In this document: positions 1 through 64,000 of the stretch, in pieces | Layout of the letters: each line of letters opens with the position of its first letter | Position numbering within the stretch: position 1 is the first letter of the stretch | From: Candidatus Nitrotoga sp. SPKER | GTDB taxonomy: Bacteria; Pseudomonadota; Gammaproteobacteria; Burkholderiales; Gallionellaceae | DNA: 64,000 nt | Direction of reading: 5' to 3' | Assembly (NCBI GenBank): GCA_003402285.1 | Contig: QFXG01000017.1 | Span: forward strand, 186,001 to 250,000 | Translations under genes and position numbers: made by a program | Notes under the pieces: generated by a model | What the model was told of the DNA's origin: nothing | The model's database searches: none | What the model saw: the letters and a program-made list of their open reading frames with translations, nothing else

Positions 1-1863
1 ACAGGTCGTCAATTGGTAATCAATGGCGATCTGTCAGCGCATCTTGCTTGGCCCCGCCCCTTGTTTCGCGCTGAACACATTACGTTTGCCAATCCGCCAT
101 GGGCCAAAGAAAAACAAATGGTTGCAGTTGGTGGCATCGAATTCACCATTGATTTGTCAGCGTTGCTAAGGAAAAACGTGGTTTTGCCCGAAGTGCGCCT
201 TGAGCATCCAGTCGTTTTTCTGGAGCAGAGCGCAGACGGTCGGAAGAATTGGTTGTTAGACCATGATCAGAAGGACGAGGATTCACGCGTCCATATCGGC
301 CATATACTACTTGATCACGGGCGACTCTCTTATGATGATCCCGTTAAAATGATCAGTATTCAGTCAGAAATTTCAACGCAAGATGGTGAGCAACAAGCTG
401 GCCCCGCTAAAGCGGGTATTGTGTTCAGCGCCAGGGGGCAGTATCAAGGCCTTCCGCTCGCGGTGCATGGTACGGGCGGAGCGGTGTTAGCCCTGCACAA
501 TGAAGCAGTGCCCTATCCGTTGAAGATCGATGCCAAAATAGGACAGACTGCTGCGCAGGCCGATGGGACGATTACCGGCTTGACCAAAATTTCTGCGGTC
601 GATCTGAATCTTGTCTTGCGTGGCGATAGTCTGGCAGATCTTTTTCCGTTGATTGGTATCGTACTTCCAGACACTCCCGCCTATTCGACCAAGGGTCGTC
701 TGATGCATAGTGAGCATAAGTGGCGTTATGAAAATTTTGCAGGCGCAACAGGTAAAAGTGACATTGCTGGCACGCTACAGGTTGTTACCGGCGGTAAACG
801 TCCTTTTATGCAAGGCGAGCTGGTTTCCAAGGTACTTGATCTGGCTGATTTAGGCCCACTGATCGGTGCTAGACCGGGTAGCCTGGTAGAGGCCGCCAAG
901 CAACCCGCCCCCTCGTCTGATCAGACCACAGTAATCTCAGCCAAGGCTCGCGTATTGCCCGACGAGCCGTTTAATACTGACCGCTGGAGTACCATGGATG
1001 CGGATGTAAAGCTGCGTGCAAAATCCATTCGTCGCGCCAAGGCGTTGCCCATCGAAGATCTGGTAGTTCATCTGAAACTACAGGATTCAGTACTGACGCT
1101 TAGTCCGCTTAATTTTGGCTTGGCGGGGGGTGATCTTGTCGCCCTGGTTTCGCTCGATGGACAACAGGATCCGATCCGGGCACATGCTAAAGTGCAAGCA
1201 AAAAAACTTTTACTGAGTAAGTTATTTCCGACGGTCGATTTGTCTAAGGCAAGCATCGGTGAGATTAATGGCGCATTCGATATAAGCGGTAAGGGTAATT
1301 CGGTGGCGCATATGTTGGCAACCTCAAACGGTAAGCTTGGCCTTGTCATCGCAGGGGGTGAAATCAGTAATGAGATGATTGAAATAATTGGTCTGGATTT
1401 GTGGGAATGGCTTAGATTCAAGATGAAGGGTGATCAGCCTACGCAAATCCGTTGCGGCGTCGCTGATTTTGGCGTTAAGAATGGCGTGATGGAGGCCAAT
1501 GCGCTGATTCTTGATACGGTGGATACCAATATTGGTGGCATGGGGACGATCGATTTTGGCAAGGAAATGCTGGATTTGACGTTAAATCCGCAACCAAAAG
1601 ATAAAAGCCCGATTGCATTGCGCGGCCCTATTCATATACGCGGAACATTAGCCAACCCTGACGTGCAGTTAGATAAGGTCAAACTTGTTGAGCGCGGCCT
1701 GGGTGCGGTATTACTCGGCATAATCAATCCGCTACTCGCTCTGATCCCCCTGATTGAAACTGGACCGGGTTTGGATAGTGATTGCGGACGGCTGATTCAG
1801 AAAACGCAGGAACCTGCGTCGCATAAGACGGCAGTTGGAGCAAAGCGCGGATCTGCGCTTTGA
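1..1863 (+). CDS. AsmA family protein, 5' end outside window
   Basis: The frame is open from base 1 (TGRQLVINGDLS...), so the TTG at 13 is internal and the true start lies upstream. About 620 residues are visible. The opening phrase and the C-terminal half, with its repeated beta-strand pattern and an ending like ETGPGLDSDCGRLIQ, match the AsmA/AsmA_2 family. These are large inner-membrane-anchored periplasmic proteins linked to outer-membrane lipid homeostasis. The N-terminal membrane anchor is not in the window. About 270 bases without a recognisable gene follow before the next gene. The family call is firm; the exact paralogue cannot be named. Confidence 0.85.
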   Translation, partial: TGRQLVINGDLSAHLAWPRPLFRAEHITFANPPWAKEKQMVAVGGIEFTIDLSALLRKNVVLPEVRLEHPVVFLEQSADGRKNWLLDHDQKDEDSRVHIGHILLDHGRLSYDDPVKMISIQSEISTQDGEQQAGPAKAGIVFSARGQYQGLPLAVHGTGGAVLALHNEAVPYPLKIDAKIGQTAAQADGTITGLTKISAVDLNLVLRGDSLADLFPLIGIVLPDTPAYSTKGRLMHSEHKWRYENFAGATGKSDIAGTLQVVTGGKRPFMQGELVSKVLDLADLGPLIGARPGSLVEAAKQPAPSSDQTTVISAKARVLPDEPFNTDRWSTMDADVKLRAKSIRRAKALPIEDLVVHLKLQDSVLTLSPLNFGLAGGDLVALVSLDGQQDPIRAHAKVQAKKLLLSKLFPTVDLSKASIGEINGAFDISGKGNSVAHMLATSNGKLGLVIAGGEISNEMIEIIGLDLWEWLRFKMKGDQPTQIRCGVADFGVKNGVMEANALILDTVDTNIGGMGTIDFGKEMLDLTLNPQPKDKSPIALRGPIHIRGTLANPDVQLDKVKLVERGLGAVLLGIINPLLALIPLIETGPGLDSDCGRLIQKTQEPASHKTAVGAKRGSAL

Positions 1864-2135
1864 TGGGTCTTATAGATTGTTCCGCACGAGTTCAGCCAAT
1901 AGTTAGACTGGTACATATTTACTGTCTGTCAGTCACAATTATGCAATCGATTCAATTAAGATTTAAAAAGAAAATTATTTGATGAATCTGCATTTAATCA
2001 AGATAACCGTATTTTTGTCTTCAATGCATTTGGGTTGTCTTCACGTTGGAGATATCACCAAGGGTAAATAGTATGAGATGTTTAGCCCAAAACAAACTAT
2101 GCTCACTAATTTTACTTTTACCTGGATTGAAATAA

Positions 2136-4136
2136 ATGGAATTTGTACTCAAAAAAATATATGCAACTTCTGAAGAGACTGATCCAGCCCTGTTGATTGA
2201 ACTTGTGGATAAAATTCGACCGAAGACTCCCAATGTGAGTGGGGTGGCTACAATAAATTTACGCGCTTTGATCCAGTTGTTGAGGATGCACCCTGAATAT
2301 GGTGCCGCACTTCGAAGCTATGTATTAGCACTATTTGAAAAGCGTCGCCACAGCCATCTTTATGCCGATATCGGCATATTATCTAACGAAGGTTTTTTTA
2401 CTACAGTCTGGAATCGTTTCGTCTTTCGTTTATTACCGCCGGAAACACGCGACGATTACCTGAAAGATATGTTCGGGCTCGTGTTCCATAGGCATACCGA
2501 TTATCTATGGGTTGATCAAATACCTGATGAAGTATGGATTGAATTATTGAAGTGTATTGATTTTGATGCTGAGCCCTCTCATCCCGGATGGGCAAAAATT
2601 CAGAAGGAAATGCTGGATGCAGTTCAGATGCTGTCTTATCGTATTGCATCCACGGGTCTTGAACATGAGCTGGTGCGTAATTATCCGGATATTGAACGCT
2701 TCGAATCTCCGTTTTTAGCTCAGAACGTCGAGGTCTGCGATTATTACCAAGCCTATCATGCCCATCTCAGGGGAGATCCTGCGCTGCCTGACGACAGGCA
2801 TATCCCGGTATTGTTGCAGCAATGCGAAGAGGTGTTGGTGAAGGTGCGCAAGCAAGCGTCACAAAATGGTGCGAGCATTAGCCTTACGTATCATTTGCAG
2901 CGCGTGCATCAGATGATCAAGCGACTGCAAACTTTGTTGGTGTTGCTCGACCCAAACGAAACTACGATGCGTAGTTTGGCTTTGCTGCGTGAATTAGTGC
3001 GTGAGGAGAATCGTAAATACAGCGTGCGTGATGTATTTACGCGTGTGACCGATCTGGTAGCGTTACAGGTCACAGAGAATGCAGGTAAAACGGGTGAACA
3101 TTATGCTGCTGTGACGCGGGGCGAGTATTTTAATATGCTGCGTTCATCCATGGGGGCGGGTTTTATAATCGGATTTATGGCGCTGATCAAGATCGGGATT
3201 AGCAAGATGATGTTCGCGCCTTTAACCCAAACTTTTTTCTTCAGTATGAACTATGCCTTCGGCTTTTTACTGATACACGTGATGCATTTTACCGTTGCCA
3301 CCAAACAACCCGCCATGACTGCGGCAACGATTGCCGCTACAGTTGACCAGAATGCTGCATTGAACAGTAAAGGTAAGGCACCGCTTGATGGAGTCGTGCA
3401 ACTCATCGCTATTGTGTGGCGCACCCAGATTGTTTCAATTCTGGGCAATGTGATACTTGCGATTCCAACCGGCATGCTCATTGCGTTGCTAAGCCAAATG
3501 GCCGGTACGCCGGTGATGTCGGAGGAAAAAGCCTGGCATACATTGGAGGATATCAATCCTTTCTATAGCTGGACTTTGGTTCACGCCGCAATTGCGGGAA
3601 TATGTCTTTTTTTTGCCGGATTGATCTCGGGTTATTACGACAATAAGTGTGCTTACACTCGAATTCCTGCTCGTTTAAAACAATTGCACTGGTTGCGGAA
3701 ATTGTTAGGGGAGCATCGTCTTGATCGCTTTGCGGTTTATATGGGAGACAATCTGGGTGCGTTAATGGGGAATTTTACGTTTGGCATCATGCTCGGTAGC
3801 ATGGGACTGATAGGTTTTATGTTAGGTTTTCCTTTCATTGATATCCGTCACGTCACGTTTTCGTCAGCTAACTTTGCTTTTGCGTTAGTTGCACTTGATT
3901 TTAGGGTGAGTGAACAGTTAGTAGCGGTGTCCCTGTTAGGCATTGCGCTGATCGGGATAGTCAATCTTGCGGTGAGTTTTGGCTTGGCACTTTATGTCGC
4001 GATGAAGGCGCGCCAAGTACGTTTCAATCGTATTGGCGAATTGTTTCGGATGCTGGGGGCTCGCTTTGTAAGTAATCCACGTGAATTTTTCTTTCCTCCC
4101 CGAAGTGGAGCTGTACTACAAAATGCGGCACCTTGA
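2136..4136 (+). CDS. Site-specific recombinase-family (SpecificRecomb/Gcr-like) membrane protein
   Basis: This 666-residue protein has a mostly helical soluble half (about 1-325). A multi-spanning half follows, with hydrophobic segments near residues 335, 360, 435, 485, 555 and 620 and motifs such as MNYAFGFLLIHVMHFTVATKQPAMT. This is the architecture of the proteobacterial family annotated 'site-specific recombinase' (SpecificRecomb; Neisseria gcr). I see no tyrosine- or serine-recombinase catalytic motif, so the name is historical and a membrane role is as likely. The ATG at 2136 has no strong Shine-Dalgarno sequence. It stands alone between the AsmA gene and the sensory cluster. Confidence 0.75.
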   Translation: MEFVLKKIYATSEETDPALLIELVDKIRPKTPNVSGVATINLRALIQLLRMHPEYGAALRSYVLALFEKRRHSHLYADIGILSNEGFFTTVWNRFVFRLLPPETRDDYLKDMFGLVFHRHTDYLWVDQIPDEVWIELLKCIDFDAEPSHPGWAKIQKEMLDAVQMLSYRIASTGLEHELVRNYPDIERFESPFLAQNVEVCDYYQAYHAHLRGDPALPDDRHIPVLLQQCEEVLVKVRKQASQNGASISLTYHLQRVHQMIKRLQTLLVLLDPNETTMRSLALLRELVREENRKYSVRDVFTRVTDLVALQVTENAGKTGEHYAAVTRGEYFNMLRSSMGAGFIIGFMALIKIGISKMMFAPLTQTFFFSMNYAFGFLLIHVMHFTVATKQPAMTAATIAATVDQNAALNSKGKAPLDGVVQLIAIVWRTQIVSILGNVILAIPTGMLIALLSQMAGTPVMSEEKAWHTLEDINPFYSWTLVHAAIAGICLFFAGLISGYYDNKCAYTRIPARLKQLHWLRKLLGEHRLDRFAVYMGDNLGALMGNFTFGIMLGSMGLIGFMLGFPFIDIRHVTFSSANFAFALVALDFRVSEQLVAVSLLGIALIGIVNLAVSFGLALYVAMKARQVRFNRIGELFRMLGARFVSNPREFFFPPRSGAVLQNAAP

Positions 4137-4319
4137 GCAACAATAAAGATGGGTAGAGCGGAAAGAAAGGGTAGCAAGAAGCGTTGGAGGAGTTCTATCA
4201 TGTGCGCGGGATAATTGATCTTACCGGCGTTAAAACAGTAGTGTCAGAAATTTTTTTTGGCATCGTTTTATTACAATAAAGCACCATGATTGAGTGCCGT
4301 CATTATTGATCAGGTTCAC

Positions 4320-6212
4320 ATGTTTAAAAATTTGACCATTAAAACCCGTTTGACGTTCACCCTTTCTTTCTTGGTAGCTTTTCTGCTAGGGATCGAAACG
4401 CTTGGATTATGGGGAATGAGTAAGGCAAACGACGGTTTGAAAACTGTTTATGAGGATAACGTCATTCCGCTTGGACAATTGGATCATATTGAATCGCTCT
4501 TGCAACAAAATCGTCTCCTCATCGCAGCTGCATTGGTGACACCCACTTCCGAGATCATCGACAACAACACAGCCATACTCGAAAAAGATATCGAAGAGAT
4601 CACCAAAGCCTGGGAAGGATACATGAAGACTTATCTGACTCCAGAGGAGGAAAAGCTGGCTAGTACATTTGCTGAGGACCAAAAAAAATTCGTCACTGAG
4701 GGTCTAAGGCCAGCAATAGCCGCTTTGCGGACGCACGAAATCATTGAGGCGAATAAAATTGTTGTGGAGAAAATACGTCCCCTCTATGAATTAGTCAAGA
4801 AAGACATTGGATTACTTATTGATATTCAAATAGATATTACTAAACAGGAATATAAACGCCAACAAGACCGGTATGTGATTACGCGTAATATTTTCATCGC
4901 TTTGATAATTATTGCTCTGGTGATGGTTGTATTGATCAGTGTTGCGGTCACTCGGGTTATCTTCAGGCCGTTAGAACAAGCAGTGAAGATTGCTAATAGC
5001 GTTACCACAGGGGACTTTACGCAGCAAATCGACGTTCGGTCGACAGATGAAATTGGCCAATTGTTGCAAGCATTGAAAGAAATGAATGATAGTCTGGTGA
5101 CGACTGTTGGCCAGTTGCGCGACAGCGAAACGCATGTTCGCGCCATGCTGAATAACCTGATTGAGGGCATCATTACAATTAACGAATATGGTGTGATTGG
5201 AACTTTCAATGCTACTGCCGAGCGTATATTCGGTTACACCGAGGCCGAGGTACTCAACAAAAATGTTTCCATGCTCATGCCCGTTCCCTACCGCGATGCG
5301 CACGACAGTTATCTAGCCCGCTATCTACAGACGCGCCAGAAAAACATCATTGGTATTAGCCGCGAGGTAGTGGGGCTGCGTAAAGATGGAACCATCTTCC
5401 CCATGGAGCTGGCAGTGATTGAAACGCGCCAGGGCGAAAGCCATATATTCACTGGCTCTTTCCGTGATATTAGTGCGCGTAAGCAGGCGGAAGAACAGAA
5501 GGCACGCCTAATCTACGAACTTGAAAGTACCCAGGAGGAACTAAAAAGCTTTGCTTATGTGGTGTCCCATGATCTGAAGGCACCGTTGCGAGCTATCAGC
5601 GCATTGGCTGGCTGGCTTGTCCATGATTACTCGGACAAGTTTGATGAAAAGGGTAAAGAATATATAGATCTGCTTATTAAACGGGTATACCGCATGGATA
5701 ATCTGATTAATGGTATTTTGCAATATTCGCGAGTAGGCCGAGTGAAGGAGCAGAGCGTTGCGGTAAACCTTGACCAGTTAGTGCGAGAAGTGATTGACCT
5801 GCTTTCACCACCGGCCAATATTGTGATCAGCATTGAAAATACTTTACCTACCGTTTTGGTAGAGCCGACCCGCATCGAGCAGGTATTTCAAAATTTGCTC
5901 TTCAATGCTATCAAATTCATGGACAAACCCCAGGGCGAAATTCGTATCGCCTGTAGTTCAGAAGATCAGCATTGGAAATTTCTTATCGCCGACAATGGGC
6001 CAGGTATTGAGTTGCGACATTTTGAACGGATCTTTCAGTTATTCCAGACCTTGGTGCCGCGAGATCGGATGGAAGGTACGGGTGTAGGCCTTTCTTTGGT
6101 GAAAAAAATTGTGGAAATGTACGGTGGTAAAATATGGCTGGAATCCAAAGTGGGGGAAGGAAGCAAGTTTTTTTTCACGTTACCTAAAACTGTAATAATA
6201 AGCTCAAATTAA
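4320..6212 (+). CDS. Membrane sensor histidine kinase (four-helix sensor-HAMP-PAS-HisKA-HATPase)
   Basis: Inner-membrane sensor kinase of 630 residues counted from the ATG at 4320. A TTG at 4290 would add ten residues but is less likely. TM1 is at about 10-33. A periplasmic helical domain resembling the MCP four-helix bundle follows, then TM2 at about 190-212, HAMP to about 265 and PAS at about 275-390. In HisKA the phosphoacceptor is His417, in VVSHDLKAPLRA. The HATPase domain shows DNGPGIE and GTGVGLSLVKK. The HisKA type is that found in phytochrome-like kinases, which commonly pair with Rcp1-like single-domain regulators. Exactly such a gene starts 15 bases downstream. The signal sensed is unknown. 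Confidence 0.9.
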   Translation: MFKNLTIKTRLTFTLSFLVAFLLGIETLGLWGMSKANDGLKTVYEDNVIPLGQLDHIESLLQQNRLLIAAALVTPTSEIIDNNTAILEKDIEEITKAWEGYMKTYLTPEEEKLASTFAEDQKKFVTEGLRPAIAALRTHEIIEANKIVVEKIRPLYELVKKDIGLLIDIQIDITKQEYKRQQDRYVITRNIFIALIIIALVMVVLISVAVTRVIFRPLEQAVKIANSVTTGDFTQQIDVRSTDEIGQLLQALKEMNDSLVTTVGQLRDSETHVRAMLNNLIEGIITINEYGVIGTFNATAERIFGYTEAEVLNKNVSMLMPVPYRDAHDSYLARYLQTRQKNIIGISREVVGLRKDGTIFPMELAVIETRQGESHIFTGSFRDISARKQAEEQKARLIYELESTQEELKSFAYVVSHDLKAPLRAISALAGWLVHDYSDKFDEKGKEYIDLLIKRVYRMDNLINGILQYSRVGRVKEQSVAVNLDQLVREVIDLLSPPANIVISIENTLPTVLVEPTRIEQVFQNLLFNAIKFMDKPQGEIRIACSSEDQHWKFLIADNGPGIELRHFERIFQLFQTLVPRDRMEGTGVGLSLVKKIVEMYGGKIWLESKVGEGSKFFFTLPKTVIISSN

Positions 6213-6227
6213 GGAATAAAGAAAAGT

Positions 6228-6641
6228 ATGAGGATTACCAATAAACCTATTCTTCTGGTAGAAGATGACCACGTGGACACTATGACCGTTATTCGCGCTT
6301 TAAAAGATATTCGCGTAACGAATCCGTTGGTACGGCAGGAAAACGGCGAAGAAGCGCTGAATTATTTACGCGATTCTAATAATGACAGACCCTGCATTAT
6401 CTTGCTTGATTTAAATATGCCTATCATGAACGGTATCGAGTTTTTGCAGGTAATGAAGAATGATGACCAATTAAAAGTTATTCCGGTGATTGTGCTGACC
6501 ACGTCTGAAGAACAACAAGATAAGGTGAAAAGTTTTAATTTGGGCGTGGCTGGCTATATGACTAAACCTGTAGATTACCTGCAATTTGTTGAAGTGATGC
6601 GTTCAATTGATACCTATTGGACTATCAGTGAAATGCCCTGA
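6228..6641 (+). CDS. Single-domain response regulator (CheY/Rcp1-like)
   Basis: 137 residues, one receiver domain and no output domain. The acidic pocket is E12-D13-D14, the phosphoacceptor is Asp61 (LLDLNMP), the switch threonine is T91 and the conserved lysine is K113 (TKP). AAGGAATAAAG before the ATG is a plausible ribosome binding site. The gene starts 15 bases after the upstream kinase and is probably its phosphorylation partner. With no DNA-binding domain it must act through protein contacts or pass phosphate on, for example to the downstream hybrid kinase. Confidence 0.92.
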   Translation: MRITNKPILLVEDDHVDTMTVIRALKDIRVTNPLVRQENGEEALNYLRDSNNDRPCIILLDLNMPIMNGIEFLQVMKNDDQLKVIPVIVLTTSEEQQDKVKSFNLGVAGYMTKPVDYLQFVEVMRSIDTYWTISEMP

Positions 6642-6693
6642 TATGCTCAGATCACGGAGTGGGTTTTTATATTAACAAGGTACTGATTTTAGA

Positions 6694-8835
6694 ATGAAAA
6701 AATCTCATATTCGGATACTGGTAGTTGATGATGACATGGTGGACCGTTTAGCCTGTCGCCGTGCTCTTGAAGAATGTTCGGATTACAGTTATGTACTGAC
6801 AGAAGCCGAGACAGGACGGGAGGGGTTACAGTTTGCCGAGGCGCAAAAACCGGACTGTATTTTGCTGGACTACCATATGCCGGATATGAATGGTTTAGAG
6901 TTTTTGACTGAGCTGATTGACGAAGTAGGAGAGATTCCGATTCCCGTGATGATGTTGACCGGCGCTGATAGTGCTTCAGTCGCGGTTGAGGCCATGAAGC
7001 GTGGTGCATGGGATTACATGGTCAAGGATGTAGAGCGCGAGTATCTCAAATTATTACCCACCGTTATCCAGCGCGTGCTGCGCGAGCGGGAGATGCGGAC
7101 GGAAAAAAAACTGACAGAAGACAAGCTGCTCCAAGCCGAGGCTAAATACCGCAACCTGGTAGAGCAAATCCCGGCAATTACCTATATTGCAGCGCTGGAT
7201 GAAGACAATAAAGTTCTTTATATTAGTCCACAAATCAAAGTGTTGGGTTTTTCTCCGACACAATGGCTGGAAACTCCAGGAATTCATCTCGCCCACATTC
7301 ATCAGGAAGACCGGGCACGCGTGTTAACTGAACTAACAAAAAGCCGTGCCAAGGGCACGCCGTTGCGTTGCGAATATCGTCTGATTTCCTGCGATGGAAC
7401 AGTTTTTTGGTTTCGTGATGAAGCAAGCGTAGTGAGGGATGAGTCGGGACGCTCGCTATTTCTTCAAGGAATTCTGGTTGATATTACTGAAAGTAAACAG
7501 ATAGAAGCTGAACTGCGGCAGCACCGCTGGCGTCTTGAGGAGCTAGTGGCAAAGCGTACTGATGAACTTGCGGAAGCGAATAAACATCTGCGTCAGGATA
7601 TTGTGGAACGCAAGCTTGTTCAAGCAGAGCTGATTAACGCCAAGGCAGCCGCAGAAAAAGCCAATCTGACGAAATCGAATTTTCTTTCTAGCATGAGCCA
7701 TGAATTGCGCACACCACTTAATGCCATTCTTGGCTTTGCGCAATTGTTAGAAATTGGTACTCCTGCGCCAACGCCTACCCAAATGACCAGGCTTAAAGAG
7801 ATTCTCCAGGGAGGATGGTATTTGCTGGAGCTGATCAACGAAATTCTGGATCTTGCGACAATTGAATCCGGCAATCTTGCGCTGAATCTAGATTCGGTAT
7901 CTCTGGCTGAGGTCATATCCGAATGCCAGGCTATGATTGAACCTCAGGCACAGCAACATGGCATTCAGTTGATTTTTCCCAAGTTCGATAGTCCTTTGAC
8001 TGTTAAGGCAGATCGGACTCGGTTAAAGCAGGCTTTGATCAACCTGCTATCCAATGCGATTAAATACAATCGTGAGCAGGGAACGGTTGAGGTGACATGC
8101 GTTACAGGTACTTCGGATTACGTTCGCATCAGCGTTCAGGATACGGGAGAGGGATTGTCCCCAGAAAAATTGACGCAACTTTTCCAGCCATTCAATCGTC
8201 TTGGTCAAGAAAATGGAGCCGTCGAAGGGACGGGCATTGGCCTGGCAGTGACCAAGGAATTAGTCGAATTGATGGGTGGTGCAATCGGTGTAGACAGTAC
8301 CGTCGGAGTGGGCAGTGTATTCTGGTTTGAACTAATTTTGGCTACAGAGCCTCAACTTGCCTTGGAAGGATGCGAATCCCAGGAATTGACTGCACCAACT
8401 TATGTTGGTAGTCAGCAGTACACCATGCTCTATTTTGAAGATAATCTGATTAATTCGTCATTAATCAAAGAGCTTATTGAAGAGGATCGTCCAGATATAC
8501 AGTTGTTGATTGCGGGTAACGGCAATCGGGGTATCGAGCTGGCACGTATTCATCTTCCAGATGTAATTTTGATGGATATCACCTTGCCTGATATGAATGG
8601 AATCGAAGCTATGGAGGTTCTTCGTCAAGATCCGCTGACATCGTCTATCCCTATTGTTGCACTGAGTGCGGATGCTATGCCCGATCATATTTTGAAGGGG
8701 TTGGAAGCAGGTTTTTTTCGCTATATCTGTAAGCCCTTCGAACTCAAAGAGTTTATGTTTGTGATTGACGAGGCCATTGCGTGTCGGAAAAGCAGCCTAG
8801 CCGATACGAGTAGAACAAAGGAAATTGAGGATTAA
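6694..8835 (+). CDS. Soluble hybrid histidine kinase (REC-PAS-HisKA-HATPase-REC)
   Basis: 713 residues with no membrane segment. An N-terminal receiver has phosphoacceptor Asp59 (LLDYHMPD). A PAS domain (about 145-268) and a short coiled coil (LVAKRTDELAEANKHL) follow. HisKA carries His336 in SMSHELRTPLNA, and the HATPase shows DTGEGLS and GTGIGLAV. A C-terminal receiver has Asp628 in LMDITLPD. Receivers at both ends suggest a relay node that takes phosphate from the preceding kinase/regulator pair. The gene follows the receiver gene by 52 bases on the same strand. The final output, such as a diguanylate cyclase or transcription factor, is not encoded here. Confidence 0.9.
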   Translation: MKKSHIRILVVDDDMVDRLACRRALEECSDYSYVLTEAETGREGLQFAEAQKPDCILLDYHMPDMNGLEFLTELIDEVGEIPIPVMMLTGADSASVAVEAMKRGAWDYMVKDVEREYLKLLPTVIQRVLREREMRTEKKLTEDKLLQAEAKYRNLVEQIPAITYIAALDEDNKVLYISPQIKVLGFSPTQWLETPGIHLAHIHQEDRARVLTELTKSRAKGTPLRCEYRLISCDGTVFWFRDEASVVRDESGRSLFLQGILVDITESKQIEAELRQHRWRLEELVAKRTDELAEANKHLRQDIVERKLVQAELINAKAAAEKANLTKSNFLSSMSHELRTPLNAILGFAQLLEIGTPAPTPTQMTRLKEILQGGWYLLELINEILDLATIESGNLALNLDSVSLAEVISECQAMIEPQAQQHGIQLIFPKFDSPLTVKADRTRLKQALINLLSNAIKYNREQGTVEVTCVTGTSDYVRISVQDTGEGLSPEKLTQLFQPFNRLGQENGAVEGTGIGLAVTKELVELMGGAIGVDSTVGVGSVFWFELILATEPQLALEGCESQELTAPTYVGSQQYTMLYFEDNLINSSLIKELIEEDRPDIQLLIAGNGNRGIELARIHLPDVILMDITLPDMNGIEAMEVLRQDPLTSSIPIVALSADAMPDHILKGLEAGFFRYICKPFELKEFMFVIDEAIACRKSSLADTSRTKEIED

Positions 8836-8930
8836 TTCCCCGAGTGTTGGAGTGAGAAATACTAGCCAGTGAGCATATGTAACTTTTGCTAGAGCAAACG
8901 AGTCTTTGTTGATTGACTTATTTTTGTTTT

Positions 8931-9464
8931 TTACTTCAGTACCACTACAAATATTAAAGTTGATAATGTAATGGTCAGTACAACACAGGCATAGATCAAT
9001 AGCTTGATTCGGACTTGTAAAACTTCGATTACATTAACGACGTGTGCATTTTGTTCGGCAAGTGACTTGATTAATTTGGCTGAAGAGTTATGGTCAGAAT
9101 TCAGTTCAATGATCTTTGCCTGAAGATGGCGAACGCGATTGTCTAAATTTGTAAGTCCTTCAGCATCGAAAGAGACCATTGTTGACGAATTGTCAGCCAT
9201 AGGTTGGCTATTTGTTTCATCTTTTGTCGTGGTAAAAAGGCGCTTTGCGCCTTTAACCACGCCCGGCGCGGCGTCCAGCACATCTTTCCATGGTATGACC
9301 CGTAGTGCGTTAATCCAACCTATAGCCAAGATGTTTCCTCCTGTGTCGTATATGTCGATATTATCAACCATATCACCAGCAGAGAGCACTGTCTGAATAA
9401 AATATTCTGGTGTGAATGATTTTCCTAAATTTACAAATCTCACTTCGGAATTTAGCAGGACCAA
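8931..9464 (-). CDS. Hypothetical protein with C-terminal membrane anchor
   Basis: I do not recognise this 177-residue protein. The N-terminal part (about 32-75, with DIYDTGGNILAIGWINALR) is compact and followed by a polar linker. Then comes a likely coiled coil (about 105-150) and a C-terminal hydrophobic segment (LLIYACVVLTITLSTLIFVVV) that would anchor the protein by its tail. It begins 21 bases after mutM and is probably co-transcribed with it. The start is uncertain: TTG at 9464, GTG at 9443 and ATG at 9371 are all in frame, and none has a strong ribosome binding site. Confidence 0.55.
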   Translation of the reverse strand: MVLLNSEVRFVNLGKSFTPEYFIQTVLSAGDMVDNIDIYDTGGNILAIGWINALRVIPWKDVLDAAPGVVKGAKRLFTTTKDETNSQPMADNSSTMVSFDAEGLTNLDNRVRHLQAKIIELNSDHNSSAKLIKSLAEQNAHVVNVIEVLQVRIKLLIYACVVLTITLSTLIFVVVLK

Positions 9465-9485
9465 AGTAATAGGCGAAGGTATGGA

Positions 9486-10301
9486 TTATTTTTGGCATTG
9501 CGGACAATAAAAACTGGATCGCTGTCCTTGTCGAATCTGCTTGATGACCGTGTTACATGCACGACAAGTTTCGGTTGCACGGCCATACACCCAGTAGTGT
9601 TGCTGGAAATAGCCAGGGTTGCCGTTGCTGTCTACGAAGTCGCGCAGGCTGCTGCCACCGAGTGCAATGGCTTCCGTCAGGGTTTCTTGTATCGTTATTA
9701 CCAATCGGGCGCAGCGTGGTCGACTAAGTTTTGCAGCGGGTAGTTGCGGACGGATACCCGCGCGGAATAGTGCTTCATTGGCGTAGATGTTACCGACGCC
9801 GACGACGAGATGATGATCCATGATGACCAGTTTGATTGCGGCATTGCGTTTTCGTATCGCACCATAAAGATACTCGGCATTAAATTTATTTTCTAGCGGC
9901 TCTACCCCAAGCTTTAATAATAGTGGATGCTGTGCAGGGTCGCCTTCATGCCATAGCACTGCGCCGAAACGGCGTGGATCACGTAACCGCATCAGCATTC
10001 CGTTGGCCAGTTTTAAATCGAAATGATCGTGCTTTTCTGCTGCTATGCCCGCAGATAAAATACGCAAGCTGCCGGACATGCCGAGATGGAGGATGAGCGT
10101 GCCGCTGTCGCATTTGATTAACAAATATTTGGCACGACGATGCAGCGCATGAATGATCTGATCATGCAAAATGGTGGCTAACTGCTTGGGGATAGCCCAA
10201 CGCAGATGAGAGGTGCGAATGGCTACGTCCGCGATTCGCTGGCCGACCAAATGCGGTTCCAGTCCGCGCAGTGTAGTTTCGACCTCGGGTAACTCAGGCA
10301 T
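9486..10301 (-). CDS. mutM: Formamidopyrimidine-DNA glycosylase (Fpg/MutM)
   Basis: A 271-residue base-excision-repair enzyme that removes 8-oxoguanine and formamidopyrimidines and cleaves the abasic site. The start MPELPEVET gives the catalytic Pro2 and Glu3. The helix-two-turn-helix contains VGNIYANEALF, and the C-terminal zinc finger has CRAC and CPQC pairs. Length is normal for the family. It lies between a small lipoprotein gene and an unknown membrane-anchored protein, all on the minus strand. Proximity to the TPR-lolB-ispE block is usual in betaproteobacteria. Confidence 0.97.
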   Translation of the reverse strand: MPELPEVETTLRGLEPHLVGQRIADVAIRTSHLRWAIPKQLATILHDQIIHALHRRAKYLLIKCDSGTLILHLGMSGSLRILSAGIAAEKHDHFDLKLANGMLMRLRDPRRFGAVLWHEGDPAQHPLLLKLGVEPLENKFNAEYLYGAIRKRNAAIKLVIMDHHLVVGVGNIYANEALFRAGIRPQLPAAKLSRPRCARLVITIQETLTEAIALGGSSLRDFVDSNGNPGYFQQHYWVYGRATETCRACNTVIKQIRQGQRSSFYCPQCQK

Positions 10302-10352
10302 AAGATTTTTCTCTGTGAATTGTAAATAAGTTGGCCTATTGGGGTGGTCGTC

Positions 10353-10541
10353 TTATTTTTTGTCAGAACCCCCAGCAACTGCTTTCACGCCTGCCGTTGT
10401 AACATCGACAGTTGTACCAACCACCGCGGCGCCGACCTTAACGGTTGTTGCAACCACGGTAACCGCAGCATCAGCGACAGTAACCACCGCACAGCCGTTA
10501 CAGAAAATGCAAATTAAGGTGTATAGAAGGTAGGCACGCAT
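10353..10541 (-). CDS. Small lipoprotein (NF038104-like)
   Basis: 62 residues with a short signal peptide ending in a lipobox (FCNGC). A low-complexity Ala/Val/Thr-rich tail follows, with recurring VTVADAA / VVATTVKVG units ending in GGSDKK. It resembles the tiny betaproteobacterial lipoproteins catalogued as the NF038104 family; I assign it by pattern only. It starts 6 bases after the gldG-like gene and lies upstream of mutM. Function unknown. The plus strand also carries a Thr/Ala-rich frame here, which I regard as the shadow. Confidence 0.6.
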   Translation of the reverse strand: MRAYLLYTLICIFCNGCAVVTVADAAVTVVATTVKVGAAVVGTTVDVTTAGVKAVAGGSDKK

Positions 10542-10547
10542 GGGAAG

Positions 10548-11888
10548 TTAATTTCTTCTGCGCCACCAAAGTATGGCACCCGCCAGCATTAACATCACAG
10601 GCAGGGCAATCAAGAAGCTACCACTGATTATGGTCAGATTGATTTTGCTCAAGGTAATCGCCCCATCTTTCACTGCACGGGGTTGAGTCGTGATGAGTTT
10701 TTCTTCGTTGCCTAGCCAGTTCGTCATGTTGACGCCAAGATCAAGATTGCCGCCGTTGCCGGAATAGGCATTGGCAAGAAACGAGCCGCCGCCGACGATA
10801 ACAATGCGTTGTTCACGATCGTTTATGTTGCGTTGCAGGGCAAGTGCGATGGTTACGGGGCCGGGGATATCACGGGTTTTGTTGAATTGTGGTTTACCTT
10901 GCGGTATGTCGTGGCTAACCCAGCCACGTGGCGCGGCTTCTACCAGCGTGGTGTGCTGCCATGCAGCATTTTCTTCCCAGTTAATGGCGCGGGCAAAGGG
11001 GAAGACCGTGATCAAGTTAAAGTTTTGCGTGATGGCGTGCGGCGGGTAGCCCGCGCCCAGCGCCCAGGTTGGAGGAATATTCATTTCTGCTGCTGCTGGA
11101 TCAACCACGATTCCAGGCGTGAGAATGATATCCAGTTTTTCAGTCAGACGCTCTAATCCACGCAAGGGCTCGGCATCTATTAGCCACAGCAGGTTACCGC
11201 CGTTGGCGATATAGCGTAGCAGCTTATCTATCTCGCCCTGTAATAGGTCGATTTGCGGCTGAGTAATGATCAACATGCTGGCATTATTGGGTACGTCCTG
11301 CGCTACCGTTAAATTTAGGCTGTTAAGGCGAAAGCCATTTTGTTGTAGCCGTTTGCCAAACTCGCCAAGATCGTGATTTGCGATACCTTCCAGATTACGT
11401 TCTCCATGTCCATCAAGATACATAACTGGTTGATTTTGTGTGTGAGCCATGCGTAATAATACGCTGGTAAGCGCTTGTTCGTTCAACATGGTGAGGTGTT
11501 CGCGTTTGCCGCCATATTCCACCAGCATTTCGCCATTGACACGAATATTGACTTTGCGCGCTTCCTCCGGTTGCTTCACCGGATCAATAAAGGCGAGCGA
11601 AATATCGGGCTTATAGCGTTGATAGAGAGCGACAAAATCACGGGTCAGCCTGTGCATATCGCCTAAAGTTGCATCTTGCCCTGTTACATACATCGTGAGT
11701 TTTATTTCACCGGGTAGCTGTTTTAGTACATTGATACTACTATCTGCCAAACTGTTGCTGGCATTTTGTGTCATATCCCATTGTGCGGGGTGACGTGCCG
11801 CAAGTTGATACAGTGTGACGATAGCGGCGAGCAACAGTACGGTGAAGGCAAGGTTTTTAATGAGCAGATTGAGTTGTGGGAATTTCAT
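10548..11888 (-). CDS. GldG-like ABC transporter auxiliary protein
   Basis: 446 residues. One N-terminal membrane segment (about 12-30) leads into a large extracytoplasmic domain. A C-terminal membrane segment follows (ISGSFLIALPVMLMLAGAILWW) with a basic tail (RRRN). Motifs such as VMYLDGHGERNL and LLWLIDAEPLRGL fit the ABC-type uncharacterised transport (GldG/ABC_transp_aux) family. It follows the permease gene by 10 bases and forms a three-gene transporter with it and the ATPase. In Bacteroidetes the Gld trio is linked to gliding; in proteobacteria the substrate is unknown. Confidence 0.85.
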   Translation of the reverse strand: MKFPQLNLLIKNLAFTVLLLAAIVTLYQLAARHPAQWDMTQNASNSLADSSINVLKQLPGEIKLTMYVTGQDATLGDMHRLTRDFVALYQRYKPDISLAFIDPVKQPEEARKVNIRVNGEMLVEYGGKREHLTMLNEQALTSVLLRMAHTQNQPVMYLDGHGERNLEGIANHDLGEFGKRLQQNGFRLNSLNLTVAQDVPNNASMLIITQPQIDLLQGEIDKLLRYIANGGNLLWLIDAEPLRGLERLTEKLDIILTPGIVVDPAAAEMNIPPTWALGAGYPPHAITQNFNLITVFPFARAINWEENAAWQHTTLVEAAPRGWVSHDIPQGKPQFNKTRDIPGPVTIALALQRNINDREQRIVIVGGGSFLANAYSGNGGNLDLGVNMTNWLGNEEKLITTQPRAVKDGAITLSKINLTIISGSFLIALPVMLMLAGAILWWRRRN

Positions 11889-11898
11889 GCTGGAAGGC

Positions 11899-12642
11899 TC
11901 AGCTATAAATGCGGTTGTTATGCAATCGGCGTATCGTTAGCAACAGAAAGGTGATACAAAACAGCAGGAAGAATATTAGGTCTGTACTATTTAACAGGCC
12001 AATATTGAAGCTTTGAAAATGGCTGGTGGGAGCAAGCGCGCGCCAAGGCTTGTCATTATCCACCGCACTGATTTCCACCAGCCACAGACCAAAAAATATG
12101 GCCAGTGCACCGATAGCCGCCACTACTGGTTGTGCGGTGAGCGAGGAAATATACAGTCCCAACGCGGTGTAGCTGGCAGCAAGGAGTATTAGCCCCAACG
12201 CATTGGTGATAAGAAGTCCTGTGTCTAGTTGCGTGCCTGCGGCCAGAGTTAACACCATCACCAGGCAGCTGATGATGATGAGTAATAAAAATAACATTAG
12301 ACCGATGAATTTTCCTATCACAATGTGAATATTAGAAACTGGCGCGCTCATTAATAGCGTTAGGGTTTGGTTGCGTCGTTCCTCGGCGATTGAGCGCATG
12401 GTAAAGATAGGTATCAGCATCATTAAAATCAGCGCGACGGTACCGAGTACGGGAGCCGCTACGGCTAATGTGGCACCGGGCGCGTTGGCAAGCTGCGCCA
12501 GTTGTGACTGTACTTGTAAAAAAGCATCCAGCCGTGCCAGGAAAAACCAGGCAAAGATAAATTGCAGGGCGCCCACGATCAGCCAGGTCGAAGGAATGGC
12601 GAACAGGCTGCGAAATTCCTTGAGCGCAATGGTTAGAGTCAT
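11899..12642 (-). CDS. ABC transporter permease (GldF/ABC-2 type)
   Basis: 247 residues with about six membrane segments. The family-typical motif FTMRSIAEERRNQTLTLLMS follows the second segment. The start overlaps the ATPase stop (ATGA), indicating translational coupling. It forms the membrane channel of the Gld-type exporter with the GldG-like and ATPase genes. Substrate unknown. Confidence 0.88.
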   Translation of the reverse strand: MTLTIALKEFRSLFAIPSTWLIVGALQFIFAWFFLARLDAFLQVQSQLAQLANAPGATLAVAAPVLGTVALILMMLIPIFTMRSIAEERRNQTLTLLMSAPVSNIHIVIGKFIGLMLFLLLIIISCLVMVLTLAAGTQLDTGLLITNALGLILLAASYTALGLYISSLTAQPVVAAIGALAIFFGLWLVEISAVDNDKPWRALAPTSHFQSFNIGLLNSTDLIFFLLFCITFLLLTIRRLHNNRIYS

Positions 12643-13577
12643 AATTTTTCGTCTTGAGTGATTTGCATAAACACATCTTCCAGTCGCGTTTGTAGCGGAA
12701 CCAGTTGCTCTGCTTGCCAGCCATGTTGCGCGGCGAGCGCGAGCAGCGCAGCGCTTGGGTTTGTGTGAGTGGCATGCAAAATGCGGAACTGTGTGGTGGA
12801 AAGCGGGTCTACTTGCTGTACGCCGGCGATGGCTTGCAATTCGGAAAGTGCAGGTGGCGCGAACAGGGTAACGATGAAGCCTGATTGATTGCCGTATTGC
12901 TGCATTTTTGTGCTGCTGCTACCGTAAATCAGGCGACCGTGATGCATAATTTCGACGCGATCACAAATATGTTCCACTTCGCTTAGCAGATGGGTAGAAA
13001 GGATAACGCTGTGCATATTCCCCAATTCGCGGATCAAGGTGCGGATGTCGCGGATTTGAGCTGGATCAAGGCCAACAGTAGGTTCGTCGAGAATAATTAC
13101 TGCTGGTTGATGGATAATAGCTTGTGCAATGCCGACCCGTTGTTGATAGCCTTTGGAAAGTGTGCCGATGATTTTTTTCCCACTGTCCTGTAAACCGCAA
13201 CGGTGTTTGGTTTCGGTTAAAGCATCCGGAATCTGCGCACGCGGTATACGATGCAGCTTGGCGGTGAATATAAGGAAATCGTTGACGCTCATTTCGCGGT
13301 ATAAAGGAGGCGTTTCTGGCAAGAATCCGATTTGCGCCTTGGCTTTCTCGGGCTGACGTATTAGATCGAAGCCGCATATTTCAATTTCTCCCGCATGCGG
13401 CAAAAGTGCGCCGGTTAGCATTTGTAACGTTGTACTTTTGCCGGCCCCATTGTGCCCAAGCAAGCCAAGCACCTCGCCATGCCGAAGCTCTAAGGATATG
13501 CCATGGATGACCTCGCGTTGACCAAAGCGGCGAATCAGGTTACGTGCGGATAGGGTGATTGGTGCAGTGACTGACAT
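12639..13577 (-). CDS. ABC transporter ATP-binding protein (GldA-like)
   Basis: The start is set at the ATG at 13577 (MSVTAPITLSARNLIRRFGQ), which gives 312 residues. The frame runs 25 codons further upstream but that part does not look like an ABC N-terminus. Walker A is GHNGAGKST, the Q-loop lies near GFLPETPP, the signature is LSKGYQQR, Walker B is VIILDEP and the H-loop is STHLL. A C-terminal domain (about 225-310) is typical of ABC-2 exporters. It is first gene of the minus-strand transporter operon and overlaps the permease by four bases. Confidence 0.92.
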   Translation of the reverse strand: MSVTAPITLSARNLIRRFGQREVIHGISLELRHGEVLGLLGHNGAGKSTTLQMLTGALLPHAGEIEICGFDLIRQPEKAKAQIGFLPETPPLYREMSVNDFLIFTAKLHRIPRAQIPDALTETKHRCGLQDSGKKIIGTLSKGYQQRVGIAQAIIHQPAVIILDEPTVGLDPAQIRDIRTLIRELGNMHSVILSTHLLSEVEHICDRVEIMHHGRLIYGSSSTKMQQYGNQSGFIVTLFAPPALSELQAIAGVQQVDPLSTTQFRILHATHTNPSAALLALAAQHGWQAEQLVPLQTRLEDVFMQITQDEKL

Positions 13578-13873
13578 TAGTGCGGATGCAGATTGTATGG
13601 AAAGGTAAATATAACCTAATATGTCGTTATACATCAAAATGAAATCTTTCAATGATGTCTGACCGCAAAATTAGGGATGTTTTTATGAAACGCATAGTTC
13701 GTTTATATAAAATAAAGATGTCAAACGCGGAAAAACTCGGAGCGATGCATTTGGACGTTCTTCGAATCTGAGCTACCCTTAGCTTTGACGCAATTCATAG
13801 TGCTGAAAGCTCGTCAGAGAGCATAGTACGACCCCATAAATTTTTTATTTTTTTAAATACTTATCTATTAAAT

Positions 13874-15580
13874 ATGTCGAATTTAAAACGTTGCACAGCT
13901 ATTTTTGCATTGTTGCTGGTTTCTTGTGCGCACGCGTCGCAGCAGGACACGGAGAAGCCCGGATTTGAAGTGGAAAAGCAAGTGGAATTGCCCAAGCAGG
14001 AATTGACCCAGCAGGTACTCTATGAGTATTTGCTGGGTGAAATGGCCTTGCAGCGTGATCAGCCTGACTTAGCTGCGCAGCTGTATTTAAATCTGGCCAA
14101 TTCGACACGTGATCCGCGCCTGGCGCGCTATGCTGCACATTTGGCTTTTGAGACGCGCCAAATGGACAAAGCGATGTCCGCATTCAACCTGTGGCTGGAA
14201 ATAGAACCCAATTCACCGTTGGCGAAACAGGCTCTGGTCACCCTGCTGATTAGTGGCGGTAAGCTGGATGAGGCACGCCCGCATCTCGTGAGTCTTTTAG
14301 CAGCAGCGACGGATGTCGGAAATATTTTTATGCGAATTTCGCCAATGATCGCGAGTTATCCCGATAAAAATGCTGCATTTGATCTACTTCGCGAGCTGAC
14401 ATTACCTTATCCGCGGGTGGCGGAGGCACGTTGGGCGCTGGCACAGGTAGCAGAAGCCGCAGGTAAACACGAATTAGCCTTGGAAGAAGCCCAACAGGCA
14501 TATGCCTTGCGCCCAGAATGGGATAGTGCCGTGCTACTCAATGCCCAATTGCTACAGGGTGCGGCGCCAAAGCAGGCATTGGCTTTACTGAAAAAATATC
14601 TGGAGTCTTATCCCGACACCAAAGAGGTGCGCCTGTTTTATGCACGCGTGCTGATGGAACAAAAGCAGAATCGAGAGGCGCGCGCAGAATTTCAGCGCTT
14701 GCTTAATGCGTATCCAGACAACGCCGATCTGGCGTTTGCTGTGGGATTGTTGTCATTAGACATAGGTGAGCTGGATCGTGGTGAGAAAGAGTTGCAGCAG
14801 GCCCTTACTAATCGAAAGAAAGATGAAGATGTAGTGTATTACTACCTGGGTCAGTTAAGTGAAGCGAAGAAGCATGATGAAGAGGCAATGCAGAATTACA
14901 GCAAAGTAAAAGATGGGGATTATAATTTTTCCTCGCGTATACGCATGGCTTTCCTGACCAATAAATTGGGTAAACTGGATGAGGCGCGGCAGCTCTTGCA
15001 CAAGACTGTTGCGAAAAATAATCAGCAGCGGATACAACTGGTTATGGTTGAAGTACAGATTCTACGCGATGCACAGCAATTTGAGGCTGCCTATCAGGTA
15101 CTCATGTTAGGGTTGGAAAAATTACCCAACCAACCCGACCTGATGTATGAGGCAGCGATGCTGGCGGAGAAGGCTGGAAAACCTGATGCATTTGAGCAGA
15201 TGATGCTAAAGTTAATTGAAATTGAGCCTGGTTACGCACAAGCTTATAACGCGCTGGGCTATGGTTTACTGGAGCGCAACGAACGCATACCCGAGGCGAT
15301 GAAACTGGTGGAGAAGGCATACCAGCTTGCTCCGGATGACATCGGCATCATTGATAGTATGGGTTTTGGGTATTACCGCTTGGGTGATTTGTCCAAAAGT
15401 TTGGAGTTCCTGCGCCGGGCCTATGCCGCCAATCCAGATCCGGAAATTGCTGCACATCTTGGCGAAGTACTGTGGGCTCAGGGCGAAAAGGAGCAAGCAA
15501 AAAAAATGTGGAGCGATGCACTAAAAGCTCATCCTGGTAATAATGCGCTACAGGTGGTCATCAAGAAATTTACGCCTTGA
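13874..15580 (+). CDS. Tetratricopeptide-repeat lipoprotein
   Basis: 568 residues. The signal peptide ends in a lipobox (LLVSC), so it is probably anchored to the outer membrane facing the periplasm. Almost the whole mature part is TPR-like helix pairs, the last with AYNALGYGLLERNERIPEAM and GYYRLGDLSKSLEFLRRAY. Such proteins are scaffolds. Its place directly upstream of lolB and ispE is conserved in betaproteobacteria. The stop overlaps the lolB TTG start. About 220 bases without a gene precede it and hold its promoter, where I see no clear box. Confidence 0.85.
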   Translation: MSNLKRCTAIFALLLVSCAHASQQDTEKPGFEVEKQVELPKQELTQQVLYEYLLGEMALQRDQPDLAAQLYLNLANSTRDPRLARYAAHLAFETRQMDKAMSAFNLWLEIEPNSPLAKQALVTLLISGGKLDEARPHLVSLLAAATDVGNIFMRISPMIASYPDKNAAFDLLRELTLPYPRVAEARWALAQVAEAAGKHELALEEAQQAYALRPEWDSAVLLNAQLLQGAAPKQALALLKKYLESYPDTKEVRLFYARVLMEQKQNREARAEFQRLLNAYPDNADLAFAVGLLSLDIGELDRGEKELQQALTNRKKDEDVVYYYLGQLSEAKKHDEEAMQNYSKVKDGDYNFSSRIRMAFLTNKLGKLDEARQLLHKTVAKNNQQRIQLVMVEVQILRDAQQFEAAYQVLMLGLEKLPNQPDLMYEAAMLAEKAGKPDAFEQMMLKLIEIEPGYAQAYNALGYGLLERNERIPEAMKLVEKAYQLAPDDIGIIDSMGFGYYRLGDLSKSLEFLRRAYAANPDPEIAAHLGEVLWAQGEKEQAKKMWSDALKAHPGNNALQVVIKKFTP

Positions 15581-16140
15581 TACATCGATTCTTTTTGCTG
15601 TGCCTCTTGCTGCTGGGGGGATGCGCAAGTGTGCCACCGGTATCTAAGTCTGTTACGCGGCCTATGCAGTCGGAACGTGTACATTTTGTATTGTCTGGAC
15701 GGGTTGCCGTAAAGTATGACGGAAATCGATCTTCATCCGGGGTACGCTGGATGCATTATGCTGGGGCAGATGAACTCCTGTTGCTTGCACCATTTGGGCA
15801 GACTGTGGCTCGTATTCGTAGTGATATGAGGGGGGCAGTGCTGGATATGCCGTTTAAGCACTACGCGGCACAAGACGCTGACGAATTAACTCAGCAAGTA
15901 CTGGGCTGGCGTTTGCCGCTGTCGGGCTTGCGTTATTGGGTGTTAGGGTTGCCAGCGCCGAAGAGTGTATTTGGCATTGAGCATGATGCTAACGGGCAAG
16001 TGATACTGTTAAATCAGGATGGTTGGGCGATACGCTATACGCGCTATGCAGCGCAAACACCTGACAGTTTGCCGTTACGTATTGCCTTGCAGCGCGATGG
16101 CCTGGAAATCCAATTACTGATCGATGAATGGGAAATATAA
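15577..16140 (+). CDS. lolB: Outer-membrane lipoprotein LolB
   Basis: 187 residues, receptor that accepts lipoproteins from LolA and inserts them into the outer membrane. The signal peptide has lipobox LLGGC. The mature part matches LolB: LSGRVAVKYDGNRSSSGVRW, then the hydrophobic region near LGWRLPLSGLRYWVLGLPAP, and W-rich beta strands. The start is a TTG that overlaps the stop of the upstream gene (TTGA). The 3' end overlaps ispE by 13 bases. The lolB-ispE pair is conserved in proteobacteria. Confidence 0.93.
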   Translation: MIHRFFLLCLLLLGGCASVPPVSKSVTRPMQSERVHFVLSGRVAVKYDGNRSSSGVRWMHYAGADELLLLAPFGQTVARIRSDMRGAVLDMPFKHYAAQDADELTQQVLGWRLPLSGLRYWVLGLPAPKSVFGIEHDANGQVILLNQDGWAIRYTRYAAQTPDSLPLRIALQRDGLEIQLLIDEWEI

Positions 16141-16994
16141 CAAAAACTTTAACCCTTCCGGCACCCGCCAAACTCAACCTTTTTTTGCATGTGGTCGGGC
16201 GCAGGATAGATGGCTATCATCTGTTGCAAACGCTGTTTCGTTTCATTGATTTTAGTGACCTATTGCATTTCTCACTCCGCAAGAATGGTGTGGTGCGCCG
16301 TATTAGTGCGCTCGATGGCGTGCCACAGGAGCAGGACTTGTGCGTGCGCGCCGCACGTCTGCTACAAAAGGAATGCGGTTGCAGCTTGGGTGTGGATATA
16401 ACGCTGGAAAAACGTATTCCTATGGGCGGAGGTTTGGGTGGGGGTAGTTCAGATGCAGCCACGACACTCCTTGCGCTGAATAGTCTATGGAACCTGGAGT
16501 TGTCGCGCGAACGGTTAATGGAGATAGGCTTGTCTCTGGGGGCGGACGTACCGGTATTTGTGTTTGGTGAAAATGCCTATGCAGAAGGCATAGGTGAGCA
16601 GTTACAGGCCTACGATGTACCGGATGCTTGGTATGTAGTGTTGTTTCCGCCAGTGCATGTCGTAACGGCAAAGGTATTTGCACACTTGGATTTTGCGAAC
16701 TTGGAATTGACACGGGATGCGATTTCCCTCAGAATTCGCGGCCTTCCGCTACGGCTACCGCACAACGATTTACAGTCGGTGGTATGTAGCTTATATCCGG
16801 AAGTGGCGCGGCATATTGTTTGGCTTGAGCAATTTGTGCAAGCTCGAATGAGTGGCTCTGGTGCTTGCGTGTTTGCTGAGTTTGTTACTGAGGTACAGGC
16901 GCAAGCAGTGATAGAACATTTGCCGCCAGATATGCGCGGTATTGTAGTACGCGGTTTGCCGCAGCATCCACTACGGGATTTTACCGTAATGTGA
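16128..16994 (+). CDS. ispE: 4-diphosphocytidyl-2-C-methyl-D-erythritol kinase
   Basis: 288 residues, a GHMP kinase of the MEP isoprenoid pathway that phosphorylates the 2-hydroxyl of CDP-methylerythritol. The N-terminal APAKLNLFLHVVGRR with its catalytic lysine, the glycine-rich ATP loop PMGGGLGGGSSDAA (about 95-108) and the C-terminal MSGSGACVFAEF are all present. The ATG lies inside the end of lolB. tRNA-Gln follows by 13 bases and is likely on the same transcript. Confidence 0.96.
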   Translation: MGNITKTLTLPAPAKLNLFLHVVGRRIDGYHLLQTLFRFIDFSDLLHFSLRKNGVVRRISALDGVPQEQDLCVRAARLLQKECGCSLGVDITLEKRIPMGGGLGGGSSDAATTLLALNSLWNLELSRERLMEIGLSLGADVPVFVFGENAYAEGIGEQLQAYDVPDAWYVVLFPPVHVVTAKVFAHLDFANLELTRDAISLRIRGLPLRLPHNDLQSVVCSLYPEVARHIVWLEQFVQARMSGSGACVFAEFVTEVQAQAVIEHLPPDMRGIVVRGLPQHPLRDFTVM

Positions 16995-17007
16995 AATGCA
17001 AGATTAT

Positions 17008-17082
17008 TGGGGAGTCGCCAAGTGGTAAGGCACCGGATTTTGATTCCGGCATTCGTAGGTTCGATCCCTACCTCCCCAGCCA
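17008..17082 (+). tRNA. tRNA-Gln (anticodon TTG)
   Basis: A 75-base cloverleaf. The acceptor stem TGGGGAG pairs with CTCCCCA, followed by a G discriminator and encoded CCA. The anticodon stem CCGGA/TCCGG encloses loop TTTTGAT, so the anticodon is TTG at 17040-17042, reading CAA. The T-arm contains GGTTCGATCC. Its place between ispE and prs is the usual betaproteobacterial position. Confidence 0.97.
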
Positions 17083-17105
17083 GTTTGTAGGATGTTGTTT
17101 GTTTG

Positions 17106-17130
17106 GGGCGCTTGCGCCCGTTTTTATTTT
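17106..17130 (+). terminator. Hairpin plus T-run between tRNA-Gln and prs
   Basis: GGGCG (17106-17110) pairs with CGCCC (17115-17119) over a four-base loop, followed by GTTTTTATTTT. This looks like a short rho-independent terminator or attenuator after the tRNA. It ends only ten bases before the prs start, so it could also modulate prs read-through. Confidence 0.55.
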
Positions 17131-17139
17131 AAGGGGAGC

Positions 17140-18093
17140 ATGGTGTCCAACGACGGCTTGATGGTGTTCACCGGCAATGCCAATCCTAAGCTTGCACAAT
17201 ATGTAGCACAGCACCTTAATATTCAACTTGGGCGAGCCACCGTTGGCCGTTTTTCAGACGGCGAGGTGATGATAGAGATTCTAGACAACGTGCGCGGCAA
17301 AGACGTGTTCGTTCTGCAATCAACATGCGCCCCAACCAACGATAATCTGATGGAAGTGCTGGTCATGGTGGATGCGCTTAAGCGCGCTTCCGCTGGTCGT
17401 ATCATTGCCGCGCTACCCTATTTTGGCTATGCCCGGCAGGATCGACGTCCGCGTTCCGCGCGCGTGGCGATTACGGCCAAGGTGGTGGCGAACATGCTGA
17501 GCGGTGTTGGTGTGGATCGTGTTCTAACCATGGATTTGCATTCGGATCAGATTCAGGGGTTTTTCGATATTCCTGTGGACAACATTTACGCTAGCCCGAT
17601 TTTATTGGCCGATGTATGGAAGCATAATTACAAAAATCTGGTGGTGGTCTCGCCGGATGTGGGTGGCGTGGTCCGTGCGCGGGCATTAGCCAAGCGTTTG
17701 GAAGCTGATCTCACTATCATTGACAAGCGTCGCCCCAAACCTAACGTAGCCAAGGTGATGAACATCATTGGTGAAGTGGTAGACCGAACCTGTTTGATCA
17801 TGGATGATCTGGTTGATACTGGCAACACCTTATGCGAGGCTGCTGATGCACTGAAAGCCAAGGGTGCGGAAAAGGTGGTGGCGTATTGCACACACCCGGT
17901 GCTGTCTGGTTCGGCGATTGAACGCATAGAGAATTCTGCAATAGATGAACTGGTTGTGACTGATACGATCCCGCTGAGCAATGAAGCGATGGCTTGCAAG
18001 CGTATTCGCCAGTTGAGTGTGGCTGAATTGCTGGCCGAAACCATTCGACGCATCCATGCGGAAGAGTCCGTCAGTTCATTATTTACGGAATAG
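17140..18093 (+). CDS. prs: Ribose-phosphate pyrophosphokinase
   Basis: 317 residues, makes PRPP from ribose 5-phosphate and ATP for nucleotide, His and Trp synthesis. Seen are [11 protein letters not shown] at the N-terminus, the flexible-loop/ATP region [23 protein letters not shown], and the PRPP-binding loop [11 protein letters not shown]. The start is ATG at 17140 after AAGGGGAG; GTG at 17143 is possible. The frame extends upstream to 17092 through the hairpin, which is not likely to be coding. Length matches the family (about 315). Confidence 0.97.
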
Positions 18094-18176
18094 TTTTTGT
18101 GGCCGTCATGTTGAGGGTCGCGTAACCTGGAATTGCCTGGTCGCGGGTGATTCCGAATTTGAAGTGGAGAAATAAA

Positions 18177-18836
18177 ATGAAAATCGAACTAAGCGCAATA
18201 TTCCGCAAGGCGCAAGGAACGGGTGCGAGCCGCCGTCTGCGCAAGTCTGGCCGCGTGCCTGGCATCGTGTATGGTGGTGTTGAACCTACATTGATTGATC
18301 TTGATCACAACAATCTGTATCACAGCCTGCGTAAGGAAGCGTTTCATGCTTCCATTCTGACCCTTGATATAGATGGCAAAAAAGAACCAGTACTGTTGCG
18401 CGACTTTCAGATGCATCCATTTCGCCAGCAAGTCCAACATATCGATTTTCAGCGCGTGGAAGCAAATAAAAAGATCCATATGAAAGTGCCATTGCACTTT
18501 ATAAATGCCGATATCTCCCCTGGGGTAAAGCTGAACGGAGGTATCATTTCTCACGTGATGAATGATCTGAATGTTGCTTGTTTGCCAGCTGACTTGCCCG
18601 AATTTATCGAGGTCGATCTATCCACGTTGGCGCTAAATCATTCTGTTCATGTTTCCGACCTTAAATTACCTAAAGGCGTAGAAGCGGCAGGTATTCATAT
18701 TGGAGATGCGGTAGTGGCCACGGTTCAGGTACCGCGTGGCGCGATTGAAGCGGAAGCACTGGCCGCGGCTGAAGCAGCCGCTGCTTCTGCCGGGGATGGA
18801 AAAGCTGCGGCAAAACCTGCGGCAAAATCTAAATAG
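18177..18836 (+). CDS. rplY: Ribosomal protein L25, long (Ctc/TL5) form
   Basis: 219 residues from ATG 18177, preceded by GTGGAGA. The N-terminal L25 domain that binds 5S rRNA (about 1-90, [18 protein letters not shown]) is followed by the TL5-type beta domain. An Ala/Lys-rich tail rich in AAA and AKPA repeats ends the protein. The prs-rplY-pth order is conserved. A strong terminator hairpin follows 16 bases after the stop. Confidence 0.95.
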
Positions 18837-18852
18837 CATCAGTATTACAATT

Positions 18853-18892
18853 AAAAACCCGCCATGCACTTTTAAGTGTATGGCGGGTTTTT
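18853..18892 (+). terminator. Rho-independent terminator after rplY
   Basis: A long inverted repeat, CCCGCCATGCACTT against AAGTGTATGGCGGG, with one internal mismatch and a very short loop. A5 and T5 flank it, so it could work in both directions. It ends 38 bases before the pth start. Confidence 0.9.
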
Positions 18893-18930
18893 AACATGTC
18901 GTGAACAATTTTCACAGGTGTAAGCTAAAA

Positions 18931-19506
18931 ATGAGTGAAATCAAATTAATTGTCGGGTTGGGTAATCCCGGTCGTGAATATGATTTCACCCGGCATAACG
19001 CTGGGTTCTGGTGGGTAGACACGTTTGCGCGTATGCACCCCTTTACTTTCAAGTCTGAAAGCAAATTCTACGGCTTGGTCGCGCGCGGTCAGCTGTATGG
19101 TCCTGAGTTATTCTTACTCAAGCCGCAAACCTTTATGAATATCAGTGGCCGTGCAGTAGGGGCGCTGGCACAATTCTACAAAATCGAACCTCGACACATT
19201 TTGGTCGTGCATGATGAACTCGATTTGCCGCCGGGCAGTGCCAAGCTTAAACTGGGTGGTGGTCACGGCGGACACAACGGCTTGAAGGACATCTTTGCGC
19301 ATTTGGGTACACGCGATTTTTGGCGATTGCGCATAGGAATTGGTCATCCAGGTGAACGTGCGGATGTGGTTGATTATGTCTTGAATGCCCCGCGTCGTGA
19401 AGAAATGGAGTTAATCGAACACGCTATGCAGCGTGCGCTGGATGTGGCACCCATGATAGTTGAGGGCAAGCTGGAAGCGGCAATGCTGAAGTTGCACAGT
19501 AATTAA
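18931..19506 (+). CDS. pth: Peptidyl-tRNA hydrolase
   Basis: 191 residues, releases tRNA from prematurely terminated peptidyl-t[13 protein letters not shown], the catalytic His22 in TRHNAGF, the Asp in [11 protein letters not shown] and [11 protein letters not shown] are all family signatures. The start is ATG at 18931; an in-frame GTG at 18901 would add ten residues just behind the rplY terminator and is less likely. ychF follows by 15 bases. Confidence 0.97.
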
Positions 19507-19521
19507 TTTTAAGGAATATTC

Positions 19522-20613
19522 ATGAGTCTGAAATGCGGAATCGTCGGCCTGCCCAATGTGGGTAAGTCCACCCTGTTCAATGCACTCACCAAGGCAGGTA
19601 TAGCGGCGGAGAACTATCCGTTCTGTACGATTGAGCCTAATGTTGGCATTGTGGAAGTTCCGGATGCGCGGATGCAAGCGTTGGCCGATATCGTCAAGCC
19701 GCAAAAAATGCAATATGCCATCACCGAGTTTGTGGATATTGCTGGGCTGGTGGCTGGGGCATCCAAGGGTGAAGGTTTGGGTAACCAGTTTCTTGCCAAC
19801 ATTCGGGAGACCGATGGCATTTTGAACGTGGTGCGTTGTTTCGAAGATGACAATGTAATTCACGTGGCGGGCAAGGTCGATCCGATTGCAGATATTGAAA
19901 CAATCGTAACGGAACTGGCGCTGGCGGATATGACAACGGTGGAAAAAGCCCAGTTGCGTAACTCCAAGGCTGCACGCTCCGGCGACAAAGAAGCCGCTAA
20001 GTTCGGTGAACTGCTGGATCAGGTTGCCGCACATTTAAACCAAGGCAAACCTGCGCGTATGATGAAGCTGGATGCAGCGCAGCTCGCCTCGCTGAAGCCG
20101 CTGTGCCTGCTCACAATTAAGCCTGCCATGTACGTGGCCAACGTGGCTGAAGATGGCTTTAAAAATAATCCATTATTGACGCGTCTGGAAGAGTTCGCCG
20201 CACGTGAAGGTGCGCCGGTTGTGGCCATTTGCGCAGCGCTGGAGTCAGAAATTTCAGAGCTTTCAGATGAAGATAAAAAAGAATTTTTGGCCGACATCGG
20301 CTTGGAAGAACCCGGTCTAAACCGACTGATTCGCGTGGCGTACAAATTGTTGGGTTTGCAAACCTACTTTACCGCCGGAGTGAAAGAAGTGCGCGCCTGG
20401 ACGATACACATAGGCGACACCGCACCCCAGGCTGCGGGTGTCATCCATAATGATTTCGAGCACGGCTTTATTCGCGCTGAGGTGATCAGTTATGAGGATT
20501 TTGTTGCTTGCAAGGGCGAGGCGGGCGCAAAAGAAAAGGGAAAGATGCGGTTAGAGGGTAAGGATTATTTGGTGCAGGATGGCGATGTTATGCACTTCCG
20601 CTTCAACGTGTAA
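19522..20613 (+). CDS. ychF: Redox-regulated ATPase YchF (OBG-family)
   Basis: 363 residues, the ribosome-associated P-loop ATPase of the TRAFAC class that prefers ATP over GTP. P-loop GLPNVGKST lies at residues 8-16, the Walker-B-like segment is [16 protein letters not shown], and the C-terminal TGS domain contains [18 protein letters not shown] and ends HFRFNV. RBS AAGGA precedes the ATG. Part of its 3' end (20591-20615) recurs at 21545-21569. Confidence 0.97.
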
Positions 20614-20615
20614 AC
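20591..20615 (+). repeat. Copy 1 of a 25-base repeat: 3' end of ychF
   Basis: TGCACTTCCGCTTCAACG followed by TG and TAAAC. The copy at 21545-21569 is identical over 18 bases and again over the last five, with two differences between. It encodes the last codons and stop of ychF (HFRFNV). Confidence 0.85.
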
Positions 20616-20720
20616 TAATAGAGTAGTTCACAAACGATCGCCCGCTTCCGATATCGCTTAGACTAAATGTCCTGGCTTTGTAACTTGGCTAAACCAGATT
20701 GATGACAATCAGCAAGAGGA

Positions 20721-20755
20721 AGAACTGCTTTGATAAAGTATGATAGTGCAGTTCT
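20721..20755. repeat. Inverted repeat upstream of the exported-protein gene
   Basis: AGAACTGC (20721-20728) and GCAGTTCT (20748-20755) are perfect inverted arms around 19 bases. It lies about 65 bases upstream of the ATG at 20822 and could be an operator or a leader hairpin. No T-run follows, so it is not a terminator. Confidence 0.5.
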
Positions 20756-20821
20756 AAACTCGGCAAAAACATTAAATCCAGCTACTGAGTAATATTAATA
20801 ATTACATATTGGAGGCATACC

Positions 20822-21349
20822 ATGCTAAGACAATTTATTTTTGCCTGTCTCTTCAGTTTTATAATTGCACAACCTGCACGAGCCGTTGTAGTGCCGACTC
20901 CCCTTACCCTGGATGACATCATCAGCAGCTCAGCTATTGCATTTCAAGGAAGTATCATTGAATATAAAACCGAAAGTGAGCCACAAACAGGCTTTATTAT
21001 TTGTTATACGACATTTAAAGTGCAGGAGGTTTTAAAGGGTACAGTTGAAGCCACCTATACGATGAAGGAATCAATGCCACTTTGTGACCAAACTCAACAT
21101 TCGGGTGTGTCTAAATTAGTGGATGGAAAGAGCAAAATTTACTTCCTTTATGGAGTTTCGGAAAGTGGCTTCTCCAGCCCAGTGGCTCTTGGACGAGGAG
21201 TGTTTAGCATCATTCAAGATGCAGCCGTATTAAGCGACTTTTCGCCACCTGCTTCAGAGCAATCTATAATTTCGCCAGCACCGGCGGGGCTTGAACACAT
21301 TGGCCTTGAGGAATTTAAACAACTTGTGCGTCAGAAAATAGGGATGTGA
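20822..21349 (+). CDS. Exported hypothetical protein
   Basis: 175 residues, not recognised. A signal peptide of about 22 residues ends in ARA, so the product is probably periplasmic or secreted. The mature part begins with a TLDDIISSSAIAFQGSI strand-rich segment and has two cysteines, near residues 60 and 85, that could form a disulfide. A good RBS (TTGGAGG) lies before the ATG. The gene sits between ychF and what looks like the ychF terminator, flanked by the two copies of the ychF 3' end, which suggests insertion. Confidence 0.7.
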   Translation: MLRQFIFACLFSFIIAQPARAVVVPTPLTLDDIISSSAIAFQGSIIEYKTESEPQTGFIICYTTFKVQEVLKGTVEATYTMKESMPLCDQTQHSGVSKLVDGKSKIYFLYGVSESGFSSPVALGRGVFSIIQDAAVLSDFSPPASEQSIISPAPAGLEHIGLEEFKQLVRQKIGM

Positions 21350-21544
21350 AAGAATGATATCTCTGTAATTGGTGAAGATTATAGAAGAACTTCAATAAAT
21401 CCTATTTTTATTCCGTCCGACTGGGAGCATTTTTTCGTCAATCAATGTCAGTTAAAAGAGACAGCAAGATCGTTTGGTGGCATTTTAGGGGGCATGTAAT
21501 AGCAAACGGCAGATAAATGCATAGTAATTACTAGGCCCACAGGC

Positions 21545-21569
21545 TGCACTTCCGCTTCAACGGCTAAAC
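21545..21569 (+). repeat. Copy 2 of the ychF 3'-end repeat
   Basis: Repeats 20591-20615. This copy would read HFRFNG-stop, as if it were the tail of another ychF allele, but the bases upstream of it do not resemble ychF. The two copies bracket the exported-protein gene. Confidence 0.85.
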
Positions 21570-21610
21570 CATTTTTATGTTTCGTGACATGGCATGAGAC
21601 AACAAAACAA

Positions 21611-21646
21611 TTCAAAACCCCCTGTTACACGGGGTTTTGAATTTTT
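21611..21646 (+). terminator. Rho-independent terminator
   Basis: TTCAAAACCCC (21611-21621) pairs perfectly with GGGGTTTTGAA (21631-21641), followed by T5. It could serve the convergent minus-strand gene as well. Its place 42 bases after the second ychF tail suggests it was originally the ychF terminator. Confidence 0.88.
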
Positions 21647-21745
21647 GTCGTTTGTCTTCGTTGTTTGGCATCTCACAAACTACGTTTAACGCTGTGGTGC
21701 GTGAGTGACTGACCTTGAGAGATTGTGAAAAAAATTTAAGGCAAG

Positions 21746-23539
21746 TCAAATGGGAGCACACATGACCACCCCCTCATTGATCCAGTCGCGCGTAACGACT
21801 TCCTGGATAGCTGTTGCTGCAATGGAAAGGCGGTGATTGCTGTCAATCCCACGGGCAAACCCATTGTTATAGGCCCGGTAGACCGGTGTTGTACCGGTCG
21901 GGCATGTACCATCAATTGGTGGAGTCGAGACAAAATCCAGGCTTTCAAAATTCCAGCGCTTCTGCGTGGCTGGCGTGATGGCCTGAAGCTGTTTAAGGCC
22001 GTCACACTCAGGGATTGCTAATGTGTAGAAATGTGAATTGGGGCCAGGAACCTGGCTGCCGTAGAAACGGCAAACGGGCGTACTGCCGCCCGACTTGAAA
22101 CTATTGCCAGTGCGAATCCAACCAGCCCCCGCGCTCCCGCTATCGATGCCAGCAGCCTCACTGGCGTCGGCGGTAATAAAATAGTGATCCAGGTTGATGT
22201 TATAGAACTCAACGATAGGCACGCTGACCAGCGCTCCGCTCAGGTCAAAGCGAGCTAGAACAGCACTCGTTGCATCCTGTCCCGCAACGAGTAAACGAGA
22301 ATTGGCATCGAGCGCCAGCGCGCTGATGCTCCACATGCCGGGTAGCGGATACGCCCCGTCGGGGCCAAAACTTGCATCAAAACTGTTATTCGGAAGCAGG
22401 CGATATAGTGCTGCCGCGTTCGTGGGGCCAAAGCTACGGCTACGCGCTATCACCACACTGGCGTCGGGCAGTGCAGTAAGACTCCAATCGAGTTGACGCC
22501 GATCTGCCAACAAATTGTTCGCTCCGAGCAGCATGCCATTGTTGGAAACCCGAATCACGAGTAGTGAACTATTGGATGACCCATCGCGAATGCCAGCCAG
22601 CAAGGAGCCATCGCTCAGTGAGAGCAATGAGAATAGTTCTCCAATGGCGAAAGGATCGGCAAAATCATAAGTAAACTGACCAGCCGCCCCAAACGAAGTT
22701 ACCGGCAATCCATGCGAATCTATCTTATAGAGACGCAGGTTCTGATTCGTCAGTACGGAAAAGACCACTGCACCGTCGCCGAGCAAAACCAGATCCATCT
22801 GCCTTGGATAGTCCCTAGCAGAAAACGCGAATTCGATTTTACCGTTCGTACCAAAATTCAGGTCAGGTGTGCCATCCGGCATTGTCTGCTGCAAAACTGC
22901 AACTCTGTCGTTCGTTGTTGTTCCGTAAAGCAAGCGCCCATCTGGACGAACACCCAACGAAAAATTCGAATTGTCGGTCGACGATGGTGTTAGAGCTGGG
23001 GAAAATCCGGTGTAGAGCGACCCGACAGAGTCAAATCGAAACGCTTTGGATGGGGTTGCGACGACCGGGCCCAATAAAGGATTGAATTCGGATCCCGCCG
23101 TCACGACCGTTATCGCGCCGTTTGCTTGTTCAGCTGCACGCACCTTGCCCCAGAAACTTAGGTGTTGCCCCGGCACCTTGCGCCTCGGGTCGAATGACAC
23201 GCGCCCATTCGTCCCGAATGAAATGTCGGGGGAGCCATTTACTGTCAGGCGGTCAAGCGAATAATCAAAGGGGGAGTAAAAATTGCCTACGTCTACATAA
23301 TTTGAAATACCTGCCAGCACAACTTTGCCCGAAGTTTCAACCAGTATTGTGTCAAGCTGGTAATAGTTATAGGGCTCCCCGCCGAGATGCACGACGCCGT
23401 TGTTTCCGAATGAAGTGTCGAGCACCGGCGCGGCGAGTGTTTCAAATATTGTGGCATGCAACGCGATAAGCGTAAAAAGTATCGTGAATATTTTTTTAGC
23501 TGTCACTGTCCCAAATACCTTCAGTAAGCTCGACATCAT
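21746..23539 (-). CDS. Exported delta-60 repeat protein with C-terminal DUF5648-like domain
   Basis: 597 residues with an N-terminal signal peptide (about 1-36). Recurrent units of the form (L/P)D.SFG.NG.(V/I), such as LDTSFGNNGVV, PDISFGTNGRV, PDLNFGTNGKI and FDASFGPDGAY, mark the delta-60 repeat family, probably a beta-propeller. From about residue 455 a separate domain begins (VEFYNINLDHYFITAD, CRFYGSQVPGPNSHFYT), resembling DUF5648, which is found at the ends of secreted bacterial proteins. Probably an exported surface or secreted protein. It lies downstream of the flavodoxin-UbiA gene but 180 bases away, so it is likely a separate transcript. Confidence 0.8.
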   Translation of the reverse strand: MMSSLLKVFGTVTAKKIFTILFTLIALHATIFETLAAPVLDTSFGNNGVVHLGGEPYNYYQLDTILVETSGKVVLAGISNYVDVGNFYSPFDYSLDRLTVNGSPDISFGTNGRVSFDPRRKVPGQHLSFWGKVRAAEQANGAITVVTAGSEFNPLLGPVVATPSKAFRFDSVGSLYTGFSPALTPSSTDNSNFSLGVRPDGRLLYGTTTNDRVAVLQQTMPDGTPDLNFGTNGKIEFAFSARDYPRQMDLVLLGDGAVVFSVLTNQNLRLYKIDSHGLPVTSFGAAGQFTYDFADPFAIGELFSLLSLSDGSLLAGIRDGSSNSSLLVIRVSNNGMLLGANNLLADRRQLDWSLTALPDASVVIARSRSFGPTNAAALYRLLPNNSFDASFGPDGAYPLPGMWSISALALDANSRLLVAGQDATSAVLARFDLSGALVSVPIVEFYNINLDHYFITADASEAAGIDSGSAGAGWIRTGNSFKSGGSTPVCRFYGSQVPGPNSHFYTLAIPECDGLKQLQAITPATQKRWNFESLDFVSTPPIDGTCPTGTTPVYRAYNNGFARGIDSNHRLSIAATAIQEVVTRDWINEGVVMCAPI

Positions 23540-23721
23540 TTTTCCTTAATCAATAACCAATGAGATTCGAAACCAGAAACGTCCTTTATGAGGGTGCTTT
23601 GGAAAGGGGTAAATGGCGGATGGGTTGTGAACGGCCAGTTTTTTATGGCGTTCAACGCAGTGCTGAGTTTTATTATTTTATAGTGCTGCGCAATTAATGC
23701 ATATTTGATGGTACTTCTAGC

Positions 23722-25233
23722 TCATTTTAAATGCAATAATGGAATCAATCCAAACCAAATGATATAGGTCAGCGAGGCCACCATCAGCCCATCAATGCGG
23801 CCGCATAGCCGTTGTTGTCTCCAGGCGCGGTAAATCAGAAATCCGAGCAGGCAAACATGAGGAAGCACCCACGGTAGCAATCCTTGAAAGCTTCCGCGCA
23901 AAGCGGGTTGATCTTTGATAAGTATCACGACCAATGGCGCCGCTACGGCCAGTACCAGGGTTAACAGCGTTGTCCAGCCTAATCCTAGGCGTACTACCAA
24001 GGTGCGCTTGCCAGCTTGTTTATCGGCCTCGAAGTCGGGAATACCTGAGAGGATGATGGCCGGCATTACCGCCAGAAGAAGCGGCAGGCTAATAAGCCAC
24101 GGAAAGGGGCTGTTCCATTCTCCACCTTGGAATATATAGCCGCACATTATTACACCGAAGCTGTGGGTGACAGCCACATTGAGTTCCCCCAATCCACGCC
24201 AGACGAGCTTCAGGGGAGGCGCTGTATAACCCAGCCCTAACACTGTCATGATGAGTATAACGATAGGTACGGCATTGTTTCCCGCGAGAGAATCCACGAG
24301 TAAGCCTGTACAGGCCGCAGCGGCCATCAATGACATTACGATGCCTACGCGTAGTTCACTGAAGCTTAGATTTTTATCCACAAGTACCCGAGAGCCGCCG
24401 GTAAAGGGGCCGTAGTGGCGGTTGCACCGGTCGCTTTCATAATCGAACCAATCATTGGTAAATACCGTGGCTGCTTCCAGGAAAAACAGGCAGGTATAAC
24501 CCAGCCAGTAGATCCATGAGTTCCAGTGTCCACTTGCCGCGGCTGCGCCCAATGCGCCTACCGTATAGGCCATCCAGGTCATCGGATAAAACTGGAGTCG
24601 TAATGCCTTGAGCCAGGCTTTCAGCTTAGTAGTCACACGGTCAATATAGCTTGAGGCTCCATTTCTTAAGGAAAAACCGAGTCCTCGGGCTTGCTCTAAC
24701 CACTGGGCCCGTTGAATCGGCTCGGAGTCTTTTACGGGACCCAGCGCAAGAATGCGCGTAGTAGTAATGCCACAGAAGCCTAACGCGGATCGCTTCATGG
24801 CATTGTGACCGGGAGCGCGGTAGATGAATCGGTATACCCAAGACGGCATATCTAACGTGGTGATGAGATGAGCCGTCTTGCCGTTCAGCAAGCCCTCGAA
24901 GTGGCCGTCGTCACGTTCCCTGAAAGCAAATCCCGGCAATAGTATTCGGTCGAGAAATCCTTTAAGGCGAGCGGGTCCTACTCCCCACCAGGCAGGATAG
25001 ATAAAAGTTATATGATCTGCCCACGTGATGAGCTGCAAGGCGTGTTCCAGATCAGCTTCCAGAGGTTGATCCCGAGGCGAGACTGGGTGTACGTCAAGGT
25101 CGAAGTCGATTGCCCCAAGATCTATCTTTTCAATCTCCATGCCAGCTGCTAGCGCGCCATTTTCATAGGCATTTGCAAGGGCGGAACATAGGCTGGGGCT
25201 ACGTGGATGTCCTAAGATCACAAGCACCTTCAT
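23722..25233 (-). CDS. Fusion: flavodoxin-fold NAD(P)H oxidoreductase + UbiA prenyltransferase
   Basis: 503 residues from ATG 25233 (GAGAG upstream); ATG 25266 is possible but lacks a ribosome binding site. Residues 1 to about 185 are a flavodoxin_2 / NQO-type oxidoreductase: ILGHPRSPSLCSALANAY and FIYPAWWGVGPARLKGFLDR. Residues about 205-503 are a UbiA-type integral-membrane prenyltransferase, with the first Asp-rich motif NDWFDYESD (about 260) and the second DFEADKQAG (about 399), both needed for Mg-diphosphate binding. One polypeptide thus joins a quinone-reductase-like flavoprotein to an aromatic prenyltransferase, suggesting quinone or related prenyl-lipid chemistry. It lies 116 bases downstream of cld on the same strand. 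Substrate unknown. Confidence 0.85.
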   Translation of the reverse strand: MKVLVILGHPRSPSLCSALANAYENGALAAGMEIEKIDLGAIDFDLDVHPVSPRDQPLEADLEHALQLITWADHITFIYPAWWGVGPARLKGFLDRILLPGFAFRERDDGHFEGLLNGKTAHLITTLDMPSWVYRFIYRAPGHNAMKRSALGFCGITTTRILALGPVKDSEPIQRAQWLEQARGLGFSLRNGASSYIDRVTTKLKAWLKALRLQFYPMTWMAYTVGALGAAAASGHWNSWIYWLGYTCLFFLEAATVFTNDWFDYESDRCNRHYGPFTGGSRVLVDKNLSFSELRVGIVMSLMAAAACTGLLVDSLAGNNAVPIVILIMTVLGLGYTAPPLKLVWRGLGELNVAVTHSFGVIMCGYIFQGGEWNSPFPWLISLPLLLAVMPAIILSGIPDFEADKQAGKRTLVVRLGLGWTTLLTLVLAVAAPLVVILIKDQPALRGSFQGLLPWVLPHVCLLGFLIYRAWRQQRLCGRIDGLMVASLTYIIWFGLIPLLHLK

Positions 25234-25349
25234 GGCGCCATCTCTCGACTCATAAATTTCATCCATTGATTACACTGTTCAATGCATATTATCTGGTTTC
25301 GTTATAACAATGTATGTGCGGCCGCCTACTGTATAAGCATTGGAGAAAC

Positions 25350-26219
<870 letters not shown>

Positions 26220-26317
26220 CTATTGAAATCAATACTGATTGTCTAAGCTTGCCAATGTATTCCAATTTAATTGTTAAATAGTTACATTGTCTACGTGAAA
26301 AATTCAAACAAGCAACG

Positions 26318-26599
26318 CTAATATTTGTAGCGAATCGGGTTTGTGGTGTAAAAATTCTGATGATATTCCTCTGCCGGATAAAGTACTGTAGCGGGCAACA
26401 ACTCGGTCACAATGGGTTGGGTAGAACGTCCAGAAGAACCTAGTGCGGCCTTAGATGCTTCAGCTTGTTGTCGTTGATCCGCATTGCGATAAAAAATGAC
26501 GCTACGGACGTATTTTGTGCCCTTGATTGCCGACAGGCAGCCAGTATGGCAAATATCAGCAGATAATACTAAGCGCACTGTGGGATTTTTTATCCACAA
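26318..26599 (-). pseudogene. Remnant of peptide-methionine (S)-S-oxide reductase (msrA)
   Basis: The frame holds a clear C-terminal MsrA segment: RSVIFYRNADQRQQAEASKA, then PIVTELLPA and YPAEEYHQNFYTTNPIRYKY. The N-terminal half with the catalytic GCFWC motif is absent, since msrB ends only 25 bases upstream, and the residues before the match (about 1-30) do not look like MsrA. One residue is inserted inside the normal GTQYRS motif, and the frame stops right after RYKY, short of the usual C-terminal Cys region. Without the active site it cannot be a working reductase. Confidence 0.8.
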
Positions 26600-26623
26600 T
26601 GGATAGGTTTGATAGGGTCATAA

Positions 26624-27148
26624 TCAGCTTCTGAGCGCTGGTAAGGATTCGACCTTCGGCACAAATCGCAACGCTACACCATTATTGCACCAGCGCTCAT
26701 TACGGGGCGGTGGGCCATCGTTAAATAAATGGCCCTGGTGGCCGTCGCAGCGCGCGCAGTGGTATTCCGTGCGGGGCAAAATCATTTTGAAATCACGTTT
26801 TGTTCCCACCTGTCCCGCAATGGGTTGGGTAAAACTGGGCCAGCCTGTGCCGCTTTCAAATTTGTGCGCACTTTCGAATAAAGGCAAGTAACAAGCCGCG
26901 CAAATGTAGATGCCATCACGATGCTCAAGATTAAGTTCGCTACTATTCTGCCGCTCGGTATCTTCTTCAAACAGTACCTGGTAAGCATGAGCGGAAACCA
27001 AGGGTCGCCATTCTTCATGTGGTTTATTCAGAGGTGTAACGGTGATGACACTGGTCGTATTTTCAGCCGCCCTATTGCGCGAACAAGCGGAAACTACCGG
27101 GAGCGCGGCCAGCATGACAAAACTTTGCAGCAGGGTTCGTCGTTTCAT
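26624..27148 (-). CDS. msrB: Peptide-methionine (R)-S-oxide reductase, exported
   Basis: 174 residues from ATG 27148. The start MKRRTLLQ with a hydrophobic stretch and VVSAC suggests an exported, possibly Tat-routed lipoprotein form acting in the periplasm. Zinc-binding CxxC pairs are CAAC and CARC, GTGWPSF is the substrate-site motif, and the catalytic Cys lies in RWCNNGVALRFVP. It reduces methionine-R-sulfoxide in oxidised proteins. The adjacent msrA is decayed. Its position next to cld suggests an oxidative or oxychlorine stress context, which is inference. Confidence 0.93.
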   Translation of the reverse strand: MKRRTLLQSFVMLAALPVVSACSRNRAAENTTSVITVTPLNKPHEEWRPLVSAHAYQVLFEEDTERQNSSELNLEHRDGIYICAACYLPLFESAHKFESGTGWPSFTQPIAGQVGTKRDFKMILPRTEYHCARCDGHQGHLFNDGPPPRNERWCNNGVALRFVPKVESLPALRS

Positions 27149-27318
27149 GGCAATTCCTTGTGGAAGTTTGCAAGATTGGACCATGTACTTACATTATCGT
27201 TCTTAACGTTTGAACCGCTTGCAACAAATTTTATGCAGATGTGTTTATCGGGAATCAATTCGGGTGGTCACTCATTTAGATTATCCTTGTGAAAAACGGA
27301 CGATATCAATTCGTTTTT

Positions 27319-28803
27319 TCATGGCATTTTTATAAATAATGATTCGATGAGAAAGGCATCGTCAAAGTGGCGGCGACCGACAAAAGCGGTAGCATGGCGC
27401 CCCCACTGACGCATCGCGCCCGGTGAGCGAATGCCCATTGGCCACAAAAGAAAACGCTCAGTACGCTCTGTGCCGACAATTAAACCATATCTGCCAAACA
27501 GGCTGCGATAACCGTCAGCAGTGGGCAAGGAACGCAATGTATCGTATTCCTCCCAGGCCATTGGTTGTACTGTTGACAGTAATTTTGGAGGTGATGCGTC
27601 GTGGTAGATGCGCTGAATAAAATGAGTGCCAGGAGCGATGCGCAGCACCAGAGGTTGTTGTTTCGGTGCAGGCTGCGGCAACAGTGGGGGTTCAAAATAG
27701 GATGTGGGAAGATCGTCGCGCAGACGCAGGTGATGGCTCGGAAAGAATTCGTGGTAGCAACCGCAGTTATGGATAACGTCATACAACCATGGCTCGCCGT
27801 TCGGACCTAAAGTTACTCGCCAGTTAAGGCCATCTAGCTGGCCAGCATAAATGTCGTTGCCGGGGCGTGCTGGAAACCAGACAATATAATTGAGTTGCAA
27901 CAACACTTGATTGCCGAAACGAGTGTGCGAGACCTTGCGATACAATGTCGGGCGGGCCATGTCCACCACCGGCCCGTTATTTAAGTGCACCATTCCGATA
28001 CGATCATTGTTATCCATTACATCCACCTCCCATACTGGGGCAAAGGTGTTGAAGAGTCGATCGAGGTCGATTTTCGTTGGCAGGGGGATACCAAGCGGAT
28101 TTAGTGAGCGATGCAGAATTTCACCTACCTGTGTAACAGCGAGCGGCGCACTGGACGATGATGCCCAGTGCACCAGTTCACCCGCAACTGGCAGTTCTGC
28201 TAACGGGGTGGCGAAGCTGTTGCGAGTCTCGGTATGCCAAGCCGAAATTCTGGTGGAAACGAACGGCGCAGCGATTGGATAGAGGCCAAGCACCTGCCAC
28301 CAGGTGACATAATCGTCTGGAACGCGTGCGGCATCGCGTAGCATAGCGCGACGCTCCGGTTGCGCGAGATCGGCGGCAAGCAGGCGTTCACGACAGCGGT
28401 TGAGTTCTTCCACTAAGGCGTTATTGCGACGATCGTTCACCGACGTGGGCAGATTACGTAATTCCAGCGCACGTGATTCAGCATCCAGATCTGCCATGTG
28501 TTTAGTCCATTCTGTCCAATTTTCTTGTGTGGTCAATTCGCCGCGAAACGAAGCGAGCAGGCGGGTTGTACGCAAGTAAGGAAAATTTTGAACCGGTGAT
28601 GTACCGTAGTCGCGTACTCCCGAATCATCGATTGCTGCATCAACTTCCTGGTATAGCATCCGGCAGGTAGTCAAAACATCGGCTGTGGGTGCTGTCGAAC
28701 GGGTTTCCACTGTGGCGCAACCAGTAAGAAATGATGTGACAAACAGCAGGATCAGTTCTGCCATGGACAGCGCGATCCGGCGTGTATCGTTAGTGTTATC
28801 CAT
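27319..28803 (-). CDS. Large hypothetical lipoprotein
   Basis: 494 residues, not recognised. The signal peptide ends in lipobox FLTGC (about residue 28), so the protein is lipid-anchored. The mature part has the conserved-looking motifs NDRIGMVHLNNGPVVDMARP, TRFGNQVLLQLNYIVWFPAR and VIHNCGCYHEFFPS, and a late segment GRYGLIVGTERTERFLLWPMGIRSPGAMRQWG. It reads as a genuine, well-conserved envelope protein. It is divergent from the C-S lyase gene across about 100 bases. Confidence 0.72.
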   Translation of the reverse strand: MDNTNDTRRIALSMAELILLFVTSFLTGCATVETRSTAPTADVLTTCRMLYQEVDAAIDDSGVRDYGTSPVQNFPYLRTTRLLASFRGELTTQENWTEWTKHMADLDAESRALELRNLPTSVNDRRNNALVEELNRCRERLLAADLAQPERRAMLRDAARVPDDYVTWWQVLGLYPIAAPFVSTRISAWHTETRNSFATPLAELPVAGELVHWASSSSAPLAVTQVGEILHRSLNPLGIPLPTKIDLDRLFNTFAPVWEVDVMDNNDRIGMVHLNNGPVVDMARPTLYRKVSHTRFGNQVLLQLNYIVWFPARPGNDIYAGQLDGLNWRVTLGPNGEPWLYDVIHNCGCYHEFFPSHHLRLRDDLPTSYFEPPLLPQPAPKQQPLVLRIAPGTHFIQRIYHDASPPKLLSTVQPMAWEEYDTLRSLPTADGYRSLFGRYGLIVGTERTERFLLWPMGIRSPGAMRQWGRHATAFVGRRHFDDAFLIESLFIKMP

Positions 28804-28907
28804 GGCTTTCTTATTTTATAGAATAAGCAGTGTGGAATATTGTACCGTTCGATACAATAGAATTTACTTTTATACGCTGTCAGAAGCAACGATCCAGGAG
28901 AAATCAC

Positions 28908-30071
28908 TTGAGTAGCAGTTTTGACAGCGACATTAATCGTACCGATACCACCAGTGTTAAGTATGACGGGCGGAAAAATATGTTTGGCACAGACGAGGTT
29001 ATCCCGCTGTGGATTGCCGATATGGATTTTGCTGCTCCGCCCGCTGTGACGCGGGCCCTCGTCGAGCGAGCCACCCATCCCGTGTATGGCTACACCCAGT
29101 ATCCGGATAACTTGTATGAATCCTTGGTCGATTGGCTTAGGCGACGCCACGGTTGGGAGGTGCAGCGTGAGTGGATAATGATGTGTCCCGGCGTCGTGCC
29201 CTCGCTCCACGCGGCTATCATGGCTTTGGCCGAGCCGGGTGAATCGGTAATCGTACAGCCGCCAGTGTATTTTCCATTTTTTTCGGCTGTCACAAATACC
29301 GGTAGAAAGCTACTGCAAAATCCGTTGCGCCTGGAAAATGGCCACTATGTCATCGATTTCGACCACTTGGAACAGTGTGCAGCACAGGCGCGTTTGCTGC
29401 TGCTATGCTCGCCGCACAACCCGGTTGGCAGGGTTTGGAGCAAGCCGGAATTGCAGCACCTTCTACAAATTGCAAAAAAATACGATCTGTTTATATTGTC
29501 AGACGAAATACACGCAGATTTGATCTACCCCGAAAATAAACACACCACGCTTGCAACGCTGGCAGAGAACCCGGCCTATGTCTTGACTGCCGTCGCCCCC
29601 AGCAAAACATTTAATATCCCAGGGCTAAATCTTTCCTCACTCATCGTGCCGGATCCAAAGCATCGCACGGCTATCACCCAGATATTTGACAGAATGCACA
29701 TCAGTGCCTCCAATCCCTTCAGTATCGTCGCTTTCGAAGCCGCTTATCGGGAAGGCGAGACATGGTTGGATGAGTTACTGATCTATATGCGGGATACGCG
29801 AGATTACGTCGGGAATTATCTGGCCACCCATCTCCCGAAAATCCGGCTTATCAAGCCAGAAGGCACCTACCTGCTATGGCTTGATTGCCGAGCTCTAGGG
29901 ATGAGCGACGCGCAGCTCAAGCATTTCTTCGTGCATGAAGCCGGCGTGGGCTTGAGTCCCGGCATTCTGTTTGGCGAGGGCGGAAGTGGCTTTATGCGCA
30001 TGAATATCGCCGCACCTCGTCATACCATTGTGGGTGCTCTTGAAAATATCAGGAAAGCGGAACGTGTGTAA
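28908..30071 (+). CDS. patB: PatB/MalY-type PLP-dependent C-S lyase (cystathionine beta-lyase-like)
   Basis: 387 residues from a TTG at 28908, chosen because AGGAG lies seven bases upstream and the PatB N-terminus (DTTSVKYDGRKNMFG) starts there; the frame is open 26 codons further up. Fold-type I aminotransferase features: LWIADMDFAAPPAV, the SPHNPVGRVWS motif, DEIHADLIYP, and the PLP-lysine segment APSKTFNIPGLNLSSLI. The family cleaves cystathionine or cysteine C-S bonds; the exact substrate is not clear from sequence. It is followed by the carbonic anhydrase gene. Confidence 0.9.
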   Translation: MSSSFDSDINRTDTTSVKYDGRKNMFGTDEVIPLWIADMDFAAPPAVTRALVERATHPVYGYTQYPDNLYESLVDWLRRRHGWEVQREWIMMCPGVVPSLHAAIMALAEPGESVIVQPPVYFPFFSAVTNTGRKLLQNPLRLENGHYVIDFDHLEQCAAQARLLLLCSPHNPVGRVWSKPELQHLLQIAKKYDLFILSDEIHADLIYPENKHTTLATLAENPAYVLTAVAPSKTFNIPGLNLSSLIVPDPKHRTAITQIFDRMHISASNPFSIVAFEAAYREGETWLDELLIYMRDTRDYVGNYLATHLPKIRLIKPEGTYLLWLDCRALGMSDAQLKHFFVHEAGVGLSPGILFGEGGSGFMRMNIAAPRHTIVGALENIRKAERV

Positions 30072-30163
30072 AGCAAATTAAGTAGCCAGTCAATTTAGCG
30101 CTGATAATTTGACCTGGAAAGCTGCACAACATTTTTCGAAGAGGTTAAGATTCACCTCTGCAA

Positions 30164-30823
30164 ATGCAATCAGCAAATGGAGTTCTTCTAGCCTTGAAAA
30201 ATTTAGACCATCTATTCCAGAACAACAAAGCCTGGGCCGCTTCTATTAAAGAAAAAGACCCGGATTTTTTTAGCAATTTATCTAAGCAACAAAACCCCGA
30301 ATATTTGTGGATAGGTTGCTCCGATAGCCGTGTAGCGGCGAACCAAATTGTCAATCTGCTACCGGGTGAAATGTTTGTTCATCGTAATATCGCCAATTTA
30401 GTTGTTCACTCTGATCTCAACTGTTTATCGGTAATCCAATATGCCGTGGAAGTGTTAAAGATTGAACATATTATCGTCTGCGGCCATTACGGTTGCGGCG
30501 GTATCAGAGCTTCGCTGAAAGAAGAAGATCACGGTCTTATTGATAATTGGCTTGGACATGTTAAGGATATAGCTCGATTGAACGAGCCAGAGCTGAGCCA
30601 GCTACCTGAAGAACAAAGAGTAGATCGTCTTTGTGAGCTGAATGTCAAGGTGCAGGTACTCAACGTTTGCGCCACCCAAACGATACAAAGTGCTTGGAAA
30701 AATGGTACCTCAGTGGCAGTGTATGGCGTAATCTATAATATTGAAGATGGCATTTTAAGAGACTTGAAAGCTCAAATTAATTCGAATGAACAGTTCAAAA
30801 AAATTAGATACGGACAACCTTAA
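30164..30823 (+). CDS. can: Beta-carbonic anhydrase
   Basis: 219 residues, interconverts CO2 and bicarbonate. Zinc ligands Cys52, His108 and Cys111 and the Asp54/Arg56 dyad (CSDSR, CGHYGCGG) are present. The sequence DPDFFSNLSKQQNPEYLWIG is close to the E. coli Can subgroup. The start is uncertain: the ATG at 30164 has no good ribosome binding site, and a GAGGT/ACCTC hairpin sits just upstream of it. A TTG at 30194 is an alternative. Consistent with bicarbonate supply in a CO2-fixing or other chemolithotrophic organism. Confidence 0.94.
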   Translation: MQSANGVLLALKNLDHLFQNNKAWAASIKEKDPDFFSNLSKQQNPEYLWIGCSDSRVAANQIVNLLPGEMFVHRNIANLVVHSDLNCLSVIQYAVEVLKIEHIIVCGHYGCGGIRASLKEEDHGLIDNWLGHVKDIARLNEPELSQLPEEQRVDRLCELNVKVQVLNVCATQTIQSAWKNGTSVAVYGVIYNIEDGILRDLKAQINSNEQFKKIRYGQP

Positions 30824-30942
30824 ATTTACAACATACTGAACCAACAGCGAGGCGAAAAAAACACAAAGTCAGTGAATGATGTTGTGCTTCTCATCGACGG
30901 TCGTCATCTGCATTTCAATGCTGCTCACGGGTTATCCATTGT

Positions 30943-31803
30943 CTAAATGACATTAATGGGTATTTTAAAATAAGCAGTACCATTTTCTTCAGCAGATGGC
31001 ATTTTCCCCGCCCGAATATTGGTTTGAATCGAAGGCATTAACAGAGTAGGGACTTCTAATGTCTTATCACGTGCAGTACGCATCGTAACAAATTCATCTT
31101 CACTGATCCCGTCATGCACATGAATATTGTGCTTCCGTTGTTCTGCTACCGTGCTTTCCCATTGAACCGCTCGATCAGTGGGTGGGTAATCGTGGCACAT
31201 CAATAATCTGGTTTCAGGTGGGTATTCAAGCAATTTATGGATGGATTGGAATAATTTTCGAGCATCGCCACCCGGAAAATCTGCGCGTGCAGTACCCACA
31301 TCAGGCATGAACAACGTATCGCCAATAAATATTGCATCACCAAATTGGTAAGCCAAGTCTGCTGGCGTATGGCCCGGTACTAAAATAGCTTTCGCACTTA
31401 ATTTACCGACTTGAAATACCTCGCCATCAGCCAGTAAATGGTCAAAATGGCTACCGTTTGGTACAAACTCATCCTCGATATTAAATAGTTTCTTGAAGGT
31501 CTTTTGTACCGCTGGAATTCCATTCCCAATGGCGATTTTTCCTCCTAATTTGTTTTGGAGATACTGTGCAGATGAAAGATGGTCGGCGTGTGCATGAGTT
31601 TCAAGAATCCATTCAACTGTCAATTGTTGGTTTTTTATAAATTGAATTTGTTTATCGGCAAACTGTGTACTTGTTCGACCTGATTTTGCATCGTAGTCAA
31701 GAACGGGATCTATGACGGCACAGCTTCCACCTGCTTCATCAAAAACGACATAACTAACGGTGCTTGTTGCAGGCTCGAAAAATGTTTCTATGTTTGGTTT
31801 CAT
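30943..31803 (-). CDS. MBL-fold hydrolase, persulfide-dioxygenase-like (Blh type)
   Basis: 286 residues from ATG 31803 with AAGGA upstream; ATG 31821 is also possible. The metal-binding motif is THAHADHLSSAQYL, further ligands lie in VPGHTPAD and FIGDTLFMPD, and the late MCHDYPPT is typical of the ETHE1/Blh glyoxalase-II-like group that oxidises persulfides. The gene is divergent from the BigR-like repressor over an AT-rich palindrome, the arrangement of bigR-blh operons that detoxify hydrogen sulfide. Confidence 0.88.
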   Translation of the reverse strand: MKPNIETFFEPATSTVSYVVFDEAGGSCAVIDPVLDYDAKSGRTSTQFADKQIQFIKNQQLTVEWILETHAHADHLSSAQYLQNKLGGKIAIGNGIPAVQKTFKKLFNIEDEFVPNGSHFDHLLADGEVFQVGKLSAKAILVPGHTPADLAYQFGDAIFIGDTLFMPDVGTARADFPGGDARKLFQSIHKLLEYPPETRLLMCHDYPPTDRAVQWESTVAEQRKHNIHVHDGISEDEFVTMRTARDKTLEVPTLLMPSIQTNIRAGKMPSAEENGTAYFKIPINVI

Positions 31804-31864
31804 CTTAGTTTCCTTTGGCATTAGATTCTGTTTTTGATCTTCACGATGTTGACAACAATATATA

Positions 31865-31880
31865 TAATAATATATTATTA
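31865..31880. promoter_or_regulatory. AT-rich palindrome, likely operator of the BigR-like repressor
   Basis: TAATAATATATTATTA is a perfect 16-base palindrome in the 100-base divergent region, 25 bases before the repressor start. BigR and related ArsR-family persulfide sensors bind AT-rich palindromes in the same position, where they block both promoters. Confidence 0.65.
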
Positions 31881-31904
31881 GTCAATATTATATTTATAGA
31901 ATAA

Positions 31905-32234
31905 ATGTTAATTATGCAAACACAATCAAAACTTCCAGATATTTCAACCATCCGTGAATCCGCTGCAATGGTGTGCAGGATGTTGAAAGTGCTGGCCAAT
32001 GAAGATCGACTACTCATTTTGTGCCAGCTTAGCCAGGGAAACAAAAATGTAGGGGAGTTAAAAGAATTGCTGGGAATGCAGCAACCTACACTTTCGCAAC
32101 AGCTAACGGTTTTACGTGAAGAGCGGCTGGTAACGACCGAGCGCAAAGGGAAATACATTGTTTATAGTTTGGCAAGTAAGGAAGTCACCGAAATCATGGG
32201 AACGTTATTTCAACTTTATTGCAAAAACCATTAG
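31905..32234 (+). CDS. bigR: ArsR-family persulfide-responsive repressor (BigR/SqrR-like)
   Basis: 109 residues, winged helix (LKVLANEDRLLILCQLSQG, PTLSQQLTVLREERLV). Cys40 and Cys106 occupy the positions of the two redox cysteines of SqrR (41/107) and BigR, which form a tetrasulfide link on exposure to persulfide and release DNA. An in-frame ATG at 31914 is an alternative start. The gene probably represses its own operon (DUF442-SQR fusion and TauE exporter) and the divergent hydrolase. Confidence 0.88.
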   Translation: MLIMQTQSKLPDISTIRESAAMVCRMLKVLANEDRLLILCQLSQGNKNVGELKELLGMQQPTLSQQLTVLREERLVTTERKGKYIVYSLASKEVTEIMGTLFQLYCKNH

Positions 32235-32243
32235 GAGGCAGCA

Positions 32244-33860
32244 ATGAGTATTAACCTGACTAAATTAGATGACAAATTATCGGTGACGGGTCAAATAAGT
32301 TTGAGTGATGTGCATGAGATTGCAGAATCGGGTTACAAGGCGATTATTTGTAATCGACCTGATTTCGAAGGGGGAGCTGACCAGCCAACTAGCGAACAAT
32401 TAGGAGAGTTGGCTAAATCTCTGGGAATTGTTTTTGTGTATTTACCCGTTGAGATAGGTGCCGTTACTGTTGAGCATGGCGAAAAATTCAAGGAACTCAT
32501 TAATGCATTACCAGCACCCATTCTTGCGTTCTGCGCGTCAGGTAAACGTGCTACAGCCTTACATCGTTTGGCAACACAGAGTGCATCGAATTATCAACAA
32601 CCGGTATCGGATGCCTGCAACTGGGGAAATGCCTTTGATGTGGTGATCATAGGCGGTGGCTCGGCTGGCATTGGTGTTGCTGCCAGCTTGTTGAAGCGAC
32701 GCTCATCTTTGCGCATCGCCATCATTGAACCCAGTGACAAACATTATTACCAGCCTGCCTGGACACTTGTCGGTGGCGGCGCCTATGATATTGCCGCAAC
32801 GGTTCGCAATATGTCAGAAGTTATTCCTCCATCAGCGGAATGGATTCAAGTGGCTGCAGCCAGTTTTGATCCCGACAAGAACCGGGTGAATTTAGCCGAT
32901 GGACGTGCCATTGGTTACCGGCAATTAATTGTTTGCCCAGGTATTCGTCTGGCATGGGAGAAGATTGAGGGATTGGAAGAAACGTTAGGCAAAAATGGAG
33001 TAACCTCAAACTATGCGTATAAATTGGCGCCCTATACTTGGTCGTTAGTTCAAAACCTTAAAAAAGGAAAAGCATTATTCACACAACCACCGATGCCAAT
33101 TAAATGTGCGGGCGCTCCTCAGAAAGCCATGTATCTGTCATGCGACCATTGGCAACGTAACCAGAATCTTGACAATATAGACGTTGAGTTTAATACAGCG
33201 GGTGCGGTACTTTTTGGAGTGGCTGATTTTGTGCCGCCATTGATGGAATATGTAAAACGTTACCATGCAAAACTCGCATTTAATTCCAATCTGGTTAGCG
33301 TAAATGGTGCCAAAAAGACGGCCTGTTTTGAGATAAAAGATGGTAATGGAAATGTGCAGCGAGTTGAAAAATCATTTGATATGCTGCACGTCACCCCACC
33401 ACAAATGGCACCCGATTTTTTACGTAACAGTCCCTTGGCAGATGCCAATGGTTTTTGTGAGGTTGATCAGAAAACACTCCGCCATCCACGTTATTCAAAT
33501 ATTTTCTCATTGGGTGACGCCTGTTCATCACCCAATGCCAAAACCGCAGCTGCCATCAGAAAACAAATTGTCGTGGTTGCTGAGAATATGTTGGCAGAGA
33601 AGGAAGGCCGAGATCTAACGACGATTTACGATGGTTACGGTGCCTGTCCCTTGACCGTGGAAAATGGCAAAGTTGTCATGGCGGAGTTTGGTTTTGGTGG
33701 CAAGTTATTACCTTCGTTACCCCTCAAAGCCACCAACCCCAGTCGAATTGCATGGCTGCTAAAGGCAAAATTCTTTCCCTGGTTATATTGGAATGGCATG
33801 CTGAAAGGGCGTGAATGGCAGGCCAGATCGAGCAAATCAAATTCGAATCCGCCAAACTAA
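32244..33860 (+). CDS. Fusion: DUF442 phosphatase-fold domain + sulfide:quinone reductase-like flavoprotein
   Basis: 538 residues. Residues 1 to about 110 are the DUF442/TIGR01244 dual-specificity-phosphatase fold, with active site Cys97 and Arg102 (FCASGKR); in sulfur operons this domain probably handles persulfide. From about 133 an FAD/NAD(P)-oxidoreductase begins (VVIIGGGSAGIGVAASLL) with SQR-like features: HYYQPAWTLVGGG, the cysteine in PPMPIKCAGAPQKAMYLS, and GDACSSPNAKTAAAIRKQ. It would oxidise sulfide and pass electrons to quinone. The fused form is known in bacteria. It begins 9 bases after the repressor gene. Confidence 0.9.
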   Translation: MSINLTKLDDKLSVTGQISLSDVHEIAESGYKAIICNRPDFEGGADQPTSEQLGELAKSLGIVFVYLPVEIGAVTVEHGEKFKELINALPAPILAFCASGKRATALHRLATQSASNYQQPVSDACNWGNAFDVVIIGGGSAGIGVAASLLKRRSSLRIAIIEPSDKHYYQPAWTLVGGGAYDIAATVRNMSEVIPPSAEWIQVAAASFDPDKNRVNLADGRAIGYRQLIVCPGIRLAWEKIEGLEETLGKNGVTSNYAYKLAPYTWSLVQNLKKGKALFTQPPMPIKCAGAPQKAMYLSCDHWQRNQNLDNIDVEFNTAGAVLFGVADFVPPLMEYVKRYHAKLAFNSNLVSVNGAKKTACFEIKDGNGNVQRVEKSFDMLHVTPPQMAPDFLRNSPLADANGFCEVDQKTLRHPRYSNIFSLGDACSSPNAKTAAAIRKQIVVVAENMLAEKEGRDLTTIYDGYGACPLTVENGKVVMAEFGFGGKLLPSLPLKATNPSRIAWLLKAKFFPWLYWNGMLKGREWQARSSKSNSNPPN

Positions 33861-33862
33861 TC

Positions 33863-34681
33863 ATGATGGATATTCAAATAATCGAAATTCTTTTGGGTGC
33901 ATTGACGGGAATCGTACTTGCGTTGTCAGGTGCAGGCGGCGCCATACTTGCTGTACCGCTACTTATTTTTGGTTTGCATTTTGATATTACTGAGGCCACG
34001 CCAATTGCTTTACTTGCTGTCTGCCTGGCGGCATCTATCGGTGCTATCGGTGCGCACATACAGGGCAAAGTAAGATACCGGGCAGCAGGCTCCATTGCAA
34101 TAGCGGGTGCACTAGCTGTACCGACTGGAATATGGCTGTCAAAAAAAATACCGACTGCACCATTGACGCTATTATTTGCCATGGTTCTCGCTTACGTTGC
34201 CTATGACATGTTTCGCCAAAGTAAACGCAACGATGAGAACACAGAGGCTTCAGCATCACGTACCTTTTCAGGCCCCTGTATGCTTGATTCGCCGGGTGGA
34301 CGCCTGGTTTGGACCTGGACTTGTATCAGGGTGTTGGCATTATCAGGTTTCCTGGCTGGCACTTTATCGGGTTTATTAGGCGTCGGCGGTGGTTTCGTGA
34401 TTGTGCCCGCACTTAAGAAAGTGACTAATTTTAAAATACAATCCATTCTTGCGACATCTCTGACGGTAATCACACTTACTTCTGGCGTTGGTGTTATCTC
34501 TGCCACACTAATGGGCACTATGAACTGGCCTATTGCCCTTCCATTTGCTGGTGGCGCAATCGCGGGCATGTTATTTGGACGTTTTATCGCCAAACGTTTT
34601 TCAGGCTCAAGACTACAGCAAAACTTTGCTGTAACGGCAGCACTGGTGTCCGTTGGTTTGATTATCAAAGTGATTTTGTAG
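33863..34681 (+). CDS. TauE/SafE-family sulfite or sulfur-anion exporter
   Basis: 272 residues from ATG 33863, two bases after the preceding stop. About eight membrane segments form two repeats: LALSGAGGAILAVPLLIFGL in the first, GLLGVGGGFVIVPALKK in the second. The family exports sulfite or related anions. In this operon it would remove sulfite or thiosulfate made from sulfide oxidation. Last gene of the plus-strand sulfur operon; about 220 bases with no recognisable feature follow. Confidence 0.9.
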   Translation: MMDIQIIEILLGALTGIVLALSGAGGAILAVPLLIFGLHFDITEATPIALLAVCLAASIGAIGAHIQGKVRYRAAGSIAIAGALAVPTGIWLSKKIPTAPLTLLFAMVLAYVAYDMFRQSKRNDENTEASASRTFSGPCMLDSPGGRLVWTWTCIRVLALSGFLAGTLSGLLGVGGGFVIVPALKKVTNFKIQSILATSLTVITLTSGVGVISATLMGTMNWPIALPFAGGAIAGMLFGRFIAKRFSGSRLQQNFAVTAALVSVGLIIKVIL

Positions 34682-34900
34682 AGCTGGTCATCAAATAGAT
34701 TGATTGGAACACCCGGATTCCGGCCTTCGCGTGTAGAGCGATCTTACTATTTAGTGGCCGACTTTATAGTCTTTTGGGTGGGATAAATATAAGCGGGTAA
34801 GGCAAGTCATCATGCGATTACTGGTTGCTAATATTTTGTAAGCAAATGAAATTAAATTAATTAAATTGAATGAGACCCTAATTTATTCTACTAATTTATT

Positions 34901-37006
34901 TCATACCCTTGGTTGCTGTATGGCAATGCCCTCAAAGAAATAATCGAGGACGTACCTGTCAAACGCATCCAACCCCTCGACCTTTGCCTGAATCTTGGGC
35001 TTTATTTTGCGCAACAATTCGATTGCTGAATGAAGATCGAGATTCTCGTCTTCAAAATTGACGAGTCCCGACGTGTGGATTTTTTTCGCCAACATTCGAG
35101 GTAACCCATACTCTTCAAGCTCCATGATGCATGATGGCAAAAATGCCTTTGACAGTCTTGCTATGAAAGGCGAGACGTCTATCTTGTGTTCTGGAACAAT
35201 TTCCTTTTGGATGACGTTGATATCGTTCAACAACGCAGTCAGTTTGAAGGTGGCATTGCGTTCCATCTTGAAAAACTCTTCGATGGTCACATCTTGTACA
35301 GAAAGGTGATCCAGGAGTTCTGGTATTGAATGTTTCCAATTCAACGACAAAACCCTGACGAACTCAGCAAATTTCGTGTACGTAGCATCCCAACCAGCAG
35401 GAACCAATTTGAGGACTTTACAGAGTATCCAAGGCCAATATTCGTTCGAGGATGCATTAAGGCTGGCAAGTCCTCGCCATGTCTTTTTGTCGCTGCTGAT
35501 CGCCAGAGCGATTGCTGCAATCAGTTCCGGGTCACCGGAAATAAGCAATCCTTCGCTCTTCAGGCGTTCAAATGTTTCCTGTCCAAATAGCTGAGTCATG
35601 TCCTCCTTGAATTGCAAGATTTTCGCCAACTGCTCTTTGGTGAGTTCCTGCTTGTATTGCTCAGCGCCGACATCCGCAAGCAACTCGTCGGGAAAGGTCA
35701 ATTCCAATTGAGTTTCCGCAGGAGATGGTGGCTCTTCTAGGATGTAGATATTGCCAACGAAATGCCTAAACATCCGACCACCTCGCCCGATGATGTTTCG
35801 ATAGGTGAAGTCGTTAAGTTTTAGCTTTCCGTTCTTGTTGCTCCAAACGATGACGTTTTCCGCAGATGTATTCACCCCTTCAATGATGGATGAGGTCGAC
35901 ACGAGCGTTTGCAGCCCACCTTTCTCCTCCTCAAAAAGGCGAACCTGTATCTGACTCAGAGAACGATGAAGCTGACCCGTGTGAATACCAACGCCTCTCT
36001 TCACCAGTGCGGTCAATTTCCAATTCGGATGGTAGTTCGTTGCAAGCCAAGCCGAAAAATCTGACTGCAACTCGCTGTGTTCCTTTTTAGTGTTTTCGAT
36101 GAGCAGAGTCGCCACGCTATCGACGTTGGAGTAGGTGCCTGCGTAAATCAAGGACTTGGTTTTTTGCTTCCCAAGTATCTGCAATAGCGCATCGTTTTTC
36201 TTCCGCGCGTCCTTGTTGATCTCCTTGTATAGCTCATGCTTCTCAAGGAACACCGTGTTGAAATCCAGTCGCAGGAACAGCATGTCCTTCGTGAATGGAT
36301 TGTCGTTCAAGTCTGAGATGTTCGGAGCCAAATAGTATTTCTGCGAAGCTTTTTCCCCTAGCTTCATCATGGCTTTCAGAAGTGCTGATGATCGCTCTTT
36401 GTCAAACTCCTGGCTTGCCTTATGGAACTCATCGACCACAAGCAAATCCAGTTTCTCCAGCTTTTCGCAATAATGAATTGCCCTTTCTTGCGGGAAGATG
36501 AGAATATTTTTTTCGTCGAGTTTGACTTCAGAGGTTGTCACAATCTTGTATTCAGCAGCAAATTTCTTGCTCAATCGCCGTCTGGTTTCATCAGTCAATG
36601 CGATGGTAGGAACCAGAATCAGGACATTCGTCGGCTTCCGAATTGCGATATAGGCATCAATGATCAAGCTCTTGCCGAAGCTAGTCGGGGCGCTAACTGC
36701 GAGACTCGTTCCATCCAGAAGGTGTTTTAGGACTAACGACTGTTCGCTGTGAAGTGTTACAGGTGTTTCCTGCCCGATGTCCACTTTGAATGATTCGAAA
36801 ACGAACCGGTCTTGCCAACTCGACGTCTCGGGATCGAGATATGGAAAAAGCCCTGACTCTCTGATCAGGTGATTTACCAGCGGATCGTAAAGCTGATTCT
36901 CCCTGTCGAGTTTGTCGAGTAGACGAATCAGGCGGTTTCTTGCCTCGGTTCCATCTTCAGCTTGAAGCAGTTCGTTGATAGCTGCACATTCCTCGAAGAT
37001 TTCCAT
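34901..37006 (-). CDS. hamB: Hachiman defence helicase HamB
   Basis: 701 residues, superfamily 2 helicase. Walker A is APTSFGKS (106-113), the DEAH-like box is DEFH (192-195), motif III-region is YYLAPNIS, and motif VI lies in IGRGGRMFRHF. The N-terminus lacks a nuclease. It follows the HamA gene by 6 bases on the same strand, and this pair (DUF1837 protein then SF2 helicase) is the Hachiman anti-phage system, in which the helicase senses damaged or phage DNA and releases the nuclease HamA. Location between housekeeping blocks and next to a degraded integrase-like frame fits an acquired island. Confidence 0.85.
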   Translation of the reverse strand: MEIFEECAAINELLQAEDGTEARNRLIRLLDKLDRENQLYDPLVNHLIRESGLFPYLDPETSSWQDRFVFESFKVDIGQETPVTLHSEQSLVLKHLLDGTSLAVSAPTSFGKSLIIDAYIAIRKPTNVLILVPTIALTDETRRRLSKKFAAEYKIVTTSEVKLDEKNILIFPQERAIHYCEKLEKLDLLVVDEFHKASQEFDKERSSALLKAMMKLGEKASQKYYLAPNISDLNDNPFTKDMLFLRLDFNTVFLEKHELYKEINKDARKKNDALLQILGKQKTKSLIYAGTYSNVDSVATLLIENTKKEHSELQSDFSAWLATNYHPNWKLTALVKRGVGIHTGQLHRSLSQIQVRLFEEEKGGLQTLVSTSSIIEGVNTSAENVIVWSNKNGKLKLNDFTYRNIIGRGGRMFRHFVGNIYILEEPPSPAETQLELTFPDELLADVGAEQYKQELTKEQLAKILQFKEDMTQLFGQETFERLKSEGLLISGDPELIAAIALAISSDKKTWRGLASLNASSNEYWPWILCKVLKLVPAGWDATYTKFAEFVRVLSLNWKHSIPELLDHLSVQDVTIEEFFKMERNATFKLTALLNDINVIQKEIVPEHKIDVSPFIARLSKAFLPSCIMELEEYGLPRMLAKKIHTSGLVNFEDENLDLHSAIELLRKIKPKIQAKVEGLDAFDRYVLDYFFEGIAIQQPRV

Positions 37007-37012
37007 TGACCT

Positions 37013-37939
37013 CTATCCCTTGTGAAACGCAACCGCACTCGAGAAACGCTCAACCAATTTCTTCCTGTCAGGAACAGGGAAAAGAATGATGTGAAACTTG
37101 ACTGCTGAATAGTTGGTGACCGTTCCGGATAGCTTGTTGATTTGTTTATTGAAATAGGCGGTGGCTCTGTCAAGGTGGTAGTCACGAATTTTTTCCCTGT
37201 ATTCGTCATTCATCTCCTTGGTTGCAGCGGTGATGGAGCACTCATGCAATAACAGGATGGGTATATGAAGCTTCGGCTTGATGTTATCCATCGAATTATC
37301 GGGGGACAGAGCAAGCTTAATCTTGGCAGCCAGTTCCTTATTGGCAACCAGACGGTCGATGTCCGAGGTGTTGGTGATAATGCTGTTCTCTTTTTTCAGC
37401 TTTTCGGTTTTCAGAGAGTTCCCGACGGACTCAACGACTGGTGACAGTCTTGCGTCCTCTATGCTGTTGTAGAACTTAGCCTCTCCAAACCAAAGCGAAA
37501 AATCGTCATCCCCTTCGAGGACGATATGGACGCTGTCTGCCCCTTTGGCGTTGTCCTGCGCGTTCTGCTTGTAGAAAATCTTCGGAACAACCGATAGCGC
37601 CCCATAATGGTGATGCATGATTCCATAAAGAACGATTTCGGCAAGTTCGCTACCCTGCCCTATATCGCCTTCTTTATCGGTTAGCCGAAGATTCTTTGCC
37701 GACTCCCGCAGAGTAGATCGACTTTTCCCCGTGAGCTTTTCTCGCTCTTGAGCCGACAACGCAGTCAAAGCGATGTTGTCCCAGATGAAATTCTCGAACC
37801 TTTCATGTCGCCATACCTGATCTTCAAAATCATTCACCAGACTCAGGACGCACTTTTTGTCGACAGGAGTAAGTACCGTGTTCTCGAAAATCTTCAAGTA
37901 ATGGTCATCAACAAGTATTTCGAAATTCATCGAATTCAT
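37013..37939 (-). CDS. hamA: Hachiman nuclease HamA (DUF1837)
   Basis: 308 residues (ATG 37939; ATG 37930 also possible). The DUF1837/HamA pattern is clear: GSELAEIVLYGI with Glu99/Glu101, then VPKIFYKQN (Lys120), GADSVHIV (Asp135) and FGEAKFY (Glu153, Lys155). The Asp...Glu-x-Lys arrangement is a PD-(D/E)xK-like nuclease centre and appears intact. As the effector it would degrade DNA non-specifically when HamB is triggered. The upstream DUF3223 gene ends 12 bases before it, so the three genes look like one operon. Confidence 0.87.
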   Translation of the reverse strand: MNSMNFEILVDDHYLKIFENTVLTPVDKKCVLSLVNDFEDQVWRHERFENFIWDNIALTALSAQEREKLTGKSRSTLRESAKNLRLTDKEGDIGQGSELAEIVLYGIMHHHYGALSVVPKIFYKQNAQDNAKGADSVHIVLEGDDDFSLWFGEAKFYNSIEDARLSPVVESVGNSLKTEKLKKENSIITNTSDIDRLVANKELAAKIKLALSPDNSMDNIKPKLHIPILLLHECSITAATKEMNDEYREKIRDYHLDRATAYFNKQINKLSGTVTNYSAVKFHIILFPVPDRKKLVERFSSAVAFHKG

Positions 37940-37951
37940 CCGTTCAACGGT

Positions 37952-38257
37952 TCAATCAAGTCTCTGCGTCACGCATTTTTTGTATGAAAAACCCTCTTTG
38001 CTTCCATCCATCAGAACGGCGCAAAAGCATTGAGAGCCGAATTCGGCTGGCTTTACCTCGAAATAATTGACGCCGGGCCCCACTTTTTCTGGATAGCTTG
38101 GATGCCTTTTGAACAGTCCAGTGAGATGGATTGAGTCCTCGGGTGAAACTATTTCCCCCGGAACATAGCGCTGAAGTATTTCCTGGAAAAAGGCATGGGC
38201 TTGGCTTTGATTGTCGAAGCTTATCGAGTCGAGAACCACGGGTTTTCCTCTTGCCAT
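37952..38257 (-). CDS. DUF3223-domain protein upstream of hamA
   Basis: 101 residues, essentially one DUF3223 domain: SQAHAFFQEILQRYVPGE, then a DSIHLTGLFKRHPSYPEKVG segment, NYFEVKPAEFGSQCF and DGSKEGFSYKKCV. The domain also occurs in plant chloroplast proteins and at the end of Pol V subunits, where a nucleic-acid role is suspected. The overlapping 102-codon frame at 37956-38264 is a shadow with no domain. It precedes hamA by 12 bases and is probably the first gene of the Hachiman operon. I know of no established role for DUF3223 in Hachiman. Confidence 0.78.
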   Translation of the reverse strand: MARGKPVVLDSISFDNQSQAHAFFQEILQRYVPGEIVSPEDSIHLTGLFKRHPSYPEKVGPGVNYFEVKPAEFGSQCFCAVLMDGSKEGFSYKKCVTQRLD

Positions 38258-38320
38258 TTCCCACTCCTTTTATTCAATGATGCTGCCAGTTAGAAAGCCT
38301 ATGTTAACCTGAATTGTTCG

Positions 38321-38602
38321 TCATACACTCTGATTAGAACGACAATGCGGGACCTTTAAGTCCTGCTCGTGCTCGGAATTACCGTTGTTTCGACGCTGGA
38401 TAAAGTAGATCTTCTCGGATTGACTTACCCGAACGCTGAAGACTTTTGATGCTTCCTGTGAAGCGTCCAAAACGGTGTAGTATCGCTGTTCCCATTTGGC
38501 TCGAAGACGATTTTCTTTATCGTCGACTTCCCTTGGTTTATTCTCTCAAGTTAGGCGCTTCACGATGTCCTGATTCAAGACCACACGATTTGCAGCATTC
38601 AT
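38321..38602 (-). pseudogene. Disrupted reading frame, possibly the N-terminal arm-binding part of a tyrosine integrase
   Basis: The frame begins ATG 38602 (MNAANRVVLNQDIVKRLT), with AAAGGG upstream, and meets TGA at 38546-38548. It continues in the same frame for about 75 codons: RLRAKWEQRYYTVLD, ASKVFSVRVSQSEKIYFIQR, to TGA at 38321. The internal TGA is one base from CGA (Arg), so a nonsense mutation is the simplest reading. The pattern 'IVK.L ... FSVRVS.S.KIYFIQRR.NG' resembles the arm-type DNA-binding domain of phage-type integrases; no catalytic domain follows. The coding-like composition is what I see; the integrase assignment is tentative. Confidence 0.42.
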
Positions 38603-38680
38603 TAGCATCCCTTTCTTTGTGGTATGCTTATTTTGTACAATTCGATGATTTATAATGTTTTTATGCGATCTCACTTTGAG

Positions 38681-38709
38681 TGTAGCACGCACGATTGACG
38701 CATGCTACA
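38681..38709. repeat. Inverted repeat between the island edge and mutS
   Basis: TGTAGCA (38681-38687) and TGCTACA (38703-38709) are perfect inverted arms around 15 bases. No T-run follows. It may be an operator or an end of a decayed element. The rest of 38609-38833 shows nothing I can name. Confidence 0.4.
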
Positions 38710-38833
38710 AACAGATTACCTAAATGAACCCACATGGTACGAAGGCGCTACATATAACGTAAGGGATAGTGAGGAATACGGTGGAAAAGTGAGATAAAGA
38801 CAAATTAATTAAATGTAAGATATTGAATTAATA

Positions 38834-41455
38834 ATGAAAATAGAAAAAATAACCAGTGATAGTCAAGGGTTGGAAAACCATACCCCAATGATGCGCCAAT
38901 ACCTGCGCATCAAGGCAGCATATCCCGACATGCTGCTTTTCTATCGTATGGGAGATTTTTACGAGCTATTCCATGAGGATGCGGCTCGCGCTGCCAAGCT
39001 GCTGGACATTACGCTCACTCAGCGCGGCGCGTCCAATGGCCAGCCGATTAAAATGGCGGGCGTGCCTTACCATGCCGCTGAACAATATTTGGCGCGTCTG
39101 GTAAAGCTGGGGGAGTCGATCGCCATATGCGAGCAGATCGGCGATCCCGCCACCAGCAAAGGGCCGGTGGAGCGCAAGGTGATGCGTATTGTTACCCCCG
39201 GCACACTCACCGATTCCGCTCTGTTGGATGAAAAGAAGGACAGCCTGTTGCTGGCGCTGCATGAGCGCTCCGGCAAAGTGGGGCTGGCTTGGATGAATCT
39301 GGCTTCAGGCAAGTTTTTTGTAAGCGAAACCGATGCAAACAATTTGCCAGCCGAACTGGAACGCTTGCAAATTTCAGAAATCCTGCTTGCCGAAAATGCC
39401 ATTCAGCCCACACTTTGTAAAGCAGCTATCAAGACACTGCCCGTTTGGAATTTTGATCTGGAAACCGCTCGGCGCACGCTGTGCCAACAGTTTGCCACGC
39501 ACGACCTGAGTGGTTTCGGATGTGACAATTTCACGCTTGGCCTGGAAGCGGCGGGCGCGCTGCTCGGTTATGCCAAGCTGACACAGGGGCAGGGTATCAG
39601 CCATGTGCACGCCATTAAAGTTTATGCTGCCGAGGATTTTGTGCGTATGGATGCCGCCACGCGGCGCAATCTGGAAATCACCCAGACCTTGCGCGGCGAG
39701 CCTGCTCCCACCCTGCTTTCCTTGCTGGATACCTGCGCCAGTAATATGGGCAGCCGTTTGCTTAATCACTGGCTTCATCATCCGCTGCGCGATCGCATCA
39801 TTCTGCGTGCACGGCTGGATGCAGTGGACAAATTGCAGACAACTGCTTTTCCGCAAGCGGAACAGGGGGAGCGAAGCTTCAGCAGCAGGCAGGCGATTTA
39901 TCAAACTGTTCACGAACAGCTCAAGCCCTGTGTAGACGTGGAACGCATTACTGCACGCATTGCTCTGCGTAGCGCACGTCCGCGCGATTTATCGGGCTTG
40001 CGTGACACGCTTACGCAACTGCCGCAACTGCATGAAGTATTAACAAGCACCGATGCTTCTAAGCTGATAGGCGATCTGGCCGCTGTCTTGCAACCGGATA
40101 CCGAATTAATCACGCTGTTGCAACGTACGCTGCGTGCGGAGCCATCGAGCATGCTGCGTGAAGGCGGCGTTATCGCTGATGGCTATGATGCGGATCTCGA
40201 TGAGCTGCGTGGCATCCAGACTAATTGCGGCGAATTCCTGTTGCAACTGGAAGCACGCGAACGCGCGCGCAGCGGCATTGCTACCCTGAAAGTCGAATAC
40301 AACCGTGTGCATGGTTTTTATATCGAGGTGTCGCTCGCGCAGTCAACCAAAGTGCCGGACGATTACCGCCGTCGCCAGACCTTGAAAAATGCCGAGCGCT
40401 ATATCACACCGGAACTCAAAGCCTTCGAGGACAAAGCACTGTCTGCCAATGACCGTGCGCTGGCACGCGAGAAACTGCTCTACGAACAATTGCTGGATCA
40501 ACTTGCGCCTTACATTGCGCCACTACAATGCATTGCCGCCGCTATTGCCGAGCTGGATGTGCTTGCTACCTTCGCTGAACGCGCTGCAACGTTGAATTTC
40601 AGCGCGCCAACATTCAGCACAGAATCCATATTGCACATCCGTGGCGGGCGTCATCCGGTGGTGGAAGCACAGGTGGAGCAATTCATCGCCAATGATACCC
40701 AACTGCACAGCGCCCGTAAGATGCTGCTTATTACCGGCCCCAATATGGGCGGTAAATCCACGTATATGCGCCAAGTCGCGCTGATTACATTGCTCGCGCA
40801 TTGTGGTAGTTTTGTTCCGGCAGATGAGGTCGTGCTGGGTGAGATTGACCAGATTTTTACGCGCATTGGTGCGTCGGATGACCTCGCCAGCGGCCGTTCC
40901 ACCTTTATGGTAGAGATGACGGAAGCGGCCAATATACTGCACAACGCGACCAAGAATAGTTTGGTTCTGGTAGATGAAATCGGACGCGGCACGTCTACCT
41001 TTGATGGTTTGGCGCTGGCCTATGCCATCGCACGTCATTTGCTGGAAGAGAATGGTAGCCACACCCTGTTCGCTACCCATTACTTCGAATTGACCCGGCT
41101 TGCCGATGAGTATGCTCAGCTTGCCAATGTTCATCTTGCCGCCATTGAGCACAAGCACAGCATTGTATTTTTGCATAGCGTGAGCGAAGGTGCGGCAAGC
41201 CAGAGCTATGGGTTACAGGTGGCCGCGCTTGCAGGGGTGCCGAGGAACGTCATTAAAATCGCACGGAAGCAATTACAAGCACTGGAACAAAATAGCGCGG
41301 CACAAAATCCGCAGGGGGATTTGTTCAGTGTCGTGCCGGATTTGCCCGATCTGCCAGAGCACCCGGCGTTGATTTCGTTGCGTGACATCACACCGGATGA
41401 ACTTAGCCCGAGAGAGGCGCTAGAAAAATTGTATCAATTGAAGAAACTGGTTTAG
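38834..41455 (+). CDS. mutS: DNA mismatch repair protein MutS
   Basis: 873 residues. The N-terminal mismatch-recognition domain carries the Phe-x-Glu motif within [10 protein letters not shown] (about 36-46). The connector, lever and clamp regions follow, then the ATPase: Walker [11 protein letters not shown] (about 634) and Walker [15 protein letters not shown] (about 712), with the dimerisation helix-turn-helix after it. Length is normal. Its upstream flank is the Hachiman island; mutS neighbourhoods are frequent sites of acquired DNA. Confidence 0.97.
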
Positions 41456-41508
41456 TTTTCAAAATACCGCAAGTTAAAAAATAACATCACGCAAGAAGAT
41501 CATTAAAA

Positions 41509-42315
41509 TTATGCGTTATGGGATTTCAGCCCCTCCGTCAGGTGAGGTGCAATGACTTGCAGCAGCTGTGCGAATACCTTGGAGTTACCTGCACAAAGAT
41601 TGCCGCTTTTGAGGAAGGTATCGTTACCTTGCATGTCACCCACTAAACCGCCTGCTTCTGTAATTAACAAGCATCCCGCGGCGATGTCCCAGGGTTTAAG
41701 ACCTAGTTCAAAGAAACCATCATAACGTCCGGCTGCTGTGTAAGCGAGATCAAGTGCGGCAGAGCCGGGTCGGCGCAAGCCAGAGGTCTTTTGCATCATA
41801 TCGCGCAAGATATTCATATAGGCGTCGAGATGCTCAAACTTGGTGTAAGGAAATCCGGTGCCTATCAGGCAGTCGGCCAGTTCGATGCGCTTGCTTACAC
41901 GCAGACGACGGTCATTGATATAAGCGCCGCTGCCACGTGTGGCGGTGAACAGGTCATTTTTGGTTGGGTCATAGATGACTGCCTGGGTCAATACGCCATT
42001 GTGCTGCAATGCAATGGACACCGCGTATTGCTGAAAACCGTGCAGGAAATTAGTGGTGCCATCAAGTGGATCAATGATCCAGACATATTCCGAGTCGCCG
42101 CGGGCACCACTCTCTTCTGCTAGAATTGCGTGATTTGGATAGGCATCCAGCAAGGTATTGATGATGGCTTGCTCGGCTGCGCGATCGACCTCACTGACAT
42201 AATCGGAGTGAGATTTTTTGGTGACCGTTAAGTGATCAAGATTATCGGCAGCACGGTGGATTAAATTGCCGGCGCGACGAGCGGCTTTCACCGCGATGGT
42301 GAGCATGGGATGCAT
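41509..42315 (-). CDS. suhB: Inositol monophosphatase family protein SuhB
   Basis: 268 residues. Metal-binding motifs are [20 protein letters not shown] and [16 protein letters not shown]. SuhB is an inositol-1-phosphatase that in proteobacteria also joins the rRNA antitermination complex. It is divergent from trmJ, with starts only about 15 bases apart, an arrangement seen in many beta- and gammaproteobacteria. Confidence 0.95.
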
Positions 42316-42329
42316 AACGAACCTTTTTA

Positions 42330-43145
42330 ATGAGCAGTCGGATTGTTCCGATGGCGTATTTTAGTGTGAATTGTACTTTGGATAAACCAGAGATTTTAAA
42401 TAATGTACGTGTGGTACTGAGCCATACCACTCACCCAGGCAATATTGGCGCGGCTGCACGCGCAATGAAGACCATGGGGCTAGAGAGTCTATATTTGATT
42501 AATCCACAACGTTTTCCTGACCAGCAAGCGGATGCGATGGCTGCCAACGCGGCAGATGTGCTGCAAAGCGCAGTTGTGTGTGGCTCGCTGGATGAGGCGT
42601 TGCAAGGCGTGGTTTTGGTGGCTGGAATGTCGGCTCGTGCGCGCTATATTTCGCAAGAAGTGCTTACCCCGCGTGCTGCGATGCCATTAATGGTGCAGCA
42701 GGCAACGCAGCAACCAGTGGCGCTTCTGTTTGGTACTGAAATGTCCGGTTTGACTAATGATGAGTTGGCGCGCTGTCATTTCATTGTGCGCATTCCTGCC
42801 AATCCGTCTTATACGTCGCTTAATCTGGCGGCTGCGGTGCAACTGATAAGTTATGAGCTGCGTCTGGCTGCCGGGCAGGGAGAATATGCTCCACCTGAGC
42901 TGAATCCAGCATCGGCAGAACAGCTGGAAAGATATTTCCGGCATTTGCAAGACACGCTGACCGAAATTGGTTTTTTACGGGATAAGCAATCGACCAAGCT
43001 GATGCAAAAATTGCGCCGTTTATATGCACGTGCACGGCTGGAGCCTGAGGAAGTAAATATTCTACGTGGTATTTTGACAGTTACGACTGAGTACAATACG
43101 CAACAAAAACTCGACGATCAAAATAAAAATAAATTGAGTGAGTAA
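42330..43145 (+). CDS. trmJ: tRNA (cytidine/uridine-32-2'-O)-methyltransferase TrmJ
   Basis: 271 residues as drawn. SPOUT-fold methyltransferase with the knot motifs [34 protein letters not shown] and [17 protein letters not shown]. It 2'-O-methylates position 32 of several tRNAs. The start is uncertain: ATG 42330, ATG 42351 and a TTG at about 42378 are in frame, and homologues usually start nearer the third; a start at 42330 leaves almost no room for divergent promoters. cysE follows by 15 bases. Confidence 0.93.
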
Positions 43146-43160
43146 ATTTTAGGTGCCTTG

Positions 43161-43889
43161 ATGTTCCAATCGATTAAAGAAGACATAGACAGCGTATTTG
43201 CGCGCGATCCAGCAGCACGCAGTGTATTTGAGGTAATAACCTGCTATCCAGGATTTCATGCGCGCTTGGTACACCGCATGGCACATTGGCTCTGGTATGC
43301 AAAATTTAAATGGCTGGCTCGCTTTTTATCTCACGTAGGGCGTTTTTTGACCGGCATCGAGATTCATCCGGGGGCAACCATCGGGCGGCGGTTTTTCATT
43401 GATCACGGCATGGGTGTGGTGATCGGTGAAACAGCCGAGATTGGTGATGATTGTACTTTGTATCATGGTGTAACGCTGGGCGGAACTTCATGGAAAGAGG
43501 GAAAACGCCATCCTACGTTAGGTAATGGGGTGGTGGTCGGGGCCGGTGCCAAAATCTTGGGTCCTATTACTATAGGTGATAGCGCCAAGATTGGTTCAAA
43601 TGCCGTGGTGGTGAAGAATGTACCAGCAGGAGCGACGGCTGCCGGAATACCGGCGCGTATCCTTGACGAGGCTTCAAAGAGGCCAGGTTTCAATGCTTAT
43701 GGCATCAGTAATGACCAGAATGATCCCCTGGCTCAAGCTATTCACGGTTTGCTAGGACACGGCATGGTGGTAGATAAACGCATCAATCTTATACTGGCGC
43801 AACTCGAGAAAATGGGTGTGAACATCGAAGAGGAACGCGCCACCGCCGACAAGTTTGATCCCAATTACCTGAATAAAATTGTTGACTAA
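43161..43889 (+). CDS. cysE: Serine O-acetyltransferase
   Basis: 242 residues from ATG 43161 (AGG upstream). Left-handed beta-helix hexapeptide repeats run from about residue 65 to 165: [40 protein letters not shown], then [21 protein letters not shown]. It makes O-acetylserine, the carbon skeleton for cysteine, and so feeds the cysteine desulfurases of the operon downstream. The cysE-iscR linkage is common in betaproteobacteria. Confidence 0.95.
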
Positions 43890-43898
43890 GAGTATTAG

Positions 43899-43927
43899 TT
43901 GACTAAATTGGTTGGGTATTTTATTAT
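43899..43927 (+). promoter_or_regulatory. Candidate sigma-70 promoter upstream of iscR
   Basis: TTGACT (43899-43904), a 17-base spacer and TATTAT (43922-43927). It lies about 130 bases before the iscR start and could drive the iscR-suf genes. The hexamers differ from consensus by one base each. No IscR site is evident to me by eye. Confidence 0.4.
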
Positions 43928-44058
43928 CCCGATTTAAGGGCTTTCATAGATTTTGCGTGGTAACCATGCGGCTATTTGTAAAATTATAGCTAGTTCACGT
44001 CGGCATGAATAACAGATAAAAATGCTGATCTTGTGCGATGTAAACTCAGGGAGAAAAC

Positions 44059-44532
44059 ATGCGGCTTACCACTAAAGGACGTTTTGCCGTGATGGCAATG
44101 GCTGATCTGGCGTTGTATGGCGGATGCGGCCCGGTCACACTGTCCAGTATTAGTGAGCGTCAAAAAATTTCACAGTCGTACCTTGAGCAGTTGTTCGGTA
44201 AATTGCGTAAGCGCAATATTGTAGTTGCAGTGCGCGGCCCCGGTGGCGGGTATTATTTAGCACGACCAAGCGCACAAATTTCAGTCGCAGACATCGTTGT
44301 AGCAGTAGATGAGTCAGTGGATGCTACCCGCTGTGGTGGCAAGGCTAATTGCCATGGTGAGAAGCAGTGCATTACACATGATTTATGGATGGGGCTTAAC
44401 GAAGCTTTATATGGCTATATGGCCGGAGTAAGTTTGCAGAACCTGGTTGATGGTGCAACTAAACTTAAGTCCGAAGTTAAGACGGTCAGTATTAGCAAAG
44501 GCTTGGCTAAGCCAGCGCTTGTTCCGATCTGA
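44059..44532 (+). CDS. iscR: Rrf2-family regulator IscR
   Basis: 157 residues. Winged-helix DNA-binding N-terminus (MRLTTKGRFAVMAMADLAL, ISQSYLEQLFGKLRK) and the three-cysteine 2Fe-2S motif CGGKANCHGEKQC. As a [2Fe-2S] sensor it adjusts expression of the Fe-S assembly genes to demand. It heads the plus-strand series of iron-sulfur genes, here sufBCDS rather than the usual iscSUA. Confidence 0.95.
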   Translation: MRLTTKGRFAVMAMADLALYGGCGPVTLSSISERQKISQSYLEQLFGKLRKRNIVVAVRGPGGGYYLARPSAQISVADIVVAVDESVDATRCGGKANCHGEKQCITHDLWMGLNEALYGYMAGVSLQNLVDGATKLKSEVKTVSISKGLAKPALVPI

Positions 44533-44622
44533 TCTAGATCTAAAATTATCATGGAGATTGGCTTAGCGATTTTCCTTGGCCTTATCTCGATTTTCTATTC
44601 GGCTACTATTAGGAGTTAAATA

Positions 44623-44982
44623 ATGGCGATTACATTAACTGAAAGTGCAGCAAAACAGATCAAAACTCAACTTGCAAAGCGTGGAAAAGGTCTTGCTCTG
44701 CGCGTCGGTGTTAAAAAAGTGGGCTGCTCCGGCTATGCTTATACTTATGATTATGCCGATGAAGTGCTTGCGGAAGATCATATGTTCGAAGCGCATAACG
44801 CCAAGGTGGTCTTTAATGACAGTACCCTGTCCTATATTAACGGCTCGCGTTTAGATTTTGTGACCGAAGGACTCAAGCAGATGTTTAAATTTGATAATCC
44901 CAATGTCGGCAGTATGTGCGGCTGTGGTGAGAGCTTCAACCTGACAGGTGAGGCGGCAAAATCCATCGTTAAAAATTCATAG
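44623..44982 (+). CDS. A-type iron-sulfur carrier (IscA/SufA family)
   Basis: 119 residues. The three conserved cysteines are in KVGCSGYAYTY and MCGCGESF. The family carries [2Fe-2S]/[4Fe-4S] clusters or iron to apoproteins. RBS TTAGGAG precedes the ATG. Lies between iscR and sufB, so functionally the SufA of this operon; sequence alone does not separate SufA from IscA. Confidence 0.92.
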   Translation: MAITLTESAAKQIKTQLAKRGKGLALRVGVKKVGCSGYAYTYDYADEVLAEDHMFEAHNAKVVFNDSTLSYINGSRLDFVTEGLKQMFKFDNPNVGSMCGCGESFNLTGEAAKSIVKNS

Positions 44983-45067
44983 TAGGCTAAGGTGTAACTG
45001 TTTAATTGCCTCATGTAACACGGCAAGTTTTTTTCTTCGATCTCGATGATCTCTCGGAGGCAACACA

Positions 45068-46504
45068 ATGAGTGCAACGCTGCAAAACCTCGTCAATCAG
45101 CCTTATAAACATGGTTTCGTCACTAGCATCGAATCTGATGTTGCGCCGAAGGGATTGAATGCAGATACCATTCGGATGATTTCGTCCAAGAAAAAAGAAC
45201 CCGAGTGGTTGCTTGAATTCCGGCTCAAATCCTATGAAGCCTGGCTCAAGATGGAAGAGCCTGCGTGGCCTAATGTTCATTATCCGAAGATCGATTTTCA
45301 GGCTATCAGCTACTACTCTGCGCCCAAGCAAAAGCCGAAACTGAAAAGCATGGATGAGGTCGATCCTGAATTGCTGCGTACGTTTGAAAAGTTGGGTGTG
45401 CCGTTGCATGAGCGTATGGCGCTTGCTGGCGTTGCGGTAGATGTTATTTTTGACAGCGTATCCGTGGCGACTACTTATAAGGATAAACTTGCCGAGGTTG
45501 GCATTATTTTCTGTTCCATGTCAGAAGCGGTGCTTGATCATCCCGAGCTGGTGCAAAAGTATCTTGGCACCGTAATTCCACCCAGTGATAATTTTTATGC
45601 TGCGCTCAACTCGGCGGTATTTACCGACGGTTCGTTCTGTTACATTCCCAAGGGCGTTAAATGCCCGATGGATTTATCGACCTATTTCCGTATTAATACT
45701 GAGGAATCAGGTCAATTTGAGCGCACGTTAATTGTTGCTGAGGAAGGAGCTTCAGTCTCTTACCTGGAAGGCTGCACCGCGCCTGCGTTTAGCAGTAATC
45801 AGTTGCACGCGGCGGTAGTGGAGCTGGTAGCGCTTGATAATGCGGACATTAAATATTCAACCGTGCAAAATTGGTATGCAGGGGACGAAAATGGCATTGG
45901 TGGCATTTACAACTTCGTGACCAAACGCGGCTTGGCCAAAGGCGTTAATTCGCGTATTTCGTGGACCCAGGTTGAAACCGGCTCAGCTATCACCTGGAAA
46001 TATCCTTCCTGTGTGCTGCTTGGCGATAATTCGGTCGGTGAATTCTATTCCGTTGCGGTTACCAACCATTACCAGCAGGCCGATACAGGCACCAAAATGA
46101 TACATATCGGTAAAAATACGCGCAGCACCATAGTGAGCAAAGGGATCTCGGCTGGTCATTCCAACAACAGTTACCGCGGATTGGTCAAGATTGCGCCGAG
46201 CGCCACGGGTGCACGTAATTATTCGCAATGCGATTCGATGTTGGTTGGCCACCAGTCCGGTGCCCACACTTTTCCCTATATCCAAGTAGCTAACAATAAT
46301 TCCCAAGTCGAACACGAGGCATCAACTTCAAAGATTGGTGAAGACCAGTTGTTCTACTTCGCACAGCGCGGCATCGACGCAGAGGCAGCAGTATCAATGA
46401 TTATTAATGGATTCTGTAAAGATGTATTTCAACAATTACCAATGGAGTTTGCGGTCGAAGCAACCGCACTGCTCAGTTTCAAACTAGAAGGGAGTGTCGG
46501 ATGA
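45068..46504 (+). CDS. sufB: Fe-S cluster assembly protein SufB
   Basis: 478 residues, scaffold subunit of the SufBC2D complex on which clusters are built. Typical motifs: [30 protein letters not shown], the beta-helix core, and the C-terminal [20 protein letters not shown] with the key cysteine. RBS CGGAGG. The stop overlaps the sufC start (ATGA), so the two are translationally coupled. Confidence 0.97.
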
Positions 46505-47295
46505 TTTACCAAGACAGCAGGCTTTTGCTTGAAGTGCGCGGACTATGTGCAACCGTAAATGGCACCGAAATTTTAAAAGGCTTGGATTTGACGGTGAGAA
46601 GTGGCGAAGTGCACGCCATTATGGGGCCAAACGGTTCGGGCAAGAGCACGTTCTCCAAAATACTCGCAGGTCATTCAGCTTATGAAGTCACAGGCGGCAC
46701 AGTGATGTTCGAAGGCCAGAACTTGTTTGATCTTGCTCCCGAAGAGCGTGCGCGTGCCGGTGTATTCCTTGCTTTCCAATATCCGATTGAGATACCCGGT
46801 GTCGGCAATAGCCAATTCTTGCGCCTTACTTATAATACTGTTCAGACGCATCGTGGTAAAGAAGAGCTGGATCCGCTTGAGTTTGATGATTTTGTGCGCG
46901 AGAAGATGAAATTGCTCGAGATGAGCCCTGATTTTCTTGAGCGCAGCGTTAATGAAGGCTTCTCCGGTGGCGAAAAAAAGCGCAACGAAATATTGCAAAT
47001 GGCGATGTTGGATCCACGACTGGCGATTCTGGATGAGACCGATTCTGGTCTCGACATCGACGCACTCAGGATCGTTGCCAACGGCGTCAACCAGCTTGCC
47101 AATAAAGATAATGCGATCGTGATGGTAACTCACTATCAGCGCCTGTTGAACTATATCGTACCTGATTACGTACATGTGATGGAAGCGGGCCGTATCATCA
47201 AAACGGGCGGCAAGGAACTTGCGTTCGAACTCGAAACGCGCGGCTATGACTGGGTCGGAGTTGAGCATAAGGCGGCAACGAGGGCGGCAGTATGA
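46501..47295 (+). CDS. sufC: Fe-S cluster assembly ATPase SufC
   Basis: 264 residues, ABC-type ATPase. Walker [11 protein letters not shown]-loop [10 protein letters not shown], signature FSGGEKKR, Walker [14 protein letters not shown]-loop VTHYQ. ATP binding drives the shape change of SufBCD that exposes the cluster site. Overlaps sufB and sufD by four bases each (ATGA). Confidence 0.97.
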
Positions 47296-48599
47296 GCGCA
47301 CCCGGCACAATCAATGCGGGGTATCTAGAAAGTCTGCTGGCGGGACAACCACACCTGCCTGTCAGTCCATTGGCGTGGCTCAACGCGCTACGTGCGGAGG
47401 CGGTTGAACGGGTCGGAGCACTGACGGTACCCACCTTGCGTGATGAGGAATGGCGTTTTACCGATATTTCGCTGCTCACCAAGATGCCATTCCACCCGGT
47501 GCGTACAACCATCAGCCTTCAAGCCGCAGACATAGGGCGCTTTTATATTGAAGAAGCAGCGACCCGATTGGTGTTTGTCGATGGTGTCTATGCGCCTCAG
47601 CTGTCGAGTGGGATTACGGACAGCGGTGTAGCGGTTATCAACCTGGAAGCTGGATTTGGCGCGCATGCAGCGGTAATCGAGCCTTATCTGGGACGTCTCA
47701 CAGAGTTTCGCGACAATGTATTCGCTGCCCTTAATACTGCATTTTTGCATGATGCGGCATTGATCGTTGTGCCACGGGATATTTCAGTCGCGGTACCGGT
47801 ACATCTGTTATTCATTGCGACGCAAAAGGATGTCGTAAGTTACCCGCGTTGCCTGCTGCTGGCCGAGTCCGGTAGCGCAGTGACCGTGATTGAGGATTAT
47901 GTTTCATTGCAGGAAGATGCCTATTTTACCAATGCAGTGACCGAGATCGCGTTGGTCGATAATGCGCGTGTTAACCATATCCGGGTGCAACGTGAAGGTG
48001 CAAAGGCGTTCCATATTGCAAACTGCGCGGTATCACTTGCACGGGCTAGTAATTATCAGTCGGTAAGTGTCGCGTTTGGCGCACGCATTTCACGTTATAA
48101 CCTGAATGTACAGTTAGCTGAGGAAGCTGAATGTGCGGTTGATGGGCTGGCGTTAATTTCAGGGCGTCAGTTGGCTGATACACATACCTGTATCGACCAT
48201 GCGAAGCCGCACGCTGTAAGTCATCAGATGCACAAATGCATCGTTGGCGGTAGTGCGCATGCGGTATTTAACGGCAAAATCAAGGTGCGTCAAGATGCGC
48301 AACGTACTGATTCCAGGCAGTCGAGTCGTAATCTGCTATTAACCAGTAAAGCCCATGTCGATACCAAGCCACAACTTGAAATTTTTGCCGACGACGTGAA
48401 GTGTACACATGGCGCGACCATTGGTCAGCTCGACAACGAGGAAGTGTTTTATTTGCAGAGTCGTGGGCTGTCCGAAACAGCAGCGCGTAACATGCTTACT
48501 TATGCATTCGGAGCTGAAATTATCGAACGCATTCCTATTTCATCACTCAAATGTCAGCTTGAGCAAACCGTACTCGAACAGACCACAACTCAATCATGA
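47292..48599 (+). CDS. sufD: Fe-S cluster assembly protein SufD
   Basis: 435 residues, paralogue of SufB in the SufBCD complex. The C-terminal conserved block KCTHGATIGQLDNEEVFYLQ contains the histidine implicated in cluster formation and is followed by SRGLSETAARNML. Overlaps sufC and sufS by four bases each. Confidence 0.95.
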   Translation: MSAPGTINAGYLESLLAGQPHLPVSPLAWLNALRAEAVERVGALTVPTLRDEEWRFTDISLLTKMPFHPVRTTISLQAADIGRFYIEEAATRLVFVDGVYAPQLSSGITDSGVAVINLEAGFGAHAAVIEPYLGRLTEFRDNVFAALNTAFLHDAALIVVPRDISVAVPVHLLFIATQKDVVSYPRCLLLAESGSAVTVIEDYVSLQEDAYFTNAVTEIALVDNARVNHIRVQREGAKAFHIANCAVSLARASNYQSVSVAFGARISRYNLNVQLAEEAECAVDGLALISGRQLADTHTCIDHAKPHAVSHQMHKCIVGGSAHAVFNGKIKVRQDAQRTDSRQSSRNLLLTSKAHVDTKPQLEIFADDVKCTHGATIGQLDNEEVFYLQSRGLSETAARNMLTYAFGAEIIERIPISSLKCQLEQTVLEQTTTQS

Positions 48600-49855
48600 G
48601 CGCAATTCAAGCTACACTAAAATCTCGATCGTCGTCCGCATTCGATGTTGAGCGTATTCGTGCCGATTTCCCTATCCTTAAACTGACGGTCAATGACAAG
48701 CCGCTGGTATATTTCGACAACGCTGCATCGAGTCAGATGCCTCAACAAGTGATCGACCGCCTGGTACGCTACCAGACGACACAGCACGCCAATATCAATC
48801 GCGCGGTGCATCACTTGTCAGAGGTTGCAACTTCTGAATTTGAGGAGGCGCGTCGCAAGCTACAGCATTTCATTAATGCAAATGAAGAGCGCGAAGTAAT
48901 TTTCACCAGCGGTACCACCGATGCGATTAATCTGGTGATGCATGGTTATGGCCGTAAGTTTATTGGGGCTGGTGACGAAATTATCCTGACTACGCTTGAG
49001 CATCATTCAAACATTGTGCCGTGGCAGATGCTGGCTGAAGAAAAGGGTGCGAAGATTCGTGTGGTGCCGATTAATGATGCCGGTGAGTTGCTCATAGACG
49101 AATACGAGAAACTCTTTAACGAACGCACCAAATTTGTTGGCGTGATGCACGTCTCGAATGCGCTGGGCACGATCAACCCGATAAAGGAAATGATTGCGTT
49201 TGCACATGCGCGCGGAGTACCGGTGCTGGTTGATGGCGCGCAGGCAGCTCCGCACATGAAGGTTGATGTACAGGATCTTGACTGCGATTTCTACGCATTG
49301 TCGGGCCACAAGCTGTGCGGGCCAACCGGTATCGGCATTCTTTACGGGCGTGCTGCGCTGCTAGAAAAGATGCAGCCATTCAAGGGCGGCGGCGACATGA
49401 TTTTGTCGGTGACGTTCGAAAAAACCATCTACAACACCATTCCACATAAATTTGAGGCTGGCACTCCACCCATTGCGGCGGCAATTGGGCTTGGTGCTGC
49501 AGTTGATTATCTTTCGGCGATCGGCATGGATGCAATAGCTGCGCATGAACTCGCGTTGCTAGCGTATGCAACCGAGCAAATAAATGCTATGCCAGGCGTG
49601 CGGATTATTGGTACCGCCAAGCATAAGGCCGCAGTTTTGTCTTTTGCTGTGGACGGGGTGCATCCGCATGACATAGGTACCTTGCTCAATCAGGAAGGCA
49701 TTGCTGTGCGTACCGGACATCATTGCGCACAGCCCGTTATGCAACGTTTTCATGTGCCAGCCACTTCGCGCGCATCGTTTGCATTTTACAACAGCATGGA
49801 TGAAGTCGATGCATTGATCGCTGGCATCCGTACCGTACAAAAGATATTTACATAA
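48596..49855 (+). CDS. sufS: Class II cysteine desulfurase SufS
   Basis: 419 residues, PLP enzyme that takes sulfur from cysteine for cluster assembly. PLP-lysine in ALSGHKLCGPTGIG, catalytic Cys in RTGHHCAQPVM, with the class II spacing. The stop overlaps the sufU start (TAATG). Confidence 0.96.
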   Translation: MSAIQATLKSRSSSAFDVERIRADFPILKLTVNDKPLVYFDNAASSQMPQQVIDRLVRYQTTQHANINRAVHHLSEVATSEFEEARRKLQHFINANEEREVIFTSGTTDAINLVMHGYGRKFIGAGDEIILTTLEHHSNIVPWQMLAEEKGAKIRVVPINDAGELLIDEYEKLFNERTKFVGVMHVSNALGTINPIKEMIAFAHARGVPVLVDGAQAAPHMKVDVQDLDCDFYALSGHKLCGPTGIGILYGRAALLEKMQPFKGGGDMILSVTFEKTIYNTIPHKFEAGTPPIAAAIGLGAAVDYLSAIGMDAIAAHELALLAYATEQINAMPGVRIIGTAKHKAAVLSFAVDGVHPHDIGTLLNQEGIAVRTGHHCAQPVMQRFHVPATSRASFAFYNSMDEVDALIAGIRTVQKIFT

Positions 49856-50337
49856 TGACTAACTATAAATCTCTCTATCAAGAGGTGATCCTCGACCATA
49901 ACAAGAAACCGCGTAATTACGGCACGATTGAACATCCCAGCCATCATGCGGTAGGGCACAATCCGCTGTGTGGTGACCACATTACTGTGGATGTCGTACT
50001 CGGTGAGCGTATCGACAACATTGCCTTTCAGGGTGAGTCTTGCGCGATCTGCAAGGCCTCTGCGTCGATGATGACGACTGCTATTAAAGGCAAGACGCGT
50101 GCGGAGGCGGAAACACTGATCCAGGAGTTTCTTGCTATGGCGACGGGTAAGCTTTCTCATGACGACTGTCCTAACATTGGCAGACTTGCGGTTTTTGCTG
50201 GCGTGAGTGACTTGCCCACACGTGTCAAATGCGCAATTCTTCCATGGCATACTCTGAGTGGCGCGTTTAATGCAGTAGCAACCACGTCAACCGAGGCGGA
50301 AGCAGACCCAATGCACGCCCCGATCGGTGATGCCTGA
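49855..50337 (+). CDS. sufU: SUF-type NifU-like protein SufU
   Basis: 160 residues. Conserved metal-binding cysteines lie in NPLCGDHITV, SCAICKASASMM and VKCAILPWHTL. SufU is a zinc-dependent sulfur acceptor that activates SufS. It overlaps sufS by one base, fixing the pairing. An A/U-type scaffold role is the alternative reading. Confidence 0.92.
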   Translation: MTNYKSLYQEVILDHNKKPRNYGTIEHPSHHAVGHNPLCGDHITVDVVLGERIDNIAFQGESCAICKASASMMTTAIKGKTRAEAETLIQEFLAMATGKLSHDDCPNIGRLAVFAGVSDLPTRVKCAILPWHTLSGAFNAVATTSTEAEADPMHAPIGDA

Positions 50338-50503
50338 AAATAATCCTTATTCGGCGAAGATATACAAACATAGCCATATGCAAAACTGCTGCAAGCGGCA
50401 TAGTCAAAGAGAGAGGCTTGGATAAGCGGTTATTTATAGCAACCATATTGCTTATGGGATTGTCAAAAGCGTTAAAAATGAGGCCTTGTTTTTAGGAATA
50501 GAA

Positions 50504-51064
50504 ATGCCAAAAATTGCTGAAATAGAAGACACGCCCAACCCAAACGCAGTGAAATTTATGCTCAAAGAGCCACTAACATGGGGGGTATCACATGCATACG
50601 ATAATGCCGAGGAAGCCAAGTCTGATACCCTCGCTTCCGCATTGTTCGCGATCGAGCATGTGACCAATGTGTTTTATGTTGATAGCTGCCTAACGGTCAC
50701 GCAGGACGGTGAAGCCCATTGGCCTCAGTTGGCGCGCTTGATTGCCGTGCCACTCCGTGAGGCGCCTGCAGCGGATGAATCTTCTGAAGCCTTGGTTGCA
50801 GCGGCGGCTGTTGCAATCGCGGGGCTTAGCCCAGAAGATCAGGTGCGCTTCGATAAGATCAATGCCATGCTTGACGAAAAGATCCGTCCCTATCTAAGAA
50901 GTGATGGTGGAGATCTGCATGTCATCGGTTTCTCCGGCAATTTTCTCAGTGTGCATCTTCAAGGCGCGTGCGGTTCATGCCCGAGTTCGACATCAGCCAC
51001 GCTCATCAGTATTACGAGTCTACTTCGGACGATTGAACCGGACATAGAAGTTCTTTCTGTTTAG
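50504..51064 (+). CDS. Nfu-type iron-sulfur carrier
   Basis: 186 residues from ATG 50504 (AGGAA upstream). The N-terminal Nfu_N domain (IEDTPNPNAVKFML) is joined by an Ala-rich linker to a C-terminal NifU domain with the cluster-binding CGSCPSS. It passes [4Fe-4S] clusters to client enzymes. About 165 bases without a gene precede it, so it may have its own promoter. Confidence 0.9.
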   Translation: MPKIAEIEDTPNPNAVKFMLKEPLTWGVSHAYDNAEEAKSDTLASALFAIEHVTNVFYVDSCLTVTQDGEAHWPQLARLIAVPLREAPAADESSEALVAAAAVAIAGLSPEDQVRFDKINAMLDEKIRPYLRSDGGDLHVIGFSGNFLSVHLQGACGSCPSSTSATLISITSLLRTIEPDIEVLSV

Positions 51065-51095
51065 GTTGTACTTGCTGTTCTCATTTTGCGAATGA

Positions 51096-51434
51096 ATGGT
51101 CGCCACTAATATGCAAACATTAACTGCACCGGATTTAGCTGCATGGCTCTCGGATACAACGCGAGAAAAACCAGTATTACTAGACGTGCGTGAACCGTGG
51201 GAATTTCAAACCTGTCATATTGATGGGGCGTTAATGATGCCGATGAATACCATTCCAGACAAGCTGTCGGAGCTAGATGCGAAGCAGGCTATTGTCTGTA
51301 TTTGCCATCATGGTATGCGTAGCATGCAGATTGCAGTTTTTTTGGAACAAAATGGTTTTACTCAGGTTAGCAACTTGATAGGTGGCGTTCATGCTTGGGC
51401 TCAGCAAGTCGATGGCACAATGCCAACCTATTAA
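51096..51434 (+). CDS. Rhodanese-domain protein
   Basis: 112 residues (ATG 51096; ATG 51111 possible), single rhodanese domain with LLDVREPWEFQTCHIDGA and the active loop CHHGMRS, then NLIGGVHAW. Carries sulfane sulfur as a cysteine persulfide. Position within the iron-sulfur operon suggests sulfur delivery. Confidence 0.9.
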   Translation: MVATNMQTLTAPDLAAWLSDTTREKPVLLDVREPWEFQTCHIDGALMMPMNTIPDKLSELDAKQAIVCICHHGMRSMQIAVFLEQNGFTQVSNLIGGVHAWAQQVDGTMPTY

Positions 51435-51554
51435 ATCAAGTATTGGCTATTTTGGAGAATAAATTTTGGCAACTTCATCTTCCATTCAAGACTTGCTACA
51501 TTAATTTATCAAGCGCGAGATTAGCGCATAGGAACAATTAAAAATGGAATTGAA

Positions 51555-51875
51555 ATGAGTGACTGGGTGACGGTTGCGCGAGTTGGCGAACTTGCGCCAG
51601 GCGAGTGGCGAGTGGTGGATGTGGATGGCGCGCAGGCCGTGGTATTCAATCTCGAAAGTCAATATTATGCTATTGAGGACATCTGCACGCATGATTCTGG
51701 TCGGCTCACCGGTGGCACGGTCGAAGGTGATCAGATCATTTGCCCGCGCCACGGCGCACGTTTCTGTATTCGCACTGGTGAGGCATTGACTGCACCTGCT
51801 TATGAACCGACTGCTACTTTTCCCGTACGTATTGAAAACGACGAGATTCAAGTACGCGATAATCGCTGGGATTGA
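51555..51875 (+). CDS. Rieske-type [2Fe-2S] ferredoxin
   Basis: 106 residues. The ligands are CTH in EDICTHDSG and CPRH in IICPRHGARF, so the cluster is Cys2-His2 Rieske type. It resembles the ferredoxin subunits of non-haem iron oxygenases, but no oxygenase is nearby. In this operon it is probably a soluble electron carrier and a client of the assembly machinery. Confidence 0.9.
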   Translation: MSDWVTVARVGELAPGEWRVVDVDGAQAVVFNLESQYYAIEDICTHDSGRLTGGTVEGDQIICPRHGARFCIRTGEALTAPAYEPTATFPVRIENDEIQVRDNRWD

Positions 51876-51916
51876 TTTAAGTCCTATAGAGGCCAACATT
51901 GACAGGAAAAGCACAG

Positions 51917-52483
51917 ATGTCAGAACAACCATTTACCGAGCAGGACTGGCGTCGGCTGCTGGTGAGTTTAGGAGAGGATCCCGATAGAGCTGGTTTGGTT
52001 GAAACACCGTCCCGCCTTGTTACTGCCTGGAAGCATTGGACTTCTGGATATACCCAAGATCCGGCAGAATTGCTCAAGGTATTTGAAGATGGAGCTGAGG
52101 AATACAATGAGCTCATCGTGATACGGGGTATTCCTGTTTATAGTCATTGTGAGCATCATCTGGCGCCTTTTTTTGGCAAAGCCACGATTGGCTATGTTCC
52201 TAACGGAAAAATAGTAGGTTTATCTAAGCTAACGCGCTTGGTCAATTGTTTTTCCAGGCGATTACAAGTACAAGAGCGCCTCACCATTCAAATTGCCAAT
52301 GCCTTGATGACGCACCTGGAACCGAAAGCAGCAGGTGTAGTGATTCGCTGTCGGCATATGTGTATGGAAAGCCGCGGCATTAGCACCGAGGGAGAAGAAA
52401 CGGTCACGTCAGCCATGCTCGGTGAACTTCAACCCAATCTGGCATTGCGTACGGAATTTCTTGCCTTAGCGCGCGAGGCGTAA
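51917..52483 (+). CDS. folE: GTP cyclohydrolase I
   Basis: 188 residues from ATG 51917 (AGGAAAAG upstream; TTG 51899 is an in-frame alternative). Zinc and active-site residues appear in YSHCEHHLAPFFG and VIRCRHMCMESRG, and GLSKLTRLVNCFSRRLQVQE is the family core. First step of tetrahydrofolate synthesis. Its presence amid Fe-S genes is unusual. Confidence 0.95.
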   Translation: MSEQPFTEQDWRRLLVSLGEDPDRAGLVETPSRLVTAWKHWTSGYTQDPAELLKVFEDGAEEYNELIVIRGIPVYSHCEHHLAPFFGKATIGYVPNGKIVGLSKLTRLVNCFSRRLQVQERLTIQIANALMTHLEPKAAGVVIRCRHMCMESRGISTEGEETVTSAMLGELQPNLALRTEFLALAREA

Positions 52484-52501
52484 TTTGAATCCACAATCAA
52501 A

Positions 52502-53677
52502 ATGAGTTTGCACTTTCCAATTTATCTGGACTATTCAGCGACTACGCCCATTGATCCGCGTGTTGCCGAAGCAATGATCCCCTATTTAACAGAAAAGTTC
52601 GGTAATCCGGCAAGCCCTCATATCTATGGGCAGGTGGCGGAAGAGGCAGTGGAACGCGCGCGTGAACAGGTAGCAGCATTGGTGAACGCCGACCCCAAAG
52701 AAATTATCTGGACTTCGGGTGCGACCGAATCCAACAATCTGGCGCTTAAGGGTGCGGCACATTTCTACCAGAATAAGGGCAAGCACATTGTCACGATGAA
52801 AATCGAGCATAAGGCGGTGCTCGATACTGTATACGAATTAGAGCGGCAGGGATTTTCTGCAACGTACCTTGATTCCGAACCGAATGGCTTACTTGATCTT
52901 GATAAATTCAAGGCGGCATTGCGTCCAGATACCATCATCGTTTCAGTAATGTATGTCAACAACGAAATTGGAGTGATTCAGGACATCGCCGCGATCGGTG
53001 AAATATGTCGTGCGCATGGCATTTTGTTTCATGTTGATGCAGCGCAGGCCACCGGAAAAATAGTGATTGACCTGCTGCGCTTGAAAGTTGACCTCATGTC
53101 GTTTTCCGCACACAAAACTTATGGCCCGAAAGGCATCGGTGCACTGTATGTTCGGCGTAAGCCACGAGTGCGTCTGGAAGCACAGATGCATGGTGGCGGG
53201 CATGAACGCGGTATGCGTTCAGGCACTCTGGCCACACACCAGATTGTTGGCATGGGTGAAGCATTTCGCATCGCGCAAGCGGAAATGACAACAGAAAACG
53301 AACGCATCCGCACGCTGCGTGACAGCCTGTGGCGCGGTCTGTCCAGCATAGGAGAGATGTACCTTAATGGCGATTTTGAGCAGCGTGTATCGCATAATCT
53401 GAATGTCAGTTTCAACGATGTGGATGGTGATTCGCTGACCAAGGCGATTGCTGATATTGCGGTATCCAGCGGGTCGGCCTGCACTTCGGCAAGCCTGGAG
53501 CCGTCTTATGTGCTACGGGGTTTGGGACGCAGTGATGCATTGGCACGCAGCTCAATCCGGTTCACTGTGGGACGCTTCACCACCGAGGAAGAAGTGAACT
53601 TTACGATAGAATTGTTGAGAAATAAAATTAGCAAGTTGCGTAACGAACAACAGCTATCCGTCTTGGTGCCCCAATAA
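52502..53677 (+). CDS. Class I cysteine desulfurase (IscS/NifS type)
   Basis: 391 residues. [14 protein letters not shown] and [13 protein letters not shown] at the N-terminal half, PLP-lysine in [16 protein letters not shown], and the catalytic Cys on a flexible loop in [21 protein letters not shown], the class I pattern. It is a second desulfurase beside SufS. No IscU, HscA/HscB or ferredoxin of an ISC operon follows, so it may serve tRNA thiolation, thiamine or molybdopterin rather than cluster assembly. Confidence 0.93.
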
Positions 53678-53746
53678 ATTCAGAATTCTAAGCGGGAAAT
53701 CTTGCGCTTGAATTGATGTAGGTGGCGTGAATAAAGAGGTTGCACA

Positions 53747-54259
53747 ATGAAAATTTATAATCTGTGGCGCACCCTTTCAAACCGCTGGCTATATCTGCCC
53801 GGTACGTTGGTCATTGCCGTGGTGTTTGGCACAGCGCTTTATCTGCAATATGTTCTGCACCAGGAGCCTTGCCCTTTATGCATGATCCAGCGTGTCATCT
53901 TCATTGCTATGTTAGTTTTGTTTGCTATTGCTACGCTGCATAATCCTAAACGCAGCGGTACGAAAGTGTACGGAGCATTGATAGCACTACTGGCGTTGAG
54001 TGGCGTGGTTACTGCCAGTCGCCATATATGGCTTCAGCATTTGCCCAAAGACCAAGTACCTGCCTGTGGTCCAGGCTTGGAGTACATGTTGGGAAATTTC
54101 CCTATGGCAGAAGTGTGGCAGGAACTCATGCACGGCTCTGGTGAATGTGCCGCTAAAGGCTGGACGTTTCTTGGCTTGGGCATCCCGGAATGGTCTTTGT
54201 GTTTGTATGTGGTCTTGGGTGTGTGGGCGGTGATGATTGCACTTAGAAAGCCGATCTAA
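53747..54259 (+). CDS. dsbB: Disulfide bond formation protein B
   Basis: 170 residues with four membrane segments. The first periplasmic loop has CPLCMIQR and the second has cysteines in VPACGPGLEYMLG and SGECAAKGW, the two pairs needed to reoxidise DsbA and transfer electrons to quinone. ATG follows GAGGTTGCACA. Confidence 0.94.
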   Translation: MKIYNLWRTLSNRWLYLPGTLVIAVVFGTALYLQYVLHQEPCPLCMIQRVIFIAMLVLFAIATLHNPKRSGTKVYGALIALLALSGVVTASRHIWLQHLPKDQVPACGPGLEYMLGNFPMAEVWQELMHGSGECAAKGWTFLGLGIPEWSLCLYVVLGVWAVMIALRKPI

Positions 54260-54340
54260 CGCCTTCTGCCAATAATGCCGATGTTAAGTATTTGCTAGTG
54301 TTTTTTAATTTTTATCAAAATAAACCAAAGGAACTAAAAA

Positions 54341-54823
54341 ATGTCAAAACAATGGACAACCCCGCCTGAAATGCTGATTGACTCTAATAAAAAATACACA
54401 GCTACCGTGGTAACCGAGCGCGGGAATATTGTGATCGAGCTTTATCCGCAACATGCCCCCAAGACTGTGAACAACTTTGTTTTCCTGGCGCGAGAGGGAT
54501 TTTATGATGGCCTCATTTTTCACCGCGTGATCCGGGATTTCATGATTCAGGGCGGCGACCCCACGGGTAGTGGACGAGGTGGGCCAGGCTATAAGTTTGA
54601 AGATGAAACCAGTGGTAATCCGCTCAAACATGGCACCGGATATCTCTCTATGGCCAACTCTGGTCCTAATAGCAATGGCAGCCAATTTTTTATTACCCAC
54701 AGCCCCCAGCCTCATTTGGATGGCAAGCATACGGTTTTTGGCAAAGTTACCGAAGGTATGGATGCGGTCAATGCTATTAATCAAGGCGACGTGATGACCA
54801 AGGTTGAGATTAGCGAAGCGTAA
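54341..54823 (+). CDS. Cyclophilin-type peptidyl-prolyl isomerase
   Basis: 160 residues, cytoplasmic by lack of a signal peptide. Catalytic motif [15 protein letters not shown], then [22 protein letters not shown] and [12 protein letters not shown]. Catalyses cis-trans isomerisation of prolyl bonds in folding. RBS AAGGAA before the ATG. It is the last core gene before the degraded island. Confidence 0.94.
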
Positions 54824-54968
54824 AGTGCGAGAGGAACGACTGGGAATTGAGAACTTGATACTCGTTATTAATTTCTACTTTCCAATCTTCATGACTAACG
54901 TGCATTGGGGCCCGGGCATTTGGGATCAACTCCTCCATTATCACTTCAATCCTCTTGCGAGTTTCCAT
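54810..54968 (-). CDS. Small unrecognised reading frame, doubtful
   Basis: 52 codons ([20 protein letters not shown]..., ending SFLSHFTLR). The residue mix looks protein-like, but there is no ribosome binding site and the end overlaps the convergent isomerase gene by 14 bases. Could be a remnant at the island edge. Confidence 0.25.
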
Positions 54969-55143
54969 GCGCTGCTATCGTGAGATTAGCCACCCGGTGA
55001 ACTAGTAGGACCGGAGGGAAAATGAAGGTATGCCTGCCGCCCTGATAGATTACCTGAACGAAGCTCAGAATTCGATTGACCGCTGGATTAAAGAAGGTGG
55101 CATTCAGCAACATGCCTAGCCATCAGTTAGCATAGCGATACGC
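54824..55143. other. Island edge without a firm gene
   Basis: About 320 bases. Apart from the doubtful minus-strand frame, a 29-codon plus-strand frame at 55030-55119 (MPAALIDYLNEAQNSIDRW...) reads like a fragment of something larger. No repeat, tRNA or terminator is apparent. Confidence 0.5.
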
Positions 55144-56728
55144 TCAATTGATCCCTTCAAGGGAAGCTTTTGCCAGCACGTCAATCAATATGACCGATTG
55201 TTTTTCAGATGGGATTTTGACAGGTATCTGCGATGCAATCTGAAGAATGCTCGTTTCCATTGGCGAGAAAAGATTTTTCTTATTACCATCGGCCAGAATC
55301 TGTCGCCATTTTGCAGCGGGAATACTCATTTTTTTTTTGCGCCTCAATTCCGTTGTCAATCTTCTGAACTTTGGCAGCTAACTTTACTTCTTCGACAATG
55401 TTTTCTTTATCAACGAGGCCGCTTAAAAACGGCTTGGGTAGTAAAGACTTTAATTCGCTGGACTTTAATTGAAGGCGATCCCAGCAGGCTTCTTTTTTGC
55501 ACCACTCCGAAATATTTGAAACTCCAGCCATTGGGGTCATGATGCTGTCAAAAACGACCTTGGCGGTTATTTCAATTGCGTCTCTCATCACGTCAGTGAT
55601 GTCCTGCGATTCCCACACCTCCATGAAATCGAATGACTTGCCCATATCAGCGCACAGTCTTGAAAGCAGAGCCAAGGTATAAGCCACAATGTTTGCTCTG
55701 TAACCACCGCTGTACCATGTCTGCACGGACACAATTCTTTCCGTTTTCCTGAACAGGATCGCTCTCGCAATAGCTCGCTTGTAATAGAGCTCATTGAAAT
55801 TATCGGGATTCTTCGCCCACTCCTGTCCAATCCTTTTTGCGTATTGTGCAAAGTTTTTCTGCGCCCCAAGATTTACATAGATCGGCTTGTCTTCCCATAC
55901 ATTCTCAAATTTCGCCAAGTCAGTCTTAGCAAACATCTGGGATGATGGAAATTCTGCCAGAAACTTCTTTTTCTCAGCCTTTGTAATTTTCGCCTGAGCA
56001 TCGGAATACTGCCCACTGGCGCGCTCGTAAAACCATTTACTTTCGCGCAATACGCCTTGCTGAGGTGGCGCCCAGAGGCGTCGAGAAAATTCCTCCATCC
56101 TTATGTGGAACGGATGGTTGGAGAAGAAATCCGCCGCATTAACTTTGTTTTGTGTATTGGCATATTCAGAGATTCTTGGAATAACCTCTTCACCTTTTTC
56201 ACTATCCACCACAGAGAGTTTCATCTGCACAAATATTTTTTCGAGGGAGGCTTTGTCCTTCCTGCTGGTATGAAACAGCGACGCCGTGGTCTGCCCACCG
56301 TTTACAATCTGAAGGTCTTTTATCTCCCTGATATAGATACCATCCGCCTTGGGTTCGGTAATCACCTCGCGGGCTGTCGCTGTAATCCCATTATTATAGG
56401 CAAAGAACATTTCCGGATCAGTGAGAATAGTAGAGCGCATTCCCTTATTAACCTTGCCCCGAGCCTGCAGAAAACAGCGAACATTCTGCTCCAGCAGCCT
56501 GTCGTCATATTTGCCATATAGATCGCCCAGGATCGTTGCAGGCATGACCATCAAGTAGGATTCGTAGTCAGCAGATTTTATGTGTGCGGGCAGGCATGGA
56601 ATGCCCTGTCCGAACATGGACTCAAAATCAATAACCACCTCCCCCTTGGCACCACGGGAAGTCTTAATCCGGTGCTGGAGATGGGCAGAAATTTGGTACG
56701 GTCTTCGACGATGCCGAGTATCGCGACT
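55144..56728 (-). pseudogene. AIPR (abortive phage resistance) family gene, truncated and frameshifted
   Basis: The AIPR core is unmistakable: VVIDFESMFGQGIPCL, LYGKYDDRLLEQNVRCFLQ, GKVNKGMRSTI and MFFAYNNGITATA. The frame opens only at 56728 (TAA at 56729), leaving about 30 codons before the core, whereas family members have a long N-terminal region. At the other end the main frame runs out at 55283, while the natural ending (RQILADGNKKNLFSP, QIPVKIPSEKQSVILIDVLA) continues in another frame to 55144. The switch occurs at an A10 run (coding strand) near 55330. Either the gene is decayed or the run is slippery. AIPR proteins occur in restriction-modification-linked defence operons. Confidence 0.82.
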
Positions 56729-57028
56729 TTAAGCAGCAAAATAGTAAGCATGGTCTTCCTGAAAGCAAGCCGCAATATAACCTACACATAGCAAAGAAGC
56801 AGGCTGTAAACGTCCGATCTTGCCACAGTGGAAGGCGCCCGCCAGACTACGACAGTATTTCTTATCCGTGGTCAAAAGGTTATGCTGTCACCCATTAAAC
56901 AGATTTATTAGGTAGGCAGATTTTGAGTGATTTTTTCAACAAACCGAAGCAGCCCTTATTCACATTGCAACTCGGCATGTGCCGAAAAAGGCGGAGCCGT
57001 TGCCAAGTGATAGATAGATACTAAGCGT
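56729..57028. other. Divergent intergenic region
   Basis: 300 bases between the broken AIPR start and the nuclease-helicase gene. Neither strand continues the AIPR N-terminus here, so that part was lost rather than frameshifted. Presumably holds the promoter of the nuclease-helicase gene; I see no clear boxes. Confidence 0.55.
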
Positions 57029-59005
57029 ATGAAGCGAGAGTACTACTCTGGTTCTATTTGTAACTTCCTTCGTTCTTCAACCAAGGAGATACTTGGCATA
57101 CTTGCACTAAATAATGATTTTGCACTGATCCAAACTCAACGCGGCTCATGGGTTACACAAATAGAAATGCTTCACGAAATCCTTAAACCATACGAAGGTT
57201 CGATTTATTTCGAATACTCCATCCCCCGCATGGGGCGACGAATTGATGTTGTGCTATTGATTGGCCCTGTAATCTTTGTACTCGAGTTTAAAGTAGGTGA
57301 AAGTGAATTTACCTCTTCCGCCATTGATCAGGTATATGACTACGCATTGGATTTGAAGAACTTTCACGAATCCAGCCACGGGCAATACATTGCTCCAGTT
57401 CTGATTGCTACTAATGCAAGAGATGCTGTGCCAATAGTTGCCGTAACTCCTCAAAACGACAGGCTACTTTTTCCAATAAAGTCAGGTATTGCGCAGCTCG
57501 GTTGCGTAATCGAAGATGTGTTGCGTTTTGTCGAAGGTGACGACATAGATGTGAATCAATGGGAGAGCGGTCGTTATTGCCCAACTCCAACGATCATTGA
57601 AGCAGCGATGGCTCTTTACAACAACCATTCTGTATCTGAAATCACGCGAAGTGATGCAAGTGCTATCAATCTAAGCCAGACCTCTGCCTCAATTTCTGAA
57701 ATCATCAGATTTTCGAGAGAAAATTCGCGCAAATCAATTTGTTTGGTGACAGGTGTTCCTGGGTCTGGCAAGACATTGGTGGGGCTTGATGTTGCCACCA
57801 AACACATTAATCCAGACGATGACTTGTATAGCGTGTATCTGTCTGGTAACGGCCCGCTTGTGAAAATACTTTGTGAAGCGCTTGCGCGCGATAGGGTCAT
57901 GCGTGGCAGTGAAACAGGAGGGAAGATTAAAATTGGTACGGCTCGTAGCGATGTCAAAACGTTTATCCAGAATGTTCACCACTTCCGTGATGAATGCCTA
58001 CTTGATACGTCGAGGCCACCCATTGAGCACGTTGCAATATTCGACGAAGCTCAGCGCGCTTGGAATATGGAGCAAACTTCATCTTTCATGTTGCGTAAGA
58101 AAAATACCCCCGATTTTAACCAATCAGAGCCTGAATTTTTGATCTCCTGCATGGATCGTCATACGGATTGGACTGTTATTGTTTGTCTTGTTGGTGGCGG
58201 GCAAGAGATCAATACAGGAGAAGCTGGCATCGGGGAGTGGATTGATTCGGTAAATCGGTCATTTCCAGATTGGCATATTCACATTTCATCGCGCCTAACA
58301 GATGCCGAGTACAACGCAGAAAAAATACTGGAAGAGATGAAGCTGCGCCAACAGGTGACCTACCATGACGGGCTGCATCTGGCGGTGTCGATGCGCTCAT
58401 TCCGAGCAGAAGATGTTTCGCTTCTTGTAAAACACTTGCTTGACCTTGAGGTCAATTCTGCTCGGCAAACTTATGAGAAGGTGAGAGACAAATATCCGAT
58501 TGTAATCACGCGTGATTTAAGCAAAGCAAAGAAGTGGCTGAGAGGACAAGCGCGCGGATCAGAACGGTATGGAATTGTCGTTTCATCGCAAGCTGAGAGG
58601 CTTAAGCCTCATGCGATAGATGTGAAATCGCCTATGGATCCTATTCACTGGTTTCTAGACGGAAAGGATGATGTGCGCTCTTCGTACTATCTGGAGGATG
58701 TTGCCACTGAATTTCACGTCCAGGGTTTGGAGCTGGATTGGGCGTGCGTAACATGGGATGCAGATTTTCGACATTGTCCAGGCGGATGGAGCCATCATTC
58801 GTTTTGTGGAAACCGCTGGAACAAAATAAACAAGGAAGAACGAAAGCAATACTTGAAAAATGCTTATCGAGTTTTATTGACTAGAGCTCGTCAAGGAATG
58901 GTCCTGGTTGTTCCGGAAGGTAATAAGGATGACCATACGCGTAACTCCCAGTTCTATGATGGAACATTCAGCTATCTAAATGCAATTGGCTTTCCAGTAA
59001 TCTAA
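57029..59005 (+). CDS. Nuclease-helicase fusion (RecB-like nuclease + DUF2075/Schlafen-type helicase)
   Basis: 658 residues, intact. The N-terminal domain (about 55-110) has a RecB-like PD-(D/E)xK centre: Asp73 ([11 protein letters not shown]), Glu86-Phe-Lys88 (VLEFK) and a following QxxxY (Gln101-Tyr105). The helicase part has Walker A GVPGSGKT (242-249), Walker B FDEAQRAW (Asp339-Glu340), a later [19 protein letters not shown] and [13 protein letters not shown] near the end, as in DUF2075 proteins. The combination suggests DNA or RNA cleavage coupled to ATP-driven translocation, probably in phage defence. The gene lies in opposite orientation between two broken defence genes. RBS weak. Confidence 0.82.
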
Positions 59006-60196
59006 TAGTGAATTGAACTGCGCTTTTGGCTACATCGTACGCCACACTTGCGACCGTGCAATTGCACGGCAGTGTCAGGCCTCTGCCTGCATGGTTGGTC
59101 AATACATCAACACAACCATGTCGATACCAGTCTGGAAATATTTTGGGGCGGCCAGTATAGCTCATGGATTCTGTCCCTGCCATCAACCTGCGTTTCTGTA
59201 TGGTCACCAAGGCCTCGTTAATTTTTTCGACTGTTTGCGACAGGCCGTTACTTTGCCCTTTGCGATACCAAGCCTCCGAGGCCATTGAGCCAAGAATCTC
59301 ACGCCAGAGTTCAAGTGTGTCAGGCTCTTTGGATACAGTGCTGCGTATCTTTGGAAGATCACCGATTACCTGGGCAACAGTGGTCGCTTCTGATTCCTGG
59401 AGCGTTTCTGGTGTGATATGAATATCCTCCCGAATGCCTAGAATAAGCATGCGGTGCCGCGCCTGCGGGATGCCATATTTTTCGGCTTTTACCAGAAAAT
59501 CTTCTGGCTCACATTTTTCAGGGGGTTTGTTATCCACCAACGAAAACAGTGGTAGCCAAGAACAGAACTCTGGCTATTGACTGCCACGTCCGGCTTTCGC
59601 AGATCGCTCAATATACTTTCAATGATTTTTTTACCGGAATGCTGTGCGGAAAGTATTCCCTTCACATTCTCCATCACGAACACTGGTGGCCGGTGATCCG
59701 CGATGATCCGCAGATATTCCTTGTAAAGAAAATGGCGCACGTCGTCTTCAAAATCAGGGTTGGTAGTCCGCATGCGCGCGCCCGACAAGCGAATATGCCT
59801 GGCAGGGGGGCCGCCGGCCAGCACCCATTTTTTACTGCCATTTAGTCTTTGACTGATGAGGTTTTTCACCTCATGCGCTGGGGTCTTGCCGAGCTTGATA
59901 CACTGCGCCTCTTCAGCCGCAGCCTTAGCCTCCTGAGGATAAAAATCAAATAATTCTGCCTTGGTAATCTCCCCCCTGGCATAAGACCAGTATTCCGGCG
60001 GAATTATTTTGGGATCAAACTGACGATAAAAACTACGCAGCAGCAATGTGCTGTGCGCGGTCGGGTCTTTTTCAATCGAAAGCGCGAGCCTGAATGAAGG
60101 ATTTTCTGCGCCATGACTAAAAGCAGCAAAGCCCTCACCCAGTCCACCTGGGCCTGCGAAAACGTCAATTACTTTATATGTTTCCTGTTCAGCCAT
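58968..60196 (-). pseudogene. DNA (cytosine-5) methyltransferase, multiply disrupted
   Basis: The start (MAEQETYKVIDVFAGPGGLGEG) and FVMENVKG are typical motifs I and VI. After GGPP the catalytic PCQ is missing: the frame reads ARHIRLSGARMR, whereas one base more in the C-run and two more in the following GC-run would restore P-C-Q-A-Y-S-L-V-G-R-A-R. A second break follows GYHCF, where one T more joins the first frame (60196-59489) to the second (59540-58968), which carries VKAEKYGIPQARHRM (motif VIII). After VDVLTNHAGRG (about 59085) homology ends; motifs IX-X are gone. The gene overlaps the end of the convergent nuclease-helicase gene. Confidence 0.85.
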
Positions 60197-60199
60197 TAT

Positions 60200-60343
60200 T
60201 TATTCCACATAAGCCACATTTTGTGGCATCGGGTAAATCAAGATGATGTCGTGGATCGGGTTGCCACGATTCTCAAACTCGGTCAACTCAAACTTGACGC
60301 CAAGCTCTTTGAAGATGCAGTCGATGAATTCTTTGGTGTTCAT
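60200..60343 (-). CDS. Small protein upstream of the methyltransferase
   Basis: 47 codons (MNTKEFIDCIFKELG..., ending PMPQNVAYVE). The stop lies 3 bases before the methyltransferase ATG, suggesting a shared transcript. I do not recognise it. It could be a tiny leader gene or the trimmed end of a longer one; no ribosome binding site stands out. Confidence 0.45.
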   Translation of the reverse strand: MNTKEFIDCIFKELGVKFELTEFENRGNPIHDIILIYPMPQNVAYVE

Positions 60344-60521
60344 GCGATTTTTTTGGCCCGAGGGGATTTATTTTGATTGGTCTTGGCAGTAGCCTTTGCT
60401 TTCCCTCTGGCGATATTTATTGCTATGGAAGTGCAGTAATGATCAGCATAATCCTAACGTTTGATTCTACCTTACCCGAGGAGCGAACAGACGGCACGGC
60501 ATTACACCACTAAAAATATCT

Positions 60522-61124
60522 TCAAGCAGAGGTGCCATCCGGTTGCACGCCCCGAGCCAGATAAACAGCCTTGTTTTTAACGCTGCCTTCATCGCGTATC
60601 TTGACCCACAGGGCATCGAAGAACACTAACGGGTACATCGGCTCCAGCTGCCGACTCTGCCAGTCCAGCACCTCGTCCATAATCTCGCCAGTGATGGTGG
60701 AAATAAGGTCGGGCGATAACTCTAGCCCATAGAGTTCGGTCAGGTGCCCTTGGATTTCCCTGACCGGTAATCCTCTGGCATAAAGTGAGATCACCTTGTC
60801 GTCGAATCCCGGCAGGTGGCGCTGATGCTTGGTGATCAGTTGCGGCTCGAAACTACCGTCACGGTCACGTGGAATATTCAGGGCCAGCCGGGTTTCCGTT
60901 GTCGGCACGGTCTTCTTGCTGCTGCCGTTCTTGTGATTACGCGAGGGTGTTGTTGCACCATGCTGTTGTTCAAGATGGTGATTCAACTCGGCTTGGAGCA
61001 TGCGCTATGCTAGTGCCTTCTTGAGTTGCCCGAACAATCCTGCATCGCTGAACAGGGATTGCGGATCAGATGGATTTATTCCTTCAAGTAGCTTGTCCAG
61101 GATGGATGGGTCTAGTGTCGTCAT
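60522..61124 (-). pseudogene. IS256-family transposase remnant
   Basis: From ATG 61124 the frame gives 39 residues (MTTLDPSILDKLLEG...), then TAG at 61005-61007 where the family has GAG (AERMLQAEL). It continues in frame with QAELNHHLEQQHG, LPGFDDKVISLYARGLPVREI, the first catalytic Asp in FFDALWVKIRDEG, and YLARGVQPDGT, where it stops at 60522. The remaining two thirds, with the other two acidic residues, are missing. It is therefore dead twice over. Confidence 0.88.
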
Positions 61125-61195
61125 ACGAGTCCTTTCTATTGAAACTTATTAGCATCGTATGACTTCTTTCACACAAAAATTCTGACAGGTTCGCC
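60522..61195 (-). mobile_element. 5' part of an IS256-family insertion sequence
   Basis: The transposase remnant plus about 70 bases upstream. The outer end is probably near 61195, where ACCTGTCAGAATTTTTGTG (minus strand) looks like an IS256-type terminal repeat. The opposite end is absent, so the element was cut by a deletion at about 60520. Confidence 0.65.
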
Positions 61196-61244
61196 ATGGG
61201 TGGCTCACGGTTTTATCGGCCCCTTTGATGGGCTCATTTAATAA

Positions 61245-61265
61245 GCCCCCGCTTTGCCGGGGGGC
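61245..61265 (-). terminator. GC-rich hairpin after the sulfotransferase gene
   Basis: GCCCCC (61245-61250) pairs with GGGGGC (61260-61265) around a short loop. On the minus strand TTATTAAAT follows, so it would end the leftward transcript of the polysaccharide cluster. The T-run is weak. Confidence 0.55.
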
Positions 61266-61358
61266 ATTTAACTTCGACTTGTGTGGCTGAATTTCTTATC
61301 GATAGCTCAGTGTTTTTTAGCCTTTGGCGTGCAGTCAGAGTCCCATGATTTCATCCGA

Positions 61359-62567
61359 TCACATCAAAATTCCCACCAGAATGGCCATGCTTAGGAAAAC
61401 TAAAGCGCCCGCTGCTATCCATTTGATATTGCCGCCACAAAACAACTGCCCGCTCACCTGGCGGATGATGGCAGTGGCGTCTTGTGCTGATAAACCGGAG
61501 TAGGGCTGCCAGTTCGCGTCATCGCGCGGCAGCGCTTCCGAAAAGAGTGGCGTCTCGGCCCTGTGCAAATATTGCCGTGCGATTTCGGCGTTGCCTTTTG
61601 CATGGCTAAGCAATAGCTGACGGCGTTGTGCTGGCGATAGCCAGGCCGCGATTGTGCTGCCATATTTTGCCGCTACGCCCGAGCTGAGCGCGGTCGTCGC
61701 ATCGAGTATCTGTGCGCGGCGTAGCAGCGGCCAGCCTAACCAGCGGCGCCGATGCAGATGCCGGATCAGCTCTACTTGATCGCGTCCCGGTGTGGCGTTG
61801 ACCGATTCCCGCTCCGGCGCTGGCGCCATCCAATCAGATGGAATCGTTTGCTGCAAAGTGCACTCAAAGAAGTCGGCCACGATGCCAGTTGGTATGGCGG
61901 CGCACTCATACGGACGCACCACCATCGCGTCTAAGCCGAATTCTGCCGTCCAGCAAGCCAGAAGACGGTGTGTATCTAACCTGGGAGCAAAAGCACGTGT
62001 GAAGGTTTTAAACTCGATGGTCGGATCGCTGCTGCCTTTGACATACTGCACGTAATGAGCGCCCAGCAGGTGGTCCTGACGACGGATATATGCGATTACG
62101 ACAGGCTGATATTGAAACGCCTGAGCCAGCCCGGACAGAATTTTTACCCCGGCCGCCAAACAATCCATATTCAGATCAATCTGGTGCGCGGTTTGCATGT
62201 CGAATAAATCCTCGGCTGATAAGACGATTGTATCGGCACCGATGCGGCGACGCTCATCCTCAATCGCATCAAACATGGCGCGCGAGCAATCGTAAGGACG
62301 ACAAATAGCACGTTGCTTACGCCAAAAATGCCGCGCCGCGTCAGCTTGTCCGCAAGCTTGCAAGGCTTCATGGCGCAGCAAGGCAAACAGGCGGTAGTGG
62401 CTGATCTGGTATGCGCGCACTTTTTGACGCATGGTTTGATCGACAGGATATAAAATGCCGCGTTGCGCCAGAGCAGTGCTGTGCAGGTGTAAAAATGACT
62501 GCAACGCTTTTGATCCGGTTTTGTGCTGACCAATGTGAAAAATTATTTTCACTCTTGCTATAGTCAC
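61359..62567 (-). CDS. Sulfotransferase-like protein with C-terminal membrane segment
   Basis: 402 residues from GTG 62567, which overlaps the stop of the upstream methyltransferase (GTGA). The N-terminal FHIGQHKTGSKALQSFL is the PAPS-binding 5'-phosphosulfate loop of sulfotransferases (HxGxxKTG). VIAYIRRQDHLLGAHYVQYV resembles the 3'-phosphate-binding segment. A hydrophobic C-terminus (AAGALVFLSMAILVGILM) would anchor it in the membrane. With the neighbouring methyltransferase and glycosyltransferase it probably decorates a surface polysaccharide. Acceptor unknown. Confidence 0.72.
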   Translation of the reverse strand: MTIARVKIIFHIGQHKTGSKALQSFLHLHSTALAQRGILYPVDQTMRQKVRAYQISHYRLFALLRHEALQACGQADAARHFWRKQRAICRPYDCSRAMFDAIEDERRRIGADTIVLSAEDLFDMQTAHQIDLNMDCLAAGVKILSGLAQAFQYQPVVIAYIRRQDHLLGAHYVQYVKGSSDPTIEFKTFTRAFAPRLDTHRLLACWTAEFGLDAMVVRPYECAAIPTGIVADFFECTLQQTIPSDWMAPAPERESVNATPGRDQVELIRHLHRRRWLGWPLLRRAQILDATTALSSGVAAKYGSTIAAWLSPAQRRQLLLSHAKGNAEIARQYLHRAETPLFSEALPRDDANWQPYSGLSAQDATAIIRQVSGQLFCGGNIKWIAAGALVFLSMAILVGILM

Positions 62568-63169
62568 AGTTTACGTCCCGATCCGATTAGGCGTGGCGGC
62601 TGCATCACCGTGCATACCTTGATATCAACCAAGTCAGCGAGAAAAATTTCGCGCATTGCTTGTTCCGAAAAACGGTAATAGTCACCTGGAAAAAGATGCT
62701 CACCCAAAGTAACCGTGCCAGCACGTAATACCTCACTGTTGATGAGGCGCGCAAAGACTTTTAGCAGCCATCCCGCTAACGGTTTATTGCGCAGGAAAGA
62801 TTGTGCGCCCATTCCCCCATAGCTTGGCACGCCAATCACAATCAGGCCGCCCGTTGCTGTGACCCGATGGATTTCGGCCAGCGTTTTCCAGAAATAAGGA
62901 TCGTGCTCCAATGTAGCGTTGCAGAGCACAGCCTCGAATTGTCCGTCGACAAAATTGGGCATGTGATTGGCGTTGCCTTGGATGATCTGGCACTGCGCAT
63001 CGTCCGCTGCCTGCGCAAGATTAATGCCGATGCGGCGCGAGGCGAGGCGTAGGCAAGGCATGCGCAGCAAGCTGTCTGGCCCGGCAACCGCCCCTACCTC
63101 CAGTACCTCGCCCTTGATGGCGGCGGCTGTACAGATCGTTTCAAGTACACGGTAGACATCAGGCGACAT
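62564..63169 (-). CDS. Class I SAM-dependent methyltransferase
   Basis: 201 residues from ATG 63169 (AAGGG upstream); ATG 63184 is an alternative. Motif I is GEVLEVGAVAGPDS, the acidic loop is missing a clear Asp, and motif post-I/II is FEAVLCNATLEHDPYFWKTL, then GGLIVIGVPSYGGM. The pattern is that of polysaccharide-cluster Methyltransf_11 proteins. It overlaps both neighbours and is translationally coupled to them. Confidence 0.82.
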   Translation of the reverse strand: MSPDVYRVLETICTAAAIKGEVLEVGAVAGPDSLLRMPCLRLASRRIGINLAQAADDAQCQIIQGNANHMPNFVDGQFEAVLCNATLEHDPYFWKTLAEIHRVTATGGLIVIGVPSYGGMGAQSFLRNKPLAGWLLKVFARLINSEVLRAGTVTLGEHLFPGDYYRFSEQAMREIFLADLVDIKVCTVMQPPRLIGSGRKL

Positions 63170-64000
63170 TGTCACGCCCTTCATGGTTTTTGCTGTTTTT
63201 TTTAAAGCTTGCTGGTATCCATCGATGCATTAATAAGCGGGACACGCTCGGCAGGTGGCGTCGGCAAACTGACAGTAGATGGCGATTGAGCAATAGACGC
63301 GGGTCGACCGACAGCACCACTGCCAGCATTTTAAACGGTGCCAGCGGCCCATGTGCGGCGCGCCCCAAGGTCTGACCAAACAGATAAGCAAAGGTGTGCG
63401 CTTCGTAACGGCTGAGCGGGCCTTCGATATGCGCCATCGAGGTCAAACCGCGCTGCACTGCCATCAGTGCAATCTGGCGAAAAATGCGTACGTTGGCCGC
63501 AATCTTATTGGCCGGTAGATGTCTACTGGCGTTAGTGCTGTGCTGCACCCAGCAACCTGCAATGGTGTTCAACACCAGCACCTCCCCTTCCAGCGCAAGT
63601 CTTAGAAATGAATCCATATCGGATGAGCTAATGTCGGCGCTATAACAGCCATGGGTGATGGCAGTGCGGCGATGATAGAGCGTACCAAGATGGGTGAAAA
63701 ATCCCGTTTCATAGACAAATTTTAGATACTGCGCGCCACTCATCAATTGCTCCGTGCCAATGATGGGCGGCAAAATATTGACGTCGGGACGGGTTCCATT
63801 AAGGTAAGTTGCGCGGTGCCCGGCTTGGGCAAACAACACTGAGCGTCCGGTATGACGTTGCAGTGCCTGCCATGCGAGGCTAATGAAACCGGCATCGGTC
63901 AGATAATCGTCACCATCGAGCATTAACACCCATTCACCTCGTGCGTGTTCGACCAGTGCGCGGCGGTAATTGGCGACCCGCCCCAGATTACGCTCATTGC
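63159..64000 (-). CDS. Family 2 glycosyltransferase, 5' end outside window
   Basis: About 280 residues are visible. The frame is open to base 64000 through NERNLGRVANYRRALVEHARG, so the ATG at 63929 is internal. The GT-A nucleotide-sugar site WVLMLDGDDYLTDAGF has the DxDD metal motif. The C-terminal third is more variable, with a basic end. First visible gene of the leftward cluster; it probably adds a sugar to a surface glycan. Confidence 0.85.
   Translation of the reverse strand, partial: NERNLGRVANYRRALVEHARGEWVLMLDGDDYLTDAGFISLAWQALQRHTGRSVLFAQAGHRATYLNGTRPDVNILPPIIGTEQLMSGAQYLKFVYETGFFTHLGTLYHRRTAITHGCYSADISSSDMDSFLRLALEGEVLVLNTIAGCWVQHSTNASRHLPANKIAANVRIFRQIALMAVQRGLTSMAHIEGPLSRYEAHTFAYLFGQTLGRAAHGPLAPFKMLAVVLSVDPRLLLNRHLLSVCRRHLPSVSRLLMHRWIPASFKKNSKNHEGRDNVA

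Follow-up and report, generated by a model that had tools for sequence, protein, structure and literature searches.

In the window analyzed here, a stretch of 64,000 nucleotides from Candidatus Nitrotoga sp. SPKER (positions 186001–250000 of its contig), an antivirus operon has lost its middle genes and been left with two broken end genes. Between these lies an intact gene, predicted to act against viruses, that was apparently cut from another defense hotspot together with slices of neighboring genes. We give this reading a probability of roughly 80%. The features concerned are these:

54943–61272, no strand: the island as a whole, lacking in genus-mates G003, G017, and G015
55143–56674, minus strand: remnant of the AIPR gene, with the AIPR domain (PF10592) complete, the N-terminal 177 residues gone, and a 2-nt deletion near 55331
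55283–56638, minus strand: the AIPR open frame still present (ORF list; 451 aa from a GTG)
56669–56674, no strand: CCGGTG, a 6-nt word common to AIPR (locus L028) and uppP at the join (alignments)
56669–56751, minus strand: uppP slice, the first 83 nt, diverged and unlike the source genome's own intact uppP
56752–56886, no strand: DNA upstream of uppP, collinear with genome G137 (72% over 56669–56886)
57029–59005, plus strand: PDC-S41 gene (S41 below), a complete 658-aa frame with N-terminal RecB/Cas4-like PD-(D/E)XK motifs and a C-terminal Schlafen-group-3 (DUF2075-type) SF1 helicase
59042–59077, plus strand: slice of a DUF2357/PDDEXK_7 gene (match 59042–59078, 30/37 nt; the start, judged by eye, may be near 59026)
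59078–60213, minus strand: remnant of Dcm (C5-methyltransferase), with the 3' part missing, three small deletions, and the PCQ region destroyed
60522–61001, minus strand: fragment of a Mutator-family transposase (PF00872; Pfam) in the right flank of the island

A preliminary description had asked for a search of related genomes for an intact operon, and such operons exist: where the middle can be read in near relatives, it is intact in L028, L029, and L033 and swapped in L030, and L206 (G095), probably the same record as L029, is intact too. As the window was picked because it is swapped, no swap rate is drawn from these counts. Passages of PMC9523054 treat this kind of operon as a putative system that resembles mzaABCDE, in which MzaA is a sigma factor. 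We call the L028 operon Mza-like because its matches to the MzaB–E models are far below the NCBIfam cut-offs (349 of 850, 528 of 1500, 86 of 420, and 364 of 1050 bits). Compared with the intact operon type, the window retains only the broken methyltransferase and AIPR ends. The nearest AIPR genes (85%–96%) occur in five records labeled Nitrosomonadales, Nitrosospira, Burkholderiales, Sulfuricella, and Nitrosomonas.

Both flanking genes are on the minus strand with the ORF lengths first given for them (ORF list). The 5' loss proposed for AIPR is real, but its limit had been misplaced at 56728: homology ends at 56674–56678, and 56669–56751 is the 5' end of uppP. Window positions 55151–56674 are 92% identical to L028 10490–8965, and the match begins at residue 178 of the 690-aa L028 protein, so that AIPR_N (PF22879; residues 31–179 in L028) is almost wholly lost. 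On 55283–56638, Pfam matches PF10592 from 1 to 307 of 308, and PADLOC matches its MzaE model from 199 to 581 of 598. At the 3' end of the gene, the 2-nt deletion, which lies in an A-run, makes the frame stop at 55283, and part of the C-terminus is lost. The proposed 3' loss of Dcm holds as well, with homology (89% identity to L028 2418–1279) spanning 59078–60213. Relative to L028, Dcm has three deletions: one of 1 nt and one of 2 nt scramble the PCQ region (GGPPCQAYSLVG in L028 versus GGPPARHIRLSG in the window), and a later one of 1 nt splits the frame near 59550. The Pfam DNA_methylase model matches two separate pieces of the gene.

Changes specific to the window number 11 replacement and 23 silent in Dcm (L028: five and nine; the difference is not significant) and three replacement and 18 silent in AIPR (L028: three and 24). 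The AIPR break is thus recent, since at most about a quarter of the changes post-date the loss of constraint (5% level, simple mixture). The complete AIPR domain and the mostly silent changes of this remnant might be taken to mean that AIPR and Dcm remain useful in their shortened form, as parts of a new three-gene system with S41. We find this hardly credible, given that the Dcm PCQ region is scrambled and the frame split, that AIPR has been cut at both ends, with the N-terminal domain and some of the C-terminus gone, and that S41 is present in none of 80 AIPR loci. The operon around S41 is a relic.

The preliminary description had the gap between the broken ends filled by an intact plus-strand gene, which is correct as to the gene but missed that the insert has slices of uppP and DUF2357 at its edges. 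The nuclease–helicase fusion ascribed to the gene is borne out. Residues 1–656 align with positions 1–651 of 657 in the PADLOC model PDC-S41 (938 bits), a full-length match, and PF09848 (SLFN-g3 helicase) scores 275.7 bits against a cut-off of 24. D73, E86-x-K88, Q101xxxY105, Walker A, DEAQ, and TRAR are invariant in 14 S41 proteins; the N-terminal succession D ... E-x-K ... QxxxY is what we take to be the RecB/Cas4-like PD-(D/E)XK nuclease pattern. By sequence, the N-terminus has no Pfam nuclease match and matches no solved PDB chain. The protein would likely act by ATP-driven unwinding and cutting of foreign DNA, both in one polypeptide. A promoter scan ahead of S41 gave no promoter-like site, a result of little weight because the scan finds fewer here than in shuffles. 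Changes particular to the window in S41 are 20 replacement and 31 silent, compared with pooled counts of 26 and 99 for four relatives (Fisher p 0.014), and 14:14 against 21:41 after polarizing; the excess of replacements may reflect weaker constraint or adaptation, possibly relaxed constraint. Our literature search found no use of the name PDC-S41, no paper linking DUF2075 with three defense terms, and none joining uppP, thiC, defense, and hotspot.

Alignment of the junctions, which the preliminary description had also called for, places the inner limits of homology at 56674–56678 (AIPR) and 59078 (Dcm) in all of L028, L029, L030, and L033, and because the four relatives agree, these limits are not chance. 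The span between them is 6,546 bases in L028 and 2,403 in the window. The first six bases of the uppP slice, CCGGTG, are also the last six with AIPR homology to L028; the AIPR join thus has six shared bases and is likely, judged from the alignments, to be a microhomology join. A 13-nt near-repeat (12/13), with one copy within S41 and the other across the Dcm join, we take as chance. Both junctions are known from a single assembly of one genome, which is what an assembly chimera, with an S41 segment joined to Dcm and AIPR ends from different molecules, would show. That explanation is very unlikely: the genome (2.98 Mb, 32 contigs) is rated 100% complete with contamination of 0.04, the contig of the window is 326 kb long, and a chimera would not predict small inactivating deletions in the Dcm and AIPR ends.

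The Mutator-family transposase fragment, which lies about 1.4 kb from the insert, might suggest that S41 was brought into the operon by a transposon or integrase element. This origin is scarcely to be reconciled with the edges, where there is no repeat of at least 12 nt within either side and no word of at least 7 nt, direct or inverted, shared between 56641–56700 and 59051–59110, so that neither terminal repeats nor a target duplication is seen. In relatives, S41 homology is confined to about 57013–59007, with DNA matches that begin no earlier than 57013 and stop at 58992–59007 (the gene end) where they extend so far, and all other insert frames of at least 80 aa overlap S41, which the family scan covered.

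The uppP slice is identical to five relatives at 60–71 of 83 nt; the source genome's own uppP, tried as its origin, shares only 51 of 83 and was rejected. In G137, uppP and S41 are divergent neighbors, collinear with the window. With 56640–57110 as query, 75 of 158 family genomes match (source included), mostly via the stretch from 56669 on. At the other edge, the DUF2357 slice is short and diverged: 59042–59078 matches the DUF2357 gene of L030 at 30 of 37 nt, a score reached in none of 200 shuffles, and seven other comparisons of this region in the same test were not above shuffles. Among 10 further DUF2357 loci, L196 (G050) equals the L030 score at the same place, three barely beat 100 shuffles, and six do not. 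A blastn search with 58990–59090 in the 158 family genomes returned only the self-match. Within 59006–59041, a faint likeness is seen by eye after 59026.

S41 matches occur in 16 of the 158 family genomes, source included. Surroundings were read for 13 other full-length genes, 12 in the family plus G073; the count excludes partial matches in G161, G152, and G041 and partial or distant ones outside the family in G071 and G068 (twice). S41 lies between uppP and thiC in five of the 13 (G137, G119, G190, G179, and G182), only thiC is in reach in one (G030), and neither is in the stretch read in the other seven. S41 is followed in G113 and G119 by a gene for a NERD-UvrD helicase, of which G134 has a fragment at this position, and in G137 and G073 by one for an Mrr-like nuclease. 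The window's gene resembles the PADLOC phage defense candidate PDC-S41 in its full-length match and differs in that relatives stand elsewhere, some of them before such NERD-UvrD or Mrr genes. DUF2357 matches are found in 13 family genomes; of the five read, G039 has a Dcm2–McrB–DUF2357 module between uppP and thiC, G146 has a DUF2357 gene beside thiC, and at three neither uppP nor thiC was seen. Because S41 and DUF2357 genes both occur at uppP–thiC, the pieces at the two insert edges point to one kind of place.

Across loci L177, L180, L182, L186, L188, L189, and L209, the uppP–thiC interval holds S41, NERD-UvrD, Mrr-like, Vsr-like (L182, by eye), or Dcm2–McrB–DUF2357 genes in different genomes, and by its gene content it appears to be a defense hotspot of the family. 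In L181:5404–5945 (G124), a Fic-like gene (by eye) lies beside an intact uppP and continues into a truncated second copy of the uppP 5' end. In the S41 tree, the window groups, weakly (81/80), with G113 inside the family's clade, and most inner branches are poorly supported. A phage origin of S41 was considered and set aside, as no relative was found in viral contigs with six peptide patterns, whose reach is limited to close relatives. Phage record H5 (MT836127.1) has a full-length S41 relative at 48% identity, and four plasmid records carry relatives at 49% or less.

S41 with its uppP and DUF2357 slices would then be one cut from a hotspot of the uppP–thiC type, placed between Dcm and AIPR, which supports the original proposal that the middle genes were swapped for a different defense module. 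Since uppP, S41, and DUF2357 were not found together in any genome, the donor is a composite of two locus kinds. The insert consists of three gene pieces, set side by side like a patchwork with small gaps, the island has a transposase fragment next to it, and window-specific changes number 34 in Dcm and 21 in AIPR versus 14 and 27 in L028 (Fisher p 0.013), so that the two ends may differ in history. These observations would fit a course of several steps, in which the middle was lost first by deletion and S41 and the slices came piecemeal, as debris in a decaying island. We consider this unlikely, as the three pieces are arranged and oriented in a way that fits a single cut from a uppP–thiC hotspot, and the AIPR changes (3:18, with the quarter bound given above) leave little time.

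A query with window positions 53700–54900 matches 19 of 19 genus genomes including the source, and 13 of the 18 others were read for the site. In G003, G017, and G015, right-flank homology (from 61273–61313 on) restarts 71–109 bp past the end of left-flank homology; in the stretch read for the remaining 10, there is a 41-bp match in G007 and none in nine. The best AIPR match among genus-mates is 39% (G012), and from this and the empty sites the genus, to the extent that it was sampled, does not natively have the operon, which is foreign to it, and the site is a variable one. A 20-nt AIPR match in the empty site of G003 (18/20, above 60 shuffles) resembled a relic but was taken as chance, as the same native stretch is readable in G007 and G017.

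A second swapped case is found at L030:1625–9407, in a Nitrosospira MAG: the operon type is the same, the Dcm and AIPR ends are kept (Dcm to residue 496, AIPR from residue 18), and the middle is replaced. It now holds a Dcm2 fragment (by eye), an AAA protein (Pfam AAA_22 and AAA_5, PADLOC PDC-M26A; McrB-like by eye), and a DUF2357/PDDEXK_7 protein. Module homology ends at 7398–7399 in four of the five loci read, and AIPR homology begins at 7399. As judged from these alignments, the same operon appears to have lost what lay between the same two genes and to have received instead a module also found at uppP–thiC, and the MAG contig could be chimeric. Window positions 55018–55125 match L030 688–795 at 86%, at the opposite end of the operon (before Dcm) and on the same strand relative to it. 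Direct derivation of the window from an L030-like swap was rejected: the L030 DUF2357 gene is co-oriented with Dcm and AIPR and lies beside AIPR, whereas the window slice is opposed and beside Dcm. It is a tentative and rather doubtful suggestion that the Dcm–AIPR middle is a recurrent swap site for uppP–thiC hotspot cargo (S41 in the window, Dcm2–McrB–DUF2357 in L030), with the outer gene ends kept.

Portions of PMC2292703 describe MORC neighborhoods with methylases and Vsr, name AIPR in a legend, and mention gene displacement in operons; the MORC restriction operons covered there are like the present ones in bringing together methyltransferase, Vsr, MORC, helicase, and restriction-enzyme-fold genes. 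In those passages single genes are replaced by equivalents, whereas in the window an unrelated gene, inverted and accompanied by donor slices, has taken the place of the whole middle. The title of PMC12421847 indicates replacement of Acinetobacter restriction-modification by Ssp systems, one defense system displacing another.

The window makes one such replacement readable nearly base by base, with a gutted operon, the kind of donor hotspot, a likely microhomology join, and the recent death of the old genes. Turnover of defense islands is usually inferred from presence and absence. If the recurrent-swap reading is true, a dying operon serves as the frame in which defense cargo passes from one hotspot to another, unrelated one, and the donor site can be traced by slices of the housekeeping gene uppP. 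The finding links two defense-gene places in one bacterial family, and PDC-S41 gains from it a home context and a set of invariant motifs for testing.
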